From assembly GCA_943787745.1 (NCBI GenBank), contig CALSNJ010000001.1, positions 310,001-374,000 of the forward strand: a stretch of DNA of 64,000 bases, in the 5' to 3' direction. Below the pieces are notes generated by a model. The model was not told where the DNA came from. It worked only from the letters and a program-made list of their open reading frames with translations, and did no database searches. Below are positions 1-64,000 of the stretch, one piece after another. Positions within the stretch are counted from its first letter, which is position 1, and every line of letters starts with the position of its first letter. The position numbers were made by a program, and so were the translations under genes. Source of the DNA: an uncultured Alphaproteobacteria bacterium. GTDB lineage: Bacteria > Pseudomonadota > Alphaproteobacteria > UBA6615.

Positions 1-28
1 TCTCGGTAAGGGCACCATCGCCCGCTAG
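1..28 (+). CDS. C-terminal end of a gene entering from the left (partial)
   Basis: One frame reads LGKGTIAR and stops at TAG (26-28). It converges on the cupin gene that ends at 30, so a plus-strand gene ending here is plausible. Eight residues are too few to assign a family. Confidence 0.25.
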
Positions 29-29
29 G

Positions 30-824
30 CTAGATTGCGGCGGAAAGCCCGCCTGCACCCGTGAGAACAACGAACAGTTCCAGCGCCTTCGATCCGGTGT
101 TTCGAATTGTATGGCTGCTGCCCTTTGGCACGAATACGAAGCTTTCGGGCTGAATGCTTTCTGGCCCGGCATCACCCTCAGCTTCGCCTTCGCCATTCGC
201 GACAAAGTAAATGGCTTCGGCATTGTTCAGGCTATGCGCGTCAATGGCGCCGCCCGTCGGAATGGTGGCGTGGAGCAAGGCGTTCGGGCTGCCGTTGTGG
301 CTGCCGATTGGATTCTTGACCGCTACACCTGACCAGGCGTCGGGCAGCGTATCGGTCACGGATGGGACATTGTCCAATTCAACGAGTATGCCGTCATTGA
401 GGCCGTCGCGCGGCGCATTGATATCGTCTTCTGTGACGGTGCCGCAAAACTCATAACCGGTTCCCACCACATCGGGTGCGTTCATATAGAATCCGATGAC
501 GCGTGCGTCTTCGGATTCTGTTTCATTAAAAAAGAAATGCTCCGAGCCTTTGGGCATCAATCGGCAATGGCCGGTCGAGACGACCGCCCGGCTGTCGCCC
601 TGGCCGACGACGCCGTTCCCCGACAAATACACAGCAATTTCGTCGCTGACCGTGTGCAGGTGTTTGGCGTGGGTGGAGCCGGGCCGGAAGATAGAATGAA
701 ACACGGTGGTGGCGCTTCCGGTCTCCCCGGTGATGGGGAGCCGGAACTCGGAGATGGCCCAGCCGTCCTTCTCCTGCATGCGCTCGATATCTACGTCATA
801 GGTTTGAATTACTGAAATGGTCAT
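30..824 (-). CDS. Two-domain cupin protein
   Basis: A 264-residue bicupin. The first cupin barrel (about 40-115) has candidate metal ligands H55, H57, E62 and H96; the second (about 180-255) has H197, E203 and H238. Both carry the G-x-G and P-x-G-x-x-H signatures. Bicupins include dioxygenases, decarboxylases and isomerases, and the substrate cannot be told from sequence. It lies 9 bases downstream of a GlcG-like gene and a metallo-hydrolase gene on the same strand, which suggests one catabolic transcript. No signal peptide is visible, so it is probably cytoplasmic. Only the cupin fold is firm. Confidence 0.85.
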   Translation of the reverse strand: MTISVIQTYDVDIERMQEKDGWAISEFRLPITGETGSATTVFHSIFRPGSTHAKHLHTVSDEIAVYLSGNGVVGQGDSRAVVSTGHCRLMPKGSEHFFFNETESEDARVIGFYMNAPDVVGTGYEFCGTVTEDDINAPRDGLNDGILVELDNVPSVTDTLPDAWSGVAVKNPIGSHNGSPNALLHATIPTGGAIDAHSLNNAEAIYFVANGEGEAEGDAGPESIQPESFVFVPKGSSHTIRNTGSKALELFVVLTGAGGLSAAI

Positions 825-833
825 GATTGGCTC

Positions 834-1256
834 CTAGCCAGCATCTGCGATAAGGCCGACGGCTTCGATACCGGCGATGGCACAGGCCTCATCCCGGTCC
901 GAAACGTCTCCCGTGACGCCGACGGCGCCGAGTATTTCCCCAGAATCGTTCCGAATCAATACGCCCCCGGGTGCATTGAGCACGCGTCCGTCGGTCGCGG
1001 CATTCAATGTTTGAATAAACCGGTCCGGTCGTTCGACCAGAGCGCGGCTGCCCATCCCCATTCCCAATGCACCCCAGGCCTTGGCTTGTGCGATTTGCGG
1101 TCGCAGAAAGCTGGTCCCGTCTTCGCGGGCAAAGGCGAACAGATGTCCACCGGGGTCGAGGATGGCCACGCCCAATGGCAGGCATTCCGTCTCCCGTCCG
1201 TGGGCGAGCGTGACCTCGATGATTTTCTGGGCTTGTTCCAGCGTGACTTGCGCCAT
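834..1256 (-). CDS. GlcG/HbpS-like (DUF336) protein
   Basis: A 140-residue single-domain protein of the GlcG/HbpS family. The sequence shows the usual N-terminal helix (LEQAQKIIEVTLAHG), the central AILDPGGHLFAFAREDG strand-turn and the glycine-rich C-terminal GAVGVTGDVSDRDEACA segment. Members bind haem or small ligands or sit beside oxidoreductases of unknown substrate; some help degrade aromatic compounds. It lies between a bicupin and a metallo-hydrolase on the same strand, so it is probably an accessory protein of that pathway. The family is clear, the function is not. Confidence 0.85.
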   Translation of the reverse strand: MAQVTLEQAQKIIEVTLAHGRETECLPLGVAILDPGGHLFAFAREDGTSFLRPQIAQAKAWGALGMGMGSRALVERPDRFIQTLNAATDGRVLNAPGGVLIRNDSGEILGAVGVTGDVSDRDEACAIAGIEAVGLIADAG

Positions 1257-1273
1257 TGGAGGGTCTCCTGAGT

Positions 1274-2149
1274 TTATTCTGCCGCAAAGGCGAATTTGGG
1301 TGTGCCGCCGGCATCAACGATCTGCCCGGCAGTTCCGCCTGCGAAGTGCACGGGAAGAATGAGCGTGCCTGCGTCGGTGTGATGGTCGACGAATTTCGTG
1401 CGGCTTGCGGCAGACATTTCGAAGTCCCAACAATAGCAAGTGCTCCAGTCAGCATGGGGCACCTGGATGGGGTGGTGCATCAAATCTCCAATAAACGCAC
1501 CACGCTGCCCCTGGGATTCGACATTGACGACGACATGACCAGGAGAGTGACCTGGCGTCGGTTCAAGCCAGACTCCCTTTTCGATCTCATGATCATGGTC
1601 CACCAAAATGGCTTGACCGGCCTCCATCACCGGTAGGACAGAATCGATAAAGGTCAGCCCGATACGTTCGGCGCCGCGTGCGCTTTCCTGCTCCCAGTGG
1701 TGGTATTCATCCTTCGCGAATACGTATCTTGCATTGGGAAAGGTTGGCACCCAGCGCCCATCGAGAAGCTGGGTATTCCAACCCACATGGTCGGGGTGCA
1801 GATGAGTGCACATGACGATGTCGATATCTTCCGGGGTCAGGCCCAGAGCCGTGAGGTTGCCCATCCAGGGCCATTTCTTCATGTGCCAATCCGGGCTTGA
1901 ACGCTCTTTGTCCTCGCCGACACAGGTGTCGATGAGGATGGTGTGGTTGGGGGTCTGGAGGACGAAGCTCTGGAAGGCCATGATCAGAAAGCCTGTTGCG
2001 GGATCGATATGTGTCGGCGCCATCCAATCCATGTGTTCGGCCAGAGCCTCCGGCGTGGACGAGGGAAGCATTTCTGTCGCCGCGATATAGGGCGCGACAT
2101 GCTCGATTACGGATTGCACGGTAAATTCGCCGATTGTTTGAGGGTGCAT
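1274..2149 (-). CDS. Metallo-beta-lactamase-fold hydrolase
   Basis: A 291-residue MBL-fold enzyme. The H-x-H-x-D-H metal motif is intact (H116, H118, D120, H121, in the string THLHPDHVGW), and a further metal histidine is likely in PGHSPGH near the middle of the C-terminal half. The closest general type is the quorum-quenching lactonase/MBL-hydrolase group that opens lactones or cleaves esters. It has no signal peptide. It is first in the minus-strand set with the GlcG-like and bicupin genes, divergent from the dioxygenase at 2238. The substrate is unknown. Confidence 0.88.
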   Translation of the reverse strand: MHPQTIGEFTVQSVIEHVAPYIAATEMLPSSTPEALAEHMDWMAPTHIDPATGFLIMAFQSFVLQTPNHTILIDTCVGEDKERSSPDWHMKKWPWMGNLTALGLTPEDIDIVMCTHLHPDHVGWNTQLLDGRWVPTFPNARYVFAKDEYHHWEQESARGAERIGLTFIDSVLPVMEAGQAILVDHDHEIEKGVWLEPTPGHSPGHVVVNVESQGQRGAFIGDLMHHPIQVPHADWSTCYCWDFEMSAASRTKFVDHHTDAGTLILPVHFAGGTAGQIVDAGGTPKFAFAAE

Positions 2150-2237
2150 CTTCTGGTCCGCTCAATGGGTGATGGGTCTCAGGAGTGTCCGATGTTAATC
2201 TCCCTCACGCAAGCAAACCCAAGGAACGTCTCGATTT

Positions 2238-3038
2238 ATGAGCGCAATACAGGACATTCCCCGAATTCGGCTCTCACAAGATGGTCCGCTCCCTGATTTG
2301 GTCCGCGAGCAGATCTGTCACAGGTTTGCCGAAGTTGGCGTGATGCATTTCGAGCAGATCCTGACGCCAGATCATGTGAGCGCTTTACACCTCGCCTATG
2401 AGGCGAAGTATGCCGCGTATCACCGGGATATGCTGCACGACGATGCTTTGCATGTGGGTGATCGAAGGAACATGATCACCGTGGCACTTGCCGGTCCGTT
2501 CAACGACCCGCTGGTTTATGCCAACCCCTCCGTGATGCCAGTTCTTGAAGCCCTTTTGGACTATCAGGTGAGGCTGGGGAGTTTCGTTTCTGTGACCTCT
2601 TTGCCGGGTGCGAAGGATCAGGAACCGCATCTGGATATGCCACTTCTGTTCGAAGATGAGTCGATGGGCACCCAGCTACCATCCTATTGCCTGACTCTGG
2701 TCGTGCCACTTGTCCCGATGAATGCGCAAAACGGAACGACGGCTTATTATCCCGCGAGCCATTTGACGGTGTCTCATGAGCACCCAGAGAGCCCCCCGGC
2801 TTTACCCGAGGTGCCGATTGGGGATGCCTTGTTGTTTGACTGCCGGGTTTGGCATGGCGGCACGGAAAACAGATCAGATGCGCCGCGTCCGGTGCTCTAC
2901 AACACCTATCAGCGACCATGGTTTCGCGATCAGGTGAATTTCGGACAGCAGGAACCGCTGATCATTCCTCAAACGGAATGGGATCACGTGCCCGAGGAAC
3001 ACCGACTTTTGCTCGAATGGTGCACGATCACGGAATAG
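2238..3038 (+). CDS. Phytanoyl-CoA dioxygenase (PhyH) family oxygenase
   Basis: A 266-residue Fe(II)/2-oxoglutarate oxygenase of the PhyH family. The iron triad is visible as H131-L-D133 (EPHLDMPLLF) and H206 (VWHGGTENRS), followed by a basic residue near R217 for 2-oxoglutarate. Such enzymes hydroxylate fatty acyl-CoAs, ectoine or small metabolites; nothing fixes the substrate here. It is divergent from the metallo-hydrolase set and followed by about 240 bases without a gene, so it is probably monocistronic. The ATG at 2238 is about 90 bases from the divergent start. Confidence 0.85.
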   Translation: MSAIQDIPRIRLSQDGPLPDLVREQICHRFAEVGVMHFEQILTPDHVSALHLAYEAKYAAYHRDMLHDDALHVGDRRNMITVALAGPFNDPLVYANPSVMPVLEALLDYQVRLGSFVSVTSLPGAKDQEPHLDMPLLFEDESMGTQLPSYCLTLVVPLVPMNAQNGTTAYYPASHLTVSHEHPESPPALPEVPIGDALLFDCRVWHGGTENRSDAPRPVLYNTYQRPWFRDQVNFGQQEPLIIPQTEWDHVPEEHRLLLEWCTITE

Positions 3039-3275
3039 AGATGCTGGAACCTGTTTTGGTCGGGAATCTTCCCCATCCTCGCCACAATTGGTGGTTATCA
3101 CAGAAGTTGAATGCTGGTGTTCTAAGTCCGTGCGTTGTCGTTGACGCGCTTTCGGGCTGCGGGGTAGGGCACTGATTGGTTGACGCAACAAATGAATTAC
3201 CCGCGCTGTGGGCCTAGCGGAAAACGGAGAGAAGAAATGATGGGATTGCTGGTTGGAACTTCGAGAGGAATCCTT

Positions 3276-3887
3276 ATGCGACTCCAAAAAGCCACGATGG
3301 CCGCCTTGCTTGCCGCACCCGCGCTCGCACTTGTGCCCGCTCCTGCCGGCGCACAGCTTGGCGATATCCTAAAGTCACCCAAGACATTGATTGACCGTGT
3401 CATCGAGGCGCGCAGCACCGACGATATTGCCAAGGACAACCGCATCGTCATTGACGTGAACTCGATCATGGCGGAGCTCGGCACGATCAAGGCATCCACG
3501 GAAATCTATGAACAGAAGTTGCTGATCACGGGTATTTTTGAAGATCGCGAAACACACGACAAATTTAAGCAACAGGTTGAACAGGTGCGCGGTCTGAAAG
3601 AGTTGTTCTGGCATGCGGTGTTCATGAGTGAGGAAGATCGGGCCCGCCGTGCCGACACGCTGTTCGCGTGGGATGACGTGTTGATCCTTGAGACCAAGGT
3701 CGGCGTGGAAATGGTTTCGACACGCGGTGTGGCTGATGTGAATTTCCGCACGGCCGTTGATTCCTTCGGCACGGTCTATCTGATGGGACGTGCGCGTTCG
3801 CAGCCCGAACTTGATAAAGCTGTCGATACCGTTGCGAAGACTGATGGTGTGAAACAGGTCGTGAATTACGCGTTTGTGCGGCCTTAG
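3276..3887 (+). CDS. Exported BON-domain protein
   Basis: A 203-residue protein from the ATG at 3276, which follows a GAGAGGAA ribosome site and begins with a signal peptide (basic MRLQK, then a hydrophobic stretch ending in PAGAQ). An upstream ATG at 3237 also has a ribosome site and would only lengthen the n-region. The mature part holds two BON-like repeats, a central one around KASTEIYEQKLLITGIFEDR and a C-terminal one ending VNYAFVRP. BON proteins of the OsmY/YraP type act in the periplasm or outer membrane, often in envelope stability. There is no lipobox cysteine. The stop lies 7 bases from the convergent selB. Confidence 0.75.
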   Translation: MRLQKATMAALLAAPALALVPAPAGAQLGDILKSPKTLIDRVIEARSTDDIAKDNRIVIDVNSIMAELGTIKASTEIYEQKLLITGIFEDRETHDKFKQQVEQVRGLKELFWHAVFMSEEDRARRADTLFAWDDVLILETKVGVEMVSTRGVADVNFRTAVDSFGTVYLMGRARSQPELDKAVDTVAKTDGVKQVVNYAFVRP

Positions 3888-3894
3888 GGGACCC

Positions 3895-5817
3895 TTAGGC
3901 TTCGGGCCCCGCGCCGAAAACATCCTCGAGAGATTTCACCTGATGGCGGATATTGCCGTCACGTTGTGAGAGTTTGACCCGGTCAAAATACTCAAGAACC
4001 TCGACGGCGAGATTTCGCCCGATACCGGCCGACTTGCGAAAATCTGAAACGCCGACAGTGCCGTCTGTTTCGATCATCTTGACGAAGACTTTGGCATGGG
4101 CGCGCAGGGCGACGGGTGTGAAGAAACGGTTCCCTGCGATTTGAACCGCCATCCCCATGCGGACGGCCTGGCGCATGGTTTTCATGACCGCGCCGACCGT
4201 TAAACCGGTCTCGGCAGCGAGATCATGCACAACGGGCGGGGCTTCGGGTGTTTCTTCCAGCATTGGCAGCAACAGCGCCCAGTGCTTGGCGTCGTCGCCG
4301 GTCAGGCCCGGCTGATGATTGGGCCGGTGTAGCAACATGCCGTCGCTGGCCACAGTGCAGTCGGATACCGAGGCTGTGACAAGCGCGTCGAAAAGTGGCT
4401 CGGGCACAAACCGGCCAAGGCTGCGACGAAGCTGCGAGGCTGCCGGGCCAAGGCGATCGGGATTGTTTGTGTGAAATGCGTCGAGCGCTTTGAGAAACTC
4501 TGCGCGGCGGGCTTCCCATGCGGCAGGCGACAGCGCCAGCCGGTCCGCATTGTCTCCGGCAATGATCGCCCCCGCATCTGCCAACAAAGCAGCGGCTTCT
4601 TTGTCGTTCAGGTTGCGGGTGGCGAGGAACGCATTCAGGGGGAAACCGGTGTCCGACAGGGCCAGCGTTTTGGTGAGTGCGGATGTATGGTCCGGCGTAT
4701 CAAGAGCGTTCAGCACGGCGAGCCGGTCGGCCCGCGCGCGGCCACGGCGTGGTGGGAAAAGGTCAATCACATGACCGCCGCCCAGAGTGACTTGCGCTGA
4801 CTGATCGCGGATTACAAATCGGTCATGGGCGCAGGCCCCTACCGCTTCGTCGAGGACCAGTTGCGCGAGCGCGGATTGACCAGGTTCAATATTTTCGGCG
4901 CCGAGAACAGCAACCCGACCTGGGACGTTCTTGGCGCCAAGATGCACATGCACAGGGGTCCAGTGCCGCAGCGGACGGCGCGCATCAGCAACAACCCGCA
5001 AGCGCACATCAAGTTTCTTGTAGAGTTGCAGGCTTGGGTCGGCCACCAGCCAGTCGCCGCGGGCGATATCGTCTTTATCGATGCCCGCGAGATTGATGGC
5101 AAGTCGATCGCCGGCGCGCCCGGTCTGGCTGTCGGCGTTGTTCGCGTGGATGCCGCGGACGCGGGCCTGGGTGTCAAAACCGGCGATCCAAAGTCGGTCT
5201 TCACGTGCGACCTGCCCGGAGAAGGCGGTGCCGGTTACGACAAGTCCGGCACCAGCGACCGTGAAGACGCGATCAACACCGAGACGGAAATGTCCACCTT
5301 CGGCCTTGTTGTGAACCTCTTCGGAAAGCGCCGTGATCTTGGCAGATAGTTCATCGATACCCGTATTGGTGATGGCGGAGACCGGAAAAATCGGAGCGTC
5401 GGCCAATGAGCTGTCGGCGAGCAATTCAGAGATTTCGTTCTGAACTTCCTGCACGCGCTCTGCGGGCACCCGGTCGATCTTCGTGAGCGCGACGAGCCCG
5501 CGTGAAACACCCAGAATATCCAGGATGGCGAGATGCTCGCGCGTCTGGGGCATGGGGCCGTCATCGGCGGCGACCACGAGCAAAGCACAATCAATTCCCG
5601 TGACGCCGGCCAGCATGTTGTGGACCAGACGTTCATGGCCAGGCACATCGATGAAGCCGAGCCGGGCACCATTGGCGAGATCGGTATAGGCAAAGCCGAG
5701 GTCAAGCGTCATGCCACGCTTTTTCTCTTCCGGCAGGCGGTCAGCATCCGTTCCGGTCAGCGCCTTCACCAGAAGGGTCTTGCCGTGATCAATATGTCCT
5801 GCGGTGGCGATAATCAT
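3895..5817 (-). CDS. selB: Selenocysteine-specific elongation factor SelB
   Basis: A 640-residue SelB, the usual length. The G domain begins with AGHIDHGKT (residues 6-14), followed by DVPGHE and TKID; domains II and III follow, and the C-terminal third is the winged-helix region that binds the SECIS hairpin. In the known pathway SelB-GTP delivers selenocysteyl-tRNA to UGA codons beside a SECIS element. The start overlaps the selA stop by 4 bases (ATGA), so the two are translationally coupled. A candidate target gene with in-frame UGA lies at 14205. No selC or selD is seen in the window. Confidence 0.97.
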
Positions 5818-7247
5818 CGACTGGCCAGTATTTTCAGTTGTGCGCGGAAGCCGTCCATATCATCCAGGCAGCGCAGGTCGAGCCACAATGCATCATCCTG
5901 CACGCGGCCAATGATCGGCAGCGGCAGTCCGCGAAGGTCTGCGGCAAGCCGTTTGAGGGCTGCGCCGCGGCCGCGCGATGCGGTGGGCATGATGGTGATG
6001 GCTGCGCTGTCGAGGGTTTCCACCGGCAGTGCTCCCGAGCCGATCTGGCCCGAACATTCGGCGATCCCGACGTCGAAGCCGTCTCCCAGTGCGGTTTTGA
6101 CGTCATCCAGAACGGCCTCGGCCTGGGAGCGAATGTCTGCGGCTTTACGCGCCAGGCGACCCAATGTCGGCAACCGTTCGGTCAGCCGGTCGGGATCTCG
6201 GTACAACTGCAACGTGGCGGCGAGCGCTGCGAGGGTCGCCTTGTCGCATCGCAATGCGCGTTTGAGCGGGTTCTTTTTGAGTTTCGCGATCAAGTCTTTG
6301 CGGCCGACAATCAACCCGGCTTGTGGGCCGCCGAGAAGCTTGTCGCCGGAGAAGGTGATGATATCTGCACCCGCCGCGATCGTTTCGCGCGGCGTGGGTT
6401 CGTGGGGCAGGCCCCATGTCTCAAGGTCAACCAGTGCGCCTGCGCCCAGGTCTACCGCGAAGGGTACATCTCCGGCATGGGCGATACCGGCAAGCACGTC
6501 TTCTGCAACGCTCGCGGTGAAACCCTGCACCATATAGTTCGAGGTGTGGACCTTCATGATCAAGCCGGTGCGCGGATTGAGAACTTCCTCGAAATCCTTT
6601 GCATGGGTCCGGTTGGTGGTGCCGACTTCGACAAGCTTTGCGCCCGCGCGTGACATGATGTCAGGGATGCGAAACGCCCCGCCGATCTCCACAAGCTCAC
6701 CGCGTGAGACTGGGACTTCCTTGCGCAGGGCCAGTGCGTTGAGCAGCAACAGGACAGCGCCGGCATTGTTGTTCACCACCGTGGCGGCTTCCGCGCCGGT
6801 CAGCTCGCAAAGCAACTCTTCGACATGTACGTCCCGATCTCCACGTTTTCCCGTCGCCAGATCGAACTCGAGATTGCTGGCGCCCCGCGCGGCATCAGCC
6901 ATGGCTGTGATCGCTTCTTCAGCGAGGGGTGCGCGCCCGAGATTGGTGTGGAGCACCGTGCCGGTCAGGTTGAACACGCGTTTGAGAGACGGAGCGGCCA
7001 TCCGTTCAAGCCGGGTTGCTGCGCTTTGGGCAATGGCGCCTTCGCGCAGATCGGTCTCCTTGCCCTCTGTAAGTGCGGCCCGCGCAATGCCGAGCAGGTT
7101 GCGCAGCACGGTTGTGGTCGCCTCACGGCCATGGGATTCCACAAGCGTTACGACCTCGGGGGCCTGCAAAAGGCGATCGAGTGACGGGATGGATGCGAAA
7201 TCAGGTGTGGTGTTTGCCATGGGCGGGGATTGTTGAGCGGCAGGCAT
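5814..7247 (-). CDS. selA: L-seryl-tRNA(Sec) selenium transferase SelA
   Basis: A 477-residue PLP enzyme that converts seryl-tRNA(Sec) to selenocysteyl-tRNA(Sec) with selenophosphate. The PLP lysine is K303 in [13 protein letters not shown]. The N-terminal domain contains [16 protein letters not shown], typical of SelA. Length and motifs are complete, so the gene looks functional. It is cotranscribed with selB (4-base overlap). The start at 7247 is nearly back to back with the divergent hydrolase gene; an internal ATG at 7220 is an alternative. Confidence 0.97.
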
Positions 7248-7296
7248 GTTCGATCAAGGCTGTTATAGTGAATACCGTTCATCATATTTGCGACAG

Positions 7297-7971
7297 ATGG
7301 TCATGCCTGCAATTTCAGCACAGCCCTACGACTATGATTTTGACCCCGCCGGGCTGGTCCTGTTTGCGATCGATATGCAGCGCGACTATCTGGAAGAGGG
7401 CGGCTATGGCTCGTCTCTTGGCCTCGATCCGGGACCAAGTCGGGAGATTATTCCGGTGATGGCAGCTCTCATTGCAGCCTTCCGTGCGCATAACCTGCCA
7501 ATCATTCACACCAAACAGTGCCACAAGCCGGACTTGTCGGATTGCCCGCCCGCGAAGCTTCGTCGTGGTCGCCAAAAACTCAAGATCGGAGACGAAGGAC
7601 CCATGGGGCGTTTGCTGGTTTGCGGTGAACCGGGCAGCGATATTGTGCCTGAGCTCGCACCCTTGGCTGGAGAAGTTGTTCTCGACAAGCCGGGAAAGGG
7701 GTCATTCTACGGAACGGGCTTGCAGGAGATACTGGATGAGCTCGGTGCCACACATCTGATTCTCACAGGCGTTACCACCGAGGTCTGCGTTCAGACGACC
7801 ATGCGCGAAGCCAATGACAGGGGGTACGACTGCTTGCTTGTCGAGGATGCGACCGAGAGTTATTACCCGGCCTTCAAACAAGCGACCATCGAGATGGTAC
7901 GGTCTTCTGATGCCTTGATTGGCTGGACGGGAATTTCCGCTCAGGTGCTGAACGCCCTGACGCGGCTTTAG
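7297..7971 (+). CDS. Isochorismatase-like cysteine hydrolase
   Basis: A 224-residue protein of the isochorismatase/nicotinamidase/biuret-hydrolase superfamily. The catalytic set is visible: Asp in FAIDMQRDY, Lys in KPGKGSFYGT, and Cys in GVTTEVCVQTTMREA. Similar sequences are annotated as ureidoacrylate or biuret hydrolases, so a C-N bond amidohydrolase role is likely. The frame extends upstream to an ATG at 7246, but that overlaps the selA start; ATG 7297 or 7303 leaves room for divergent promoters. The downstream DMT transporter starts 8 bases after the stop, so the two are probably one operon. Confidence 0.85.
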   Translation: MVMPAISAQPYDYDFDPAGLVLFAIDMQRDYLEEGGYGSSLGLDPGPSREIIPVMAALIAAFRAHNLPIIHTKQCHKPDLSDCPPAKLRRGRQKLKIGDEGPMGRLLVCGEPGSDIVPELAPLAGEVVLDKPGKGSFYGTGLQEILDELGATHLILTGVTTEVCVQTTMREANDRGYDCLLVEDATESYYPAFKQATIEMVRSSDALIGWTGISAQVLNALTRL

Positions 7972-7979
7972 GGGAAATC

Positions 7980-8864
7980 ATGAAAGATTGGGGCGGTATC
8001 GCGGCCGGGCTTGGCACGGTTCTTTGTTTTGTCGCGATGCTGATTGCCGGACGGCTTGGCGCGACCACGGATGCACTGACCATTTATGATCTCGCAGGTT
8101 TGCGCATGGGTGTGGCGGCATTGTGCGCGTTCCCCTTTCTGTTGCGGGCTTACCCGTGGGGTGTGAATGTTCGTGCTCATGTGGTTGTGGCTTTCTTTGG
8201 CGGTGCGCCGTTTGTCTTGCTGATTTTTGGCGGCATGATCTTCGCCCCGGTCGGTCATGCCGCCGTGATGATGAACGGAGCGTTGCCGATCTTCGCCGCG
8301 CTGGTGACCTGGGTCTGGGTTGGCGACCGTCCGGGCCGCTGGCAATGGGCGGGTATCGCCGCGATTGTTGTCGGCGTGGCTGCCGTCGGGTGGGATGCGG
8401 TGTCCGGGAATGTGCCGGGCGCCTGGCGCGGCCATCTCATGTTTCTGGGAGCCTCGGTTTTTGCTGCGATCTGGTACACGGGCATGCGAGCCTGGCGGCT
8501 GACCGTGATCCAGTCGCTTGCGGCACTTCTGGTCACCAATGCGCTGGTTTATGTGCCGATCTGGTTGCTCTTCCTGCCTTCGGGGCTTTTTACGGCACCG
8601 GTATCCGACATTCTTCTGCAAGTCGTGGTGCATGGGATCTTCGGCGCTTTCCTTTGTATTCTGGGACATGCTTACTCGGTCATGACCATCGGCCCGACAC
8701 GACAGGCTGCGATCATGTCCGGTGCGCCTGCGCTCGCGCTGTTTGTGGCGATTCCGACCCTGGGTGAAATCCCAAGTACACTGAACGTGTTCGGGGCCGG
8801 GATTGTGACCGCGGGCATTCTGGCAACCGTATTTCTGCACACGCGCAATAAAGCGCAATCGTGA
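7980..8864 (+). CDS. EamA/DMT family transporter
   Basis: A 294-residue membrane protein with about ten hydrophobic segments in two EamA halves (for example GTVLCFVAMLIAGRLG at the N-terminus, GIVTAGILATVFL at the C-terminus). DMT proteins export or import metabolites such as amino acids. It sits 8 bases after the isochorismatase-like gene, which suggests transport of that enzyme's substrate or product. A long reading frame on the other strand (7968-8903) is a shadow with atypical composition. Confidence 0.9.
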   Translation: MKDWGGIAAGLGTVLCFVAMLIAGRLGATTDALTIYDLAGLRMGVAALCAFPFLLRAYPWGVNVRAHVVVAFFGGAPFVLLIFGGMIFAPVGHAAVMMNGALPIFAALVTWVWVGDRPGRWQWAGIAAIVVGVAAVGWDAVSGNVPGAWRGHLMFLGASVFAAIWYTGMRAWRLTVIQSLAALLVTNALVYVPIWLLFLPSGLFTAPVSDILLQVVVHGIFGAFLCILGHAYSVMTIGPTRQAAIMSGAPALALFVAIPTLGEIPSTLNVFGAGIVTAGILATVFLHTRNKAQS

Positions 8865-8901
8865 GATTGCGCTGTCTGCATGACATGCTAGAAAACCGCC
8901 C

Positions 8902-9921
8902 ATGGTAAAACTTTCCGTTCTTGATCAATCTCCCGTTCGCGCTGGTGGCAATCCGCGTCAGGCGCTCGAAGAGACCGTCGCGCTCGCGCAGGCTGCAGAG
9001 CGCTTGGGGTACACGCGTTACTGGCTGGCTGAGCATCATGGGGCGGCGGGATTTGCTGGGTCTTCACCCGAAATTCTGGTTGCGCGTGTGGCCGCTGCGA
9101 CGGATTCGATCCGCGTTGGGTCGGGGGGTGTGATGCTCAGCCACTATTCCCCCTTGAAGGTGGCTGAGAATTTCAAGCTTCTGGAAAACCTTTATCCCGG
9201 TCGGATCGATCTCGGAATCGGGCGCGCGCCGGGCAGTGATGGCCTGACGGCGGCGGCCTTGGCCTATGGCAACGAGATCGGGATTGAGTATTTCCCGACC
9301 AAGATCGCCGACATGATGGCGTTTCTGTCAGACGAAGTGCCTGCGAGTGAGCCGTTCAAAGCAGTTCGGGCCACGCCCTCGGTCACTGCAATTCCTGAGG
9401 TCTGGTTGTTGGGTTCCAGTGACCAAAGTGCGGCCTATGCGGCACATTTCGGGCTGGCCTACACCTTTGCGCATTTCATCACACCGCAGGCGAGCGCGCC
9501 GATCCTTGACTACTATCGTGCGAACTTTAAGGCTTCGGCGTCCCTGGCAGCCCCAAAGGCGAGCGCTGGGGTTTATGTGATTTGTGCCGACACGAAGGAA
9601 GAAGCCGAGTATCTGGCGGCCAGTCGGGATTACTGGCGCATGAAGCTGCAATTCGGCCAGCACCTGCCTTATCCGCCGCCCGAAGAGGCATTGGCCTACC
9701 CCTACAATGCTCAGGAAAAGCGTATTGTTGAGGCGAACAAGGCCAACCGGTTCACGGGTGACCCTGAGTCCCTGAAAGTCGAATTGACGGCCTTTGCCGA
9801 AGAAAATGGTCTCGATGAACTTGTTATTCTGACAATCACATACGATTTTGAGAAGCGTATGCGGTCCTACGAGTTGCTGGCCGACGCATTCGAACTGAGC
9901 CGCTCAGAAGAAGCGGCCTGA
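8902..9921 (+). CDS. LLM-class flavin-dependent oxidoreductase
   Basis: A 339-residue luciferase-like monooxygenase. It opens with LSVLDQSPVRAG and contains RYWLAEHHGAAGFAGSSPE and LGIGRAPGSDG, all typical of the MsnO8 / YhbW-like group of single-component flavoproteins. Such enzymes use reduced FMN and oxygen on unknown small substrates. It starts 37 bases after the DMT transporter on the same strand and may be cotranscribed. Full family length with no visible defect. Confidence 0.9.
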   Translation: MVKLSVLDQSPVRAGGNPRQALEETVALAQAAERLGYTRYWLAEHHGAAGFAGSSPEILVARVAAATDSIRVGSGGVMLSHYSPLKVAENFKLLENLYPGRIDLGIGRAPGSDGLTAAALAYGNEIGIEYFPTKIADMMAFLSDEVPASEPFKAVRATPSVTAIPEVWLLGSSDQSAAYAAHFGLAYTFAHFITPQASAPILDYYRANFKASASLAAPKASAGVYVICADTKEEAEYLAASRDYWRMKLQFGQHLPYPPPEEALAYPYNAQEKRIVEANKANRFTGDPESLKVELTAFAEENGLDELVILTITYDFEKRMRSYELLADAFELSRSEEAA

Positions 9922-9973
9922 AATAATCCTTCCCCAGGGCGACGACGCACAACCGCACACAGGAGAGCGGAAG

Positions 9974-10768
9974 ATGAGTGATATGGACCTTTCGGGCCGC
10001 GGCGCGGTCGTGACTGGATCAACCAGTGGTATTGGACTTGAGGTGGCGCGTGAACTCGCGCGTGCCGGTGCCAATGTGATGCTCAATGGCTTTGGCGATG
10101 CCGAGGAAATTGAAAAAACCCGGGCCGCGCTGGCGACTGATTGTGGCGTCACGGTCGGTTATTCGGGCGCCGATCTGTCGGATGGTGGTGCGGCCACCGC
10201 GTTGATCGCGGACGCCGAAGTGGCGATCGGCAGCGTTGATATTCTGGTGAACAATGCGGGCATTCAGCATGTCGCGCCGGTTGATGAGTTTCCGGCGGAG
10301 AAGTGGGAGGCGATCATTTCGATCAATCTTTCTTCGGCCTTTTATACGACTGCAGCAGCGCTTGCGGGCATGAAGGAACGTAACTTCGGGCGGATCATAA
10401 ACATCGCGTCCGCCCATGGTCTTGTCGCTTCGCCTTACAAGGGCGCGTATGTGGCCGCCAAGCACGGCTTGGTCGGGCTGACCAAGACCGTCGCGTTGGA
10501 AGTTGCGGAAACCGGCATCACCTGCAACGCGATCTGTCCGGGCTTTGTGCAAACGCCGCTGGTTGACGGCCAGATCGACGATCAGGCCAAGGCCCATGGT
10601 TTATCCCGCGAAGAGGTGATCCGCGATATCGTGCTGGCATCCCAACCGAGCAAGCGGTTCGTCGACGTCGAGCACATCGCGGCTACGGTTCTCTTTCTGT
10701 GTGGCCCCGCAGGCGCATCCTTTACGGGTTCTGCGCTTTCCATCGATGGGGGTTGGACGGCCCGATGA
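9974..10768 (+). CDS. bdhA: 3-hydroxybutyrate dehydrogenase
   Basis: A 264-residue classical SDR. The cofactor motif is TGSTSGIG, with NNAGIQH and the triad S146, Y159, K163 (SAHGL and YVAAKHG). The strings NNAGIQHVAPVDEFP and SAHGLVASPYKGAYVAAKHG match NAD-dependent D-3-hydroxybutyrate dehydrogenases, which oxidise the PHB breakdown product to acetoacetate. It has a good ribosome site (AGGAGAG). The stop overlaps the start of the patatin gene by 4 bases (ATGA), which suggests coupled translation. Confidence 0.9.
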   Translation: MSDMDLSGRGAVVTGSTSGIGLEVARELARAGANVMLNGFGDAEEIEKTRAALATDCGVTVGYSGADLSDGGAATALIADAEVAIGSVDILVNNAGIQHVAPVDEFPAEKWEAIISINLSSAFYTTAAALAGMKERNFGRIINIASAHGLVASPYKGAYVAAKHGLVGLTKTVALEVAETGITCNAICPGFVQTPLVDGQIDDQAKAHGLSREEVIRDIVLASQPSKRFVDVEHIAATVLFLCGPAGASFTGSALSIDGGWTAR

Positions 10769-11808
10769 GCGGGGCCGGCGGCGACGTCGAATCCGGTCCG
10801 GTCAAACATATCAACCTTGCTCTTCAGGGTGGCGGTGCACACGGCGCCTATTCCTGGGGTGTTCTTGATCGGCTGCTCGAAGATCCCCGGATTGTTATTG
10901 AGGCGGTCAGCGGAACCAGCGCCGGGGCCATGAACGCTGCGGTGCTTGTTGCCGGACTGGCTGCAGGCGGCCCGGCGGCGGCGCGTGAGGTTCTCGGTGA
11001 ATTCTGGCATCAGGTCTCACTGATGGACCGGTTCAGCCCTATCCGCCGGACCTTCTGGGAGAAGTTCAGTGGTGGTTACACCCTGGATGGGTTCCCGGGG
11101 CTGGCGTTCATGGAGACCCTGTCGCGAACGTTTTCGCCCTATCAGGTGAATCCGATGAACCTCAATCCGCTCCGCGGCGTTCTCGAGAAGCTGATCGATT
11201 TTGAGACGCTGCAGCACGCGGATTCCACCAAGCTCTTTATTTCGGCAACGAACGTTTCGACCGGGCGGGCGCGCGTCTTTGAAAATCACGAGATGACACC
11301 TGATGTGTTGCTCGCATCTGCTTGCCTGCCGCAGATGTTTCAGGCGGTGGAGATTGACGGGGAACATTTCTGGGACGGCGGGTATATGGGCAACCCGGCG
11401 ATCTATCCGCTGATTTATGGTGCGGAATGTCGTGATGTGGTGCTTGTGCAGATCAACCCGCTCGAACGGTCAGGCGTTCCAAAATCGGCCCGCGAGATAC
11501 AAAACCGGATCAACGAGATCAGCTTTAATGCGAGCCTGATACACGAGATGCGCGCGATACATTTTGTCACCCGTTTGATCGATGACGGGGAGCTCGATTC
11601 CAAGAATTACAAACGCATGCTCATGCACATGATCGAAGCTGAAGATGTTTTGGAGGCCTTCGGTGCTTCCTCGAAGCTGAATGCGGACTGGGATTTTCTC
11701 AGCAAGCTAAAGGAGATCGGCCGCGAGGCGGCCGATCTCTGGCTCGACAAGAATTTCGCAATTCTGGGCGAGGATTCAACGATCGATTTGCAAGAACACT
11801 TTCTCTAG
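10765..11808 (+). CDS. Patatin-like phospholipase
   Basis: A 347-residue patatin-fold serine hydrolase. The oxyanion motif is GGGAHGAY, the nucleophile S52 lies in GTSAG, and the dyad aspartate is in WDGGYMG. The reading frame extends upstream to 10699, but the ATG at 10765 makes the ATGA overlap with bdhA and is preferred. Coupling to 3-hydroxybutyrate dehydrogenase suggests a role on PHB granules or membrane lipids, for example as a depolymerase or granule-linked lipase. That role is inference; only the fold and active site are seen. Confidence 0.88.
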   Translation: MSGAGGDVESGPVKHINLALQGGGAHGAYSWGVLDRLLEDPRIVIEAVSGTSAGAMNAAVLVAGLAAGGPAAAREVLGEFWHQVSLMDRFSPIRRTFWEKFSGGYTLDGFPGLAFMETLSRTFSPYQVNPMNLNPLRGVLEKLIDFETLQHADSTKLFISATNVSTGRARVFENHEMTPDVLLASACLPQMFQAVEIDGEHFWDGGYMGNPAIYPLIYGAECRDVVLVQINPLERSGVPKSAREIQNRINEISFNASLIHEMRAIHFVTRLIDDGELDSKNYKRMLMHMIEAEDVLEAFGASSKLNADWDFLSKLKEIGREAADLWLDKNFAILGEDSTIDLQEHFL

Positions 11809-11839
11809 CCCGTTTGTTCGGTGTGCTCTCCGCGTGGGG

Positions 11840-12409
11840 TCAGTCGGCACCGACATTGAATTTCATCGATGTGTGCGCCTCGATCGCATCGCGTACGTCC
11901 GGTCCAAATTTTTCGGCGACTTCTGCCCCGACTGATTTGGTGTAGCCCACATCGTTCTGGTTGGTGCCGAGAATCACCACGAAGAGTAGCGCGGTGTCTT
12001 CGGAGACGTTTCGGAACGCGCGGGTGACTCCGAGGGGCACGTTGATCATGTCATGGGGTTCGAGGACCGTATTGTGTTCTCCGGCATCTCCCCAACTGAC
12101 TTCAAACCGTCCGGTCAGACAGAAGAAGATTTCATGGGTCTCCATATGGGCGTGCAACATGGGGCCATCGCCCGGCGGGCATTCCGCAATCGAGAGTGAC
12201 AATCCTGGCGGACCTTTGGCGGCGGTGAACTGGTGTGACCCCGCAGCGTCTGCGGGTGCCAGAAGCGTGTAGAGAGTTTTCGCCGTCAGCATCTCGTAAG
12301 CCTCGGTGGGGATGCCGAGAGCGGCGTAGTTGCCTTTCTTGGGTTGCAACTCATTGAAACGCACGATGTGTTCGTGCATGCCGCCCGGGCCGATATCGAT
12401 CGTTTTCAT
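11840..12409 (-). CDS. Cupin-domain protein
   Basis: A 189-residue single cupin. The barrel includes GPMLHAHMETHEIFFCLTGRFEVSWGD (two histidines plus Glu) and the second motif PHDMINVPLGVTRAFRN. The ATG at 12409 follows a strong AGGAGG site; the longer frame to 12460 starts before that site and is rejected. The stop faces the patatin gene about 30 bases away. Possibly a dioxygenase or isomerase; the substrate is unknown. Confidence 0.82.
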   Translation of the reverse strand: MKTIDIGPGGMHEHIVRFNELQPKKGNYAALGIPTEAYEMLTAKTLYTLLAPADAAGSHQFTAAKGPPGLSLSIAECPPGDGPMLHAHMETHEIFFCLTGRFEVSWGDAGEHNTVLEPHDMINVPLGVTRAFRNVSEDTALLFVVILGTNQNDVGYTKSVGAEVAEKFGPDVRDAIEAHTSMKFNVGAD

Positions 12410-12611
12410 GGTCTGATCCTCCTGACACGAATGAGACCACGCGGCTCTGCCGGGCCACAAGTCTGCATCGGGCTTGTGTCTTATCTGCCGAAACAGGGTG
12501 CGCGCGTATGGGGTTGCTTAACCTTTCGTCGTCATGATCTTCGCCAAACGCGCAATCGCGGGCCCGCAGATCGGGTGTGCGGAGATTGATCCAGGAAGGA
12601 ACGAGGCGCTC

Positions 12612-13739
12612 ATGTATGGAAAACTGCTTGTTGTCGGGCTCGGCCTGGCTCTTTTCGCTGCTGCGCCGGCGCATGCAGGCGATGCCCGACATCTGTCTGT
12701 GGCCAGTGGTCTGCCCGAGAATCATCAGGCGCTGAAGATTTTTCGCCAAGGGTTTCAGTCCGAGATCAAACGCCGGGCTGCGGAGGCAGAACTTGGCGAG
12801 ATTGTCTGGGATGAAACCCATGCCGGGACGCTTTCGCATTTCGGCGGCGTTCTGGAAGCCGTGGAGGATGATCTCGCGATGTTCGGCATCGTGTCTGTCA
12901 ATCATGAAACCCGCCGTCTGCCGCTTCAGGACATGACGTTTCACGCGCCGTTTACAACTGAATCCTGCCGGATTGTCGGCAACGCGTATCACGCCATCCA
13001 CCAGACACTGGACGGCATGACGTCATCGCTTGATTCGGCCCGTCAGAGGTATCTCTCGGCGATTCCCGTTGATGCCTACAACTTCATTTCGGTCCGGAAG
13101 ATCAGAAATCTGGATGATGTGCGGGGGTTGCAGATTGGGGTGACGGACCGAATTGATGGATGGCTTGATGGTGTCGATGGTATCCCGGTGCGATTGCGGC
13201 CCGATCTTGTGGCCGCGCGCATAGAAGCCGGTGTTCTTGTTGGCGCGCTGCTGCCCAATACCGAAATGAAACGGCTGGGTCTCAAGAAACTGGCCGATCA
13301 CTACACCCGTACGGGCTTTGGTGCGCAGGTGCCATTTATTGTCACCGTTAATGCCCGCGCATTTGCGACTTTGCCGAAGTCACTTCGCGAGATTATTCAG
13401 GACGTGGCCAACGATTTTGTCCCGATGGCGGGTGCAGAATATTGTGCAGCAGGCGCCGACGCGCTCGATGATCTGAAGAAACAGGGCATTGGCACTGCCA
13501 AACTTCTCAAAAGCCGGCGTATTCAATGGGCGGAGTCACTTTCACCGCTCGCGCAAGCCTGGGCGTTGCGCAATGACAAGGCGGGATTGCCGGGTACGGC
13601 CGCAATTGCCGCTTACATGAACCATATGAAGGTGGCCAAGGTTACGGTGACTCGCGACTGGTCTCTCCCGGCACCAAAGGGTGCGTTGCAGAAGATGACC
13701 GCACCGGCCGACGAGATATCTCAGGTTCCCGCGAGGTAG
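12612..13739 (+). CDS. TRAP-type periplasmic solute-binding protein (orphan)
   Basis: A 375-residue secreted protein of the DctP/TAXI-like TRAP binding-protein fold. The signal peptide runs MYGKLLVVGLGLALFAAAPAHAG. The ATG at 12612 follows GGAAGGAACGAGG, which decides this start over 12534. The mature protein has the two-lobe pattern, with VRGLQIGVTDR around the hinge and a C-terminal helical part. No TRAP permease genes lie beside it; the only TRAP permease is 8 kb away with its own DctP. It may serve a distant permease or be a sensory ligand binder. The ligand is unknown. Confidence 0.7.
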   Translation: MYGKLLVVGLGLALFAAAPAHAGDARHLSVASGLPENHQALKIFRQGFQSEIKRRAAEAELGEIVWDETHAGTLSHFGGVLEAVEDDLAMFGIVSVNHETRRLPLQDMTFHAPFTTESCRIVGNAYHAIHQTLDGMTSSLDSARQRYLSAIPVDAYNFISVRKIRNLDDVRGLQIGVTDRIDGWLDGVDGIPVRLRPDLVAARIEAGVLVGALLPNTEMKRLGLKKLADHYTRTGFGAQVPFIVTVNARAFATLPKSLREIIQDVANDFVPMAGAEYCAAGADALDDLKKQGIGTAKLLKSRRIQWAESLSPLAQAWALRNDKAGLPGTAAIAAYMNHMKVAKVTVTRDWSLPAPKGALQKMTAPADEISQVPAR

Positions 13740-13778
13740 ACCTGTTTTTTTCTGCGCGTCTGCTATGTTTCTGCGGGC

Positions 13779-13806
13779 TTGCCGGGCATATCCGCCCCGG
13801 TATAAT
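13779..13806 (+). promoter_or_regulatory. Promoter of the thioredoxin/selenoprotein operon
   Basis: A perfect TATAAT at 13801-13806 lies 16 bases after TTGCCG (13779-13784). The predicted transcript starts near 13813, giving a leader of about 24 bases before the thioredoxin ATG at 13837. The spacing is slightly short and the -35 is a partial match. Confidence 0.55.
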
Positions 13807-13826
13807 TCCCAAACGGGTTTACCGGG
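13796..13826. promoter_or_regulatory. Inverted repeat over the -10 box and start site
   Basis: Arms CCCGGTA (13796-13802) and TACCGGG (13820-13826) are perfect and separated by 17 bases. The left arm overlaps the start of the -10 box and the right arm lies next to the ribosome site GGGAGAAA. It could be an operator or an RNA hairpin that controls this redox operon. Function is inferred from position only. Confidence 0.4.
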
Positions 13827-13836
13827 AGAAACTGGA

Positions 13837-14166
13837 ATGTCGCAGGATAATTTTGTCGTATTTGATGACAGCAATTTCGATGCACAGGTCCTCTCGCGTG
13901 ATGACCTGACCGTTGTGGATTTTTGGTCGACCACCTGCGTGCCCTGCAAACAGTTGAAAAAGGTTCTTGGACAAGTCGCCGAAGACATGCCCGAGAACGT
14001 CATGATCGGCACTGTCAACGGCGATGAAAATCAGGATCTTCTGGTGCGCTATGGCGTGCGCGGTTTTCCGACGCTCCTGTTTATCAAGGGCGGGGAAGTG
14101 GTGGAAACACGCACCGGCGTCGACCGCAAACAGGTGCTTAAGAAAGTGATCGAAGAACACGCCTGA
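13837..14166 (+). CDS. Thioredoxin-family protein
   Basis: A 109-residue single thioredoxin domain. The redox pair is C34-V-P-C37 in FWSTTCVPCKQL, instead of the common CGPC, and the cis-proline is in RGFPTLLFIKGG. It has no signal peptide, so it is cytoplasmic. The ATG at 13837 follows a GGGAGAAA site; the frame to 13765 is longer but has no ribosome site. It is first in an operon with an AhpD-like selenoprotein candidate 38 bases downstream, and so is a likely electron donor to the C-x-x-U centre. Confidence 0.93.
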   Translation: MSQDNFVVFDDSNFDAQVLSRDDLTVVDFWSTTCVPCKQLKKVLGQVAEDMPENVMIGTVNGDENQDLLVRYGVRGFPTLLFIKGGEVVETRTGVDRKQVLKKVIEEHA

Positions 14167-14204
14167 TTCGGCCTACAATCGATCTGCACAAGAAGGAAAC
14201 AAGC

Positions 14205-14825
14205 ATGGCCAATATCACTCTGCTCGATATCGAAGAGCTGAAGAAGACCAAGCTCAAACCCTATGTTGAGAAATCGCTTGAATTGCGGGCGCCCGATCCT
14301 GGTTTTCATGCCGTCATGGGTCACAACATCGACATTGCCGAGAAATTTTATCTGGCTTGGGTGGGGGCGTTCAACGAGGGCGCGCTCAGCCATCGGCTGA
14401 AAGAGGTGATCCGGGTGATGCTCTCCCGGATGGCCCATTGCAGCTATTGAGGCAATGTTCGGTCTGCTTCGGCGAAGCAGCAAGGACTTGACGAACAGGC
14501 ACTCGACGACGGGATTTACAATCATGCCGCCAGCGACGTCTTTACCGATGAGGAAAAGGCGATCATGCGGTACGTGGAAACAATCGCGACCGATCCGGAT
14601 TCCTTCGATGATGCGGCGTGGGCAGATTTGCGTGCCCATCTCTCGGAAGAAGAGATCGTGGAACTGGGAATGTTCCTGTTTATGAATCTCGGCTTCCACA
14701 CCTTCTTTGGAACCCTGAAATTCTATCCGATGTTTGCGCCCGATGGGCGTCTGGTCAGTCAGGAAGAATCTGAACGCCTCTATGGGGATCGCCCGGAATC
14801 CCTGCAAAGCGCGGCGGCTGAATAA
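14205..14825 (+). CDS. AhpD-like carboxymuconolactone-decarboxylase-family selenoprotein (UGA read as selenocysteine)
   Basis: A 206-residue protein if TGA at 14448-14450 is read as selenocysteine (residue 82). The frame stays open on both sides: 81 codons before and 124 after, ending at TAA 14825. The site reads H-C79-S-Y-U82-G-N-V-R, which places U at the second cysteine of the AhpD C-x-x-C redox pair. A hairpin begins 13 bases after the TGA (14464-14480). selA and selB lie 7 kb upstream. The next gene, a paralogue, aligns across the TGA codon without a gap. AhpD-like proteins are peroxidase-cycle reductases, so a thiol/selenol peroxidase or disulphide reductase role is likely. Ordinary gene calling would give an 81-residue fragment and a separate 86-residue ORF. 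A simple nonsense mutation is less likely given selAB and the hairpin. Confidence 0.88.
14448..14450 (+). other. In-frame UGA, proposed selenocysteine codon
   Basis: TGA in frame with the AhpD-like gene at the position of the resolving or attacking cysteine in C-x-x-C. The following codons GGC AAT GTT continue a conserved helix shared with the neighbouring paralogue. Confidence 0.87.
14456..14497 (+). promoter_or_regulatory. Bacterial SECIS-like element
   Basis: A perfect 7-base-pair stem CTGCTTC/GAAGCAG (14464-14470 with 14474-14480) closes a three-base loop GGC. The loop begins 20 bases after the UGA, inside the range reported for bacterial SECIS elements (about 16-37), and has a G in its first positions as SelB binding requires. 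A second helix TGTTCG/CGAACA (14456-14461 with 14492-14497) could extend it. It lies inside the coding region, as bacterial SECIS elements do. Confidence 0.8.
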
Positions 14826-15361
14826 TGTCGCGTATGCAGCCGCTTGATCTCTCGGAGATCAAAGACCCCGAGATCCATGAGCTGATCACCGAGTGCGAGG
14901 AGTTTGGCGTGCCGGATGCGATGTTCATCCGCATATTTGCCCGCCAACCCGATCAGATGAAAAGCATGCTTCGGGCGATGCTGTCCTCCCATCGTGACGG
15001 GAGCGTCGATCACAAGCTCAAGGAAATCATTCGTATCCAACTCGCGCGGTTTGCCGAGGACCCCTATTTTGCAGCACTTCGCTCGAAAAAGGCCATTGCC
15101 GAAGGTCTCACCGAAGATGTGATTGAGGCGGGGTGCGAGGACTACGAGGATTCGGACCTGTTCTCAGATCGGGAGAAGGTTGCCTTGCGCTTTGCCGAGC
15201 AGATGTTCCTCGACTCTACCAAGGTCGACAAGATTTTTTATGATGAGATGCACGTGCATTATTCCGATCCGGAGATCATGGAGATCGGCGCGTTTATCGC
15301 GCTGTTCCACGGTATCCACATGGTGATGCGCACTTTCGACGCCCGTCCCGCGGCGGCTTAG
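14825..15361 (+). CDS. Carboxymuconolactone-decarboxylase-family paralogue lacking the redox pair
   Basis: A 178-residue alpha-helical protein of the same family as the preceding selenoprotein; SHRLKEVIRVMLSRMA upstream matches DHKLKEIIRIQLARFA here. At the active site A-H-C-S-Y-U is replaced by A-E-D-P-Y-F, so both redox residues are lost. The start overlaps the previous stop by one base (TAATG), so the pair is coupled and may form a hetero-oligomer, since AhpD proteins are oligomeric. It may be a structural or regulatory partner; that is inference. Confidence 0.85.
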   Translation: MSRMQPLDLSEIKDPEIHELITECEEFGVPDAMFIRIFARQPDQMKSMLRAMLSSHRDGSVDHKLKEIIRIQLARFAEDPYFAALRSKKAIAEGLTEDVIEAGCEDYEDSDLFSDREKVALRFAEQMFLDSTKVDKIFYDEMHVHYSDPEIMEIGAFIALFHGIHMVMRTFDARPAAA

Positions 15362-15381
15362 CAGGCGACCCCAGACACAAT

Positions 15382-15454
15382 GTCATGCGCGGACTTGATC
15401 CGCGCATCTCATCCGATGCGTTGAGAAGATGCCCGGGTCAAGCCCGGGCATGAC
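15382..15454. repeat. Double-hairpin palindromic repeat (alphaproteobacterial REP type)
   Basis: Two nine-base-pair hairpins: ATGCGCGGA/TCCGCGCAT (15385-15393, 15399-15407, loop CTTGA) and ATGCCCGGG/CCCGGGCAT (15429-15437, 15443-15451, loop TCAAG). The two are imperfect inverted copies of each other. They sit between two convergent genes and may also end transcription. Sequences of this type (GTCATG...CATGAC) are common dispersed repeats in alphaproteobacteria. Confidence 0.8.
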
Positions 15455-15463
15455 GACGTTCAA

Positions 15464-17803
15464 TCAATTCTTGTTCAGCGCCGCCCACACCCGTGGCGGG
15501 GTGGCCGGCATATCGAACTCGGTAATCCCGCGAACGGACATGGCGTCGATGATCGCATTCATGCCGGCGGCCAGCGCGCCTGTGGTGCCGGCTTCGCCTG
15601 CACCCTTGGCACCCACCGGGTTGGTGGTGCAGCGCACGGAATGGAAGCCGAGCTTCATGTCAGGCATGTCGTCGGCCCGTGGCATCATGTAGTCCATGAA
15701 AGAACCGGCCAGCAGCTGTCCGTCACCGTCGTAGATGGCGTGTTCGCCAAGTACCTGACCAAGGCCCTGGGCAACACCGCCATGGACCTGTCCGTGGACG
15801 ATCATCGGATTGATCACCGTGCCGCAGTCATCGACAGCGATGTAGTTCAGAACATCAATCACGCCGGTTTCGGGTTCAATCTCCACTTCGCAGATATGAC
15901 AGCCGTTCGGATAGGTCTGCTCGGGAGAGTCGAAATCTTCCTCGGAATCAAGGCTGTTGGGAACGCCCTCGGGCAAACCGTCGAGTGACTTTGCCTGTGC
16001 GGCGAGATCAAAAATGCTCACCATCTTATCGGTGCCGGCCACGCTGAAATTGCCGTCGGCGTATTCAATATCGGCTTCGGCGGCTTCGAGCACATGCCCG
16101 GCGAGTGCCTTGCCCTTTTCGACGACCGCATCGGCGGTCAGTGAAATCGCGCCGCTGGCCAGTGCCATGGACCGAGACGCAACCGAAGCGAAACCGGTAT
16201 TTGGGGTTTCGAAACTGTCACCCTCAACGATGCGAACTTTCTCATAAGGGACCTGGAGCAGGTCGGAGACGACCTGCGCGAAGGAGGTGGCGTGACCCTG
16301 TCCGTTGGATTGCACGGCCAGTCGGGCTTCGACGGTGCCGTCATCAGCGAAGATCAGCTTGGCCCCTTCTTGCAGCATCCCGCCCGCAGTTTCCACGAAG
16401 CAGGACATGCCGATACCGCGCAGCTTGCCGTTTTTGGCGCTTTCAGAGCGGCGTTCCTCGAAGCTGTCCCATTCGGCCAGGGCGAGAGCCTTGTCCATCT
16501 CGGCTTCAAACTCTCCTGAGTCATAAACCTGATTGAGTGAAGTGGTGTAGGGCATCTGCGCGGGCTTGATGAAGTTGCGGCGGCGCAATTCCACCCGGTC
16601 GATCCCAAGTTCGCGTGCGGCATGGTCCATCATGCGTTCGAGCATATAGGCGGCTTCCGGCCGCCCGGCACCACGATAGGGGCCAATCGGAATGTTGTTC
16701 GTCATCAGGCACTTCACCTGATACTCCAGCGCCGGGTTGTCGTAACAGCCGGTCAGGCAATTGCAGACATTGCGTGTTGCCGCGGCGGGACCGTGGGAGG
16801 ACAGATAGCCCCCCATGGAGGCGATCATGTCGACCCGGAAAGCCTGAATCTTCCCATTTTCATCGAAGGCCATGGCGCCGTTCATCACGCCGTCCCGGGC
16901 CTGATTGTCAGCCAGAAAGGCTTCGGACCGGGTGCCCTGCCATTTGACCGGCTTGCCGGTTGCCTTGGCGGCAAACAGGATCGCGACATATTCAGGGTAG
17001 GCTTGGGTCTTCATGCCAAAACCGCCGCCGACGTCGTTTGTCATGACGCGCATCTGCTCATGGGGAACATTGAAGATCGCCCCGGCCAGCATGTTGCGCA
17101 TGGCGTTCACGCCCTGAGACCCGCTGATCAATTCATAGCAGCCGGCCCCGTCATTTGAGTTGGGCAGGAAGCGTGCGGACGCGCTGCGCGGTTCCATGGA
17201 GGCGACAACAAGCCGATTTGTGGTCAGGGTCAGATTGACGACATGGGCGGCATTGTTGATGGCCGCTGTTGCATTGTCTTCATCACCGATCTGGAAGTCG
17301 AGGCAGACATTGCCCGGGATGTGTTCATGCAGCTGGGGTGCATCCGCATCCATCGCTTTGGTCACGTCGGTCAGCGCGGGGAGGGGGTCCACATCCAGTT
17401 CGATCAGATCGACGGCATCCTGCGCCAGTGCCGTGCTCTCGGCGACCACCACCGCAAGAATTTCACCCACATGGTAAATTTTGTCGACCGCCACGGCGGG
17501 CCGCTGGGTGCGCAACATTTCTGAACCGTCACGGTTGAGGAATGGTGTGACGTTCGGAATCGCCCCGATTCCAACGTTTTTCAGGTCTGCGCCGGTGAAA
17601 ATGCTGATCACGCCGGGCGCGGCTGCGGCCTCAGCGGTGTCGATGCTTTTGATAATGCCGTGTCCGATGGGCGCGCGAAGGAATGCGGCAAAGGCCTGTC
17701 CCTCAAAGCCGGTGTCATCGGCATAGGCGCCGCCGCCAGTGAGAAGCCGCGCATCCTCGCGGCGTTCGACATGCTGTGAAATTCCAAACTGACCGGATGC
17801 CAT
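15464..17803 (-). CDS. Molybdenum hydroxylase large subunit (CoxL-like, form II)
   Basis: A 779-residue xanthine dehydrogenase / CO dehydrogenase large-subunit-type protein. The start at 17803 (MASGQFG) follows GAGGGAG; the longer frame to 18085 lacks such a site. It has the early VERREDARLLTGGGAYADD motif and the cofactor segments GVNAMRNML and GGGFGMKTQAYPE. The loop that holds AYXCSFR in true CO dehydrogenases is PYRGAGRPEA here, so it belongs to the form II group, whose substrates are mostly unknown. Medium (FAD) and small (2Fe-2S) subunits are not adjacent, which is unusual. Confidence 0.88.
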   Translation of the reverse strand: MASGQFGISQHVERREDARLLTGGGAYADDTGFEGQAFAAFLRAPIGHGIIKSIDTAEAAAAPGVISIFTGADLKNVGIGAIPNVTPFLNRDGSEMLRTQRPAVAVDKIYHVGEILAVVVAESTALAQDAVDLIELDVDPLPALTDVTKAMDADAPQLHEHIPGNVCLDFQIGDEDNATAAINNAAHVVNLTLTTNRLVVASMEPRSASARFLPNSNDGAGCYELISGSQGVNAMRNMLAGAIFNVPHEQMRVMTNDVGGGFGMKTQAYPEYVAILFAAKATGKPVKWQGTRSEAFLADNQARDGVMNGAMAFDENGKIQAFRVDMIASMGGYLSSHGPAAATRNVCNCLTGCYDNPALEYQVKCLMTNNIPIGPYRGAGRPEAAYMLERMMDHAARELGIDRVELRRRNFIKPAQMPYTTSLNQVYDSGEFEAEMDKALALAEWDSFEERRSESAKNGKLRGIGMSCFVETAGGMLQEGAKLIFADDGTVEARLAVQSNGQGHATSFAQVVSDLLQVPYEKVRIVEGDSFETPNTGFASVASRSMALASGAISLTADAVVEKGKALAGHVLEAAEADIEYADGNFSVAGTDKMVSIFDLAAQAKSLDGLPEGVPNSLDSEEDFDSPEQTYPNGCHICEVEIEPETGVIDVLNYIAVDDCGTVINPMIVHGQVHGGVAQGLGQVLGEHAIYDGDGQLLAGSFMDYMMPRADDMPDMKLGFHSVRCTTNPVGAKGAGEAGTTGALAAGMNAIIDAMSVRGITEFDMPATPPRVWAALNKN

Positions 17804-17972
17804 CGTGAGTACTCCCTCGGGACGCGTGATGTGTTGGGCCAAGAATATCATACAGCGTGCTGGAATCGAAGTGCCGCTCTGGCTTTTCGTGCGCCTTTTG
17901 ATGTGATAATCACGCGCCCAACACGGATGCTTGCATCTTTTGACCGATATCTGTTTCCAGGGGACTTCCACG

Positions 17973-19061
17973 ATGCTTTTCAAATGCGGCCACGACCATG
18001 CGCACGGCGCGAACCATGCACCTTCCGACGCGTCAGGCGGACACGGGATCAAGGTGGAAAAACTCGGTGTGCGCACCGTCGACATTCATTGTCACCTGCA
18101 TGTGCCCGAGGCCGATGCTCTGGTGAAAGATGTCTTCGATCTCAAGAACGAGCCGCTGCTGTGGTTTGCCAATGATGCGACCCGCAAGTTCCAGATGGCC
18201 CATGGGCAGGAAATCATGCCGCGGGCCACGGATTCCGCGCTGCGAATTGCCGAAATGGACGCCTCTGGCGTTGACGTGCAGGCGATTTCAACCGCTCCCA
18301 ACCATTATTGCTACTGGGCCGAGCCGGATCTGGGTCGCGATGTGGCGCAGACCGTAAACAACAGGCTTGCCGAGACCGTTGCCGAACATCCCGACCGTTT
18401 CGTTGCGCTGGGTACCGTGCCGTTGCAGGACCCGCAGATGGCGGTTGCCGAACTGGAGCGCTGTGTGAAGGAACTCGGCATGAAGGGTGTCGAGATCAAT
18501 GCTGATGTCGCCGGGCAGGAACTGTCCAAGGCCGGCCTCGATCCGTTCTTTGCCAAATGTGAAGAGCTCGATGTGATCATCTTCATCCATCCCTCGGGTT
18601 ATGCAAAAGGCGACCGGTTTGCCGATCATTACTTCTCCAACATCATCGGCAATCCGCTCGCGACCACGGTTGCCGTGCATTATCTGATCTTTGATGGTGT
18701 GATGGATCGCCATCCGGGCCTCAAGGTTGTCCTCGCCCATGGTGGCGGTTTCCTGGGCGCCTATCCGGCCCGTATCGATCATGCCCACCCGCTGCGCGGC
18801 GATATGCAGCGCGAGCTGCCGGCCGGCAAGGTGCCGACCGACTATCTCAAGCGCTTCTTCTTCGACACGGTTGTGTTCTCGAATGAGCAGCTCGAGTTCA
18901 TCACCAAATACTACGGTGCTGATCACGTCCTCATGGGGACCGATTACCCCTATGATATGGCAGAGACCGATCCGGTCGGACATGTCATGGGCGCCGACCT
19001 GACCGATGATCAGAAGCGCGCCATTCTCGGAGAGAATGCCGCGAGCCTGCTGAAGCTTTAA
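17973..19061 (+). CDS. Amidohydrolase (ACMSD-like decarboxylase family), copy 1
   Basis: A 362-residue amidohydrolase-2 family protein. Zinc ligands are H39 and H41 (VDIHCHLHVP), a histidine in HPSG and in VLAHGGG, and Asp in GTDYPYDMAE. Relatives include 2-amino-3-carboxymuconate semialdehyde decarboxylase and 5-carboxyvanillate decarboxylase, so a non-oxidative decarboxylation or C-C hydrolysis of an aromatic acid is likely. The N-terminus is unusual: MLFKCGHDHAHGANHAP is Cys/His-rich and precedes the barrel. The ATG at 17973 follows GGGGACTT. A paralogue follows at 19165. Confidence 0.88.
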   Translation: MLFKCGHDHAHGANHAPSDASGGHGIKVEKLGVRTVDIHCHLHVPEADALVKDVFDLKNEPLLWFANDATRKFQMAHGQEIMPRATDSALRIAEMDASGVDVQAISTAPNHYCYWAEPDLGRDVAQTVNNRLAETVAEHPDRFVALGTVPLQDPQMAVAELERCVKELGMKGVEINADVAGQELSKAGLDPFFAKCEELDVIIFIHPSGYAKGDRFADHYFSNIIGNPLATTVAVHYLIFDGVMDRHPGLKVVLAHGGGFLGAYPARIDHAHPLRGDMQRELPAGKVPTDYLKRFFFDTVVFSNEQLEFITKYYGADHVLMGTDYPYDMAETDPVGHVMGADLTDDQKRAILGENAASLLKL

Positions 19062-19077
19062 GGGAGAGGAATCCCGC

Positions 19078-19106
19078 CCTCATGCTCCGAGAGGCTCAGC
19101 ATGAGG
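19078..19106. repeat. Palindrome between the tandem amidohydrolases (REP-like)
   Basis: Perfect nine-base arms CCTCATGCT (19078-19086) and AGCATGAGG (19098-19106) with an 11-base loop. The pattern resembles the CCTCATG...CATGAGG repeats common in alphaproteobacteria. It may also stabilise or end the transcript of the first amidohydrolase. Confidence 0.6.
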
Positions 19107-19164
19107 TTATTCGTATCCACTCGTTCGGAGCCTGAAGAAGGACGAGTTCAGAAAAGGAAGCACA

Positions 19165-20256
19165 ATGCTTTTTACCTGTTCCAATCCGGCCCACAACCAC
19201 GCGCCTGCTGGCGACACGGGCCACCACCGTACGGTCACCGACGGCAAGAAGCACTTCACCGTTGATATCCATTGTCACCTGCACGTGCCGGCTGCCGATG
19301 CGATGCTGAAAGACGCCAAGGCGGCTGATCAGCGCAATCTGTATGTGGACACCAACCCGCTGACGTCGGAAATCAACGCCAAGCAGCATACCGATATTCT
19401 CGACAAGCTGACCGATCCGTCGGTGCGGATCGCGGATATGGATGCGGCCGGAATTGATGTGCAGGCGATTTCACCGTCCCCGTTCCACTACAACTATGTC
19501 TATGAGGCCGGTTTCGCACGCGACACGGCGCATGTGGTTAACAACCGCGTCGCTGAAGTCGTTGGACAACACCCGGACCGCTTTGTTGGTCTGTGCACGG
19601 TGCCGTTGCAGGATGTTGATATTGCCGTAGCTGAACTCGATCGCTGCGTGAACGACCTCGGTATGAAGGGCGTTGAGATTTCAACCAACGTCAACGGGAC
19701 AGACCTGACCCGCGCCGGGCTGGAGAAGTTCTTCGCCCGTGTCGAAGAGCTCGGCGTTGTGATCTTCATGCATCCCATCGGGACAAGCTTCAAAGAACGC
19801 ATGACCGACCATTACTTCCGCAACACCATTGGCCATCCGCTCGAATCTGCTCTCGCAGTCGGGCATCTGGTGTTTGATGGTTATCTGGAAACCTATCCCG
19901 GTCTGAAAATCTGCATCGCCCATGGTGGTGGTTATGTGCCGTCCTATGTTGGTCGTTTCGATCACCCTTATCACCTGCGTGATGATTGCCGGGTGAACCT
20001 GACCAAGGCACCTTCCGAGTATGTGAAGAAGCTCTATTTCGACACCGTCGTGTTCACCGAGCACCAGCTTCGCTACCTGATCGAGACCTGGGGCGCAGAT
20101 CACATCGTGATGGGTACGGATTACCCTTACGACATGGCAGAGACCGATCCGGTCGGCCATGTGGATTCGGTGCAGAACCTGTCGGAAGACGACAAGGCTC
20201 TGGTGATGGGTGCCAATGCGGCGGCGCTGCTGGGCATCGAGGTGCCGTCAGCCTAA
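19165..20256 (+). CDS. Amidohydrolase (ACMSD-like decarboxylase family), copy 2
   Basis: A 363-residue paralogue of the preceding gene. It keeps H36 and H38 (VDIHCHLHVP), the HPIG and IAHGGGY metal segments and GTDYPYDMAETDPVGHV. Its N-terminus is also Cys/His-rich (MLFTCSNPAHNHAPAGDTGHH) but of different sequence, so the tail is conserved in character and probably binds metal. The ribosome site is AAAAGGAAGC. The stop overlaps the convergent oxygenase by 4 bases. A tandem duplication with divergence suggests two related substrates or a heteromer. Confidence 0.88.
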   Translation: MLFTCSNPAHNHAPAGDTGHHRTVTDGKKHFTVDIHCHLHVPAADAMLKDAKAADQRNLYVDTNPLTSEINAKQHTDILDKLTDPSVRIADMDAAGIDVQAISPSPFHYNYVYEAGFARDTAHVVNNRVAEVVGQHPDRFVGLCTVPLQDVDIAVAELDRCVNDLGMKGVEISTNVNGTDLTRAGLEKFFARVEELGVVIFMHPIGTSFKERMTDHYFRNTIGHPLESALAVGHLVFDGYLETYPGLKICIAHGGGYVPSYVGRFDHPYHLRDDCRVNLTKAPSEYVKKLYFDTVVFTEHQLRYLIETWGADHIVMGTDYPYDMAETDPVGHVDSVQNLSEDDKALVMGANAAALLGIEVPSA

Positions 20257-21278
20257 TTCGGCTGTTCGGCTTCCCAGCGTTCTTCGAAATGCGGGTACAC
20301 CCGGCTCATATAGCCGGTGTGGAACTGCCAGAAGGACTCCGGTTCGAATTTTTCGGGATTGTCTGCCGAGCTGCAGCTCGGCAGACATTCACCGACCGCA
20401 TCGAGATTCGGACACACAAAAAACGGCAGTGAGAATCGATCCTTCTCCACCGGCGGGATCACCCGGTGCGGGGTGGCCCGTACCACACCGTTCGACCAGC
20501 GGTTCAGGTATTGCCCGAAATTCACGACGATGCTGTCGGCCGGGATTTCCGGCCAGATCCAGGTTCCATCTGTATCCATCACCTGCAATCCCGCCTGCTC
20601 CGTGGCCGGCAGAAAGGTGTTGAAGCAGGTGTCGGCATGGGCGCCGTGGCCGGTTTCATCCGTCGCCAGATCAGGCTTGGGCGGATAATGAATCAGTCGA
20701 GTATAGAAATGTGCGCGGTCAAAATACGGTTCGAAGAAGCCGTCCGGCAGTTCCAACGCCCGTGACCAGACAGGCAGCAGGCTCTTGGCGAGCTTGCCCA
20801 TCTGTTCCAGATAGTCATGCGCAGCACCGGGAAGTTCTGGCGCGCCGGCGGGCCATCGGTTGCGGCCATACATGCGTTTTCGCGCAAGCACCTGCGGGTG
20901 GTCGTCGGCATAGTCGACCCCGAAATTGTAGGATTCATAGAAGTCGTTTTGCGGGCGCTCGTAATAGTCAGATTCCCGGACCACGGTCATCCGCAGCGGC
21001 TGGTAGCCGCGTTCATGGGGATCGATCTCCAGGGCGATCTTGTCGTCCAGCGGCAAATCGAAAAAGGCGTGCGCCTGGTCGAACATGCGCGTGATCGTGT
21101 TTTCAGGGACCCCGTGATTGACGACACACATGAAGCCGATGCCTTCGGCGACGTCGCGCAACTGTTGGGCGAGCCCGTCGATTTCACCACGCGCGAGCGG
21201 CCCAAGATCGAGCAAAGGCAATGCGCGATGCGGTGTTTCGCGCACCTGGCGTGTGTAGTCGGGGTCCGTGACGGTCAT
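20253..21278 (-). CDS. Isopenicillin-N-synthase-like 2-oxoglutarate/Fe(II) oxygenase
   Basis: A 341-residue member of the IPNS/2OG-Fe(II) oxygenase family. The iron triad is H214-A-D216 (GHGAHADT) and H271 (ATPHRVIPP), and R281-x-S283 binds 2-oxoglutarate. The N-terminal DIOX_N domain is also present (PLLDLGPLARGEID). Such bacterial enzymes hydroxylate or cleave small acids. It overlaps the convergent amidohydrolase gene end and lies next to a TRAP transporter set, so its substrate may be the imported acid. Confidence 0.87.
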   Translation of the reverse strand: MTVTDPDYTRQVRETPHRALPLLDLGPLARGEIDGLAQQLRDVAEGIGFMCVVNHGVPENTITRMFDQAHAFFDLPLDDKIALEIDPHERGYQPLRMTVVRESDYYERPQNDFYESYNFGVDYADDHPQVLARKRMYGRNRWPAGAPELPGAAHDYLEQMGKLAKSLLPVWSRALELPDGFFEPYFDRAHFYTRLIHYPPKPDLATDETGHGAHADTCFNTFLPATEQAGLQVMDTDGTWIWPEIPADSIVVNFGQYLNRWSNGVVRATPHRVIPPVEKDRFSLPFFVCPNLDAVGECLPSCSSADNPEKFEPESFWQFHTGYMSRVYPHFEERWEAEQPN

Positions 21279-21352
21279 GACGTCAAAAGCCTAGCGCAAG
21301 GCTGCGCCCGGGTGCCAGCGTCTTAAAAATAGAGCATGCGGGTGCAGAGGGC

Positions 21353-22726
21353 CTACTTCGTGATGATCTCCGGCCCCATCAGTGCGGTGGGCAGGAAGGT
21401 CGAGATGATCGGTACGTAAGTCACCAGGATCAGGAAGATGAACATGATGCCGACCCAGGGCAGGGCTGCCCGGACGACACTCATGACGGACATCCCCGCC
21501 ACGCCCGCCGTGACAAACAGGTTAAGCCCGACCGGCGGTGTGATCATGCCGATCTCCATATTCACCACCATGATAATGCCGAGATGGATCGGGTCGATGC
21601 CCAGTTCGATCGCGATCGGGAAGACCAGCGGTGCCACAATGACGATCAGGCCCGAGGGTTCCATGAACTGGCCACCAATGAGCAACAGGAGATTGACCAC
21701 GATCAGGAACATGATTGGTCCGAATCCGGCAGATAAAAGCGCTTCGGTGATCAACTGCGGAATGCGCTCTTCGGTCAGGACATGCTTGAGGATCAGGGCG
21801 TTGGCGATGATGAACATCAGCATGATGGTCAGCTTGCCCGCCTCAAGAAGGGTGCGTTTGGTGTCCGGGTGAACCCAGGCCGTGATCAGCGCGCTTGGTT
21901 TGTCGCGCAGGCGGATGGGTTCGCCATCCTTTCCATGGAGAGGGCCCATATCGCGATAAATGAAGTTTGCGATCAGGAAGGCATAAACGGCCGCAACGGC
22001 TGCCGCCTCGGTGGGCGTGAAAATGCCGCCATAGATGCCCCCCAGAATGATCACGATCAGGAACAGGCCCCAGCCTGCGGCGGTTCCCGCACTAAACAGT
22101 TCCTTGAACGTGGCGCGCGGCTGGGAGGGAAGCCCCTTCCATTTGGCGACGATGTAGATCGCAATCATCAACATCAGTCCGGCGATGATGCCCGGGATCA
22201 CGCCAGCCAGGAACATGCGCCCGACCGACACATCAACAGCGGCGGCATAGACAACCATGACGATGGAGGGTGGAATCAGAATGCCGAGCGTGCCTGCATT
22301 GGCGATGACACCGGCGGCGAATTCCTTGGTGTAGCCAACCTGTCGCATGCCGGCGATCACGATGGAGCCGATGGCAACCACCGTGGCGGGAGACGAGCCT
22401 GAAAGGGCGGCGAACAGCATGCATGCAAAGACGCCCGCAATGGCCAGGCCACCCGGGAAATGACCAACAGCGGCAATCGCAAACCGGATTATGCGCTGGG
22501 CCACGCCACCGGTCGACATGAAGGCCGAGGCCAGAATGAAGAACGGGATCGCCAGCAGGGTGAAGTGCCCGGCAAAGGCATTGAAGAGCGTCTGGGCAAT
22601 CGAAGCCAGCGATGCGTCGGAATAGATTAGCAGGAAGGCGATCGAGGACAGGCCCAGACCGACGGCGATCGGGACACCGATCATCAGCAGGCAGATCACG
22701 AGTACGAAGAGGAGCAGAGCTTCCAT
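21353..22726 (-). CDS. dctM: TRAP transporter large permease (DctM)
   Basis: A 457-residue integral membrane protein with about twelve hydrophobic segments, matching DctM. It contains the GGIYGGIFTPTEAAAVAAVYA and MITPPVGLNLFV segments typical of the family. It drives solute uptake with the sodium gradient, with the DctQ and DctP partners upstream. It follows dctQ by 2 bases. The last 75 bases before the convergent oxygenase start hold no gene. Confidence 0.95.
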   Translation of the reverse strand: MEALLLFVLVICLLMIGVPIAVGLGLSSIAFLLIYSDASLASIAQTLFNAFAGHFTLLAIPFFILASAFMSTGGVAQRIIRFAIAAVGHFPGGLAIAGVFACMLFAALSGSSPATVVAIGSIVIAGMRQVGYTKEFAAGVIANAGTLGILIPPSIVMVVYAAAVDVSVGRMFLAGVIPGIIAGLMLMIAIYIVAKWKGLPSQPRATFKELFSAGTAAGWGLFLIVIILGGIYGGIFTPTEAAAVAAVYAFLIANFIYRDMGPLHGKDGEPIRLRDKPSALITAWVHPDTKRTLLEAGKLTIMLMFIIANALILKHVLTEERIPQLITEALLSAGFGPIMFLIVVNLLLLIGGQFMEPSGLIVIVAPLVFPIAIELGIDPIHLGIIMVVNMEIGMITPPVGLNLFVTAGVAGMSVMSVVRAALPWVGIMFIFLILVTYVPIISTFLPTALMGPEIITK

Positions 22727-22728
22727 GA

Positions 22729-23355
22729 CTAGCGCACCTCGCTCTGGCGGGTGGCGACGTCTTCGAGCATTTCCTCAGCTTCGTGACTGGCAATCACCAG
22801 CAATTGCTGACCTGAGACAACACGCCAGGCGGCTTGCAGGAACCGGATCGTCAGAAGTGCGACCCCGAGAGGCAGGCCAAAATACGGAATAAAGCGGGGC
22901 AGCTTGTCGTAGCGTTCACCCTCGTTGAGCCAGGTCGAGAGGAACTGGAGAAACTCTGGCATCACGATGTCGTCGACCTGATAAAAGGCGCGTTTGCCGG
23001 CAAACGGCGCCCAGTACTCCCAGGATCCAAACAGCAACAAGACGCTGAACGCGACGCAAGCCAATACGGCAAGGATCGCCACCATGCGATTGATTGGCGA
23101 CGGCAGCGCCTTGAGGAGCAGGTCAACGCCAAGATGTGCGCGGGTCTTGACGCAGTATGACGCCCCGATCAGCACGAGCCAGGCGAACAGGAACACCGTG
23201 GTTTCCAACGCCCAGAGAATATTTGAATTGAAGACGTAGCGCGCGACGACATTGGCAAATGTCAGCATTGTCATCAGACCGAGGATCAACGCGATGAACG
23301 TCTCCTCGATATTATTGACCCAGCTACCGAATTTTTTCGGAAAGTCCGTCGCCAT
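22729..23355 (-). CDS. dctQ: TRAP transporter small permease (DctQ)
   Basis: A 208-residue protein with four membrane segments, including ETTVFLFAWLVLIGASY and VAILAVLACVAFSVLLLFGSW. The start at 23355 has GGGGG seven bases upstream; ATG codons at 23367 and 23385 are alternatives. It is longer than the minimal DctQ because of a C-terminal cytoplasmic tail (VSGQQLLVIASHEAEEM). It is the small permease subunit of the DctPQM transporter and ends 2 bases before dctM. Confidence 0.9.
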   Translation of the reverse strand: MATDFPKKFGSWVNNIEETFIALILGLMTMLTFANVVARYVFNSNILWALETTVFLFAWLVLIGASYCVKTRAHLGVDLLLKALPSPINRMVAILAVLACVAFSVLLLFGSWEYWAPFAGKRAFYQVDDIVMPEFLQFLSTWLNEGERYDKLPRFIPYFGLPLGVALLTIRFLQAAWRVVSGQQLLVIASHEAEEMLEDVATRQSEVR

Positions 23356-23381
23356 CAGAGCCCCCATGGCTGGCGCGCGTT

Positions 23382-23411
23382 CCACCGGCCCGGAGGTGTC
23401 CGGGCCGGTGG
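23382..23411. terminator. Strong hairpin between dctP and dctQ
   Basis: Perfect 13-base arms (23382-23394 and 23399-23411) around a four-base loop, GC-rich and without a following run of T on the transcribed strand. In TRAP operons such hairpins commonly raise the level of the binding-protein mRNA relative to the permeases, by protecting the 3' end or partly stopping transcription. The sequence shows the hairpin; the effect is inferred. Confidence 0.6.
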
Positions 23412-23466
23412 TTATCGCGTGAAGTCCGGGGCGACATCAGGCCGCCCCGGATTGCAGGTCCAAGAC

Positions 23467-24477
23467 CTAGCTGTTCTTGTTGTAGGTCAGCGCGGATTCA
23501 ATGGTGTCGAGGCCAATTTCGTCCTGGAACTTGCTCCAGACCGGCTTCATGGCATCGATCCACTCCTGGCGCTGGGCCGGGGTCAGCTTGCGGACAACGC
23601 CACCGGCATCAATCACGAGCTGCATGGCACGCTCATTAACTGCTGTGGCTTCCTGATTGCGGGTTTGGGTGACCTCTTTCATGATTTGTGAAAGCTGGTC
23701 GCGCACATCCGGCTTCAGGCCATCCCACCAGTCAGTTGAGGTCACGACCAGATAGTCGATGATCCCGTGATTGGTCTCGGTGGTGCCGTCCTGCACTTCG
23801 AAGAATTTCTTGCCGTAAATGTTCGACCAGGTGTTCTCCTGACCATCGACAACCTTGGTCTGCAAGCCGCCATACACTTCGCTGAACGCCATCTTCTGCG
23901 GGTTGGCGCCGAGGGCTTCGAACTGAGCCACGAGTACGTCGGAGGGCTGCACGCGGAACTTCAGGCCAGCAGCATCTTTGGGGCTCAACAGTGGTTTGTT
24001 GGCCGACATTTGCTTCATGCCATTATGCCAGAAGGCGAGACCGAGCAGGCCTTTGCGTTCCATCGACTTGAGCAGCTTCTGACCATCGGGGGAGTTTTGA
24101 TAGCGATCAACCGCGTTGATGTCTTCGAATACGAATGGCAGGTCGAAGAGGCGGAACTTCTTGGTGAAGGTTTCGAACTTTGACAGAGAAGGTGCTGCCA
24201 TCTGGACGTCACCCTGCAACATGGCCTCAAGGACCTTGTTGTCGTCATACAAGCTGGAGTTCGGGAACACCTCCATGCAGGCCTTGCCTTGCATCTCTTC
24301 ATTGACACGCTTTTCGAGAAGCGAGGCAGCAATCCCCTTGGGGTGCTTGTCGGTGTTGGTGACGTGGGCAAACTTGATAACGGTCTCGCCGGCATCACAG
24401 TTTGCGTGGGCTGGCGCACTGGCCAGCGTGAGACTTGTTGCGACCGTTGCGACGGCCGCCAGAAGGATCGTTTTCAT
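23467..24477 (-). CDS. dctP: TRAP transporter substrate-binding protein (DctP)
   Basis: A 336-residue periplasmic protein with signal peptide MKTILLAAVATVATSLTLASAPAHA. The mature part has the DctP pattern: FAHVTNTDKHPKG at the ligand site, the conserved arginine in LKFRVQPSDV, and GGLQTKVVDGQENTWSNI. The ligand is probably a C4-dicarboxylate or another organic acid. It is first in the operon with dctQ and dctM and has a sigma-54 promoter upstream at 24551-24566. Confidence 0.95.
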   Translation of the reverse strand: MKTILLAAVATVATSLTLASAPAHANCDAGETVIKFAHVTNTDKHPKGIAASLLEKRVNEEMQGKACMEVFPNSSLYDDNKVLEAMLQGDVQMAAPSLSKFETFTKKFRLFDLPFVFEDINAVDRYQNSPDGQKLLKSMERKGLLGLAFWHNGMKQMSANKPLLSPKDAAGLKFRVQPSDVLVAQFEALGANPQKMAFSEVYGGLQTKVVDGQENTWSNIYGKKFFEVQDGTTETNHGIIDYLVVTSTDWWDGLKPDVRDQLSQIMKEVTQTRNQEATAVNERAMQLVIDAGGVVRKLTPAQRQEWIDAMKPVWSKFQDEIGLDTIESALTYNKNS

Positions 24478-24550
24478 CGAGGCTCTCCCATGTGAGCATT
24501 TTTGTTTGGTTGCGGCGCAAGGCCGATTTCTTATTCAACGTTTTTATCTA

Positions 24551-24566
24551 AGCAATGGCGATGCCA
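24551..24566 (-). promoter_or_regulatory. Sigma-54 promoter of dctPQM
   Basis: Reading on the minus strand, TGGCATCGCCATTGCT has GG and GC separated by exactly ten bases, as the -24/-12 consensus requires. Transcription would start near 24540, about 60 bases before the dctP ATG. The neighbouring dctD encodes a sigma-54 activator, which supports this call. Confidence 0.72.
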
Positions 24567-24581
24567 CTTTCGGAGGGGGGG

Positions 24582-24611
24582 TTGATTTTCTACGACCCAT
24601 TAGAAAATCAA
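24582..24611. promoter_or_regulatory. Upstream palindrome, candidate DctD binding site
   Basis: Perfect ten-base arms TTGATTTTCT (24582-24591) and AGAAAATCAA (24602-24611) with a ten-base spacer. It lies about 40-70 bases upstream of the predicted sigma-54 transcript start, suitable for an enhancer-type activator. A second weaker pair ACCCAT/ATGGGT lies at 24685-24708. Confidence 0.6.
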
Positions 24612-24700
24612 GAAAAATCATGCTGTTATGGGTTGTCTGTCGTTCCAGCCATGCTCTTGCGGCACGAACGGTGTCACCTCATCAACCCATCGGCTTGAGC

Positions 24701-24724
24701 GAATGGGTCGATTTCGACACATTC
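24701..24724. terminator. Hairpin after dctD
   Basis: Arms GAATG and CATTC plus an inner GTCG/CGAC stem surround a short loop, 15 bases beyond the dctD stop. It has no T tract, so it may be a weak or Rho-dependent end, or part of a regulatory site. Confidence 0.35.
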
Positions 24725-24738
24725 TGTTTGCGTGTGTA

Positions 24739-26088
24739 TTATTCCGCCGCTTCGTCTTCCCGGGCCTGCAAACCGTGCTTCCGGATTTTCTCGTAGAGCG
24801 TTTTCCGCGATATTCCCAGCTGCTCATAGGTCGGCTTGAGTCTGCCGTTGTTGGCAAGCAAGGTTTGCTGAATGATGGCGCGCTCGAAGGTTGCGACCCG
24901 ATCAGGCAAGTCTTCGTTGTTGGAGGCTGACGCCCCGAGGGTTGTGTCAGCTGGCTCCAGACCGAAGCCGAGTGCATAACGCATGGCGACATTCTGAAGT
25001 TCCCGGACATTGCCGGGCCAGGCTCGTGCCATCAGGATGGCGTGTTCACGGGGGTCGGGAGACACGGGTGCGCGCTTGAAGCGGGCGCCAAACTGATCAA
25101 GAAAATGCGCAAACAGAAGCGGAATATCCTCGTGACGTGAACGCAGTGGTGGGACCTCGAGAGCGAGCACGTTCAGGCGGAAGAATAGATCTGCGCGGAA
25201 CTGACCGTTCTCCGATTTCTCGGCAAGGTCGGATTTGGTGGCCGCGATGATGCGTACGTCGACAGGAGTTTCTTCATTGGTGCCCAGCCGAACGATGGTG
25301 CGTTCCTGCAGAACGCGCAGCAGCTGGGTTTGCAGATCGAGAGGCATGCTTTCGATCTCGTCGAGAAATAATGTGCCGCCATGGGCATATTCGAATTTGC
25401 CCACCCGCGCTGCGGTCGCACCGGTAAAGGCGCCAGGAATGTGACCGAACAACTCACTCTCAATGATGTTTTCGGGAAGTGCTCCGCAATTGATGGGAAC
25501 GAACCGACCTTTGGCGCGGGCGGATCGCTCATGAAGAGCGCGCGCAACGAGTTCCTTGCCAGTTCCGGTCTCGCCCAAGACGAGGACATCGGCGTCGGTG
25601 GCGCCATAACTGTTGATCAGTTCGCGCAGACGGACCATTGCGGGTGTTCTTCCAACCACGAGCTGCTCAAGCCCGTCCCCGGTGTCCACAGCGCTGCGCA
25701 GCGCCCGGTTCTCCAGAACGAGGCGGCGGAGTTCAAGGGCGCGGCGGGCGACATCGACAAGTCGCTCGCTCGCGAAGGGCTTCTCCAGGAAATCATATGC
25801 GCCGTCCTGGATGGCCTTCACGGCCATCGAAATATCACCGTGACCGGTGATCAGGATGACCGGGAGTTGTGGGTCACGTTCCAGGGTTGTGGTGAGAAGT
25901 TGAAGCCCTCCCATGCCTGCCATTTTCACATCGGTTACGACGATGCCGGGGTGATTTCTGTCGATCTCGTGCAGTGCACTCTCGGCAGAATCGAAAGCCG
26001 CCACCGAGAGGCCTGCAAGTTCGAAGGCTTGAGTGCAGGCGGTACGTAAATGCGCTTCATCGTCGATCAGGATGACATCGTGGGTCAT
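24739..26088 (-). CDS. dctD: Sigma-54 response regulator DctD
   Basis: A 449-residue NtrC-family regulator. The receiver domain has phospho-acceptor D53 (VVTDVKMAG). The AAA+ domain shows GETGTGKE (172-179) and GAFTGA (219-224), the loop that contacts sigma-54. The C-terminus is a Fis-type helix-turn-helix (YEQLGISRKTLYEKIRKHGL). All parts are intact. It overlaps the end of dctB by 4 bases. The predicted target is dctPQM, whose sigma-54 promoter and palindrome lie directly beyond the stop of this gene. Confidence 0.95.
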   Translation of the reverse strand: MTHDVILIDDEAHLRTACTQAFELAGLSVAAFDSAESALHEIDRNHPGIVVTDVKMAGMGGLQLLTTTLERDPQLPVILITGHGDISMAVKAIQDGAYDFLEKPFASERLVDVARRALELRRLVLENRALRSAVDTGDGLEQLVVGRTPAMVRLRELINSYGATDADVLVLGETGTGKELVARALHERSARAKGRFVPINCGALPENIIESELFGHIPGAFTGATAARVGKFEYAHGGTLFLDEIESMPLDLQTQLLRVLQERTIVRLGTNEETPVDVRIIAATKSDLAEKSENGQFRADLFFRLNVLALEVPPLRSRHEDIPLLFAHFLDQFGARFKRAPVSPDPREHAILMARAWPGNVRELQNVAMRYALGFGLEPADTTLGASASNNEDLPDRVATFERAIIQQTLLANNGRLKPTYEQLGISRKTLYEKIRKHGLQAREDEAAE

Positions 26089-27971
26089 TCGGCGGCCTCA
26101 TTCGCGAGCTCGGCGCGTGGCAGGGTCACTGTAAAGATCGCGCCACCCTCGCAGGCGTTCGAAACGGTAATGACGCCGCCGAACCGCCGAATGATTCCAT
26201 GCGTAATGGATAAGCCCAGCCCCATGCCCTCGCCAACATCCTTGGTGGAATAAAACGGGTCGAAAACGTTTTCCAAAACCTCTGCGGGAACGCCGGGTCC
26301 GGTGTCCTGAACACAAACCTGAACACCGCCGGCATCAGATGTGGCTCGGATCGACAAGCTGCGCTCGGGCGTATCTTTCATCGCATCTATGGCATTGGTG
26401 AAGAGGTTCACAAAGACCTGTTGTAAACGAACATCCCCGGCCAAAACGAGCGGCAGATTGTCCGGGGAGTCCAGCACAACCGTGATATCCGATTGAGTGA
26501 GCCGGCCTTCGAGCAGGTTAAGCGCCTCGTGAATGGCTTGTTGCAGTCGGACTGGCCGCGCCGCGACCTGTTCGTTGCGGGAGTAGGTGCGAAGGTTCTT
26601 GATAATGCGCGCCATGCGGTCGGTGAGTTCTGCTATGCCGGTCAGGTTGGACTTTGCCGTTTCGGTACGTTGTCGATCGAGAAAAGCGGCCGCGTTCTCT
26701 GCGTAGGAGCGAATGGCGGCGAGAGGCTGATTGAGTTCGTGGCTGAGGCCGGCGGCCATTTGACCCAGAGCCGCCATTTTGGAGGCCTGAACCAGTTCTG
26801 CCTGAGTTGTCCTGAGCTCTGATTCGGCGCGATGTCGCTCCTCGATCTCGTCTCGCAGTTTGGTGTTCGTTTCCGTCAGGTTTTGGGTGCGCTCAAGAAC
26901 GCGGACCTCGAGTTGTTGGCGCGCGGCTTCCTGAATTGTCATCCGTTCAATCATGCGTCGGCGACGTTGATAGATGTTCGTGGCAATCAGCAGAATGATG
27001 AGCAGAACGGACGTCGCGGCCACGATCGCGGTGTCGACCTGACGTTGGGTGGTCAGGGCGTTTGTGAGGATCAGCACGCGCCAGCCGGAATCGGTCATTT
27101 CACGTTCATGGACAAGAAAGTCTGTTCCGGTTGTTGTGTCGGGTCGACCATTGCTTTGGCCGGGTGGTGGTTGCAGTCGTGCAATCCCATCTGCCGGTCC
27201 GTCGGTGAACGGCAATGTATCGAGTGCTTGTCCGGCATACCGACCTTCGCGGACCAGCCGATCTCGGGTTTGGGTGTCGAGAGGGTTGAGGGTTTGGAAC
27301 CGCCATTCCGGGCGGCTGCTCAGAAATACAACTCCGTCTTCATCAACGATGAGTATTTCGCTGTCGGCGGAGAACCAGAGTGGTTCGAGATTGTCCATCG
27401 CGACCCGAATGACCACGACACCTGCTATTGAAGTCTGTCGGCGCACCGGATGGGCAAAAAAGTAGCTGCGGCCCCGTGTGGATGCATCCACACCGAAATG
27501 GCGGCCGAGACGGCCCTGCATGGCTTCGCGGAAATAAGGCTGGTCGGCAGAACTCGCGGTGCCCCGTGGCTGGGGTGTGGCCCCATCGCTTGATGTTATC
27601 TGGTGGCCGGTGTCATCGAGCAGATAGATTGCCTGGGCCCCGGAAATATTGGCGATATTGCCGAGTTCCTCGGTCAGGATGTCGATGCTTTGTCTGTCGG
27701 TCGGAGCGGCCAGCACGCGTGGTATGGATTCGAGCGAAGAGAGCAGTTTCGGCATATAGATGAATTTTGAGAGTTCGCCGCGCAGGTTTTCGATGACCAG
27801 ATTGAGAGTGCTGTCGCTGCGTTCACGCACGGCCGTTTCGGCCTGATCTCGCGCCCAGTAGGCCGTTCCTACAACGATCGCAGCACTCACGACGAGATAG
27901 ACCGCCAACATCGGCAGGACCAGCCGTTTGCGGGGTGAACGTGCGCTCGTAGGCTCATGCGCAGAGGTCAT
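26085..27971 (-). CDS. dctB: C4-dicarboxylate sensor histidine kinase DctB
   Basis: A 628-residue membrane kinase. An N-terminal membrane segment (LVLPMLAVYLVVSAAIVVG) is followed by a periplasmic dCache-type sensor, a second membrane segment (AATSVLLIILLIATNIYQ), a coiled coil and the kinase. The H-box is ALGQMAAGLSHELNQPLAAI, and the ATP domain has DTGPGVP and GMGLGLSI. The ATG at 27971 is preferred to 28043, which nearly touches the preceding gene. It is paired with dctD by a 4-base overlap. Confidence 0.93.
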   Translation of the reverse strand: MTSAHEPTSARSPRKRLVLPMLAVYLVVSAAIVVGTAYWARDQAETAVRERSDSTLNLVIENLRGELSKFIYMPKLLSSLESIPRVLAAPTDRQSIDILTEELGNIANISGAQAIYLLDDTGHQITSSDGATPQPRGTASSADQPYFREAMQGRLGRHFGVDASTRGRSYFFAHPVRRQTSIAGVVVIRVAMDNLEPLWFSADSEILIVDEDGVVFLSSRPEWRFQTLNPLDTQTRDRLVREGRYAGQALDTLPFTDGPADGIARLQPPPGQSNGRPDTTTGTDFLVHEREMTDSGWRVLILTNALTTQRQVDTAIVAATSVLLIILLIATNIYQRRRRMIERMTIQEAARQQLEVRVLERTQNLTETNTKLRDEIEERHRAESELRTTQAELVQASKMAALGQMAAGLSHELNQPLAAIRSYAENAAAFLDRQRTETAKSNLTGIAELTDRMARIIKNLRTYSRNEQVAARPVRLQQAIHEALNLLEGRLTQSDITVVLDSPDNLPLVLAGDVRLQQVFVNLFTNAIDAMKDTPERSLSIRATSDAGGVQVCVQDTGPGVPAEVLENVFDPFYSTKDVGEGMGLGLSITHGIIRRFGGVITVSNACEGGAIFTVTLPRAELANEAAE

Positions 27972-28009
27972 GCGGCCTTTATCCCTAACATCCGTGGTCG
28001 CCCTTCTTG

Positions 28010-28030
28010 GCCCTCCGCGGAGGGGGGCCG
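28010..28030. repeat. GC palindrome between ldh-like gene and dctB
   Basis: GGCCCTCCGCGGAGGGGGGCC forms a near-perfect stem around CCGCGG. It sits in the gap between the Ldh-family stop and the dctB start. It may separate expression of the two; no T run follows. Confidence 0.45.
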
Positions 28031-28047
28031 GAGCGATCCTCATACCT

Positions 28048-29100
28048 TTATAGCGCGTCCGGCATGGCGATGCCGAGATTGTCGGCTTCTGACTTCAAAC
28101 GGTCCCATGTGCCCTGTGCGAGTGGAATGCCGTTGGCCATACGATCAGTCAGAACCTTGTCGCCCCGTTCACCGGGTGCATAGATCTCCTCGACACCATC
28201 GGCGCGGGGCAGTCCTTTCAGCCCCTTTGCCAGATCGTCGATATCGGACTTGTAGCTGTCGAGTTCGGTGAACGCCGATATATCAATCGCGGCGGCCAGA
28301 CCATTCTGACGGTAGCCGGTTGGTTTGGCGTCCGGGCCGATATTGGGCGTGATCAACGGGTTGGACGCGAACAGGCTGACGAGGCATTCGATCATCATCG
28401 AAAGCCCCGAACCCTTGGCGCCGCCCAGTGGCATCAAAGTCTCGACCGCGTTGGCGTCGTTGGTGTTGTGCCCGTCGGCATCAATGCCCCAGCCGTCGGG
28501 GATCGGTGTGCCGGTGTCCTGCGCGGCGAGAATTTTTCCCATAGAGACTGTGGCCGTGGACATGTCCAGTAGCATCGGTGGGTGTTCGCCGCCAGGGACG
28601 GCGATGGCTATTGGGTTGGTGGATGCCCCGGCTGTTTTCGCACCATGATAGGCCATCATCGGGCGTGACGCTGTCATAACGATGCCCGCAAAGCCCTGTC
28701 GTGCGGCCTGCATGGCAAAATAGCCGATGGCGCCGCCATGGGTGATGTTGCGCACGATGCACCAGCCAAGATGGCATTCACGGGCACGGCCAATGGCTTC
28801 GTCCATCGCTGCGGAAAGTGCGACAGGACCCGGCGCCCAGTCGGAATCGATAACGGCGATGGCACCACTGCGTTTCTCGACCTTCATGTCGGGGCGGGCG
28901 TGGATGTTGCCGTTCTTCATATAGGCGATATAGCGGGGGATGCGGAGGACGCCGTGGGAATCCATGCCGCGCAGATTGGCCCAGACCAGCATGTCGGCCC
29001 ACACCTCAGCGTGTTCATCTGCCACGCCTGAACTTAGAAAGATGTCTTTAGCAAAGCGTTTGAGCGCCTTGGCGGATACGACGTGATCATTCGGGTTCAC
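28048..29100 (-). CDS. Malate/L-lactate dehydrogenase family oxidoreductase
   Basis: A 350-residue protein of the Ldh_2 (YbiC/AllD-like) family of NAD(P)-dependent 2-hydroxyacid or ureidoglycolate dehydrogenases. Typical segments are RGMDSHGVLRIPRY, NITHGGAIGYFA and LMPLGGAKGSGLSMMIE. No classical Rossmann GxGxxG is expected in this family. It overlaps the upstream hydrolase by 4 bases, so the two are coupled. It may oxidise a hydroxyacid imported by the TRAP system; this is context only. Confidence 0.9.
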   Translation of the reverse strand: MNPNDHVVSAKALKRFAKDIFLSSGVADEHAEVWADMLVWANLRGMDSHGVLRIPRYIAYMKNGNIHARPDMKVEKRSGAIAVIDSDWAPGPVALSAAMDEAIGRARECHLGWCIVRNITHGGAIGYFAMQAARQGFAGIVMTASRPMMAYHGAKTAGASTNPIAIAVPGGEHPPMLLDMSTATVSMGKILAAQDTGTPIPDGWGIDADGHNTNDANAVETLMPLGGAKGSGLSMMIECLVSLFASNPLITPNIGPDAKPTGYRQNGLAAAIDISAFTELDSYKSDIDDLAKGLKGLPRADGVEEIYAPGERGDKVLTDRMANGIPLAQGTWDRLKSEADNLGIAMPDAL

Positions 29101-29981
29101 GATTTTTCCTCGGAAATATAGGCACTGGCGCCCGTGGTGTTGGCGTCACGCAGGTGCCAGCATTCCGCTGAGAGGGCTGCGTGAAAGTCATCGATTGCTT
29201 CGTTGAATGCTGCCGGGTCTTCGAGGTTGATCAGGTGGCCAGCCTTGGGGAAGGTGACGAGCCCGGCACTTGGCATGGTGCGTTTGAGAAATATGTTTGT
29301 GTCGATGCAGGGTTCGTCTTCATCGCCGATCATCAACAGGGTGGGGGTCGTCATGGCGGCAAGTTCGGTTTCAAGCTCATAGAGCGAGGGCCGTCCCGCC
29401 TGCACGCGTCGCAGGGTATAGGCCGAGCCCATGGGCGAATGTTCGACAAAATGGTTCGCGAATTCCGTCCAGCCCTTCGGATTTTTGAGTTTGAGCTGGA
29501 TGCGGGTGGCGCTGGATGCAAAGCCGGGCAGGTTCAGGGAGTTCCGGTCGAGAATCGTGTCCGCCAGCGCACGAGTTTCTTCGAGAAAATGCGCGCGTGT
29601 GTCGGGGAATGAGCCCGACCCGCCGCTCGCAGCGACAAGCGATGTCACCCGGTCAGGATGGGCGAGAGCAAACCGCAAACCGGTATAGGCCCCCATGCTC
29701 AGTCCGATCACATGTGCTTGTTCGATTTTGAGCGCATCCAGTACGCCAAGAAGGTCAGCTGTGGCGATGTCTTGTCCGTACGCGTCTTCGCTTTCAGGAA
29801 CCTCTGAAGGCGGATAGCCGCGGGCGCTGTAGGTCACGCACCGGAAGCGGTCCTTGAAGTGATCGACCTGATGTCGCCATGACCGATGGTCGCCGCCGAA
29901 CTCATGGACAAAAACCATTGCCGGGCCGTCACCGTCGTCCTCCACCCAGAGCTGCGCGCCGTTAATGTCATGATGCGCCAT
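29097..29981 (-). CDS. Alpha/beta hydrolase
   Basis: A 294-residue alpha/beta hydrolase. The nucleophile S95 is in VIGLSMGAYTG, the oxyanion motif is HEFGGDHRSW, and the catalytic histidine is in KAGHLINLEDP near residue 255. It resembles 3-oxoadipate enol-lactonases and related carboxylesterases. It overlaps the Ldh-family gene by 4 bases and starts 5 bases after the methionine-synthase-like gene, so all three are probably one transcript. Confidence 0.9.
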   Translation of the reverse strand: MAHHDINGAQLWVEDDGDGPAMVFVHEFGGDHRSWRHQVDHFKDRFRCVTYSARGYPPSEVPESEDAYGQDIATADLLGVLDALKIEQAHVIGLSMGAYTGLRFALAHPDRVTSLVAASGGSGSFPDTRAHFLEETRALADTILDRNSLNLPGFASSATRIQLKLKNPKGWTEFANHFVEHSPMGSAYTLRRVQAGRPSLYELETELAAMTTPTLLMIGDEDEPCIDTNIFLKRTMPSAGLVTFPKAGHLINLEDPAAFNEAIDDFHAALSAECWHLRDANTTGASAYISEEKS

Positions 29982-29986
29982 GGGAA

Positions 29987-31010
29987 CTAGAGCTCCGCGC
30001 GGACCAGTGCGGCACCAGCGCCCAGTGCCTTGAGCTTGCCCTGAGAAACCTCACGGGGCAGGGGGACCATGCCGCAATTGGTGCAGGGGAAAATCCGTTC
30101 CGGTGAGGTGAACTCCATGGCGTCCCGAATAACCTTGGCGACCTCTTCCGGCGCTTCGGCGGTGAGTGTCGTGACATCAATGGCACCAACAAGCACATCC
30201 TTCTTGCCGTCGAGCAATTTGATCACTTCGAGAGGGACCCGCGATCCGGCGAATTCCAGCGAGACCTGATCGATGTCGCTTTCCGAGAGCGCGGGCAGGA
30301 TGGCTTCATACTGGTCCCAGACGTCGCCCGAGCGTGGCCTTCCACTGCAGGTTTGCCTCGATGCCATAGCCGTAACAAATATGGACCGCCGTCGTGCAAT
30401 CCAGGCCTTCAACCGCACGATTGAGCGCTTCAACGCCCCATGTGGGAACCGCGTCGAGATAGACATTGAAGGCGGGTTCGTCGAATTGAAGGTTATCAAC
30501 ACCGGCGGCAACCAGTTCCTTGGCTTCCTCGTTCAGAATTTCAGCAAAGGCCATCGCCATTTTCGGGCGGTCGCCATAATGCTCGTCGGCCAGCGTATCA
30601 ACGATGGTCATGGGCCCGGGCATGGTGAACTTGAGCGGATGGTCAGTATGCGCGCGGGCGAACTTTACCTCGTCAGTATGGATCGGTCCTTTGCGGCGGA
30701 GGGCAGAGACCACCGTCGGGCAATCCGCGTCATAGCGATCATCGCGGATGCCGATCGTTGTTTTTTTGTCGAAATCGATGCCGTCGATTTTCTCAAGGAT
30801 ACCGTGCACGAAATGCTGGCGCGATTGTTCGCCATCCGTGACGATATCGATCCCGGCTTCTTCCTGATCTCGGATCGCTAGTCGCACCGCGTCATGCTTG
30901 GCCTCTTCCAGACGTGCGGGGTCTTTGGCGGCCCATGGGGCCCAGAGTTTTTCTGGCTCTGCAAGCCATGCCGGCTTGGGCAGGCTGCCTGTAATCGTGG
31001 TCTTCAGCAT
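29987..31010 (-). pseudogene. Cobalamin-independent methionine synthase-like gene with a one-base frameshift
   Basis: Two overlapping frames together encode one MetE-C-terminal-domain-like protein of 340 residues. The first (31010 to about 30332) contains ITGSLPKP, FDEPAFN and HICYGYG. The second (about 30330 to 29987) contains VSLEFAG and CTNCGMVPL. These give the expected His, Cys and Glu zinc ligands. One extra G in the GGG run at 30329-30331 breaks the frame at CTC-GGG-CGA. The 1,024-base span is 3n+1, as expected for a single insertion. It could be a real mutation or a sequencing error. Such stand-alone domains transfer methyl groups to thiols. Confidence 0.82.
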
Positions 31011-31146
31011 AGAGGGCTCCCCGTCCGTATCGAATTATTTCCGGCCCGCCATCATCGTGACGGTTGGATCGCATGCGCGAATGTCGCATCATCACAGGGC
31101 AGCGGCTCGACCGCAAGAAACAGAAAACGCACCCGGGGGAAAATCT

Positions 31147-31983
31147 ATGAACGTGAATTCTGCGCCGAAAGGCTGGCCTGAAGGAAAGGCGCTTGCCGTC
31201 TCTGTAAATGTCATGTGCGAGGCATGGACGGATGATGCGGCCCCGGGCATTGGCCCAATGGGAAACCCGCTCAAGGCAGGCTTTCTCGACACCCAGGCCC
31301 GTTCCTGGGGTGAGTACGGCATGACTCATGGTGCACCCCGCCTGCTCGATATTGTGGGCGATCTCGGTGTGCCCTGTGGGGCCTATGCCAGTGGCATCAT
31401 TGCCGAGAAATGGCCTGAACTGCTCAAGCGTATCGATGGGGATGGGCATTTTGTCGGGGCTCATGCCTGGATGCAGAACACCCTGCCGGTCTACCAGGAG
31501 CGCGCCGAGGAAGAAGCCGACCTGAAAAAGGGCATCAAGTTGTTCGAGGATGTGATCGGCAAGGCGCCGAAGGGGTTTTCCAGTCCGCGCGGCACCTTCA
31601 GTCCGAACACGTGTGAGTTGCTCGTCGAAAACGGCTTCACCTGGCACATTGATCACTTCAATACCGATCTGCCCTACCGCCTCGATACGGCAGCCGGTCC
31701 GCTGGCCGCTGTGCCGTTCACGATGGAAATCAACGACCTGCCGATTTACATGCGTTACGGCAACGCGCCGCAGGTTTACTCCGAGACCCTCAAGCGGATT
31801 GTCGACAAATACGATACCATCGGCCGTCCGCCGGCCGTGATCGATATCACCGCCCATGCCCATGTCTTCGGACGTCCCTTTGGCGCGATTGAGTACAAGG
31901 CGGCCATCGAAGCGGTGAAGGATATCGATTGGGTCTGGATGACCACACATGAAGAACTCGCCGCGGCCGTGTATGCGGAATAG
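31147..31983 (+). CDS. Polysaccharide deacetylase-family protein
   Basis: A 278-residue NodB-like fold protein of the type that includes allantoinase PuuE. Segments ALAVSVNVMCEAW, GHFVGAHAW, SSPRGTFSPNT and DITAHAHVFGRP are recognisable. The usual Asp in the first motif is replaced (SVNVMCEAW), so metal binding may differ. The ATG at 31147 follows GGGGGAAAA; the longer frame to 30898 overlaps the divergent gene and is rejected. Its likely substrate is an N-acyl or amide compound rather than a polysaccharide. Confidence 0.8.
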   Translation: MNVNSAPKGWPEGKALAVSVNVMCEAWTDDAAPGIGPMGNPLKAGFLDTQARSWGEYGMTHGAPRLLDIVGDLGVPCGAYASGIIAEKWPELLKRIDGDGHFVGAHAWMQNTLPVYQERAEEEADLKKGIKLFEDVIGKAPKGFSSPRGTFSPNTCELLVENGFTWHIDHFNTDLPYRLDTAAGPLAAVPFTMEINDLPIYMRYGNAPQVYSETLKRIVDKYDTIGRPPAVIDITAHAHVFGRPFGAIEYKAAIEAVKDIDWVWMTTHEELAAAVYAE

Positions 31984-31992
31984 GCAAACGAT

Positions 31993-32748
31993 CTAGATGC
32001 AGCGACCGCCGTCGATTTCCATGCACACGCCGGTGATCAGGGATGCTTCATCCGATGCGAGAAACAGCACCGCATTGGCAACATCCTGAGGCGTCGAGAA
32101 GCGCCCCAGGGGCACCGTCTGACGGAAGGCCTCACGGTTTTCCGGGGTGTCTTCCCCCAGAAATGTGGGCAGTAGCGGTGTTTCGCCAGCGACGGGGTTG
32201 ACCGCGTTGACGCGGATTTGGTCCTCGGCCAGTTCGACGGCCATGGATTTGGTCAGGGTTGTAACCGCGCCCTTTGAGGCGTTGTACCAGGTCAGGCCGG
32301 GGCGCGGCCGGACGGCGGCGGTGGAGGCGATGTTCACGATCGCGCCGCCACCACCTTTGCGCATGACGGGAATGGCGGCATTGGCCGTGTGAAACAGACC
32401 CTTCACGTTGACCGCAAGAATGCGGTCGAGTTCGTCCTCGCTGACCTCCAGCATCGACTTCCGCTTGTGGGCAACCCCGGCATTGTTCACCAGAACATCC
32501 AGACCCCCATGGGTGCTGACAGCGTGATCGGTCAAAGCCTGAACCTCGCTCGCGCTGGTCACATCCGCCTCGAAGAAGCTGGCAGTTCCGCCAGTTGCGG
32601 TGATCTCGGAGGTCACGCGCTGGCCGCCGACGGTGTTCACGTCATTGACGACGATGGTGGCACCTTCGCGGGCAAAGGTCTTGGCTATGCCTTCGCCGAA
32701 GCCCGATCCTGATCCGGTGACGATGGCGATTTTTCCTTTGAGCCGCAT
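31993..32748 (-). CDS. Short-chain dehydrogenase/reductase
   Basis: A 251-residue classical SDR: TGSGSGFGEG cofactor loop, NNAGVAH, and the triad Ser (ASTAA) with YNASKG. It resembles glucose/FabG-type NAD(P)H enzymes of unknown substrate. The ATG at 32748 follows AGGAGAG; 32766 is a less supported start. It converges on the polysaccharide-deacetylase-like gene, 9 bases apart. Confidence 0.9.
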   Translation of the reverse strand: MRLKGKIAIVTGSGSGFGEGIAKTFAREGATIVVNDVNTVGGQRVTSEITATGGTASFFEADVTSASEVQALTDHAVSTHGGLDVLVNNAGVAHKRKSMLEVSEDELDRILAVNVKGLFHTANAAIPVMRKGGGGAIVNIASTAAVRPRPGLTWYNASKGAVTTLTKSMAVELAEDQIRVNAVNPVAGETPLLPTFLGEDTPENREAFRQTVPLGRFSTPQDVANAVLFLASDEASLITGVCMEIDGGRCI

Positions 32749-32856
32749 GTTGTTTCTCTCCTGCATGGGTCCTCCGCGTATTGGGCATACGCGTTGTGCT
32801 TATTCTCGTTGAAAATGCTAACAGCAATGTTCGGGGCAACAAAACGAACAACGGTG

Positions 32857-33825
32857 ATGACCAGTAAACCCAGAATTCTCGTGACGCGCACCTTGATGGA
32901 GGCGAATGAAAATCGTCTCCGTGCGGAATTCGATGCGACGCTGAACCCAGACGATCACATCATGTCCGCAGATGAAATTGTCGCGGCGTCTCATGGCATG
33001 GATGCTTTGCTGATCTGTGTGACAGAGCCGTTAATTGCGACGACGATTGAACGGCTGCCTGACACCGTGAAAGCGATCATGACGCTTTCGGTGGGGATGG
33101 AGCATATCGACCTCGACGCGGCGAAATCGCGTGGCATCGCTGTGCTGAGTACCCCGGATGCGGTTAACGATCCCACGGTCGAAGTGGCCATGTTGTTGAT
33201 GCTCGGTGCCGCCCGACGGGCAACCGAGGGGGCGGCCTTGATGCGCAAGCACGCATGGACCGAATGGACGCCAAGGTTGCTGCTTGGCACAGATGTGACG
33301 AACGGTACGCTGGGTATTTTCGGCATGGGCCGCATCGGACGCACTCTTGCCCAGCGCGCCCGCGGGTTCGACATGACCATTCGTTATCACAACCGTACCC
33401 GGTTGAGCTTTGAGGAGGAGGCGGGTGCGAGCTACTACACATCGATTGAAAGTCTGCTCCCGGCCAGTCCGTTCCTGGCGATCACCGCGCCATCGACACC
33501 CGAGACGCGCGGGTTCTTGAACGCCGAACGTATCGCGCTGTTGCCTGATGGCGCGATCGTGGTGAACATCGCGCGCGGCGAACTGGTCGATGATGACGCG
33601 CTCATTGACGCGCTTAAGTCCGGCAAGGTTGCGGCCGCCGGTCTGGATGTGTTCAACGGCGAACCGACCAATGTGAACCCGGCCTATCTCGAGCTTCCCA
33701 ATGTGTTCATCACGCCGCATATAGGCAGTGCAGCACGCAACGCCCGGGCAGCGATGGGCGACATGCTCATGGATGGCCTCAATCTGTTGCTGGCCGGTGA
33801 GCCGGTTCCCAATCGGGTGGTGTGA
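32857..33825 (+). CDS. D-2-hydroxyacid dehydrogenase
   Basis: A 322-residue NAD-dependent D-isomer dehydrogenase of the glyoxylate/hydroxypyruvate reductase type. The nucleotide motif is GIFGMGRIGR. The catalytic Arg is in NIARGELVDD and the His in ITPHIGSAARNAR, with a Glu between them in GLDVFNGEPTN. Start choice is uncertain: ATG at 32857, 32827 and 32794 all lie in frame, and none has a clear ribosome site. Its stop overlaps the next gene start (GTGA). Confidence 0.9.
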   Translation: MTSKPRILVTRTLMEANENRLRAEFDATLNPDDHIMSADEIVAASHGMDALLICVTEPLIATTIERLPDTVKAIMTLSVGMEHIDLDAAKSRGIAVLSTPDAVNDPTVEVAMLLMLGAARRATEGAALMRKHAWTEWTPRLLLGTDVTNGTLGIFGMGRIGRTLAQRARGFDMTIRYHNRTRLSFEEEAGASYYTSIESLLPASPFLAITAPSTPETRGFLNAERIALLPDGAIVVNIARGELVDDDALIDALKSGKVAAAGLDVFNGEPTNVNPAYLELPNVFITPHIGSAARNARAAMGDMLMDGLNLLLAGEPVPNRVV

Positions 33826-34721
33826 ACGCGATGACGCGCATGTCCCACGGCGCGTCACTATTTGCCGCATTGCCCGGACCCGCACGTGGCGCGATCTGGA
33901 TGCTCGGAGCGTCGGTTTTCTTTGGCACCCAGGGGCCATTGGTCCGGTTTTCTGTCGCCGACGGTGCCGACCCGATGGTCATCACGTTTGTGCGCTCCTT
34001 TGTGCTGTTTCTGCTGATGCTGCCGTGGATCCTGCGGCATCGCCGAACGACCTTGCGATCCAAACGCCCGGGCGCGCAGATCTTGCGCAGTGTATTTTCC
34101 ATGGGTGGATTGATCCTGCTCGTCTACGCCCAGACAAAACTGCCGTTGGCAGAGGTTTCGGCACTTACCTTTGCTGCGCCTTTGTTCGGGACAATCGGTG
34201 CCGCCCTTTTGTTGGGTGAAGTCGTGCGCCTTCAGCGCTGGATCGCAACGCTGGTTGGGTTTGTGGGGGTCTGGCTTGTCCTGCGCCCCGGCATGTCTGA
34301 GGTCGATCCATTCTTTGTTCTGCCGCTGATATCGGCGGTCTTCATTGCGGCCTCCAACCTGATGATCCGATCACTATCCCATCGGGATTCGCCGGAAACG
34401 ACGATTGCGTGGCTGGCGATGGTGTCTGTTCCGATCACGCTCGTGCCAGCGCTGTTCTTTTGGTCATGGCCCGAGCCCATGGCCTTCGTCTGGATGTCCA
34501 TGCTGGGCGTGACCGCTCTGAGTGCGCATTACTGCCTGACTCAGGCGTTCACGGCTGCCGAGGCATCTGCCGTGTTGCCCTATGACTATTCACGTCTGAT
34601 TGTGACCTCGACTTTTGGCTTCCTCCTGTTTGCCGAGGTGCCAACCATCTGGACCTGGGTCGGGGGTGCGGTGATCGTCGGGGCTGTTGTCTATATGGCG
34701 CGTCGCGGAAACGCCCATTGA
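33822..34721 (+). CDS. EamA/DMT family transporter
   Basis: A 299-residue ten-segment membrane protein of the DMT superfamily (for example GAIWMLGASVFFGTQGPLV and GAVIVGAVVYMARRG). A GTG start at 33822 makes a four-base overlap with the preceding dehydrogenase; ATG 33831 is an alternative. Coupling suggests it carries the hydroxyacid or keto acid handled by that enzyme. It converges on the AceE-like gene with 2 bases between. Confidence 0.88.
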   Translation: MNAMTRMSHGASLFAALPGPARGAIWMLGASVFFGTQGPLVRFSVADGADPMVITFVRSFVLFLLMLPWILRHRRTTLRSKRPGAQILRSVFSMGGLILLVYAQTKLPLAEVSALTFAAPLFGTIGAALLLGEVVRLQRWIATLVGFVGVWLVLRPGMSEVDPFFVLPLISAVFIAASNLMIRSLSHRDSPETTIAWLAMVSVPITLVPALFFWSWPEPMAFVWMSMLGVTALSAHYCLTQAFTAAEASAVLPYDYSRLIVTSTFGFLLFAEVPTIWTWVGGAVIVGAVVYMARRGNAH

Positions 34722-34723
34722 GC

Positions 34724-37108
34724 CTATTCTGCCGCCAATCGATAACCACGGCGTTTGCGCATGCCTTTGGTGATGACCGCCGCAGCGCCGTCCAGGATCG
34801 CATCCGCATCAATTCCATGCAGCCGGTAAAGGTCCTGCAAATCGGCGGATTGCCCGAAGTTTTCCACGCCCAGCGCAGCGATGTCATGACTGGCCACGCT
34901 GCCGAGCCAGCCCAAAGTCATCGGGTGGCCATCCATCACTGTCACCAGACCCGCATCGGGGGCGAGCCGAGACAGCAGCGTTTCGATATGGGACGGCGCG
35001 ACGTTGGGTCCGCGCGCATAGGCGCGCGTGGTTGCCTGCCAGTCGGCATACAGGCGGTCCGTTGAGGTGATCGCGAGCAATCCGGCATCCGGGATGTCTT
35101 CGAGGATCGCATCATGGGCCTTGATCGCTTCGGGCGCGATCACGCCGGAATAGACAATGGCAAGTTCTGCGCCGGGCGCTGGTTCGCGCAACCAGTAAGC
35201 TCCAGCGATGACATCATCGGAGATGGCAGAAAAGTCACGTTGTGGCTGATCGATCACCCGGGTCGAGAGACGCATATAGACCGCGCCGCCATCATCGGCC
35301 TGCATGTGCTCAAAGCCCCAGCCCATGATGTGGGCCAGTTCGTCGGCATAGGCCGGTTCGAAGGTCGTGAGGCCCGGCTGGGTCAGGCCGATCAGTGGTG
35401 TGTTGATCGACTGATGGGCGCCGCCTTCCGGGGCCAGCGTGATTCCTGATGGCGTTCCGGCCAGCATGAAGCGGGCATCCTGATAACAGGCATAATTTAG
35501 AGCATCCAGACCACGTGCGATGAAAGGGTCATAAAGCGCGCCGACAGGCAAAAGGCGCGCGCCGAACAGCTTGTCCGACAAGCCGAGTGCGGCCAGCAGC
35601 AGGAAGAGATTGTTCTCCGCGATACCCAACTCGATATGTTGCCCGGAAGGACTCATTGACCATTTGAAGGCCGAGGGCACTTTTTCCTCTCGAAAGGTGT
35701 CCTCGATTTCATCGTGTCGAAAGAGCCCGCGCTGATTCACCCAGCCCGCCATGTTCGTCGTGACGGTCACATCGGGCGTCGTGGTGATGATGTGCCGCGC
35801 AAGCTCACTGTCACCCCGGCCAAGGTCATTCAGGATATGTCCGAATGCTTCCTGGGAGGACATGCGCTCTCCGGCCGGTGCGGGCAGGGTGTGCACCGGC
35901 ACGGCAGGCACACTGGACGGTACGGGCCGTTGGGCGAAGGGCACGTCCTTCAGGAATGCGCGCAATCCGTCTTCACTGACATCGAGTCCTTCGGCAATCT
36001 CCCATTCATGGCCATCCCGGATGTTGTGGCTGGCTTTGAAGCCGTCCATCTGGTCGGGGTTCATCAGGCCCGAATGGTTGTCCTTGTGACCGGCCAGCGG
36101 TGTGTTGAAGCCCTTGATCGTATAGGCGACGAAGCAATGGGGCGTGTCGTCATCGCCGACACTGGCGAAAGCTTCCAGCGTGGCAGCCATGTCATGACCG
36201 CCCAGATTGGTCATCAGCTTTTGTAAGGCGTCGTCGTCATGGTCATCGAGCAGAGCCTTGATGCCTTTGACCTTGCCGAGATCGTTCTGGAGATGTGTGC
36301 GCCAGGCCGCGCCACCCTGAAATGTGAGGGCCGCATAGAGCTGGTTTGGGCAATTGTCGATCCAGGACTGCAGCTGATCACCACCGGGCCGCGTGAACGC
36401 GGCTTCAAGCAGCTTGCCATATTTGATTTCTACGACTTTCCAGCCCACTGAACTGAAAAAGTCAGCGATCCGCTGGAACAGGTAGTCATGCACCACGCCA
36501 TCAAGGCTCTGGCGGTTGTAATCGATCACCCACCACAGATTGCGCACATCATGCTTCCAGCCCTCGAGCAAGGCCTCGAAGACGTTGCCCTCATCGAGCT
36601 CGGCATCACCCATCAGGGCCACCAGGCGATTGTTGGGACGTTCGTCTCCGAGTTCATGCAAACGCACATAGTCCCGTACGATGGAACCGAACAGGGTTGC
36701 GGCAACCCCAAGCCCAACCGAGCCGGTGGAGAAATCGACATCGTCGATATCTTTGGTCCGGGACGGATAGGATTGCGCGCCGCCCAGGGCGCGGAAGTCC
36801 TCGAGTTTCTCGCGGGTCTGCTTTCCCAGCATGTATTGGATCGCATGGAAAACCGGCGAGGCATGTGGCTTCACTGCAACCCGGTCTTCGGGCCGCAGGG
36901 TGTGCATGTAAAGCGCGGTCAGGAGCGTGGCGGAGGATGCACAGGACGATTGGTGTCCGCCGACCTTCAGGCCGTCGCGGCTTTCGCGGATGTGATTGGC
37001 GTTGTGGATCGTCCAGGACGACAGCCACAGAATTTTCCGCTCCAGCTCCTCGAGCATCGGGATATCGATATTGGAGAGAATGGTTTTGCCAGAGGCTTTC
37101 TTGGACAT
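34724..37108 (-). CDS. Homodimeric pyruvate dehydrogenase E1-like (AceE/MdeB-type) thiamine enzyme
   Basis: A 794-residue thiamine-diphosphate enzyme of the AceE/transketolase type. The ThDP motif is GDAELDEG followed by IDYNRQ about 27 residues on. It shows NHIRESRDGLKVGGHQSS at the N-terminus and GTPSGITLAPEGGAHQS in the second half. It is shorter than AceE (about 890). A related enzyme, MdeB, is an alpha-ketobutyrate dehydrogenase E1 regulated by an Lrp-type gene. Here an Lrp gene is divergent, so an amino-acid-derived keto acid is a likely substrate. No E2 or E3 is adjacent. Confidence 0.82.
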   Translation of the reverse strand: MSKKASGKTILSNIDIPMLEELERKILWLSSWTIHNANHIRESRDGLKVGGHQSSCASSATLLTALYMHTLRPEDRVAVKPHASPVFHAIQYMLGKQTREKLEDFRALGGAQSYPSRTKDIDDVDFSTGSVGLGVAATLFGSIVRDYVRLHELGDERPNNRLVALMGDAELDEGNVFEALLEGWKHDVRNLWWVIDYNRQSLDGVVHDYLFQRIADFFSSVGWKVVEIKYGKLLEAAFTRPGGDQLQSWIDNCPNQLYAALTFQGGAAWRTHLQNDLGKVKGIKALLDDHDDDALQKLMTNLGGHDMAATLEAFASVGDDDTPHCFVAYTIKGFNTPLAGHKDNHSGLMNPDQMDGFKASHNIRDGHEWEIAEGLDVSEDGLRAFLKDVPFAQRPVPSSVPAVPVHTLPAPAGERMSSQEAFGHILNDLGRGDSELARHIITTTPDVTVTTNMAGWVNQRGLFRHDEIEDTFREEKVPSAFKWSMSPSGQHIELGIAENNLFLLLAALGLSDKLFGARLLPVGALYDPFIARGLDALNYACYQDARFMLAGTPSGITLAPEGGAHQSINTPLIGLTQPGLTTFEPAYADELAHIMGWGFEHMQADDGGAVYMRLSTRVIDQPQRDFSAISDDVIAGAYWLREPAPGAELAIVYSGVIAPEAIKAHDAILEDIPDAGLLAITSTDRLYADWQATTRAYARGPNVAPSHIETLLSRLAPDAGLVTVMDGHPMTLGWLGSVASHDIAALGVENFGQSADLQDLYRLHGIDADAILDGAAAVITKGMRKRRGYRLAAE

Positions 37109-37198
37109 CGTCGGGACCTGAGTTGCGTGTTGTGCCTCAGGCTAGCATTCAAGCGACAGCGGAGAATTGCGAAGATGGCGCGAAACACCGATACTTGA

Positions 37199-37216
37199 GC
37201 AATAAATGGCGCAATA
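37199..37216. promoter_or_regulatory. Direct repeat in the lrp/aceE divergent region
   Basis: GCAATA occurs twice 12 bases apart (37199-37204 and 37211-37216) in the 129-base gap between the two genes. Lrp family regulators bind repeated AT-rich sites upstream of their own gene, so this is a candidate operator. Confidence 0.35.
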
Positions 37217-37237
37217 TAACGATATCATGGAGTAAAT

Positions 37238-37726
37238 ATGCCGGTAAAAGACCTAGACGCGATTGATTGTAATATCCTCAATATGCTGCAGGAAGACGCG
37301 CGTATCTCCAATGTTGATCTGTCGGAGAAAGTGCATCTGTCGCCATCTCCCTGCCTGCGTCGCGTTCGGCGTCTCGAATCTGAAGGCATGATTCGCGCTT
37401 ACGTCACATTGCTCGACCCCGCAGAAGTGGGTTTGCCGGTGAGTGTGTTTGTGCAGGTGTCTCTCGAGCGGCAGGTTGATGATGCGCTGGAGAATTTCGA
37501 GCGGGAGATCGTTGCGCGACCAGAAGTCATGGAGTGCTATCTGATGACCGGTGACAGTGACTATCTGTTGCGTGTGGTGGCGCCAGATCTGGAGGCTTTC
37601 CAACGTTTCCTGCTCGAGCATCTGACCCGCATTCCCGGCGTGGCGAGCATCAAGTCGAGCTTTGCGCTGAAGCAGGTGAGCTACCGAACCGCCTTGCCGC
37701 TGGGGCATCTGAACGATGCGCGCTAG
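37238..37726 (+). CDS. Lrp/AsnC-family transcription regulator
   Basis: A 162-residue protein with an N-terminal winged helix ([42 protein letters not shown]) and a C-terminal RAM domain (VRVFV-like segments with [20 protein letters not shown]). Such regulators respond to amino acids. It is divergent from the AceE-like gene, whose expression it probably controls. The stop overlaps the convergent membrane gene by 4 bases. Confidence 0.93.
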
Positions 37727-38313
37727 AGGCCCGTTGCGAAGCGCGCCATGATGACGATGATCAGCACCTGCATGCAGCCCTGAAACGCCACCACGCGCAC
37801 ATAGCGACGCATCAGGCGGCCGATCCGTTCGCCATCGGGTTCGGCTTTCCGCATCTCCAGATAGACCAGGATATTGGTTGGCAGCAGGATTGCGATCCCC
37901 TGAATGCTGAGGATTGTTGTGATGACCAGCGCGGCGATCAGCCACCAGAGTTCCGGAAAGGCCAGCTCCAGGTAGCCGTGCTGGACGGCCAGAAACCAAC
38001 CCGCCGTCGGGGCAATGATGGCAAGTGTGGGAAGCAGGAACATCATGCGAGGCATCAATCGCGTGGTGATGGCCTGGCGCACCGGGAAGCTGACCCGCCG
38101 CATGATGGGGCCGATCACAAAGCCCATGAATAGATCGATCCCGGTCCACAGCAGGCCGGTGATTACATGCACGAAGTTCAGAAACCAGTCGCTGGTGCTG
38201 AGAATGGCCGCAATCATGATGGCAAGCGCGAGCGCGACCCAGATCAGGTTGCGCCAGTCGATCCGGGTGTCCGGGTCTGAAATGTCGTGTGATGGTGTCG
38301 CAAGCGTATTCAT
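37723..38313 (-). CDS. Multi-pass membrane protein of unknown function
   Basis: A 196-residue protein with about five hydrophobic segments ([82 protein letters not shown]). The ATG at 38313 is chosen because the longer frame to 38682 overlaps the amidase start. [17 protein letters not shown] resembles DUF2269-like proteins, but the assignment is weak. It converges on lrp. Confidence 0.7.
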
Positions 38314-38406
38314 GGGTGCAGCGTAATCTGGAGCTTTGAATTTGTGCAAGCCGGTCGTGGATCGTAGGCTGATCGGGAACAATTTTCTTGGTCGGAGATC
38401 ATCAGG

Positions 38407-39627
38407 ATGGACGATACGGTTGGCGCCTTCGTGCCCCATGGAAAGTTCGAGATCGCAGGCGCGCAGGACGGCCCCCTTGCGGGGTTGGATTTTGCTGCCA
38501 AAGACATCATTGATGTCGCTGGTCATGTGACGGGTTGCGGCAATCCGGACTGGCTGCGTACGCATGATGCGGCGATTGCTACAGCACCCACGATCCAGCG
38601 CTGCCTTGATGCCGGGGCGCACCTGCGTGGAAAGACCGTGACGGAAGAACTTGCGACCGGCCTGACAGGTGAAAATACCCATTACGGGACACCGCGCAAC
38701 GTCAACGCGCCCGGGCGCGTTTCGGGTGGGTCTTCTTCGGGGTCGGCGTCTGCTGTGGCTGCAGGTCTGGTGGATTTTGCACTCGGCTCTGATACGGGTG
38801 GATCGGTGCGTTCACCGGCAAGCTTCTGTGGCATTTACGGTATACGGCCCAGCCACGGCCGTGTGCCGATGGCAGGTGTGATGCCGTTGGCATCGAGCCT
38901 GGATGTGGTGGGGTGGTTTTCCCGGACACCGGAAATTCTGGAAACAGTGGGCCAGGTGATTCTCGATGGTGCTCCGGGCAATCCTGCCGCAGGTTCATTT
39001 CTTGTGGCGGAGGATGTTTTTGATCTGCTCGATACCGATGCATCTCAGGCGCTTTCTGGCGCCATCAACAGCGTTGAGGGATTGTTGGGCAAGTCTGAGC
39101 CTGTGCGCGTGGCCGAAGGTGCAGCGCCGGTCCACGGATTGCCAGCCTGGGCCGATGTCGCCCGGACGCTGTGGGGGGCCGAAGCCTGGGCTGAACATCA
39201 AACGTGGATTGAAGCCGTCAAACCCACCTTCGGATCGGGTGTTGCGACGCGGTTTGCGGCCCGCGCGGCGGTTTCGGCCGACGCAGCTGATCGTGCTGTC
39301 GCGATGCGTGAAGACATTTCCAGCTATCTGGATGACTTGTTGGCCGATGGGGCCGTTCTTGCCCTGCCGGCCGCCCCGGGTGTCGCCCCGTTGATGGGGG
39401 GAAGCGACGAAGAGATCGAGCCGTTTCGTTCGGCCAATGAGCCGATTGGCTCGATTGCAGGGCTTGGCCGGTTACCGCAGATTGTTCTGCCGATGGTCAG
39501 CATGGATGGTTTGCCGTTGGGTCTGGGCCTGGCTGCGCAACATGGCAATGACGAGATGCTTTTTGCAATTGCGATTGCTTTACGTGATGCGGGCGTGATC
39601 ATGGATGTGGAGAGTTCAAATGGGTGA
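38407..39627 (+). CDS. Amidase-signature family enzyme, copy 1
   Basis: A 406-residue amidase-signature protein. The Ser-cisSer-Lys triad is K32 (FAAKDIIDV), a cis-Ser near S109-S110 in GGSSSGSA, and nucleophile S133 in GSDTGGS. It is shorter than GatA (about 490), like AtzF-type and urethanase-like amidases. The next amidase overlaps its end by 8 bases, so the two are translated together. The substrate is unknown; both carry RPSHGRV. Confidence 0.92.
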   Translation: MDDTVGAFVPHGKFEIAGAQDGPLAGLDFAAKDIIDVAGHVTGCGNPDWLRTHDAAIATAPTIQRCLDAGAHLRGKTVTEELATGLTGENTHYGTPRNVNAPGRVSGGSSSGSASAVAAGLVDFALGSDTGGSVRSPASFCGIYGIRPSHGRVPMAGVMPLASSLDVVGWFSRTPEILETVGQVILDGAPGNPAAGSFLVAEDVFDLLDTDASQALSGAINSVEGLLGKSEPVRVAEGAAPVHGLPAWADVARTLWGAEAWAEHQTWIEAVKPTFGSGVATRFAARAAVSADAADRAVAMREDISSYLDDLLADGAVLALPAAPGVAPLMGGSDEEIEPFRSANEPIGSIAGLGRLPQIVLPMVSMDGLPLGLGLAAQHGNDEMLFAIAIALRDAGVIMDVESSNG

Positions 39628-40810
39628 CCTTTATCGCAGTTTTGTGTCGGGCTTTTGCAGCCATGACAATATTCAGGTCACAGGGTCGGGTGAGGGGCCG
39701 TTGGCCGGGCTGACATTTGCGGTCAAAGACATCATCGATGTGGCCGGTCAAACGACCGGTGGCGGAAATCCCGACTGGTATCACAGCCACGAACCGGCGA
39801 CCCGGCATGCCACGGCCGTCCAGCGTGTTCTTGATGCCGGTGCCGATATGGTTGGCAAGACGATCACCGAAGAATTTGCCTATGGCCTGATTGGTGAAAA
39901 TTATCACTACGGAACGCCGGTCAACCCGCGTGTGGAAGGCGGGGTCCCGGGCGGATCATCTTCAGGGTCAGCATCGGTCGTGGCGAATGGCCAGGCCGAT
40001 TTTGCGTTGGGAACAGACACCGGTGGATCGGTTCGGGTGCCGGCCAGTTTCTGCGGCCTCTATGGCATTCGCCCCAGTCATGGTCGTGTGTCGCTCGATG
40101 GAATCATGCCTCTGGCACCCAGTCTTGATACCTGTGGCTGGTTTGCTCGTGATGCCGGCCTTTTGCGGACAATTGGAAGTGTACTTCTTGACGAAAGCCT
40201 CGCGGTGCCCGCGCAGCGGGTGTTTCTGGCTGAGGACGCCTTCGATCTCGCGGATGACAATGTGCGAGAGGCTCTGGAATCTGCCATCGCGCGGGTGGAG
40301 GAACGCGTCGGTGCGCTGCAGGTGCTTCGTCCCAGTGAATTGGCTGAATTGCGTGGCTATGACCTATGGAAATCGACCATACAAGTGATCCGGGGTTCGG
40401 AGGCGGCGACCTCACATCTGGCCTGGATGCGCGAGAGTGAAGCTGAGATGGGGCCAGGATTTCGTGACCGGTTCGAGGCCGGAGCGGCCTATACGCCCGG
40501 AGAGATTGCGGATGCAAAGTCCCGGCGCGCACTGGTCGAGAGTTATATGGCGGATTTGCTGGGCGATAATGCTGTGATGCTGGTGCCTGCGGCTCCCAGT
40601 GCTGCGCCGCAGGGCGGTGCGGACGAGGCGGTTTATGATCGACTGCGCAACAATAACGAGATGTACAATTGCACGGCCCCACTTGCGCGGTTGCCACAGG
40701 TCTCGGTTCCCTTGGGCGAAACCCCGAATGGTCCGGTGGGTCTGGGTTTGATTGCCGGTCATGGCAATGATGAAATGCTGCTGGATCTGGCTGTGGCCCT
40801 GACCGACTGA
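39620..40810 (+). CDS. Amidase-signature family enzyme, copy 2
   Basis: A 396-residue paralogue of the preceding amidase, with FAVKDIIDVAGQTTGGGNPDW, GGSSSGSASVV and GTDTGGSVRVP intact. The ATG at 39620 lies inside the end of copy 1. The pair probably acts on related amides or as a heterodimer. The translation shift between the two frames implies reinitiation. No transporter or regulator is closely attached. Confidence 0.92.
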   Translation: MGDLYRSFVSGFCSHDNIQVTGSGEGPLAGLTFAVKDIIDVAGQTTGGGNPDWYHSHEPATRHATAVQRVLDAGADMVGKTITEEFAYGLIGENYHYGTPVNPRVEGGVPGGSSSGSASVVANGQADFALGTDTGGSVRVPASFCGLYGIRPSHGRVSLDGIMPLAPSLDTCGWFARDAGLLRTIGSVLLDESLAVPAQRVFLAEDAFDLADDNVREALESAIARVEERVGALQVLRPSELAELRGYDLWKSTIQVIRGSEAATSHLAWMRESEAEMGPGFRDRFEAGAAYTPGEIADAKSRRALVESYMADLLGDNAVMLVPAAPSAAPQGGADEAVYDRLRNNNEMYNCTAPLARLPQVSVPLGETPNGPVGLGLIAGHGNDEMLLDLAVALTD

Positions 40811-40906
40811 CGGATCTGGCGATTCCGGCATTAACCATCCAACCATTTTGTGATTGGGCCTTTCTCTCCCTGATGGTAAACAGGTGCTTAACGCCGTCTT
40901 TGGGGG

Positions 40907-41608
40907 ATGGATATGAAACGTCGCGGATTTCTTGCAGCGCTTGGCGCTGGTGCGGTTGCCGGGTTGGCAGCGCGCCCGTCTGTTGCGACCGCGGCACTCG
41001 ACGACGTCTCCTTTTCCGCACGATCATTTCCCGAGCTTTTTGGAACCCGCGAATATTTCATCGGCGATACCGTCGAGAAATTGCCACGTGCCCGGGCGGC
41101 CACGCTGCCGCTTGATGAGGCCACGGCCAAACACTTTGCGCGTTCCATCTATAATTTGATCCCGGCGTCTACGGCGGGCGGATCCCATTGGGAAAAGATT
41201 CTCGACAGTGCGAAATCCCTCGACCCGATGCGCCGCATGCAGATGGTCAATGATTTTGCCAATCGCATGCCCTATGTCGAGGACATCGACAATTACGGGC
41301 TCCGTGATTTCTGGGCTGAGACGGATACGTTTTTTGAGATTGGTGGTGATTGCGAAGATTTCGCGCTCGCCAAGTATAAGCTTCTCAACCGGATTGGTTT
41401 CCACGCGGACCGTATGCGGGTTGTTCTGGTGGTCGACAAAAAACGTAATCGTCAGCACGCCGTGCTTGCTGTGAGCATGGCCGGTCAGGCCTGGATGCTG
41501 GATTCTCTCGTTCGCGATGTTGTTCCGCATCAGACGGCACCACAGTATCGCCCGACCGTGTCCCTGAGCGGTCCGCGCCTATACCTCCACGTGGCGCCGA
41601 AGGCCTGA
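40907..41608 (+). CDS. Transglutaminase-like cysteine peptidase (BTLCP type)
   Basis: A 233-residue exported protein with a twin-arginine-like signal (MDMKRRGFLAALGAG, cleavage near SVATA). The catalytic Cys149 (GGDCEDFA), His184 (QHAVLA) and Asp199 (MLDSL) are those of bacterial transglutaminase-like cysteine peptidases, as in LapG, which release adhesins or act on envelope proteins. It could act on a large RTX adhesin such as that at 45-49 kb; this link is speculative. Confidence 0.85.
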   Translation: MDMKRRGFLAALGAGAVAGLAARPSVATAALDDVSFSARSFPELFGTREYFIGDTVEKLPRARAATLPLDEATAKHFARSIYNLIPASTAGGSHWEKILDSAKSLDPMRRMQMVNDFANRMPYVEDIDNYGLRDFWAETDTFFEIGGDCEDFALAKYKLLNRIGFHADRMRVVLVVDKKRNRQHAVLAVSMAGQAWMLDSLVRDVVPHQTAPQYRPTVSLSGPRLYLHVAPKA

Positions 41609-41618
41609 TTTCTTCTAA

Positions 41619-42845
41619 ATGTCTGTTCCTGATCAACCCGGTGACGATGCGTCGCCGCGGACCAACTGGATTGCCGTTTCGGTTTTGATTCTCGCCGCCG
41701 TGGCCGCCGCGTTTCAGATCGGCAAGGCGCCAGCTGCGCTGCCTGTCATTCGCGCTGAACTGAGCCTGTCTCTCGATGAGGGTGTCTGGGTCATTTCAAT
41801 CTTCAACCTGCTCGGCATCACCTTCGGCATGATTGCCGGCGCGCTTGGGGACCGACTAGGACATCGAAGGTTGATGGTTGTCGGGTTTCTCGCAATGGCG
41901 GTTGCCAGCTTTGCCGGCGCCGCGGCGGAGGGTTTTACACTGCTCCTGCTGAGCCGGGTGCTTGAGGGTTTTGGCTTTATTGTCGTGGCGTCGGTGGCGC
42001 CGCCGATGTTTCTTGCGGCCAGCAACAAGCGGGACCATCGGCTGATCTTTGGTCTCTATAGCGGGTACTGGCCTGCGGGTGTCGCGATCATGATTCTGAT
42101 CACGCCGGTCGTTCTCGAATCCATCGGCTGGCGCGGATTGTGGGCGGTGAACGGTGTCCTGGCGTTGGTCGTTCTTGGGCTGGTTTTACTGGCGACACGA
42201 CCGCACGTCACGCGCGCTGCCCAGCTGTCCCCGCCGCCCTTTGGGGAGGCCTTGCGTACCTTTACGCACATCGGACCCATAACCCTTGCGATGACCTTCT
42301 GTGCCTACTCTGCGATTCATGTGACGGTGGTGGCCTTGTTGCCGACCTTTTACACTGAGGCAGGGTCACTTGGACTGGGATCGGCTTCCGCGCTCGTGGC
42401 GCTGGTGACGGCGGTAAACATCTTCGGAAACATCATTGCCGGGGTTGCACTCCAGCGGGGCGTGTCCCGCATTTTCCTGGTTGTTCTTTCCTTTGTGCTG
42501 ATCGCAGGAAGCGCGTTGTTGATGTATGACGATGGATTGCCATTTCTCGTGCGTCTGGCGGCTGCGGTTTTCCTGTCTTTTATTGCAGGGCTGATCCCGG
42601 CGAGCCTGTTCGCCTCCACCCCCGTTGTCGCGCCGTCACCAGGTCTGGTCGGTGCCACCACGGGTCTGATGATGCAGGGGTCGCAGCTTGGCCAGCTTGT
42701 GGGGCCTGTCGCCATGGCCTGGGTTGTGACCAATACAGGGAGCTGGGATTTTGCGCCGGTCACGTTGCTGATTGCTGCAGGAATAGGCAGCGCCCTGATG
42801 TTCGGCCTGCGGCATATCGAGGTCCGGGCGTCCCGCCTCAGCTGA
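41619..42845 (+). CDS. MFS transporter
   Basis: A 408-residue major facilitator protein with about twelve membrane segments. The loop 2-3 motif is ALGDRLGHRRLMVVGF, and the second half shows NIFGNIIAGVALQRGVSRI. It is probably a proton-linked exporter of small molecules. It begins 10 bases after the peptidase gene; no regulator is near. Confidence 0.92.
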   Translation: MSVPDQPGDDASPRTNWIAVSVLILAAVAAAFQIGKAPAALPVIRAELSLSLDEGVWVISIFNLLGITFGMIAGALGDRLGHRRLMVVGFLAMAVASFAGAAAEGFTLLLLSRVLEGFGFIVVASVAPPMFLAASNKRDHRLIFGLYSGYWPAGVAIMILITPVVLESIGWRGLWAVNGVLALVVLGLVLLATRPHVTRAAQLSPPPFGEALRTFTHIGPITLAMTFCAYSAIHVTVVALLPTFYTEAGSLGLGSASALVALVTAVNIFGNIIAGVALQRGVSRIFLVVLSFVLIAGSALLMYDDGLPFLVRLAAAVFLSFIAGLIPASLFASTPVVAPSPGLVGATTGLMMQGSQLGQLVGPVAMAWVVTNTGSWDFAPVTLLIAAGIGSALMFGLRHIEVRASRLS

Positions 42846-42859
42846 GAAGATGTGGTCTC

Positions 42860-42887
42860 TTTACCCTTTCGGGACGGCTGGTATAAG
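42860..42887 (+). promoter_or_regulatory. Possible pgk promoter
   Basis: TTTACC (42860-42865) and TATAAG (42882-42887) are separated by 16 bases, with a leader of about 50 bases to the pgk ATG at 42942. This is a partial match to the sigma-70 type and is only tentative. Confidence 0.35.
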
Positions 42888-42941
42888 AGTGCGCGGAGCT
42901 GTGATTTATAGTCCGATTGAATTTTCAGGAAAGATAACTCC

Positions 42942-44135
42942 ATGAGCGCGTTTTCGACCCTCGATGATCTTGAGCCTGCAGGAAAACGTGTCCTGCTGCG
43001 AGCCGATCTGAATGTTCCGATGGCCGATGGAAAGGTGACGGACCGCACGCGTCTTGAGCGCCTTGCGCCGACGATCTCTGAATTGGCAGACAAAGGCGCG
43101 CGTGTATTGATCACGTCACATTTCGGTCGGCCAAAAGGCCAACGCGTTCCCGACATGTCACTGGCTCCGGTCGCGCAGGCACTGGGTGAAGTGCTTGGCC
43201 GCGCGGTTGGGTTTGCACCGGACTGCATCGGCGATGCCGCGATGGAAGCTTCGGCATCAATGGCAGATGGGCAGATTCTCGTGCTCGAGAATGCGCGTTA
43301 TCACACCGGTGAGGAGGCAAACGATCCGCAATTCGTGCAATCGCTCGCTGCCCTTGCGGACGTCTATGTCAATGATGCGTTCTCCGCGGCGCATCGCGCC
43401 CACGCCTCGACCGAGGGTATCGCCCATGTCCTGCCAGCTTATGCCGGCCGCTTGATGCAGGCGGAGCTGGAGGCGCTCGGCAATGCTCTGGAATCGCCCC
43501 AGCATCCGGTCATGGCTGTGGTTGGGGGTGCGAAGATTGCCTCGAAGCTGGACCTTCTCGGGAACCTGATCGAACGGGTTGATCATCTTGCCATCGGCGG
43601 AGGGATGGCAAATACCTTCCTCAACGCCATGGGGATCGATGTCGGAAAATCCCTTTGCGAGCATGATATGGCAGAGACAGCGCTTGAAATCATCAAGCGC
43701 GCGGACGGGCTGGGATGTGAAATCATTCTGCCGTCGGACGTTGTGATTGCACCGGAATTCAAGGAAGGCGCTCCGAGTCGAACGGTTCCAATCGATGCGG
43801 TGCCCGATGACCAGATGATTCTCGACATTGGGCCCGGAACCATTCGGGCTCTGTCGGAAAAGCTCAATCAAGTTCGCACGCTTGTTTGGAATGGCCCGTT
43901 GGGGGCCTTCGAGGTGCGTCCGTTCGATGCGGGGACGGTTCAGGTCGCCATTGCAGCAGCGGAGGCGACAGAAGCAGGTGGTCTGCTGTCGGTGGCTGGT
44001 GGTGGTGATACGGTTGCTGCACTCAATCATGCAGGCGTGTCTGAACGCTTCAGCTATGTTTCGACAGCCGGTGGTGCATTTCTGGAGTGGCTTGAAGGCA
44101 AGGCTCTGCCTGGCGTTGCCGCGCTGTCGCGGTAA
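42942..44135 (+). CDS. pgk: Phosphoglycerate kinase
   Basis: A 397-residue Pgk, complete. It shows [17 protein letters not shown] and [11 protein letters not shown] in the 3-PGA half and [30 protein letters not shown] and GGGDTVAA in the nucleotide half. It transfers phosphate between 1,3-bisphosphoglycerate and ADP in glycolysis and the reverse route. The gene has GGAAAG upstream. A kinase-like gene follows after 8 bases. Confidence 0.98.
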
Positions 44136-44143
44136 CAAGGCTC

Positions 44144-45154
44144 TTGGCGACCCGCCGCATTCGATTTCCGGAGGCTTTTGGCCGAGACGCTATGGCGGCG
44201 TGTGAGAAATTGCTCGGCCGGAAAGCAGAAACCGTGGAATGGCCGGCGAGCCGATCGCGACGTTCGGTGCGTGTTGTATTTTCAGATGGCTCGGTCATTG
44301 CCACACGACGCAAGCGGCGTGAGCGGTCCCAGCTTGAAGCCCACGTCATGCGTACCCTTCACACCCATGGCGCATCGGTTCCCGCGGCGCTTGCCTATGA
44401 CGGGGAATGGTTGATCCAGGAGTACATCGAAGGCACGCGGCTGCCACTTGTCCTTGTGGGGGATGATCTCGATCGATCCCGGATGTTGCTGGAAACCGCC
44501 GCTGAAGGATTGGCCCGGATTCACCGCATCGGCACTGAAACCGGTTTGAATGAAAAGGTTGTCCGGTTGGGGGTGACAGATCGCTGGATTGCCGAACTCA
44601 TGGATACGCCCAACCGAATTGGAGATGCGATTGATGTTCCCGCGCCGACGCTTGATCTCGCGGCGATTGCGGAGATGCTTCAGATGGGCTCACCCTGTTT
44701 TCTGAAATGGGATGCGCGCCCGGGAAATGCGGTGGTGCGCCCCAATGATGAGGTTGTGTGGTTTGACTGGGAGCATTGTGGTGCCCGGAACGCGCTGGAT
44801 GATTTTGCGTGGCTGCTGGCCGATGAATATGTTCCTGAAATTACAGGTCTGGCGGAGATTGCTGTGGCCAACGCCCCCGACAATCGTTCTGCAGATCAGG
44901 CGCGGATCGATTTCTCGACATATGCGACGTTCCATACGGCGGTACGCCTGGCCCTGATTGTTCATCACAAGGATGATGGGCCTTGGTGGGACGAGGACAT
45001 GTGCCTGAATGGTGACAAGGTTCGGGTTACCAAAAATGGTGTGCGACTGCTATGTGCGCGCGGTGTCGAGTTTTCACAGCTGCAGAGTCATACCGCGCCA
45101 CTTGCGGCGTGGTTCTCTGATGTCGCAAATCGATTTGAGACCAAATCGCTTTGA
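44144..45154 (+). CDS. Aminoglycoside-phosphotransferase-like kinase
   Basis: A 336-residue protein of the APH/ChoK-like kinase family. It has the LIQEYIEG hinge, then the catalytic loop KWDARPGN in place of HGDxHPGN, so the catalytic Asp and Asn are kept while the usual His is Lys. The metal-binding Asp is in VWFDWEHCG. It starts with TTG at 44144; the first ATG is at 44192. It probably phosphorylates a small metabolite or lipid. The translation start is uncertain. Confidence 0.72.
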   Translation: MATRRIRFPEAFGRDAMAACEKLLGRKAETVEWPASRSRRSVRVVFSDGSVIATRRKRRERSQLEAHVMRTLHTHGASVPAALAYDGEWLIQEYIEGTRLPLVLVGDDLDRSRMLLETAAEGLARIHRIGTETGLNEKVVRLGVTDRWIAELMDTPNRIGDAIDVPAPTLDLAAIAEMLQMGSPCFLKWDARPGNAVVRPNDEVVWFDWEHCGARNALDDFAWLLADEYVPEITGLAEIAVANAPDNRSADQARIDFSTYATFHTAVRLALIVHHKDDGPWWDEDMCLNGDKVRVTKNGVRLLCARGVEFSQLQSHTAPLAAWFSDVANRFETKSL

Positions 45155-47251
45155 TCAGGGGACGAGATCGTAGGTGTCGTCACCGAAGCCGGCGGTGCCC
45201 TGATCGTTGTATTTGTATTTTGTGGTCACGCCACCAGTGCCGCCAAGCTTGTTGTCCTGCAGGTTGATGTCGCTGATTTCGGCGCCCGCGAAGGTGACCG
45301 AACCGGTGCTCGTTGTGAAGGACACCGTCCATGTTCCGTCATTGTTGTTTGTGAACTGGACATCGCCTGCGCCCACACCAAGATCGTTGCTCTGCGCATC
45401 TTCATAGTCGATCGTGACATTGTCGCCATTCTCGAAACCTTCGAAGAAGACGAGGCCGTTGGAGAAGTTGTTCACTTCGGTGTTGCCATCGAAGATGAAG
45501 TTATCGCCGCCGCCGCGTGCGATGTAATAGGTGTCGTAGCCCGATCCACCGATCATGATGTCATTGCCGCCATTGGCGTAAATCTTGTCATCGAAGGCCA
45601 GATCAGGTGCCTGGTCGCTGGTGTTGATGCCACCGAAAATCACGTCCGAACCTTCTGAACCGAACAACGTGTTCTGTCCTGCGCCACCATCGATGATGTT
45701 GGCACCGAGGAAGTTGGCGCCAGGGAACAGGCTGCTCAGATTGCTCACGCTGGGGTCGAAGCCGGTCAGGTTGGCTTGTGTCAGGGTCTGGGCGCTGTTG
45801 TTGCCGGAATAGTTCACGGTCCATTCGCTCGTTGTGGCGTTGTAGGACGTGGTCAGCGCGCTCAGGTCGAGATTGGCCGTTGTAACAGAGAAAAATGACA
45901 CAAGGTCATCGCCTTCACCGGCATAGACCTGGAACTGATCGGCAGCCGTCGTGTTAAACGCGCCCACGATCTGGTCGGCGCCCTGTCCCGAACGAATAAT
46001 CTCGATATCTGTTGTCAGGGCAGCGTTGTTGAAATCGATCAGGTCGTTGCCTGTTGTGCCCTGAAGTGTGTCCACACCCGCGCCGCCAGATACTTTGGTG
46101 TCTTCGGTTTCGAAGACGGTCACGCCGTCCAGCACAACTGCCAGACCGGGGTCGAACATCAACGTATCCGCGCCTGCGCCGCCTTCAAGTTCGTCCGCAC
46201 CTTCACCGCCATCCAGCGTATCGTCGTCGTCCCCGCCGAACAGAAGATCGACCCCGGTGCCGCCGGCCAATTGGTCATTCCCGGCTTCACCCCGCAGAGT
46301 GTCGTTGCCCTCTTGCCCTCGAATGATGTCGTTGCCGCCGCCCGAGCTGATGTCGTCGTTGTCGTCTCCGCCATAGACAGAGTCTTCGCCCGCGAGGCCA
46401 ATAAAGGTGTCGTTGCCGCCACCCAATGTGATGAGGGAGGATCCATAAAGACCCTGAAGTGTGACTGTGTCATCGCCATCTGCGTTGTCGGCGACAGCTT
46501 CATCTGCGTCCAGCGCCAGAACGAAGCCGAGACTGGCCATGGTGACGGTGATCACGTCAGCGCCGGTGCCACCAGTGATCCGGTTTGCCGATGTCGGGTC
46601 TGTCCCTGCATTGTCATCATTGTCCCAGGTGGCATCGAAATTGATGGTGATGATGTCATTGCCTTCGCCGGCATGTGCTTCAAGCACACCGTCAGAATCG
46701 AGCAGTTGGTCATTGCCGGTGCCGCCGGTCAGCGAATCCTGGAATCCGTCGCCGCCGGTCAGGATGTCATTGTCGGCACCGCCACTCAGAATGTCGTTGC
46801 CGTCATTGCCGCTGATCGTGTCATCACCGATTCCGCCGGTGATGGTGTCGTCACCGTCGTCCTGGACAACCACCTGAGTGCCTTCGACCTTGATGTCGGT
46901 GATCTTGATCTCGGCAAATTCGTTGGAGCTGGTTTTCTTGTTCAGATAGCCACCGATGCTGACGGTGTGATTGCCCTGCGAAAGGGTTCCCACGTCGACC
47001 GTGACCGTCTGCCAGCCGCTATCGCCACCGCCCTCGATCGAGGTGATGTAGTCATTGCCATTGAGGCCGTAGAGCACGCCGTCGATGCTCAACAGCACTT
47101 CGGCCGTTTCGCCATTGTCCAGCCTGTCTTCCGCGTCCAGACGATAGGTGAACGTGACCTGCGTGTTGGTGGTCTCGGAGCCGGCCGTGATCGTCTTGCT
47201 GAAGCCGCCAGACATGCCGTTCGGTGATGTCCGTCCCATTGACGCCGCCAA
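45155..47251 (-). CDS. RTX protein, long intact 3' portion
   Basis: An open frame of 698 codons: the third copy of the repeated module, then two blocks of RTX nonapeptides (about residues 128-190 and 285-375), and a less repetitive C-terminal third ending DDTYDLVP. The C-terminus would carry the type I secretion signal. The ATG at 47251 is only the first available Met; the frame upstream is interrupted. It is probably surface-exposed or secreted and binds calcium. Confidence 0.75.
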   Translation of the reverse strand: MAASMGRTSPNGMSGGFSKTITAGSETTNTQVTFTYRLDAEDRLDNGETAEVLLSIDGVLYGLNGNDYITSIEGGGDSGWQTVTVDVGTLSQGNHTVSIGGYLNKKTSSNEFAEIKITDIKVEGTQVVVQDDGDDTITGGIGDDTISGNDGNDILSGGADNDILTGGDGFQDSLTGGTGNDQLLDSDGVLEAHAGEGNDIITINFDATWDNDDNAGTDPTSANRITGGTGADVITVTMASLGFVLALDADEAVADNADGDDTVTLQGLYGSSLITLGGGNDTFIGLAGEDSVYGGDDNDDISSGGGNDIIRGQEGNDTLRGEAGNDQLAGGTGVDLLFGGDDDDTLDGGEGADELEGGAGADTLMFDPGLAVVLDGVTVFETEDTKVSGGAGVDTLQGTTGNDLIDFNNAALTTDIEIIRSGQGADQIVGAFNTTAADQFQVYAGEGDDLVSFFSVTTANLDLSALTTSYNATTSEWTVNYSGNNSAQTLTQANLTGFDPSVSNLSSLFPGANFLGANIIDGGAGQNTLFGSEGSDVIFGGINTSDQAPDLAFDDKIYANGGNDIMIGGSGYDTYYIARGGGDNFIFDGNTEVNNFSNGLVFFEGFENGDNVTIDYEDAQSNDLGVGAGDVQFTNNNDGTWTVSFTTSTGSVTFAGAEISDINLQDNKLGGTGGVTTKYKYNDQGTAGFGDDTYDLVP

Positions 47252-47395
47252 CGGTAACGCTCAGTTCGCCATCATTGCTGTCGAAGCTGCCGGTCTCGTA
47301 GGAGGGATTGTTGGTGTTCCGCGAAACGCCCCATCGGCATAGGCGAAGCCGCCATCGTGCAGAATTGAAGTTTCCTCATTCGACCAGTTCTGCGG
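46874..47395 (-). repeat. RTX module copy 3 (about 170 residues)
   Basis: Third copy, starting DGGFAYADGAFRG (in another frame) and ending ITDIKVEGTQ. It contains [43 protein letters not shown] and NHTVSIGGYLN, the same order as copies 1 and 2. Confidence 0.8.
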
Positions 47396-47590
47396 TTGCG
47401 GTGACCGAACCTTGCTGGCCGCCGGTGATGATGTCGTTGCCGTCGCCGCCCTGGATGTTGTCGGCACCGGCGCCGCCATCAATCGTGTCGTTGCCGGTGC
47501 CACCTTCTATGGTGTCGTTGCCCAACTGTCCGAAAGATCTCGTCGTCGCCGTCGCCGCCATAGAGAAGGTCGCCATCGGTGTCGTCGTTC

Positions 47591-48150
47591 GTGCTGGGCG
47601 TCTGTGCCGTTGATCGACACATCGGTGAAGCGGATTTCGGACGTCTTCTTCGTCAGTAGGTCTTCTTGATTCAGGTAGCCGCCCAGCGTGATCGTGTGTT
47701 CGCCGGCGGACAATGCGCCCACATCAACGGTTACGGTGACCACAAGCCGCTGTCATAGCTGCTGTTGTCCTCCTGACCGTCGCCACTAGGCCCGGTCGAT
47801 ATAGTCATTGCCGTTCAGGCCTTAGAGCTGGCCGTCAATCTCCACCAAAACTTCGCCGTACTTCATCGGATTCGTATCCATCTGCATGGGTGAAGCGGTA
47901 TTGGAAGCTCGACCGTTGTGTCCGTTGTCGCATCGGACACCGTGAAGCTTTTGGTGAACGCGCCCGCCATGTCGTGATATCGTCAGCCGTGTCAGTCGCC
48001 ACCCAACGTGATTGCGATTTCGCCGTTGCCCCGGAATCATAGACACCCGATGCATAGTTGCTGGAGCCCGCCTCCGCGGAAGCCGCCGTCGTGCATAGGA
48101 GAACCCGCCGTCACTGCTGGTGAAGGTTTCGTTCAAGATTTGAACGTTTC
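47591..48150 (-). repeat. RTX module copy 2 (degenerate)
   Basis: Second copy, from [16 protein letters not shown] to [12 protein letters not shown]. It is broken into at least four frames and contains TAA in place of the tyrosine codon in [10 protein letters not shown]. Otherwise the order of segments matches copies 1 and 3 ([31 protein letters not shown]). Confidence 0.75.
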
Positions 48151-48320
48151 CACCTTCCTGTCCGCCGCCATAGATGGTGTCGTTGCCGGCACCGCCCTGG
48201 ATTGTGTCGATGCCTTCGCCGCCGGAGAGCTGATCGTTGCCCGCGCCGCCCGAGACAGTGTGTCGTCTCCGGCATCGCCAAACAGCGTGTCGTCGCTGTC
48301 ATCGCTCGCCACTTCGACGC

Positions 48321-48839
48321 CTGCCCTTCGATCTTCACATCGGAGAACTTGATGAAGGCGTCCTCGTTCGACTTGTCTTTTCGGTTCAGGAAACCACCCA
48401 GCGTGATTTCGTGATTGCCGGCACTCAGATTTCCGACATCAATCGTGACCGTCTGCCAGCCGCTATCACCACCACCGGTGATGCGCTCCACATAGTCATT
48501 GCCGTTCAGTCCGTAGAGCTGCCCGTCAATGCTGATCAGGACGTCAGCATATTCGTTGTTGTCGAGCTTGCTGGCTGCGTCGAGCTGATAGGTGAAGGTG
48601 ATTTCGGTACCGGTGGTGGCTTGCGAGACGTTGAATGTCTTGCTGAACCCGCCTGACATGCCGTCGAGAATATCTGTTCCGTTGACGCCACCGAGAAACA
48701 CGCCCACGCGCCCGTCTGTGCCTGATCCACTTGCTGTGTAACCCTCGGCATATCCGGGGTTGTCAGTGCCGCGAAATGTGTCGTCGGCATAGGTGAAGCT
48801 TCCCGCACCGTTGTCGAAGGTTTCATTCAACAGTGTGAC
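48321..48839 (-). repeat. RTX module copy 1
   Basis: The best-preserved copy, in one open frame: [61 protein letters not shown] and [11 protein letters not shown], ending SDVKIEGQ. It looks like a jelly-roll-like beta domain; the family is not recognised. Confidence 0.8.
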
Positions 48840-49235
48840 GGTTTCAGACTCACCGCTCTGGATGTCGCCGCTGATCGTGTCGTTGCCGACACCGCCATAG
48901 AGCGTGTCTTCACCCTGACCGCCATAGATTTCATCGTCGCCCAGCTGGCCGTAGGCGATGTCGTTGCCCGCGCCGCCAAGGATCAGATCGTCGAACGTAT
49001 AGGTTGTGCTGCTTGAACTTGCGCCGGTATCGGCATCAAAGCGCGGGTCTTCCCAGCCGCTGCCCCAGCCGTGCGTGCCCTGCGCATCGCCAAAAGTGTC
49101 ACCAAACAGAACATCGGCATCATCGCCACCCTTCAGGGTGTCATTGCCCATGCCGCCGACGAGCAGATCTTCGCCGGCACCACCTTCAAGGTAGTCGTTG
49201 AAAACGGTCGCAGAGCCGCCGCTGACGCCCTGAAG
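48321..49235 (-). CDS. RTX protein, intact 5' fragment
   Basis: Open frame containing [26 protein letters not shown], then a linker rich in Gly and Ser, [23 protein letters not shown] repeats and module copy 1. It has no start of its own; it belongs with the broken gene. Frame is lost near 48322. Confidence 0.6.
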
Positions 49236-49639
49236 CCAGAACCTGTACCCGAGCCCGAGCCCGAGCCAGCAAGATAATTTTCCCAGTCATCGAAATAGTC
49301 GCCAAACAGCGCGTCCCCGCCCGCACCACCTGAAAGCGTGTCATTGCCCGCAGATCCGAGCTGAATGTCATTGCCCGAACTGGCAACGAAAACAGTCGCT
49401 TTCATTGTTGCTCAGGCCGACCAGGCCATCTATCCCGTCTTCTCCGAGCGTGTGGTCGCCGAGAATAACGGTCAGATCATCATAAGATTTCGTGCTCATG
49501 CGAGTTCCAGTCTGGTCCAAACGTTCTGTTTGAGAGCCGATTCAGACGTTATATCGACACTACCATATAGAGAAGCAAGTATCAGGCCATACCAGCCACG
49601 AGGTGTCTGGAATTTTACGAAACCATGTGTGGTTTTGGC

Positions 49640-49652
49640 GTAATAATATTAC
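49640..49652. promoter_or_regulatory. AT-rich short palindrome upstream of the RTX gene
   Basis: Arms GTAAT and ATTAC with a 3-base centre, about 140 bases before the RTX start codon, in an AT-rich gap of 229 bases. It may be an operator or part of a promoter; nothing else is seen in this gap. Confidence 0.25.
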
Positions 49653-49728
49653 TCAAATATGCTCATCTTGCGAGTCCGCTGGGAATCCTGTTTCAAGAGT
49701 TGGCTCAGTTTGCGAATCTTGTCGGTGC

Positions 49729-50955
49729 TCATGTGGTTCCCAGTTTTTCAACTTGTCGCAAAAGGTCTAGATAGTCCGGATTTCGTCGCCAACGGTCGAT
49801 GACCTTTTGAGCCGAATTTTTCTCGATGCGCTCGTACACAGTTTCGGCGGAAACCCGATCAATCGCATAATTTCCACCCTGCGCCGGTCGTGACTTTCGA
49901 CACAGCGTCATCAGTGCGAGAAAATCCTGGGAAGAGTAGTCCAGTGCCCGGCAGAGGATCGCAAGGCCTTCACCGCCAGGCTCGTAGATCAACCGCTTGA
50001 TCAGCGGCGTGCGCAGCTCTGCACCCTGTTCGATAACCTGCTCGAACAAGGCGACCTCGCCCGCTTTCAAAAGTCGGATCAGGAGTTCGGCAGAGCATCC
50101 ATGTTTTGTGATCAACCGTGAGACGAGGCGGGAGGCCGCGACGCCAGACTTGTTTACCGTGTCATCACTTCGCACGGCTGCCTGTACGGCGGATTCCATG
50201 ACATCATCGAGTTGGTTGGGATCGAGTTCATGTTTCTCAAGGATTTCGGTCCGGAGTGCCGCAGAAACCCACCAGTACATCCGCTTTGCGAGTTCTTGTG
50301 GGAGGTCTTGTCGTCGAACAAGTGGATTCTGAAACGCATCGACACGCTGTGATTGCTCGACGAGATAGGACATCGTCTCATGGGCAATCTCGGCGCCCTG
50401 ATTGTTCAGGAGGCTCTCAATCACGGTCTCGTTTTCAGTCTCAACGAGTACGTCGCAAACGGTCGGTGATACCGTGGCGCGCATCGCGACAGCAAGTTGA
50501 TGTTCCAGAGAACGATTGCGGATGATTTCAATGAGTTCGGGGTCCTGCAAAACCTGACTGCGGGTCAGGATGGGATGAGCAATTTCGGCCACATCATTGG
50601 CCAGAATATTGACCAGTTCGGAAGGTGCCTCCGGCTCGTCGGACAGCCGGATTGCAAGATGCTTGCGAACCGATATCTCAACGTCATGGATAAGCTGGCG
50701 CAGGATGTCCGTCATGGCTGCGCGCTCCTGCTCCGAGAGAACGCGATTGGTTTTGAAGAAAAGGTCGCTGACGATCTCAGATAGCTGGGCGCGTGCCGCC
50801 GATGAACGGTTGCGCGCCAGTCGCAACAATTCTTCGGTGTTCAAATCCTGATTTTCTTCCCGTTCAGCAAACACAATTTCGCTCCGGCCAGATTCTGCAC
50901 AATTGCAGCATCCGGCCATATTGCGCGGCGTCAGTTGCCAAGAGGTAAACTTCAT
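49729..50955 (-). CDS. DUF2336 domain protein
   Basis: A 408-residue helical protein rich in short HEAT-like repeats (for example EAPSELVNILANDVAEIAHPILTRS). DUF2336 proteins are common in alphaproteobacteria and some are linked to motility or cell-cycle control. It is followed by the RTX gap and divergent from a 72-residue gene. ATG 50919 (MAGCCNC) is an alternative start. Function unknown. Confidence 0.85.
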   Translation of the reverse strand: MKFTSWQLTPRNMAGCCNCAESGRSEIVFAEREENQDLNTEELLRLARNRSSAARAQLSEIVSDLFFKTNRVLSEQERAAMTDILRQLIHDVEISVRKHLAIRLSDEPEAPSELVNILANDVAEIAHPILTRSQVLQDPELIEIIRNRSLEHQLAVAMRATVSPTVCDVLVETENETVIESLLNNQGAEIAHETMSYLVEQSQRVDAFQNPLVRRQDLPQELAKRMYWWVSAALRTEILEKHELDPNQLDDVMESAVQAAVRSDDTVNKSGVAASRLVSRLITKHGCSAELLIRLLKAGEVALFEQVIEQGAELRTPLIKRLIYEPGGEGLAILCRALDYSSQDFLALMTLCRKSRPAQGGNYAIDRVSAETVYERIEKNSAQKVIDRWRRNPDYLDLLRQVEKLGTT

Positions 50956-51040
50956 ATTGGATTTGTTGCGTTCTTTAGGCGTTTGTTAAGAGCCTTCTCG
51001 ATAGTCTGAAACTCTGTTCACATAGGTCTTAGATGGTTCC

Positions 51041-51259
51041 ATGGCTGTTAGCGGCACACCCACAAGTCTTCAATCCATTCTCAGTCAGATTCAAACGGCG
51101 AAACCCGCCGCTGTGGCTCCGGCCGCACGCGCTGCTGCGGATGCTTCATCGGTTGGCCAGCAACGCGCTGCCGCCGAACCCCGGGTAAACTTGCCGCCGG
51201 GAACAACCTCGCTCGATCCGAACGCGCCCCGCGGGACCTATCTGAACCTCAAGGTCTGA
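51041..51259 (+). CDS. Small Ala/Pro-rich protein of unknown function
   Basis: A 72-residue protein (SLQSILSQIQ near the N-terminus, NAPRGTYLNLKV at the end) rich in Ala. It lies alone between divergent DUF2336 and convergent YciB genes. Small proteins with a PRG-x-LN end are known in related bacteria, but I do not recognise a family. The ribosome site is poor, so the call is moderate. Confidence 0.5.
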   Translation: MAVSGTPTSLQSILSQIQTAKPAAVAPAARAAADASSVGQQRAAAEPRVNLPPGTTSLDPNAPRGTYLNLKV

Positions 51260-51325
51260 CGCACAGGGTCTCGCCCTTTTTTGATCTTCGATAAATCGCG
51301 CAGAAACCCGTTTTCCGGATTGCGA

Positions 51326-51958
51326 CTAACTCTGTTGGTCGGATGGCGCGGCAGTGTCGTCGTCGGGAATTTGTTCTCTCAGGAACAATGGCGTTTGCGC
51401 TGCCGCGAACAGAAATGTCAGCGGCATAATGCCGAAGAGTTTGAACGACACCCAGAAATCGGTCGAGAAATTGCGCCAGACGATTTCGTTCAGGATCGCC
51501 AGCACGACGAAGAAGATCGCCCAGCGTATCGTGAGGACACGCCACCCGCGATCATTAAGCTGAACGGCGGCCCCGAAGAGCGGCTTGAGCAGCGATTTCC
51601 CGACCAGCAAGCCACCAAACAGAATGACCGCAAACAGAGTGTTTACCAGCGTGGGCTTGAGTTTGATGAAGGTTTCATCGGCTAGAACAAGCGTCAGCCC
51701 GCCAAAGAGAAGCACAAAGATGCCGCTCACCAGAGGCATGACCGGCAGTTTGCGTTCCAGGCGCCAGCCAAGCGCGAGCGCAATGATCGTTGCGATCATG
51801 AAGGCGCCGGTTGCTTCGAAGAGCGCTTGCCCGACCATGGGTTCGGCGCCCGCGGGAAGCCAGAAATGCCTGAACTCCGGCAAGCCCTTGCGGCCGTTTA
51901 TCAGAAAGAAGACGACGAGCGGACCCGCCTCAATTGCGAGTTTTAGCCAAGGGCGCAT
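51326..51958 (-). CDS. yciB: Inner-membrane septation protein A (YciB/IspZ)
   Basis: A 210-residue membrane protein with five to six membrane segments (for example LKLAIEAGPLVVFFLING, GIFVLLFGGLTLVLADE and FFVVLAILNEIVWRNFSTDFWVSFKLFG). The GPLVVFFLIN and NEIVWRNFS motifs identify YciB, which takes part in cell envelope or division functions. It follows the ftsY cluster on the same strand after about 50 bases. Confidence 0.93.
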   Translation of the reverse strand: MRPWLKLAIEAGPLVVFFLINGRKGLPEFRHFWLPAGAEPMVGQALFEATGAFMIATIIALALGWRLERKLPVMPLVSGIFVLLFGGLTLVLADETFIKLKPTLVNTLFAVILFGGLLVGKSLLKPLFGAAVQLNDRGWRVLTIRWAIFFVVLAILNEIVWRNFSTDFWVSFKLFGIMPLTFLFAAAQTPLFLREQIPDDDTAAPSDQQS

Positions 51959-52008
51959 GATGACGCGAGCCTACTGGTTGTGGGTCGGGAATGGTTGTTC
52001 ATTTGCGT

Positions 52009-52872
52009 TTAGCCTGCGAATTTCAGGGCTGAGGCGCCGCACGCTACCAGAATTGCTGCGGGGATTCGTCTTTTGCCGAACTTTTCTCCCAGAACAACAA
52101 CTCCAATAAGTGCTGCGAACACCACACCGGTTTCACGCAATGCCGCCACGCTGGCGACGGATGCATTGGCGAAGGCGAAGAGCACCAGCCCGTAGCTGGT
52201 CAGCGCAATGAAAGCACCCCCGATTCCCGTGAGCGCATGCGCACGCAGATGCGAAATGATGTGGCCACGTCGCACGATATAGGTTGCTGCCATGATCGGG
52301 ATCGAGGCAAAGACCATGATCCATGTCAGGTAGACAAGTGTACCATTTCCAACTTCGGGTCCGACCTTGCGGATGCCGACAGCATCGAACAGCGAGTAGG
52401 CAGCGATACAGGCTCCGGTGAGAAGTGCCAAAACAAGTGTCCGTGCATTGGCGGATGCAAGTTTCGCCGGCTCCAGGCTGAGTGCAACAACGCCGGCAAC
52501 GATGACAAGAACAGCAATCAGTTCCGACAAACTTGGAATGTCACCGACAAGCGGGGCCGACAAGGCAACAATGATCAGAGGCGCGCTCCCACGCGCGATG
52601 GGATAGACCTTGCCGAGGTCGCCGTGGGCATAGGCATTCACCAGAAATATGAAGTAGAGGGCGTGCAATGCGCCCGACCCGATCAACCAGGGCCAATGAT
52701 GGGAAAGCGGCAGAGGCAGAAAGGCCAGCGCGACAATCAGTGCGCCGATGCCACCAAATCCGCCGATCATGCCAGACGTCATCCAGCGATCGCTGCCGCC
52801 CTTGACCAACGCGTTCCAACTCGCATGCAGGAGCGCGGCGAGTAAGACTGCCAGAACAACTATAGTGCTCAT
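52009..52872 (-). CDS. EamA/DMT family transporter
   Basis: A 287-residue ten-segment membrane protein (IVVLAVLLAALLHASWNALVKGG at the N-terminus, YPIARGSAPLIIVAL in the middle). It belongs to the YbhF-like EamA group that carries amino acids or metabolites. Its start overlaps the end of ftsY by 4 bases, so it is translated with that gene. The cargo is unknown. Confidence 0.92.
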   Translation of the reverse strand: MSTIVVLAVLLAALLHASWNALVKGGSDRWMTSGMIGGFGGIGALIVALAFLPLPLSHHWPWLIGSGALHALYFIFLVNAYAHGDLGKVYPIARGSAPLIIVALSAPLVGDIPSLSELIAVLVIVAGVVALSLEPAKLASANARTLVLALLTGACIAAYSLFDAVGIRKVGPEVGNGTLVYLTWIMVFASIPIMAATYIVRRGHIISHLRAHALTGIGGAFIALTSYGLVLFAFANASVASVAALRETGVVFAALIGVVVLGEKFGKRRIPAAILVACGASALKFAG

Positions 52873-53804
52873 TCAGGGTTGCCCAGTCCCAGCAAACCAT
52901 TAGCAAAGGGCAGCGCTTCGAAGGGGCGGAGGTCGTCGACACCTTCGCCGACGCCCACGGCATAGATGGGCAGAGCGAAATGATCGGCCAGTCCAACGAT
53001 CACGCCGCCACGTGCGGTCCCGTCGAGTTTGGTAACGATCAGGCCGCTGACATTGACCAGGTCCCGAAAGGTTTCGACTTGCGCGTGGGCGTTCTGGCCG
53101 GTTGTGGCGTCGAGAACCAGAAGCACCTCGTGGGGGGCGTCGGGGTCAACCTTCTGGATTACACGGACTATTTTTTTGAGTTCGGCCATCAGGTCGGTTT
53201 TGTTGTGCAGCCGACCAGCGGTGTCGATCAGAAGGACGTCAACGTTTGAGGCGCGCGCCTGTTGCATGGCGTCGTACGCCAGGGCTGCTGGGTCACCATT
53301 CTGCTCGCCCGCAACCACGGGGACGCCGACGCGCTCACCCCATATCTTGATCTGGTCGATCGCGGCCGCGCGAAACGTATCTGCGGCGGCGAGCATCACT
53401 GAATTTCCGGATTCCTTGAAACGTGCAGCAAGTTTTCCGATGGTCGTTGTCTTGCCGGTGCCGTTGACGCCAGCGATCAGTATGACCTGGAGTGAGTCCG
53501 GGGTGACAAGGTCAGAGATCGGTCGTGCGACCGGTTCCAGGATTTTCGAGATGGCTTCGGCAAGAACGCGTCGAACATCTTCTGCATCGGCTTCACTGTC
53601 GACACGCTTGCCTTCGAGTTCTGTCCGGAGGCGAGCGGCCGTGGCAATGCCGAGATCGGCCATAATCAGAACGTCCTCGAGTTCATCGAGGGTGGCCGCA
53701 TCAATTTTCTGCCCTGTGAAGACGCCGCCAATATCCTCGGCCAGTCGCGAAGATGTCCGCGACAGCCCCGCACGAAGCCGTCCGAGCCAGCTGCCTTCAC
53801 TCAT
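52869..53804 (-). CDS. ftsY: Signal recognition particle receptor FtsY
   Basis: A 311-residue FtsY with the N-domain (residues 1-95) and G-domain. GTPase motifs are GVNGTGKTTTIGK, DTFRAAA, DTAGR and TKLDGTARGG. The acidic A-domain found in E. coli is short or missing, common in alphaproteobacteria. It docks ribosome-SRP complexes at the membrane, with Ffh encoded at 56921. It overlaps mtaB by 4 bases. Confidence 0.97.
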   Translation of the reverse strand: MSEGSWLGRLRAGLSRTSSRLAEDIGGVFTGQKIDAATLDELEDVLIMADLGIATAARLRTELEGKRVDSEADAEDVRRVLAEAISKILEPVARPISDLVTPDSLQVILIAGVNGTGKTTTIGKLAARFKESGNSVMLAAADTFRAAAIDQIKIWGERVGVPVVAGEQNGDPAALAYDAMQQARASNVDVLLIDTAGRLHNKTDLMAELKKIVRVIQKVDPDAPHEVLLVLDATTGQNAHAQVETFRDLVNVSGLIVTKLDGTARGGVIVGLADHFALPIYAVGVGEGVDDLRPFEALPFANGLLGLGNPE

Positions 53805-55060
53805 GCTGCGTGACGCACAGGCTGACCACCAAGGCGGCCATCAGCTGCATGGGTGATTTCGGTTTCGATGATGGTCCCGGGTTGAACGGTCGTGTCTGCC
53901 AGATCGACCAGCGCAAATTGCTCGCTGCGACCGAGGCCTGGTTTCTCCACGAGAACTGCACGGGTCTTGCCGATCTCGTTGTTCAGAAAATTATCCAGCG
54001 CGCGCGAGCCGGCCGCGCGCAAGCGGGCGGCGCGTTCCTTGATGACATCGCGTGGGAGTTGCGGCATCCGGGCGGCAGGTGTTTCGGGTCGGGGTGAATA
54101 AGGAAAGACGTGCAAATGCGGCAAATCGCATTCTTCCACAATCACCAGACTGTTGGCGAACATCTCTTCGGTCTCGGTTGGAAAGCCTGCAATGATGTCG
54201 GCACCGAACACGGCATCGGGGCGCAGACTTCGAACCTCCTTACAGAATGCGATGGCCTGCTCGCGTGTGTGGCGGCGTTTCATGCGTTTGAGGATCATGT
54301 TGTCACCGGCCTGCAGGCTCAGGTGAAGATGCGGCATTAGACGTGGCTCGTCCGCGATGAGACGCAACAGGTCATCATCAATTTCTGCAACATCGATCGA
54401 GCTCAACCGCAGGCGCGGCAAGTCGGGGACGCTGTTGAGAAGGCGTCGGATCATTTGTCCCAGTCGCGGGCGCCCGGGAAGGTCTGCCCCATAAGAGGTA
54501 ATGTCTACGCCGGAGAGCACGATTTCCCGATAGCCGTTGGTCATGAGGGTTTCGACCTGCTCGACGATCGCGCCGATCGGAACGCTGCGGGAATTGCCGC
54601 GTCCGAACGGGATGACGCAGAACGTGCACCGATGATCGCAGCCATTCTGAACCTGAATGAACGCACGGGTGCGGCCGTCGAACCCTTCGACAAGATGGGA
54701 AGCTGTTTCTCTGGCGGACATGATGTCATCGACCCGGACCGGTTCAGTGTCGAGGGCCAGAAATGAGGTGGCTTCGAGCTTTTCCTGATTGCCGAGCACC
54801 GCGTTGACTTCCGGCATTGCAGCGTAGCTGTCGGGGCTGATCTGGGCGGCGCAGCCTGTCACAATGATTCTTGCATCTGGCTTATTACGGCGCGCTCGTC
54901 TGATGGCCTGGCGGGCCTGACGTTCGGCTTCGGCCGTGACCGCACATGTGTTGATGATCACGGTATCTGATAATCCGGCAGCAGTGGCGTGCTTGCGCAT
55001 GACTTCGGATTCATACGTGTTCAGCCGACAGCCGAAGGTAATGATTTCCGGCGCGCTCAT
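53801..55060 (-). CDS. mtaB: tRNA t6A37 methylthiotransferase MtaB
   Basis: A 419-residue radical SAM methylthiotransferase. The radical SAM cluster cysteines are C141, C145, C148 (NGCDHRCTFCVIP), and the second cluster is C11, C39, C70. A TRAM domain is at the C-terminus (LVEKPGLGRSEQFALV). The ATG at 55060 is chosen since the frame to 55144 overlaps dapF. It modifies ms2t6A37 in tRNA. It overlaps ftsY by 4 bases. Confidence 0.95.
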   Translation of the reverse strand: MSAPEIITFGCRLNTYESEVMRKHATAAGLSDTVIINTCAVTAEAERQARQAIRRARRNKPDARIIVTGCAAQISPDSYAAMPEVNAVLGNQEKLEATSFLALDTEPVRVDDIMSARETASHLVEGFDGRTRAFIQVQNGCDHRCTFCVIPFGRGNSRSVPIGAIVEQVETLMTNGYREIVLSGVDITSYGADLPGRPRLGQMIRRLLNSVPDLPRLRLSSIDVAEIDDDLLRLIADEPRLMPHLHLSLQAGDNMILKRMKRRHTREQAIAFCKEVRSLRPDAVFGADIIAGFPTETEEMFANSLVIVEECDLPHLHVFPYSPRPETPAARMPQLPRDVIKERAARLRAAGSRALDNFLNNEIGKTRAVLVEKPGLGRSEQFALVDLADTTVQPGTIIETEITHAADGRLGGQPVRHAA

Positions 55061-55061
55061 C

Positions 55062-55907
55062 CTAGCGGTGCTCCGTCGCTGAAAAGGCGTCTTCAGACAC
55101 CATGCCCCGGAAGCTTTCTTCGGCGGGTCCGGACATAACGACATGGCCGTTCTCCCGCCATTCGATATTCAGTGAACCACCATCCACGATGACCTTCACA
55201 TTTCGCCCGGTCAGGCCGCGACGATGGGCTGCGACGGCCGCGGCACAGGCGCCGGTGCCGCAGGCAAGCGTCAGGCCCACCCCCCGTTCCCAGACACGCA
55301 GACGCAGCGTGTCGGGCCCGACGACTTGCGCAATTCCGATATTCGCCTTCTCCGGGAAGATCGGATCATGTTCGAGGTCTGGTCCCAGGGTTTCGATTGC
55401 GACGGTTTCAACCTCGTCAACAAAGAAGACCGCGTGCGGATTGCCCATATTGACCGCGACGGGGTCGGTGAGATCCCCACGCGACAATGGGACATGCACG
55501 GTATCGCATTCTTGCGTGAGCGGAATATCCTGCCAGTCCGTGCGGGCAGGTCCCATGTCCACGGCGAAGTGATTGTCGTTGTCCGAACTGCGCCAGGCTT
55601 CGAGCATGCCGGCATCAGTGCGAATACTGAGTTGCTGATTGTTCTCGTCGAGCAGTAACCGCGCCACGCAGCGCATCGCATTCCCACAAGCGCCAACCTG
55701 AGAGCCATCAGCATTGAAAATTCCCACACGCACATCTGCCTGCGAGTCAGGCTCGATGGTGATGAGGGTGTCGAAGCCAATGCCGGTGTGGCGGTCCGAG
55801 AGGTTTTGGGTGCCGCCTTCGGTGACGGAAAGCGGGCGCACGCGCGCATCGACAATGACAAAGTCATTGCCCAGTCCATGCATCTTTATGAATTCGCGTG
55901 CGGTCAT
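55062..55907 (-). CDS. dapF: Diaminopimelate epimerase
   Basis: A 281-residue DapF with the two catalytic cysteines C74 (GACGNAMRC) and C216 (LACGTGACA), and the MHGLGNDFVIVD start. It converts LL- to meso-diaminopimelate for lysine and peptidoglycan. It is the first gene of the dapF-mtaB-ftsY set. The start follows weak sequence; the length is typical. Confidence 0.97.
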   Translation of the reverse strand: MTAREFIKMHGLGNDFVIVDARVRPLSVTEGGTQNLSDRHTGIGFDTLITIEPDSQADVRVGIFNADGSQVGACGNAMRCVARLLLDENNQQLSIRTDAGMLEAWRSSDNDNHFAVDMGPARTDWQDIPLTQECDTVHVPLSRGDLTDPVAVNMGNPHAVFFVDEVETVAIETLGPDLEHDPIFPEKANIGIAQVVGPDTLRLRVWERGVGLTLACGTGACAAAVAAHRRGLTGRNVKVIVDGGSLNIEWRENGHVVMSGPAEESFRGMVSEDAFSATEHR

Positions 55908-55965
55908 GAGCGGGATATAGGGCTGTAAGCCCCTCCGCGTCCAGTCCTGCGAAACTTAGAAAAGC

Positions 55966-56445
55966 TCAGCTGCGTCCGAGAGATTTCACCAGTTGCACGA
56001 CCTGACGGCGTACACGGGAATCCGGAATTTTCTGAAACGCCTGATTCAGGTCGAGAACCTGACGTGCCGATCGGGACTCCGGATCGGCACCACCGGCGGC
56101 TTCACTCTGCCCTGTCCGGGCCTTTGCACCATTCAGGCCTTCAAAGAAATAGCCGGGTACGACGTCGAGCACATCACAGAGCTGCCAAAGCTTCGAGGCG
56201 CTGATTCGGTTGGCGCCGCTTTCGTATTTCTGGACCTGCTGGAAACTAATTCCAAGCTGCCGTGCGAGTTCTTTCTGAGGCATGCCGCACATCTCGCGCC
56301 GCGCGCGCATTCGTCGACCAACATGTGTATCAATTGGGTGTGGCAAGTGAAGTTTTCCCTGATCTGCTCTGTTGTTGTGCATCGATGCGATCATGAGCCG
56401 GAGGTGCGGCCCATCCGGATTGGACGACGCCAGAAAGTCGTGCAC
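55966..56445 (-). CDS. XRE-family helix-turn-helix regulator
   Basis: A 159-residue protein with an HTH domain in the middle (QKELARQLGISFQQVQKYESGANRISASKLWQLCDVLDV) and a C-terminal tail without a known domain. The start is unclear: GTG 56445 gives the longest frame; ATG 56394 and 56382 are alternatives with no clear ribosome site. An inverted repeat TTGTTG-N6-CAACAA (56452-56469) just upstream suggests self-regulation. Confidence 0.85.
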   Translation of the reverse strand: MHDFLASSNPDGPHLRLMIASMHNNRADQGKLHLPHPIDTHVGRRMRARREMCGMPQKELARQLGISFQQVQKYESGANRISASKLWQLCDVLDVVPGYFFEGLNGAKARTGQSEAAGGADPESRSARQVLDLNQAFQKIPDSRVRRQVVQLVKSLGRS

Positions 56446-56451
56446 CTAAAG

Positions 56452-56469
56452 TTGTTGTTAGGTCAACAA
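56452..56469. promoter_or_regulatory. Inverted repeat upstream of the XRE gene
   Basis: TTGTTG and CAACAA arms with a six-base spacer, next to the longest start of the regulator. Typical in size for an HTH operator. Confidence 0.4.
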
Positions 56470-56796
56470 TAAATTCAATCGCACCGGTATTCCCAAACCT
56501 TTGCTTTCGTCCGCATGGTCCCCTCACACCCGTTCAAGCATGTTGCACAACCAGAGCGAGCGTACAGGGAATCCGCCTTTTTTGAAGGAGAAAATCATTT
56601 ATCCTTTTGGTTGCAACAGGTTGATCTAAAGCGGTCACAAACATGTCATATGCCAGACACATCAGACTCCATGGCGTGCATAACTTTCTTCACGTACGTA
56701 AATACCTTGGGTTTCGGATCGCAAGACTCGGTGCCAGATTCGCTTGTCGGGTATTGCTTGACCCTATTTTCACCTTCGCATAGGTTCCCCGCCATT

Positions 56797-56817
56797 CCGC
56801 ATCGATGGCCGATGCGG
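56797..56817 (+). promoter_or_regulatory. Hairpin in the ffh leader
   Basis: Eight-base-pair stem around loop ATGGC, about 100 bases before the ffh start. It could be part of the leader or a terminator for a small transcript, though no T run follows. Confidence 0.3.
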
Positions 56818-56920
56818 CCCGGGCCGAGAGGTCGGGGCTCCGCCAGTCCGCGAGTTTCGCGCACTGGCGCGTTTGTCGTTGGGCACTTCTCTGTTGGAGC
56901 GCCCGGAAGGATTGGATGGC

Positions 56921-58309
56921 ATGTTTGAGTCGCTAAGCGAACGCCTGGGTGATGTCTTTGACCGCCTGAAGCGGCGTGGTGCCCTGTCCGAAGAGGATGT
57001 CGCGGCAGCTCTGCGCGAAGTCAGAGTGGCCTTGCTGGAGGCCGATGTCGCCTTGCCCGTGGTCCGGGACTTCATCGCGTCCGTCCAGGAGAAGGCTGTC
57101 GGGCAGGAAGTTGTGCGTTCGGTTTCGCCCGGGCAGATGGTCGTCAAGATTGTCCATGATTCTCTTATTGAAATGCTCGGATCTGAGGCGGTTGAGATTG
57201 ATCTGAATGCCCCGGCCCCGGTCGCAATTCTCGTTGTCGGTCTGCAGGGCTCAGGTAAGACGACCACAACCGCCAAAATTGGCTACCATCTTGCCGACAA
57301 GCAGCGCAAGAAAGTTTTGATGGCGTCCCTCGACGTGCGTCGACCGGCCGCGCAGGAACAACTTCGTGTGCTGGGTGATCAAGTTCTCGTCCCCACACTG
57401 GATATTCGCGCCGGCGAGATGCCGGTCATGATTGCCAAGCGCGCCATGGATCAGGCGCGGCGTGAAGGCTATGACGTTGTCTTGCTCGATACCGCAGGTC
57501 GCCTGTCTATTGATGATGCCCTGATGACCGAGGCCAGCGCGATCCGCGACGCGGCCAAGCCTCACGAAACCCTTCTGGTCGCAGACGCCATGACAGGTCA
57601 GGACGCGGTGAACACCGCGCAGGCCTTCCATGAAAAGGTTGGCATTACCGGTATTGTTCTGACCCGTATGGATGGCGATGCCCGCGGCGGTGCAGCCCTT
57701 TCGATGCGGGCGGTGACCGGCCAGCCGATCAAGCTGGTGGGTGTTGGCGAGAAGATGGACGAGCTGGAGCCGTTCCATCCTGAACGCATTGCCGGGCGCA
57801 TTCTGGACATGGGTGATGTGGTCACGCTTGTTGAGCGTGCCAATGAACTCGTCGAAGAGGAAGAAGCCGAAAAGATCGCGCGCAAGCTCGCCAAGGGTGA
57901 GTTTGATATGAACGATCTGCTCGACCAGCTCCGCCAATTGAAGAAGATGGGCGGCCTGGGCGGCGTGATGTCGATGCTGCCGGGTGTTGGCAAGATGAAG
58001 AAGCAAATGGCTGATCACAACATCGACGACAGCATGATCAAGCGTCAGGAAGCCATCATCCTCTCCATGACCGCGAAAGAACGCTTGAAGCCCGCGATGG
58101 TGAAGGCCTCACGTAAGAAGCGTATTGCAGCGGGTTCTGGCACCAGCGTGCAGGAAATCAACAAGCTGCTGAAGCAGTATCAGCAGATGCAGACCATGAT
58201 GAAGAAGATGAAAAAGATGGGCGGCAAAATGCCCATGGGTGGCGGCGGAATGCCGGGCATGGGCGGAAGTCTGCCACCCGGCATGATGCCACCAGGAATG
58301 GGGCGCTAG
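56921..58309 (+). CDS. ffh: Signal recognition particle protein Ffh
   Basis: A 462-residue Ffh. The N-domain precedes the G-domain motifs GLQGSGKTTTTAK, DVRRPAAQEQL, DTAGR and TRMDGDARGG. The M-domain is methionine-rich and ends in GGMPGMGGSLPPGMM. It binds signal peptides and 4.5S RNA. The ATG at 56921 follows GGAAGG; the frame to 56873 is longer without support. It is upstream of the ribosomal operon, as usual. Confidence 0.97.
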   Translation: MFESLSERLGDVFDRLKRRGALSEEDVAAALREVRVALLEADVALPVVRDFIASVQEKAVGQEVVRSVSPGQMVVKIVHDSLIEMLGSEAVEIDLNAPAPVAILVVGLQGSGKTTTTAKIGYHLADKQRKKVLMASLDVRRPAAQEQLRVLGDQVLVPTLDIRAGEMPVMIAKRAMDQARREGYDVVLLDTAGRLSIDDALMTEASAIRDAAKPHETLLVADAMTGQDAVNTAQAFHEKVGITGIVLTRMDGDARGGAALSMRAVTGQPIKLVGVGEKMDELEPFHPERIAGRILDMGDVVTLVERANELVEEEEAEKIARKLAKGEFDMNDLLDQLRQLKKMGGLGGVMSMLPGVGKMKKQMADHNIDDSMIKRQEAIILSMTAKERLKPAMVKASRKKRIAAGSGTSVQEINKLLKQYQQMQTMMKKMKKMGGKMPMGGGGMPGMGGSLPPGMMPPGMGR

Positions 58310-58319
58310 GAGGCATATC

Positions 58320-58700
58320 ATGTTTCATCACGTTTCCATCGGTGTTGCAGACCTGGGCCGTTCGTCGGCTTTCTATGATGCCGTGCTGGGCGCACTTGGC
58401 CATGAACGTTACATGGAAAAGTCGGGCACGATCTCATGGCGCTCCGCAGAAGGTGGTGCCGTTTTCTGGATCAATCTTCGCGATGAACTGACGGTTGTGC
58501 CCGATGACGGACGTCATATCGCGTTCGCGGCGCAATCCCCGATGCAGGTCGATATGTTCTATCAAGCGGCCATGATGTCGGGTGCGGTTGGCGATGGGGC
58601 ACCCGGGCTTCGCCCGGAATATCGCGACACGTATTATGGCGCGTTCGTTCTCGACCCGGACGGGCACAAAGTCGAAGCCGTTTATTTGCCGCCGGCCTGA
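58320..58700 (+). CDS. VOC-family protein, copy 1
   Basis: A 126-residue single-domain glyoxalase/bleomycin-resistance-fold protein (MFHHVSIGVADLGRSSAFYDAVLGALGH at the start, FVLDPDGHKVEAVY at the end). The metal ligands are plausible: His in the first strand and Glu at the last. It starts 10 bases after ffh with an AGGAGG site and overlaps the next VOC gene by 1 base. Such proteins bind metal and act as lyases, dioxygenases or resistance proteins; substrate unknown. Confidence 0.85.
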   Translation: MFHHVSIGVADLGRSSAFYDAVLGALGHERYMEKSGTISWRSAEGGAVFWINLRDELTVVPDDGRHIAFAAQSPMQVDMFYQAAMMSGAVGDGAPGLRPEYRDTYYGAFVLDPDGHKVEAVYLPPA

Positions 58701-59095
58701 TGCGAATGGCAATGATCGATCATATCTCTCTTGGGGTCAGTGACCTTGTTGCCAGTGGTGCGTTTTACGACGCCGCTCTGGCACCGCTCGGCTATGCCCG
58801 GGTGCTGGAGAAGGGGATCGGCTTTGCTTACGGACCCGGTCCCGGCCGGGAGGGGATGATGTTCTGGATCGTGCAGCCGGACGCGGAGGTCGCGCCGTCA
58901 CGCGGCAGTCATGTCGGATTCGCCGCTGGTGATCGCGCTGAAGTTGACGCGTTTCATGCTGCCGCGATGTCGGCTGGGGCACGTGACAATGGCGCCCCCG
59001 GGTTACGGCCCGAATACAGCGACGGTTACTACGGGGCCTTCGTTCTGGACCCTGACGGACACAAGATTGAGGCGCTCTGCCGAATTCCGGTTTGA
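58700..59095 (+). CDS. VOC-family protein, copy 2
   Basis: A 131-residue paralogue of the preceding protein: IDHISLGVSDLVASGAFYDAALAPLGY and GAPGLRPEYSDGYYGAFVLDPDGHKIEA. The ATG overlaps the previous stop (TGATG). Two VOC genes between ffh and rpsP are unusual, since these normally abut. They may be a heterodimer or a duplicate with a new substrate. Confidence 0.85.
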   Translation: MRMAMIDHISLGVSDLVASGAFYDAALAPLGYARVLEKGIGFAYGPGPGREGMMFWIVQPDAEVAPSRGSHVGFAAGDRAEVDAFHAAAMSAGARDNGAPGLRPEYSDGYYGAFVLDPDGHKIEALCRIPV

Positions 59096-59146
59096 GCGTG
59101 TTGAAACCAAAACAACCAAGTTCACGAAAGAAAAGGAATTAATATC

Positions 59147-59680
59147 ATGGCTTTACGTATTCGACTGGCACGCGGTGGTGCCAAAAAGCGTCCTTATTAC
59201 CGCATTGTTGTCGCCGATCAGGCGCGCGCGCGTGACGGGCGTTTCATTGAGCGTATCGGGGCCTACAATCCGATGCTCCCCAAGGATGACCCCAATCGGG
59301 TGAAGTTCGATGAAGAGCGCGCCAAGCATTGGATTGGTGTCGGTGCCAAGCCGTCTGACCGTGTTGCCAAATTCTTTGCCAATGCAGGCCTGATGGACGC
59401 ACCGGTGCTGCGTGACCAGACCAAGCAACATATGCCGAAGGCAAAGGCGCAGGAGCGAGCTGCTGCCGCTGTTGAGGCTGCTGAAGCCGCAGCCGTTGCC
59501 GCCGCCGAAGCTGCAGCTGCACCGGCCGAGGAAGCGCCGGTTGAGGAAGCTCCTGCCGAGGAAGCCCCGGCTGAAGAGGCTGCTGCTGAAGAAGCTCCTG
59601 CCGAGGAGGCTGCTGCCGAAGAAGCGCCCGCCGAGGAAGCCGTTGCCGAAGAGGCCCCGGCTGAAGAAGAAAAGTCCTGA
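59147..59680 (+). CDS. rpsP: 30S ribosomal protein S16 with a long acidic tail
   Basis: The first 85 residues form the S16 fold (MALRIRLARGGAKKRPYYRIVVAD, RFIERIGAYNP). The rest, to residue 177, is a tail of Ala and Glu with repeated EEAPA units (about 59530-59670). S16 is usually about 80-110 residues, so the tail is long, although alphaproteobacteria often have extensions. The ribosome site is AAAAGGAAT. It is followed by rimM after 20 bases. Confidence 0.97.
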   Translation: MALRIRLARGGAKKRPYYRIVVADQARARDGRFIERIGAYNPMLPKDDPNRVKFDEERAKHWIGVGAKPSDRVAKFFANAGLMDAPVLRDQTKQHMPKAKAQERAAAAVEAAEAAAVAAAEAAAAPAEEAPVEEAPAEEAPAEEAAAEEAPAEEAAAEEAPAEEAVAEEAPAEEEKS

Positions 59681-59700
59681 TTTCAGGACGTATGTAAGCC

Positions 59701-60240
59701 ATGAGCGACACCGACCAGGAACAGAGCAAACGTGTCTGCGTCGGTGTCGTCACGGGCGCACATGGTCTCAAAGGCCTTGTGCGTGTGCGTCCCTATACGG
59801 ACGTGCCTGAGGATGTCGGTGCGTATGGGCCGGTCGAATCCGAAGATGGCAGCCGATCCTTCGAGCTCGAAATCCGCAACCGGACGGGCAAGGGACAGGT
59901 GCTTGTATACATTAAAGGAATCGATGACCGCACAGCGGCTGAGGGCCTCAAAAGCACATTGCTTTTTGTGCCACGTGACCGTCTGCCGGCCGCCGAGGAC
60001 GACGAATTCTACCATGCAGACCTTCTGGGCCTGAGCATTGTTGGTCAGGACGGGGAGACGGTGGGAACCGTCCGCTCTGTCGAGAATTTCGGTGGTGGGG
60101 ACATGCTCGAGATCGATGACGCGCGCGGCGGGGTTGCCACCATTCCGTTTACGTTGGCCGCAGTTCCGGAAGTGGACATTGGGGCGGGCCGCGTTGTTGT
60201 GGACGTGAGTCAGATATTACGGGCTGGCAAGGATGGATAG
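59701..60240 (+). CDS. rimM: 16S rRNA processing protein RimM
   Basis: A 179-residue RimM with the N-terminal [24 protein letters not shown] and C-terminal PRC-barrel domain ([36 protein letters not shown]). It helps mature the 30S head and binds S19. It overlaps trmD by 8 bases. Confidence 0.96.
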
Positions 60241-60976
60241 CGCCAACCCATGGGCAGCAAGTGTACTTACGCTCTATCCGGATATGTTTCCTGGACCGCT
60301 CGGCATGTCCTTGCACGGGCGGGCTCTGGAGCAGGAAATCTGGTCGCTGGAGACCCGGGATATTCGGAGTTATGCGACAGATCGTCATGCGACAGTCGAT
60401 GATCAGCCCTTTGGCGGTGGCCCCGGGATGGTCATGCGCCCGGATATCGTGGATTTAGCGCTTTCTGAAACGCGCAATCAGGTTGACGATCAGCGGCCGA
60501 TCATCTATCTCACGCCCCGCGGTTGTCCGTTGGATCAGGCACGAGTCCGTGACTTGGCGGATGGCCCCGGTGTGATACTGCTTTGTGGCCGGTTTGAAGG
60601 TGTCGATCAACGTGTGCTCGACGCATGGCAAGCCGAGGATGTGAGTATCGGAGATTACGTGCTTTCAGGCGGTGAGCCTGCAGCACTGGTTTTGCTTGAT
60701 GCGGCTGTCCGATTGTTGCCGGGGGTTCTCGGCGCGGCAGAGTCTCTGTCGGAAGAAAGTTTTGAAAGCGGGTTGCTCGAATACCCGCAATTTACACGGC
60801 CGGCCAGTTGGACTGATCGGCAGGGCAATGAACGTCTGGTGCCCGACGTCCTGACCTCAGGCCATCATGGCCGGGTCGCGCAGTGGCGGAACGAACAGGC
60901 GAAACAGATTACCCGCGAGCGCCGGCCTGATCTCTGGCAGCGTTTCGCGAAGCAGGACGAAGAAGGACAAGAGTGA
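60233..60976 (+). CDS. trmD: tRNA (guanine37-N1)-methyltransferase TrmD
   Basis: A 247-residue SPOUT methyltransferase. It shows [14 protein letters not shown], the trefoil-knot segments [16 protein letters not shown] and [12 protein letters not shown], and [28 protein letters not shown]. It makes m1G37 in tRNA and prevents frameshifting. The end overlaps rplS by 4 bases. Confidence 0.97.
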
Positions 60977-61407
60977 TGAACACGCTTCAGAAGTTTGAGG
61001 CCGCACAGCTTGAAAAGCTGCAGGCCAACCGCGAGACCCCCGACTTTGGTCCGGGTGACACGGTGCGCGTCAATGTGCGTGTTGTCGAAGGTGAGCGCGA
61101 GCGTATCCAGGCCTATGAGGGTGTGTGCATCGCGGTGAAGAATGACGGTATCAACTCCGCCTTCACGGTTCGCAAGATTTCCTTCGGTGAGGGTGTTGAG
61201 CGTGTGTTCCCGCTTTATGGCCCGCGGGTTGATTCAATCGACGTCATTCGCCACGGTAAAGTTCGGCGCGCCAAGCTGTATTATCTGCGTGGCCGCACGG
61301 GCAAGCGCGCACGTATCACCGAGCGGACCACGGGCCGTGGCATGACGCCGCGCAAGGCCAAGGGCGCTGCGGCAACTCCCGTCGAGGCCGAAAACAAGAC
61401 CGAGTAG
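60973..61407 (+). CDS. rplS: 50S ribosomal protein L19
   Basis: A 144-residue L19 ([62 protein letters not shown]) with a short basic C-terminal tail. It is last in the rpsP operon. ATG 60973 or 60976 may be used. A terminator follows at 61444. Confidence 0.97.
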
Positions 61408-61443
61408 ATACCCGGCTCCCACAGGTGGGCCGAGTGAAGAGGC

Positions 61444-61480
61444 AACGCCCCGGAGCATATGTTCGCGGGGCGTTTTGCTT
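61444..61480 (+). terminator. Rho-independent terminator after rplS
   Basis: AACGCCCCG (61444-61452) and CGGGGCGTT (61466-61474) form a nine-base stem, followed by TTGCTTTT. It ends the ffh-rplS operon, 33 bases before leuC. Confidence 0.75.
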
Positions 61481-61512
61481 TTGCGACGACGATCAGCAGG
61501 AAGATAGAAATC

Positions 61513-62925
61513 ATGGCGCAGCCGAAAACACTGTTCGACAAAATCTGGGAATCGCATCTGGTTGATGCGCAGGATGACGACACCTGCCTTGTCTATATTG
61601 ATCGACATCTCGTCCATGAAGTGACCAGCCCGCAGGCGTTTGAAGGCCTGCGTCTGAGCGGCCGCACCGTGCGTCGCCCGGATGCCACGCTTGCTGTGGC
61701 CGATCACAATGTGCCGACGACCGATCGCAGCATGGGCATCGAGGATGAAGAATCCCGGATTCAGGTCGAGACGCTGACCAAGAACTGCGAAGAGTTTGGT
61801 ATCGAGCTTTTTGATATGGCGGATATTCGTCAGGGCATCGTGCACATTATCGGGCCAGAGCAGGGGTTTACTCTGCCGGGAACGACGATCGTGTGCGGTG
61901 ACAGCCACACCGCCACCCATGGCGCGTTCGGTGCGCTGGCCTTCGGAATCGGGACGTCTGAGGTCGAGCATGTGCTCGCCACCCAGACGCTGTTGCAGCG
62001 TCCGGCCAAAAACTTCCTGGTCTCCGTGGATGGTGAGTTGTCGCTCGGCGTGACGGCCAAGGACATGATCCTCGCAATTATCGGCGCCATCGGCACTGCT
62101 GGGGGAACGGGTTCGGTCATTGAGTATGCTGGCGAAGCCGTGCGTGCGCTTTCCATGGAAGGTCGTATGACCATGTGCAACATGTCCATTGAAGGCGGCG
62201 CACGCGCCGGACTCGTGGCGCCTGACGACACCACCTATGAGTATCTCAAGGGACGCCCCATGGCACCGAAGGGTGCTGCCTGGGAGCAGGCCGAGGCCTA
62301 CTGGCGGACCTTGCCGACCGACGAAGGTGCGAAGTACGACAATGAAGTCCGTCTCTCTGCGGCAGACATTCCGCCGCAAGTCACCTGGGGAACCAGCCCG
62401 GAAAACGTTGTGCCGATCACCGGAGCTGTTCCCGATCCTGAGCATGATGCCCGTGATGACAACCAGCGTCAGGCCTGGGAGCGTTCGCTCGAATATATGG
62501 ATTTGAAGGCTGGCACCAAGATGCAGGACGTCGGCGTCGACAAGGTCTTCATCGGGTCATGCACCAATGGTCGGATTGAAGACCTGCGCGCTGTGGCGGC
62601 GGTCGCCGAAGGCCGCCAGGTCTCTGACAGCGTCTATGCGATGGTTGTTCCGGGATCCGGTCTGGTGAAAGAGCAGGCTGAAGCCGAAGGCATCGACAAG
62701 ATCCTGACGGCGGCTGGTTTCGACTGGCGTGAGCCGGGTTGTTCCATGTGTCTGGCGATGAACGCCGACAAGCTGGAGCCGGGCGAACGTTGTGCGTCGA
62801 CATCCAACCGTAACTTCGAAGGTCGTCAGGGCCGCGGTGGACGAACCCATCTGGTGAGCCCGGCGATGGCGGCGGCTGCTGCTATCATAGGCAAGCTCAC
62901 CGATGTGCGTGACCTTGATAGTTGA
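61513..62925 (+). CDS. leuC: 3-isopropylmalate dehydratase large subunit
   Basis: A 470-residue LeuC. The iron-sulphur cysteines are in FIGSCTNGR and GCSMCLAMN, and the start [17 protein letters not shown] is typical. It isomerises 2-isopropylmalate to 3-isopropylmalate in leucine synthesis with LeuD. The ATG at 61513 follows GGAAGAT; the frame to 61459 overlaps the terminator. It is followed by an RDD gene. Confidence 0.97.
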
Positions 62926-63377
62926 GCGCGCTCGAACCCAACGACGTGCTGCCGCTCCGTTATTCGGGGTTGCTGTTGCGCGTCGTGGCGGGACTGGCCG
63001 ATCTGGGCGTGGTCTGGCTCTTCGCTTGGCTGGTCTCGACGGTGCTCGGCATTCCGTTTCTGGCCGCGACACCCGAACAGCTGGCCGATACCACGTCCTT
63101 GCATATGCTGAATGCGATCGTTCTGTTCTTCGCCTGGCTTTACTTCGCTGGTCTGGAGACCAGCAATCTGCAAGCCACGCTGGGCATGGCGGTGATGGGA
63201 ATTTACACCGCCGATCAAAGCGGCGAACGCGCCGGGATGGGCCGGACCACGGTTCGGTTCTTGACGCGTTTCATGTCAATTTTTCCGCTGTTTTGCGGGT
63301 TTCTTCCGATCTTGCTGACCCGGCGTCGGCAAGCCGTCCACGACATGCTTTCGGGCTGTGTCATTCTCAAACGCTAG
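62922..63377 (+). CDS. RDD-family membrane protein
   Basis: A 151-residue protein with three to four membrane segments ([25 protein letters not shown] at the RDD motif, [39 protein letters not shown]). The start is TTG 62922 overlapping the leuC stop. RDD proteins are of unclear function, some linked to ion transport. Its place between leuC and leuD is unusual. Confidence 0.85.
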
Positions 63378-63387
63378 GAGATGCGTG

Positions 63388-64000
63388 ATGGACAAGTTCA
63401 ACAAGGTTACGGGCATTGCAGCCCCGCTGCCGATGGTCAATATCGACACGGACAAGATCATCCCCAAACAGTTCCTCAAGACGATTGCCCGCACGGGCCT
63501 CGGCAAAGGCCTGTTCTACGAATTGCGCACCGATGCCAGCGGCACCCCGACGGGTGATTTCGTACTGGATCGCGAGCCCTATACCAATGCGGAAATCCTG
63601 ATTGCCGGAGACAATTTCGGCTGCGGTTCTTCACGGGAGCATGCGCCCTGGGCGTTGCAGGATTTCGGCATCAAGGTGGTGATTGCGCCGACCTTTGCTG
63701 ACATTTTCTACAACAACAGTTTCAAGAACGGCATGTTGCTGATCAAGCTGCCGCAGGAGCAGGTCGACAATCTGATGATTGTCGCAGGCGATCCGGAAAA
63801 TCCCGAGATCACGGTCGATCTGGAAAAACAGGAAGTCCACGCCCCCAACGGTGTGGTCTATCCGTTTGAGATTGATCCGTTCCTCAAGGAGTGCTTGCTG
63901 GAAGGTCTCGATGATATCGGCCTGACCATGCAGCGTGGCGAGACAATCGGCGGCTTTGAGGGCGGTCAGCGCCAGCAGCAGCCATGGCTTTATCGCGACG
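63388..64000 (+). CDS. leuD: 3-isopropylmalate dehydratase small subunit (runs off the window)
   Basis: The first 204 codons of LeuD are present (MDKFNKVTGIAAPLPMVNID, FGCGSSREHAPWAL, KNGMLLIKLP), ending WLYRD at the window edge without a stop. LeuD is usually about 200 residues, so only a few codons are missing. It pairs with leuC. The ATG follows AGGAGATGCGTG. Confidence 0.96.
   Translation, partial: MDKFNKVTGIAAPLPMVNIDTDKIIPKQFLKTIARTGLGKGLFYELRTDASGTPTGDFVLDREPYTNAEILIAGDNFGCGSSREHAPWALQDFGIKVVIAPTFADIFYNNSFKNGMLLIKLPQEQVDNLMIVAGDPENPEITVDLEKQEVHAPNGVVYPFEIDPFLKECLLEGLDDIGLTMQRGETIGGFEGGQRQQQPWLYRD

Follow-up and report, generated by a model that had tools for sequence, protein, structure and literature searches.

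A predicted AhpD-like selenoprotein with an adjacent Cys-less sister in an uncultured alphaproteobacterium

AhpD-like selenoproteins with a CxxU motif were described from the Sargasso Sea, the motif having been known since 2005 (PMC1088965), and they are among the commonest marine selenoproteins (PMC2398784, PMC9402790; reviewed in PMC13188914). One published set, AhpD-like 1 (COG2128/YciW, TIGR01926), comprises proteins of marine bacteria that are likewise of the CMD/AhpD type and carry Sec as the second residue of CxxC (PMC1088965, PMC2398784, PMC13188914). The initial annotation of the window (the whole 64,000-nucleotide stretch of DNA analysed here) had noted, in agreement with this literature (PMC1088965, PMC2398784), that such selenoproteins are known from marine metagenomes, and had proposed a further one in the following gene.

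14205..14825, + strand: predicted AhpD-like (CMD-fold) selenoprotein gene, 206 aa, Sec at residue 82 (evidence: frame, PF02627, orthologues, alignment)
14448..14450, + strand: in-frame TGA, predicted Sec codon, C79-S-Y-U82 (TGA in all orthologues, no Cys)

AhpD-like 1 has 902 Cys homologues in GOS, whereas no Cys form was found for the window's subfamily, which is paired with a Cys-less sister; the published AhpD-like 1 set may already contain this subfamily as a subgroup. The best NCBIfam match of the Sec protein was TIGR01926, at 49.5 bits against a cut-off of 81.8. NF053654, a YciW-related (seleno)protein family of the same fold, matched both the Sec protein (39.1 bits) and the sister (50 bits), far short of its cut-off of 310. 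Because the gene falls below every curated NCBIfam cut-off that it matched, an automatic annotation is likely to break it in two at the TGA. Mycobacterium tuberculosis AhpD and Pseudomonas aeruginosa PA0269 share with the window's protein the fold, a Glu and the CxxC motif, and PA0269 also the Tyr within it; unlike both, the window's protein has Sec for the second Cys and Arg for the relay His (PMC3141380). As judged from its sequences, the subfamily is distinguished by predicted Sec without exception, by the replacement of the relay His with Arg and by the adjacent Cys-less sister.

The reading frame and its in-frame TGA

An 81-codon frame up to a TGA at 14448, continuing in the same frame to a TAA ending at 14825, had been reported initially, and these coordinates were confirmed. 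Translation would start at ATG 14205, which has a Shine-Dalgarno-like AAGAAGGA upstream; 81 sense codons are followed by the TGA at 14448-14450, the sole interruption of a frame that then stays open to TAA 14823-14825. Read-through yields a product of 206 aa with H-C-S-Y-U at residues 78-82 (...RVMLSRMAHCSYUGNVRSASAK...). With the TGA set as Cys, it matched the Pfam CMD family PF02627 at 31.1 bits (cut-off 23) over residues 54-125, a span that includes the TGA, in line with the proposal that both flanks form one carboxymuconolactone-decarboxylase-family protein. The reported gapless alignment to the next gene was likewise recovered (178 residues, 28.7% identity). A plasmid search returned distant CMD proteins only.

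An orthologue was present in 18 of 95 related genomes, and the best match in each contained exactly one stop, a TGA. Codon 82 was also TGA in all 24 loci (54-98% identity) drawn from 84,980 species genomes, the loci belonging to marine and other alphaproteobacteria and to Burkholderiales and other betaproteobacteria, with the frame behind the codon open wherever the contig continued; the 18-genome and 24-locus sets overlap. Neither Cys, another residue nor a terminal stop occurred at codon 82 in the 18 genomes or the 24 loci, although the scan pattern used for the latter specified Cys instead of Sec around the site and so would, if anything, have favoured Cys forms. Class and phylum samples (385 and 398 genomes) yielded no Cys form of the subfamily either. 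Homologues with a true stop, or without Cys or Sec at this site, had been named at the outset as evidence against a selenoprotein; every orthologue instead had TGA as codon 82, with the frame running on behind it.

The protein is conserved on either side of the TGA up to the C-terminus. Residues 83-91 (GNVRSASAK) were invariant in a 22-row alignment, as was much of the C-terminal NxGxHTxFG...F-P-M-x-PDG region. Cys at the site aligned to Sec82 was found only in more distant relatives (L067 and L039), with none inside the subfamily; the TGA lies at the second Cys of the AhpD C-x-x-C pair, as initially stated. The nearest Cys relative in the tree is of the L067 type (G011:C7:38027-38473; C-E-F-C-G-N-Q-R-S, pattern C-x-x-C-G-N-x-R-S), which is 33-36% identical to the window's protein and has Cys for Sec.

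A sequencing or assembly error of a TGC or TGT Cys codon has in its favour that the formate dehydrogenase gene of the same assembly is frame-broken, so that errors may exist; the same TGA, however, appears in independent assemblies from many projects, which makes this explanation vanishingly improbable. Chance stop-to-stop continuation, a pseudogene and a sequencing error were ruled out by conservation across independent assemblies.

In one genome (L050:5001-6902, G006) the locus is locally duplicated as Sec gene, partner and second Sec gene with TGA; the C-terminal part of the second Sec gene is nearly identical to that of the first, suggesting recent duplication or gene conversion. A further AhpD-like selenoprotein candidate is L038 (G050:C7:31620-32063), a distinct CMD protein whose motif is C-N-L-U; it is 30% identical, comes from a genome with selA and has a similar hairpin behind its TGA.

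The hairpin behind the TGA and the selenocysteine machinery

14464..14480, + strand: bacterial SECIS-like hairpin CUGCUUC-GGC-GAAGCAG, 7-bp stem, apical GGC at 14471-14473 (pairing 98.8%, synonymous freeze)

Numbered from the U of the UGA, the hairpin occupies +17 to +33; it begins 13 nt behind the UGA, with its loop 21-23 nt after it. A bacterial SECIS is expected to be a hairpin just downstream of the UGA whose small apical loop contains G, the loop here being GGC. Synonymous codon identity was calculated for 16 representatives below 90% identity in 8-codon windows and compared with 200 within-sequence codon shuffles. Constraint peaked at codons 86-93, where identity was 0.79 versus about 0.34 expected (shuffle mean 0.33); values in the 200 shuffles stayed at or below 0.40 for this window and at or below 0.62 for every window. 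Codons 88-91 (GCT TCG GCG AAG) were fixed save for one Ala-to-Thr change at codon 88, and it is these codons that make up the hairpin stem, so that the synonymous freeze and the hairpin coincide. Across the alignment 98.8% of stem cells were paired. Pair 18/32 occurred as C-G, U-A or U-G, a compensatory exchange in which a synonymous Ser codon change (TCC/TCT) is joined to a Gln/Arg codon change; covariation is modest because five of the seven stem pairs never vary. A weaker and more variable lower helix (14453-14460 with 14484-14490, 81% paired) may extend the hairpin. The isolated 61-nt hairpin was no more stable than shuffled sequences (z = 0.05), so the case for a SECIS rests on conservation and not on energy; on that footing the hairpin is a predicted coding-region bacterial SECIS.

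These results bear on whether the TGA is a true stop, leaving a pseudogene or two separately translated fragments. A literal TGA does end the frame, and ATG 14565 could begin an 86-aa ORF. Against this stand the retention of the TGA, and of an intact frame behind it, by every orthologue down to 54% identity, the synonymous freeze and hairpin directly behind the TGA, and the linkage of the gene to selA described below; termination at this codon is thus very unlikely. Since the TGA is kept in every orthologue found and both protein and RNA hairpin are conserved behind it, it is not a chance stop.

5814..7247, - strand: selA, L-seryl-tRNA(Sec) selenium transferase (TIGR00474, 582 bits)
3895..5817, - strand: selB, Sec-specific elongation factor (TIGR00475, 459 bits)

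The selA and selB genes, which overlap as a pair, are those that had been reported near the Sec gene. The initial annotation had also regarded absence of selC and selD as evidence against its reading, and both were present, completing a genomic set of selA, selB, selC and selD. The selC gene (C1:303811-303902, 71 bits) was called by ARAGORN as tRNA-SeC with anticodon TCA, and selD (295 bits) is fused behind a pyridine-nucleotide-disulphide oxidoreductase (NADH-dehydrogenase-type) domain; selC and this Ndh-SelD fusion are located 6-8 kb ahead of the window. The fusion itself (L080:11497-13842, - strand; G000:C1, about 301.5-303.8 kb) is of a known marine type. Among the 95 relatives, selA was found in 18 of 18 genomes with the AhpD-like Sec gene versus 12 of 77 without it (one-sided Fisher P = 8e-12, a statistic that ignores shared ancestry). 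Three Burkholderiales loci (L049, L056 and L063) likewise have selA and selB nearby, about 1 kb beyond the Sec gene and sister pair.

A second predicted selenoprotein of the genome is SelW-like, with C-K-I-U and an in-frame TGA (L079, G000:C1:264318-264518; Rdx, 47 bits). Formate dehydrogenase was considered as a further selenoprotein and rejected on account of Cys at its active site; its alpha gene (L081, G000:C5:262500-266500) is spread over two or more frames, reflecting either assembly frameshifts or a decaying gene. Elsewhere in the window, an Rfam ffh sRNA match was recorded at 56828-56877 (+ strand; 37.4 bits, gathering score 35).

Decoding of the TGA as Trp, or by a near-cognate tRNA through a code change or suppression, is as improbable as termination, and nothing was found in its favour. 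The TGA coincides exactly with the redox Cys position, the genome encodes a complete Sec system, a SECIS-like hairpin follows the codon, and both TGA-bearing genes found in the genome have the TGA second in a CxxC-type motif. The "probable selenoprotein" of the initial annotation is therefore strongly supported at the sequence level, and we put the probability that the gene encodes a selenoprotein with a CxxU redox site (Cys79-x-x-Sec82) at about 0.93.

Fold, sister gene and likely chemistry

The AlphaFold2 model of the Sec protein is all-helical with a mean pLDDT of 80; the active-site region is the least confident part of its core (pLDDT about 57, residues 81-90). Foldseek matched the model to the debrominase Bmp8 (best), PA0269, 2PFX, 2OYO, D. 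radiodurans AhpD and 6K40, and a PDB profile search gave the same set, led by Bmp8 (E = 8e-12) and 2GMY. Together with the PF02627 match, this AhpD-like fold places the protein in the AhpD-like/CMD family.

The AhpD proton relay consists of Glu118, Cys130, His132, Cys133 and His137; in PA0269 a Tyr takes the place of His132 (PMC3141380). Glu67, Cys79, Tyr81 and Sec82 of the window's protein fit the first four positions in the alignment, and the fifth is occupied by an invariant Arg86, so that the strict five-residue relay of an AhpD peroxidase is incomplete. The label "AhpD-like" accordingly held for fold and motif and not for the fifth relay His, which weakens the peroxidase reading. Judged from sequence and model, the Sec protein is predicted to work as an AhpD-type CxxC oxidoreductase, AhpD being a fold-and-motif assignment and the peroxidase role putative; peroxide or disulphide chemistry is somewhat favoured.

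Alternatively, the same selenoprotein could reduce a specific small molecule, as a reductive dehalogenase or other reductase, in the manner of Bmp8 (PDB 6OHI, 6OHJ). Bmp8, whose CxxC is in the same position, is its best match by both PDB profile and fold; the selenoprotein does not conserve the fifth AhpD relay residue, and neighbouring genes of cupin, MFS, dioxygenase, amidohydrolase and xanthine-dehydrogenase type point to catabolism. However, Bmp8 has Cys only and is just about 20% identical, the neighbouring genes differ between lineages, and adjacency to thioredoxin would equally fit a general thiol oxidoreductase. We consider such a non-peroxidase role possible but the less probable of the two.

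14825..15361, + strand: Cys-less sister paralogue, C79 to D and U82 to F (adjacent in every locus reaching far enough; tree; AhpD/CMD fold)
13837..14166, + strand: thioredoxin, a plausible reductant (Pfam Thioredoxin, 4e-24)

A sister adjoins the Sec gene in all loci that extend far enough. Its redox positions are Asp and Phe, with Ser instead of Phe in some lineages, while Glu67, Arg86 and Ser87 are retained, and its model has a confident AhpD/CMD fold (pLDDT 91). In the tree the sisters group as a single clade next to the Sec proteins. Support is weak (81/21) for the fork that unites the two without the Cys relative L067, whose placement is unsure because of its long branch. Tentatively, the sister may be a partner subunit with a structural or substrate-binding role. 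Within the window's family the sister's ATG shares bases with the stop codon of the Sec gene (TAATG), and since that stop would be reached only by read-through, translation of the sister may depend on Sec decoding. A speculative extension is an obligate two-gene unit, in which Sec enzyme and Cys-less sister would form a hetero-oligomer and TAATG would couple sister synthesis to Sec decoding; if true, selenium supply would gate the whole complex. The thioredoxin gene is adjacent upstream of the Sec gene in most, though not all, loci; the genes flanking the Sec gene in several of the more distant lineages are cupin and MFS genes instead.

In the mechanism that we propose for the CxxU oxidoreductase, SelB and Sec-tRNA would decode the TGA as Sec under the direction of the hairpin that follows 13 nt later, giving a single 206-residue, all-helical redox protein of the AhpD/CMD fold whose active site is Cys79-x-x-Sec82. 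With Glu67 and Tyr81 activating it, the Sec selenolate may then attack an oxidised substrate (a peroxide, a disulphide or another reducible small molecule), Cys79 would resolve the selenenyl intermediate as a selenenyl-sulphide, and the thioredoxin encoded just upstream could reduce the latter.

The predicted gene would thus add to the AhpD-like selenoproteins a strictly Sec-only, clearly delimited subfamily that occurs in alpha- and betaproteobacteria and is accompanied by a neighbouring sister pseudo-enzyme. Because Sec appears strictly kept and no Cys form was found within the subfamily, it would be well suited to testing which functions of Sec are beyond the reach of Cys.

Follow-up and report, generated by a model that had tools for sequence, protein, structure and literature searches.

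A conserved in-frame stem-loop downstream of a UGA codon as a predicted bacterial SECIS element in an AhpD-like selenoprotein gene of an uncultured alphaproteobacterium

Main finding

A short stem-loop that lies inside an AhpD/CMD-like selenoprotein gene, in the coding sequence directly after an in-frame UGA codon, is very probably a bacterial SECIS element (bSECIS), at which SelB would bind so that selenocysteine (Sec) is inserted at the UGA. The element was recognized in a 64,000-nucleotide stretch of genomic DNA (hereafter the window) from an uncultured alphaproteobacterium, and the features discussed are listed in Table 1. The preliminary description had proposed a SECIS hairpin downstream of the UGA, and this proposal was borne out by conservation in 28 of 28 aligned homologues, by the presence of the Sec machinery in the genome and by agreement with the published bSECIS rules. 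As judged from sequence comparison, it is the conservation across homologues, and not the hairpin alone, that appears decisive for the SECIS reading.

Table 1. Features of the window and their coordinates.
Feature	Position	Strand	Remarks
selB, Sec-specific elongation factor with C-terminal winged-helix domains	3895-5817	-	TIGR00475, 458.8 bits (cut-off 242)
selA, Sec synthase	5814-7247	-	TIGR00474, 582 bits (cut-off 268)
Thioredoxin gene, just upstream of the selenoprotein gene	13837-14166	+	PF00085, E 4.3e-24
AhpD/CMD-like selenoprotein gene	14205-14825	+	206 aa; Sec at residue 82; motif C79-S-Y-U82
UGA codon, predicted to be read as selenocysteine	14448-14450	+	TGA shared by all homologues with ≥56% identity
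SECIS upper stem-loop (predicted)	14464-14480	+	7-bp stem 14464-14470/14474-14480; apical loop GGC 14471-14473
Probable lower helix	14457-14460 with 14484-14487	+	GUUC/GGAC; encloses 3+3 internal-loop bases
Selenoprotein paralogue, D-P-Y-F in place of CxxU	14825-15361	+	28% identical to the selenoprotein; no UGA

An in-frame UGA lies at the redox motif of an AhpD-like gene

From the ATG at 14205 to the TAA at 14825 the gene forms a single frame that is interrupted only once, by a TGA, and the standard list of open reading frames splits it at this codon into pieces of 81 and 86 aa. With U read as C, the product matched the Pfam CMD family (PF02627; E 2.4e-7, 31.1 bits against a gathering score of 23), and the redox motif of this CMD/AhpD domain has the CxxU form, CSYU. 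In phmmer alignments with solved structures of AhpD-like proteins, 2gmy among them, U82 falls on the second Cys of the CxxC motif; the CxxC of AhpD is thus replaced by CSYU in this product. The selenoprotein scored under the cut-off of every AhpD-type NCBIfam model, namely 49.5 bits against 81.8 for TIGR01926, 14.3 against 175 for NF041238, 14.4 against 110 for NF041047 and 39.1 against 310 for NF053654, and it is related to the peroxidase-related family TIGR01926 without being filed as its member. Because it lies below all of these cut-offs, it is a subfamily that lacks an NCBIfam model of its own rather than a new kind of protein.

The hairpin follows the bSECIS rules and by itself is weak evidence

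The hairpin letters were found as the preliminary description gave them: a perfect CTGCTTC/GAAGCAG stem with a GGC loop follows the UGA, the loop starts 20 nt past it (spacer 14451-14470), and the hairpin codons TCT GCT TCG GCG AAG CAG encode S-A-S-A-K-Q. The bSECISearch consensus describes a loop of 3-9 nt, an upper stem of 4-16 bp, a G in loop position 1 or 2, a distance of 16-37 nt from the UGA to the apical loop and a minimum free energy (MFE) of -7.5 kcal/mol or lower (PMC13188914). The 3-nt loop, the 7-bp stem and the 20-nt spacing all lie within these ranges, the loop starts with GG, which is invariant in the aligned homologues, and the MFE is -8.6 kcal/mol for 14451-14485 and -13.1 kcal/mol for 14448-14490. 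The element therefore resembles the consensus in being in-frame, right after the UGA, with a 3-nt loop starting with GG and a 7-bp stem, but differs from it in a primary sequence that is specific to the subfamily (GCUUCGGCGAAGC). Across the genome the core GCTTCGGCGAAGC occurs at a single site, in the selenoprotein gene only, and an Rfam search of 14200-14900 gave no match to a SECIS family and returned chance-level matches only.

How often such a hairpin arises by chance was assessed in two ways. In 20,000 trials that kept the protein fixed and shuffled its synonymous codons according to local usage, 0.16% gave a Watson-Crick stem of 7 bp or longer in bSECIS position. Of the 2333 TGA trinucleotides of the window, 29 (1.2%) are likewise followed by such a stem. 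Given its base composition, the sequence has an ordinary folding energy (z -0.4 to -1.1). Since 1.2% of the TGAs in the window have such a stem, the hairpin by itself is only moderately unusual and is weak evidence. This frequency and the unexceptional folding energy would also suit a different explanation, in which the TGA is a true stop, a pseudogene lesion or a sequencing error, with a hairpin that is there by coincidence or has to do with transcription; a transcription-related hairpin is, however, spoken against by the lack of a T-run 3′ of the stem, and conservation bears on the remainder of this explanation as described below.

The UGA, the stem-loop and its silent sites are conserved

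Searching relatives and GTDB genomes yielded homologues of 56-98% protein identity that align full-length across the TGA; they come from uncultured Alphaproteobacteria, from the cultured Rhodoplanes tepidamans (DSM 9987, locus L066) and from Burkholderiales/Betaproteobacteria metagenome-assembled genomes (MAGs). Every one of these homologues, from more than 20 independently assembled genomes, has TGA at the Sec position. The stem-loop was then compared in an ungapped alignment of 28 UGA homologues from Alpha- and Betaproteobacteria, down to ~56% protein identity. Homologues that keep the UGA and lack a conserved hairpin had been named beforehand as the observation that would count against a SECIS; in this alignment all 28 sequences keep both the TGA and the hairpin, 98.9% of the stem cells are paired, and the GGC loop and the five inner stem pairs are invariant. 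The sole freely varying stem pair was seen as U-G, C-G and U-A but not once as C-A. With so little variation in the stem, strict two-sided compensatory changes are absent among the aligned homologues. C-A is found at the stem base in two homologues, and an A-C mismatch inside the stem of one divergent homologue (G012, L040) indicates that perfect pairing is not obligatory.

Synonymous conservation was evaluated over 173 codon columns: the rate at which sequences sharing an amino acid also share its codon was compared with the rate that codon usage predicts. The five top-ranking codons of the 173 were A88, S89, A90, K91 and Q/R92, which are the stem-loop codons; GCT, TCG, GCG and AAG were identical in 27 of 27 sequences, where codon usage predicts 20-50% identity, and the best five- and six-codon windows were also placed at the stem-loop (excess 0.63 and 0.58, respectively, against a median of ~0.07). 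That synonymous conservation peaks at the stem-loop codons argues that the RNA has been selected beyond the protein, and this constraint appears to be the strongest evidence for selection on the RNA itself. A stop codon, pseudogene or sequencing error would hardly be found as the same TGA in so many separately assembled genomes, with frame and protein conserved on both of its sides and with invariant silent sites in the stem; this explanation is extremely improbable and seems, in practice, to be refuted by conservation.

Reciprocally, a bSECIS is expected to be kept with UGA and to be absent or relaxed with Cys, and the stem-loop is missing from L047 and L049, the closest homologues with Cys (codon TGC; ~32-33% identical). 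A survey of 385 genomes of the class gave no Cys orthologue of the CSYU subfamily. Furthermore, a covariance model of the hairpin (R1) scored above chance only at the selenoprotein gene in each relative, and it revealed no other SECIS elements in the relatives.

A lower helix is probable and an outer helix is not conserved

The preliminary description had further suggested that a six-base outer helix (14456-14461 with 14492-14497) may extend the hairpin, and a longer two-helix structure including it would then be the functional element. Its arms, TGTTCG and CGAACA, are complementary as letters, and in the window's own sequence all six pairs form as part of the MFE fold of 14448-14500. Among the homologues, however, only 64.2% of the cells are paired, the six pairs are complete in 2 of 26 and 14457 pairs with 14496 in 2 of 27, so that the outer helix was rejected as not conserved and the longer structure is very unlikely to be the functional element. 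A shorter lower helix (Table 1) is paired in 90.7% of the cells and complete in 17 of 26 homologues, and its changes are one-sided only. This helix is probably real and weaker than the upper stem, and the comparison is only suggestive because no double-sided change was seen.

The genome encodes the machinery for decoding UGA as selenocysteine

Besides selA and selB in the window, selC and selD were also found in the genome. The SelB protein carries the Pfam domains SelB-wing_2 and SelB-wing_3, and the winged-helix domains of SelB are the part that reads SECIS RNA. The tRNA-Sec (71.2 bits, anticodon TCA) lies ~6 kb left of the window, directly upstream of a gene for an NADH-dehydrogenase-like/SelD fusion (L009 7495-9903, minus strand); the SelD part of this fusion keeps its Cys, and its best full-length NCBIfam match, TIGR04369 (oxidoreductase/SelD-related fusion), is below cut-off. 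Among 24 genomes, SelB was present in 11 of 11 with the UGA gene and in 3 of 13 without it (Fisher p 1.5e-4, uncorrected for kinship), and the co-occurrence within the family alone gave p 0.057.

With these components, SelA, SelB, SelD and tRNA-Sec would give rise to a SelB-Sec-tRNA(Sec) complex. This complex would attach to the stem-loop with its GGC cap and bring Sec to the UGA at 14448, so that in the CSYU redox motif Sec would occupy the position that the second Cys has in the CxxC of AhpD. The product would probably be a hydroperoxide reductase reduced by a thioredoxin-type protein, or a related thiol/selenol oxidoreductase. In other systems a stem-loop placed 3′ of a stop codon can favour readthrough, and the UGA might accordingly be read as Trp or Cys, or by generic readthrough, with the hairpin merely slowing the ribosome. 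Yet a redox Cys stands opposite the UGA in the alignment, the genome has a full Sec system with part of it encoded in the window, the hairpin fits the bSECIS model, and other genes of the window end normally at TGA, as does the thioredoxin gene at 14166; decoding in any of these other ways is therefore exceedingly unlikely.

A second UGA selenoprotein gene, SelW-like (Rdx, PF10262) with the motif FCKIU, was observed at G000:C1:264318-264518 (minus strand, locus L098). Its hairpin, CGCGUG/CGUGCG, is unlike that of the AhpD-like gene in sequence, so that a common SelB recognition motif cannot be claimed beyond the loop G. Formate dehydrogenase was considered as a further Sec gene and found no support, as the best locus on contig C5 reads RLCH, with Cys at the Sec position. 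The FdhA-like gene there (G000:C5:263665-265719, minus strand, locus L087) appears broken into different frames, perhaps by assembly frameshifts.

Relation to known selenoproteins and SECIS elements

Knowledge of AhpD-like selenoproteins with CxxU goes back to 2005, and the hairpin is a well-known type of element in a little-described gene family. The Sargasso Sea survey reported AhpD-like selenoproteins with CxxU (27 sequences) and CMD-domain proteins (PMC1088965), the GOS survey counted 299 sequences of AhpD-like 1/COG2128 and 70 of AhpD-like 2/pfam02627, among the most abundant families (PMC2398784), and TIGR01926 is included among the AhpD-like selenoproteins with CxxU (PMC13188914). The present protein is like them in belonging to the CMD/AhpD family by profile, in its CxxU motif and in its occurrence mainly in marine proteobacterial metagenomes, but unlike them it falls below all the NCBIfam AhpD-type cut-offs, the comparison with AhpD-like 1 and 2 being by description only. 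The element shares with the SECIS elements of E. coli fdhF and fdnG an in-frame hairpin read by SelB, here predictedly so, whereas its sequence and loop differ and the FdhA-like gene inspected here has Cys. According to a 2006 survey, the selenoproteins of Alpha- and Betaproteobacteria consist of formate dehydrogenase alone (PMC1794560); the two UGA genes found here are AhpD-like and SelW-like. Standard gene callers break the gene at the UGA, and correct annotation restores a Sec enzyme in uncultured marine alphaproteobacteria, Rhodoplanes tepidamans and Burkholderiales. The strict conservation of the stem-loop makes it a clean candidate target of SelB.

The selenoprotein gene is paired with a thioredoxin gene and a paralogue

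In most of the homologous loci with enough flank, including those of Rhodoplanes and two Burkholderiales MAGs, a related thioredoxin gene lies directly upstream of the UGA gene, and this thioredoxin is a plausible reductant partner of the selenoprotein. Directly downstream, nearly all such loci carry a CxxU-less paralogue, which always reads D-x-Y-F or D-x-Y-S; the paralogue in the window has no matching hairpin at the corresponding site. The order of thioredoxin gene, UGA AhpD-like gene and paralogue seen at 13837-15361 of the window is conserved across Alpha- and Betaproteobacteria. This conserved pairing with both neighbours points to a functional unit, whose products may form a complex. 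As a tentative model, which we consider possible and rather less than probable, the unit would be a hetero-oligomeric, thioredoxin-fed selenoperoxidase, with the CxxU protein as the active half and the D-x-Y-F partner as an obligate structural or substrate-binding subunit; strict dependence on Sec would be possible in this enzyme, because no Cys orthologue appeared among the genomes searched.

In one lineage the genes stand in a tandem of selenoprotein, paralogue and selenoprotein (L064 3001-4902, also G006:C5:88883-90787). TGA and hairpin are kept in both selenoprotein copies. The near-identity of the two copies in their 3′ parts suggests a recent duplication or gene conversion.
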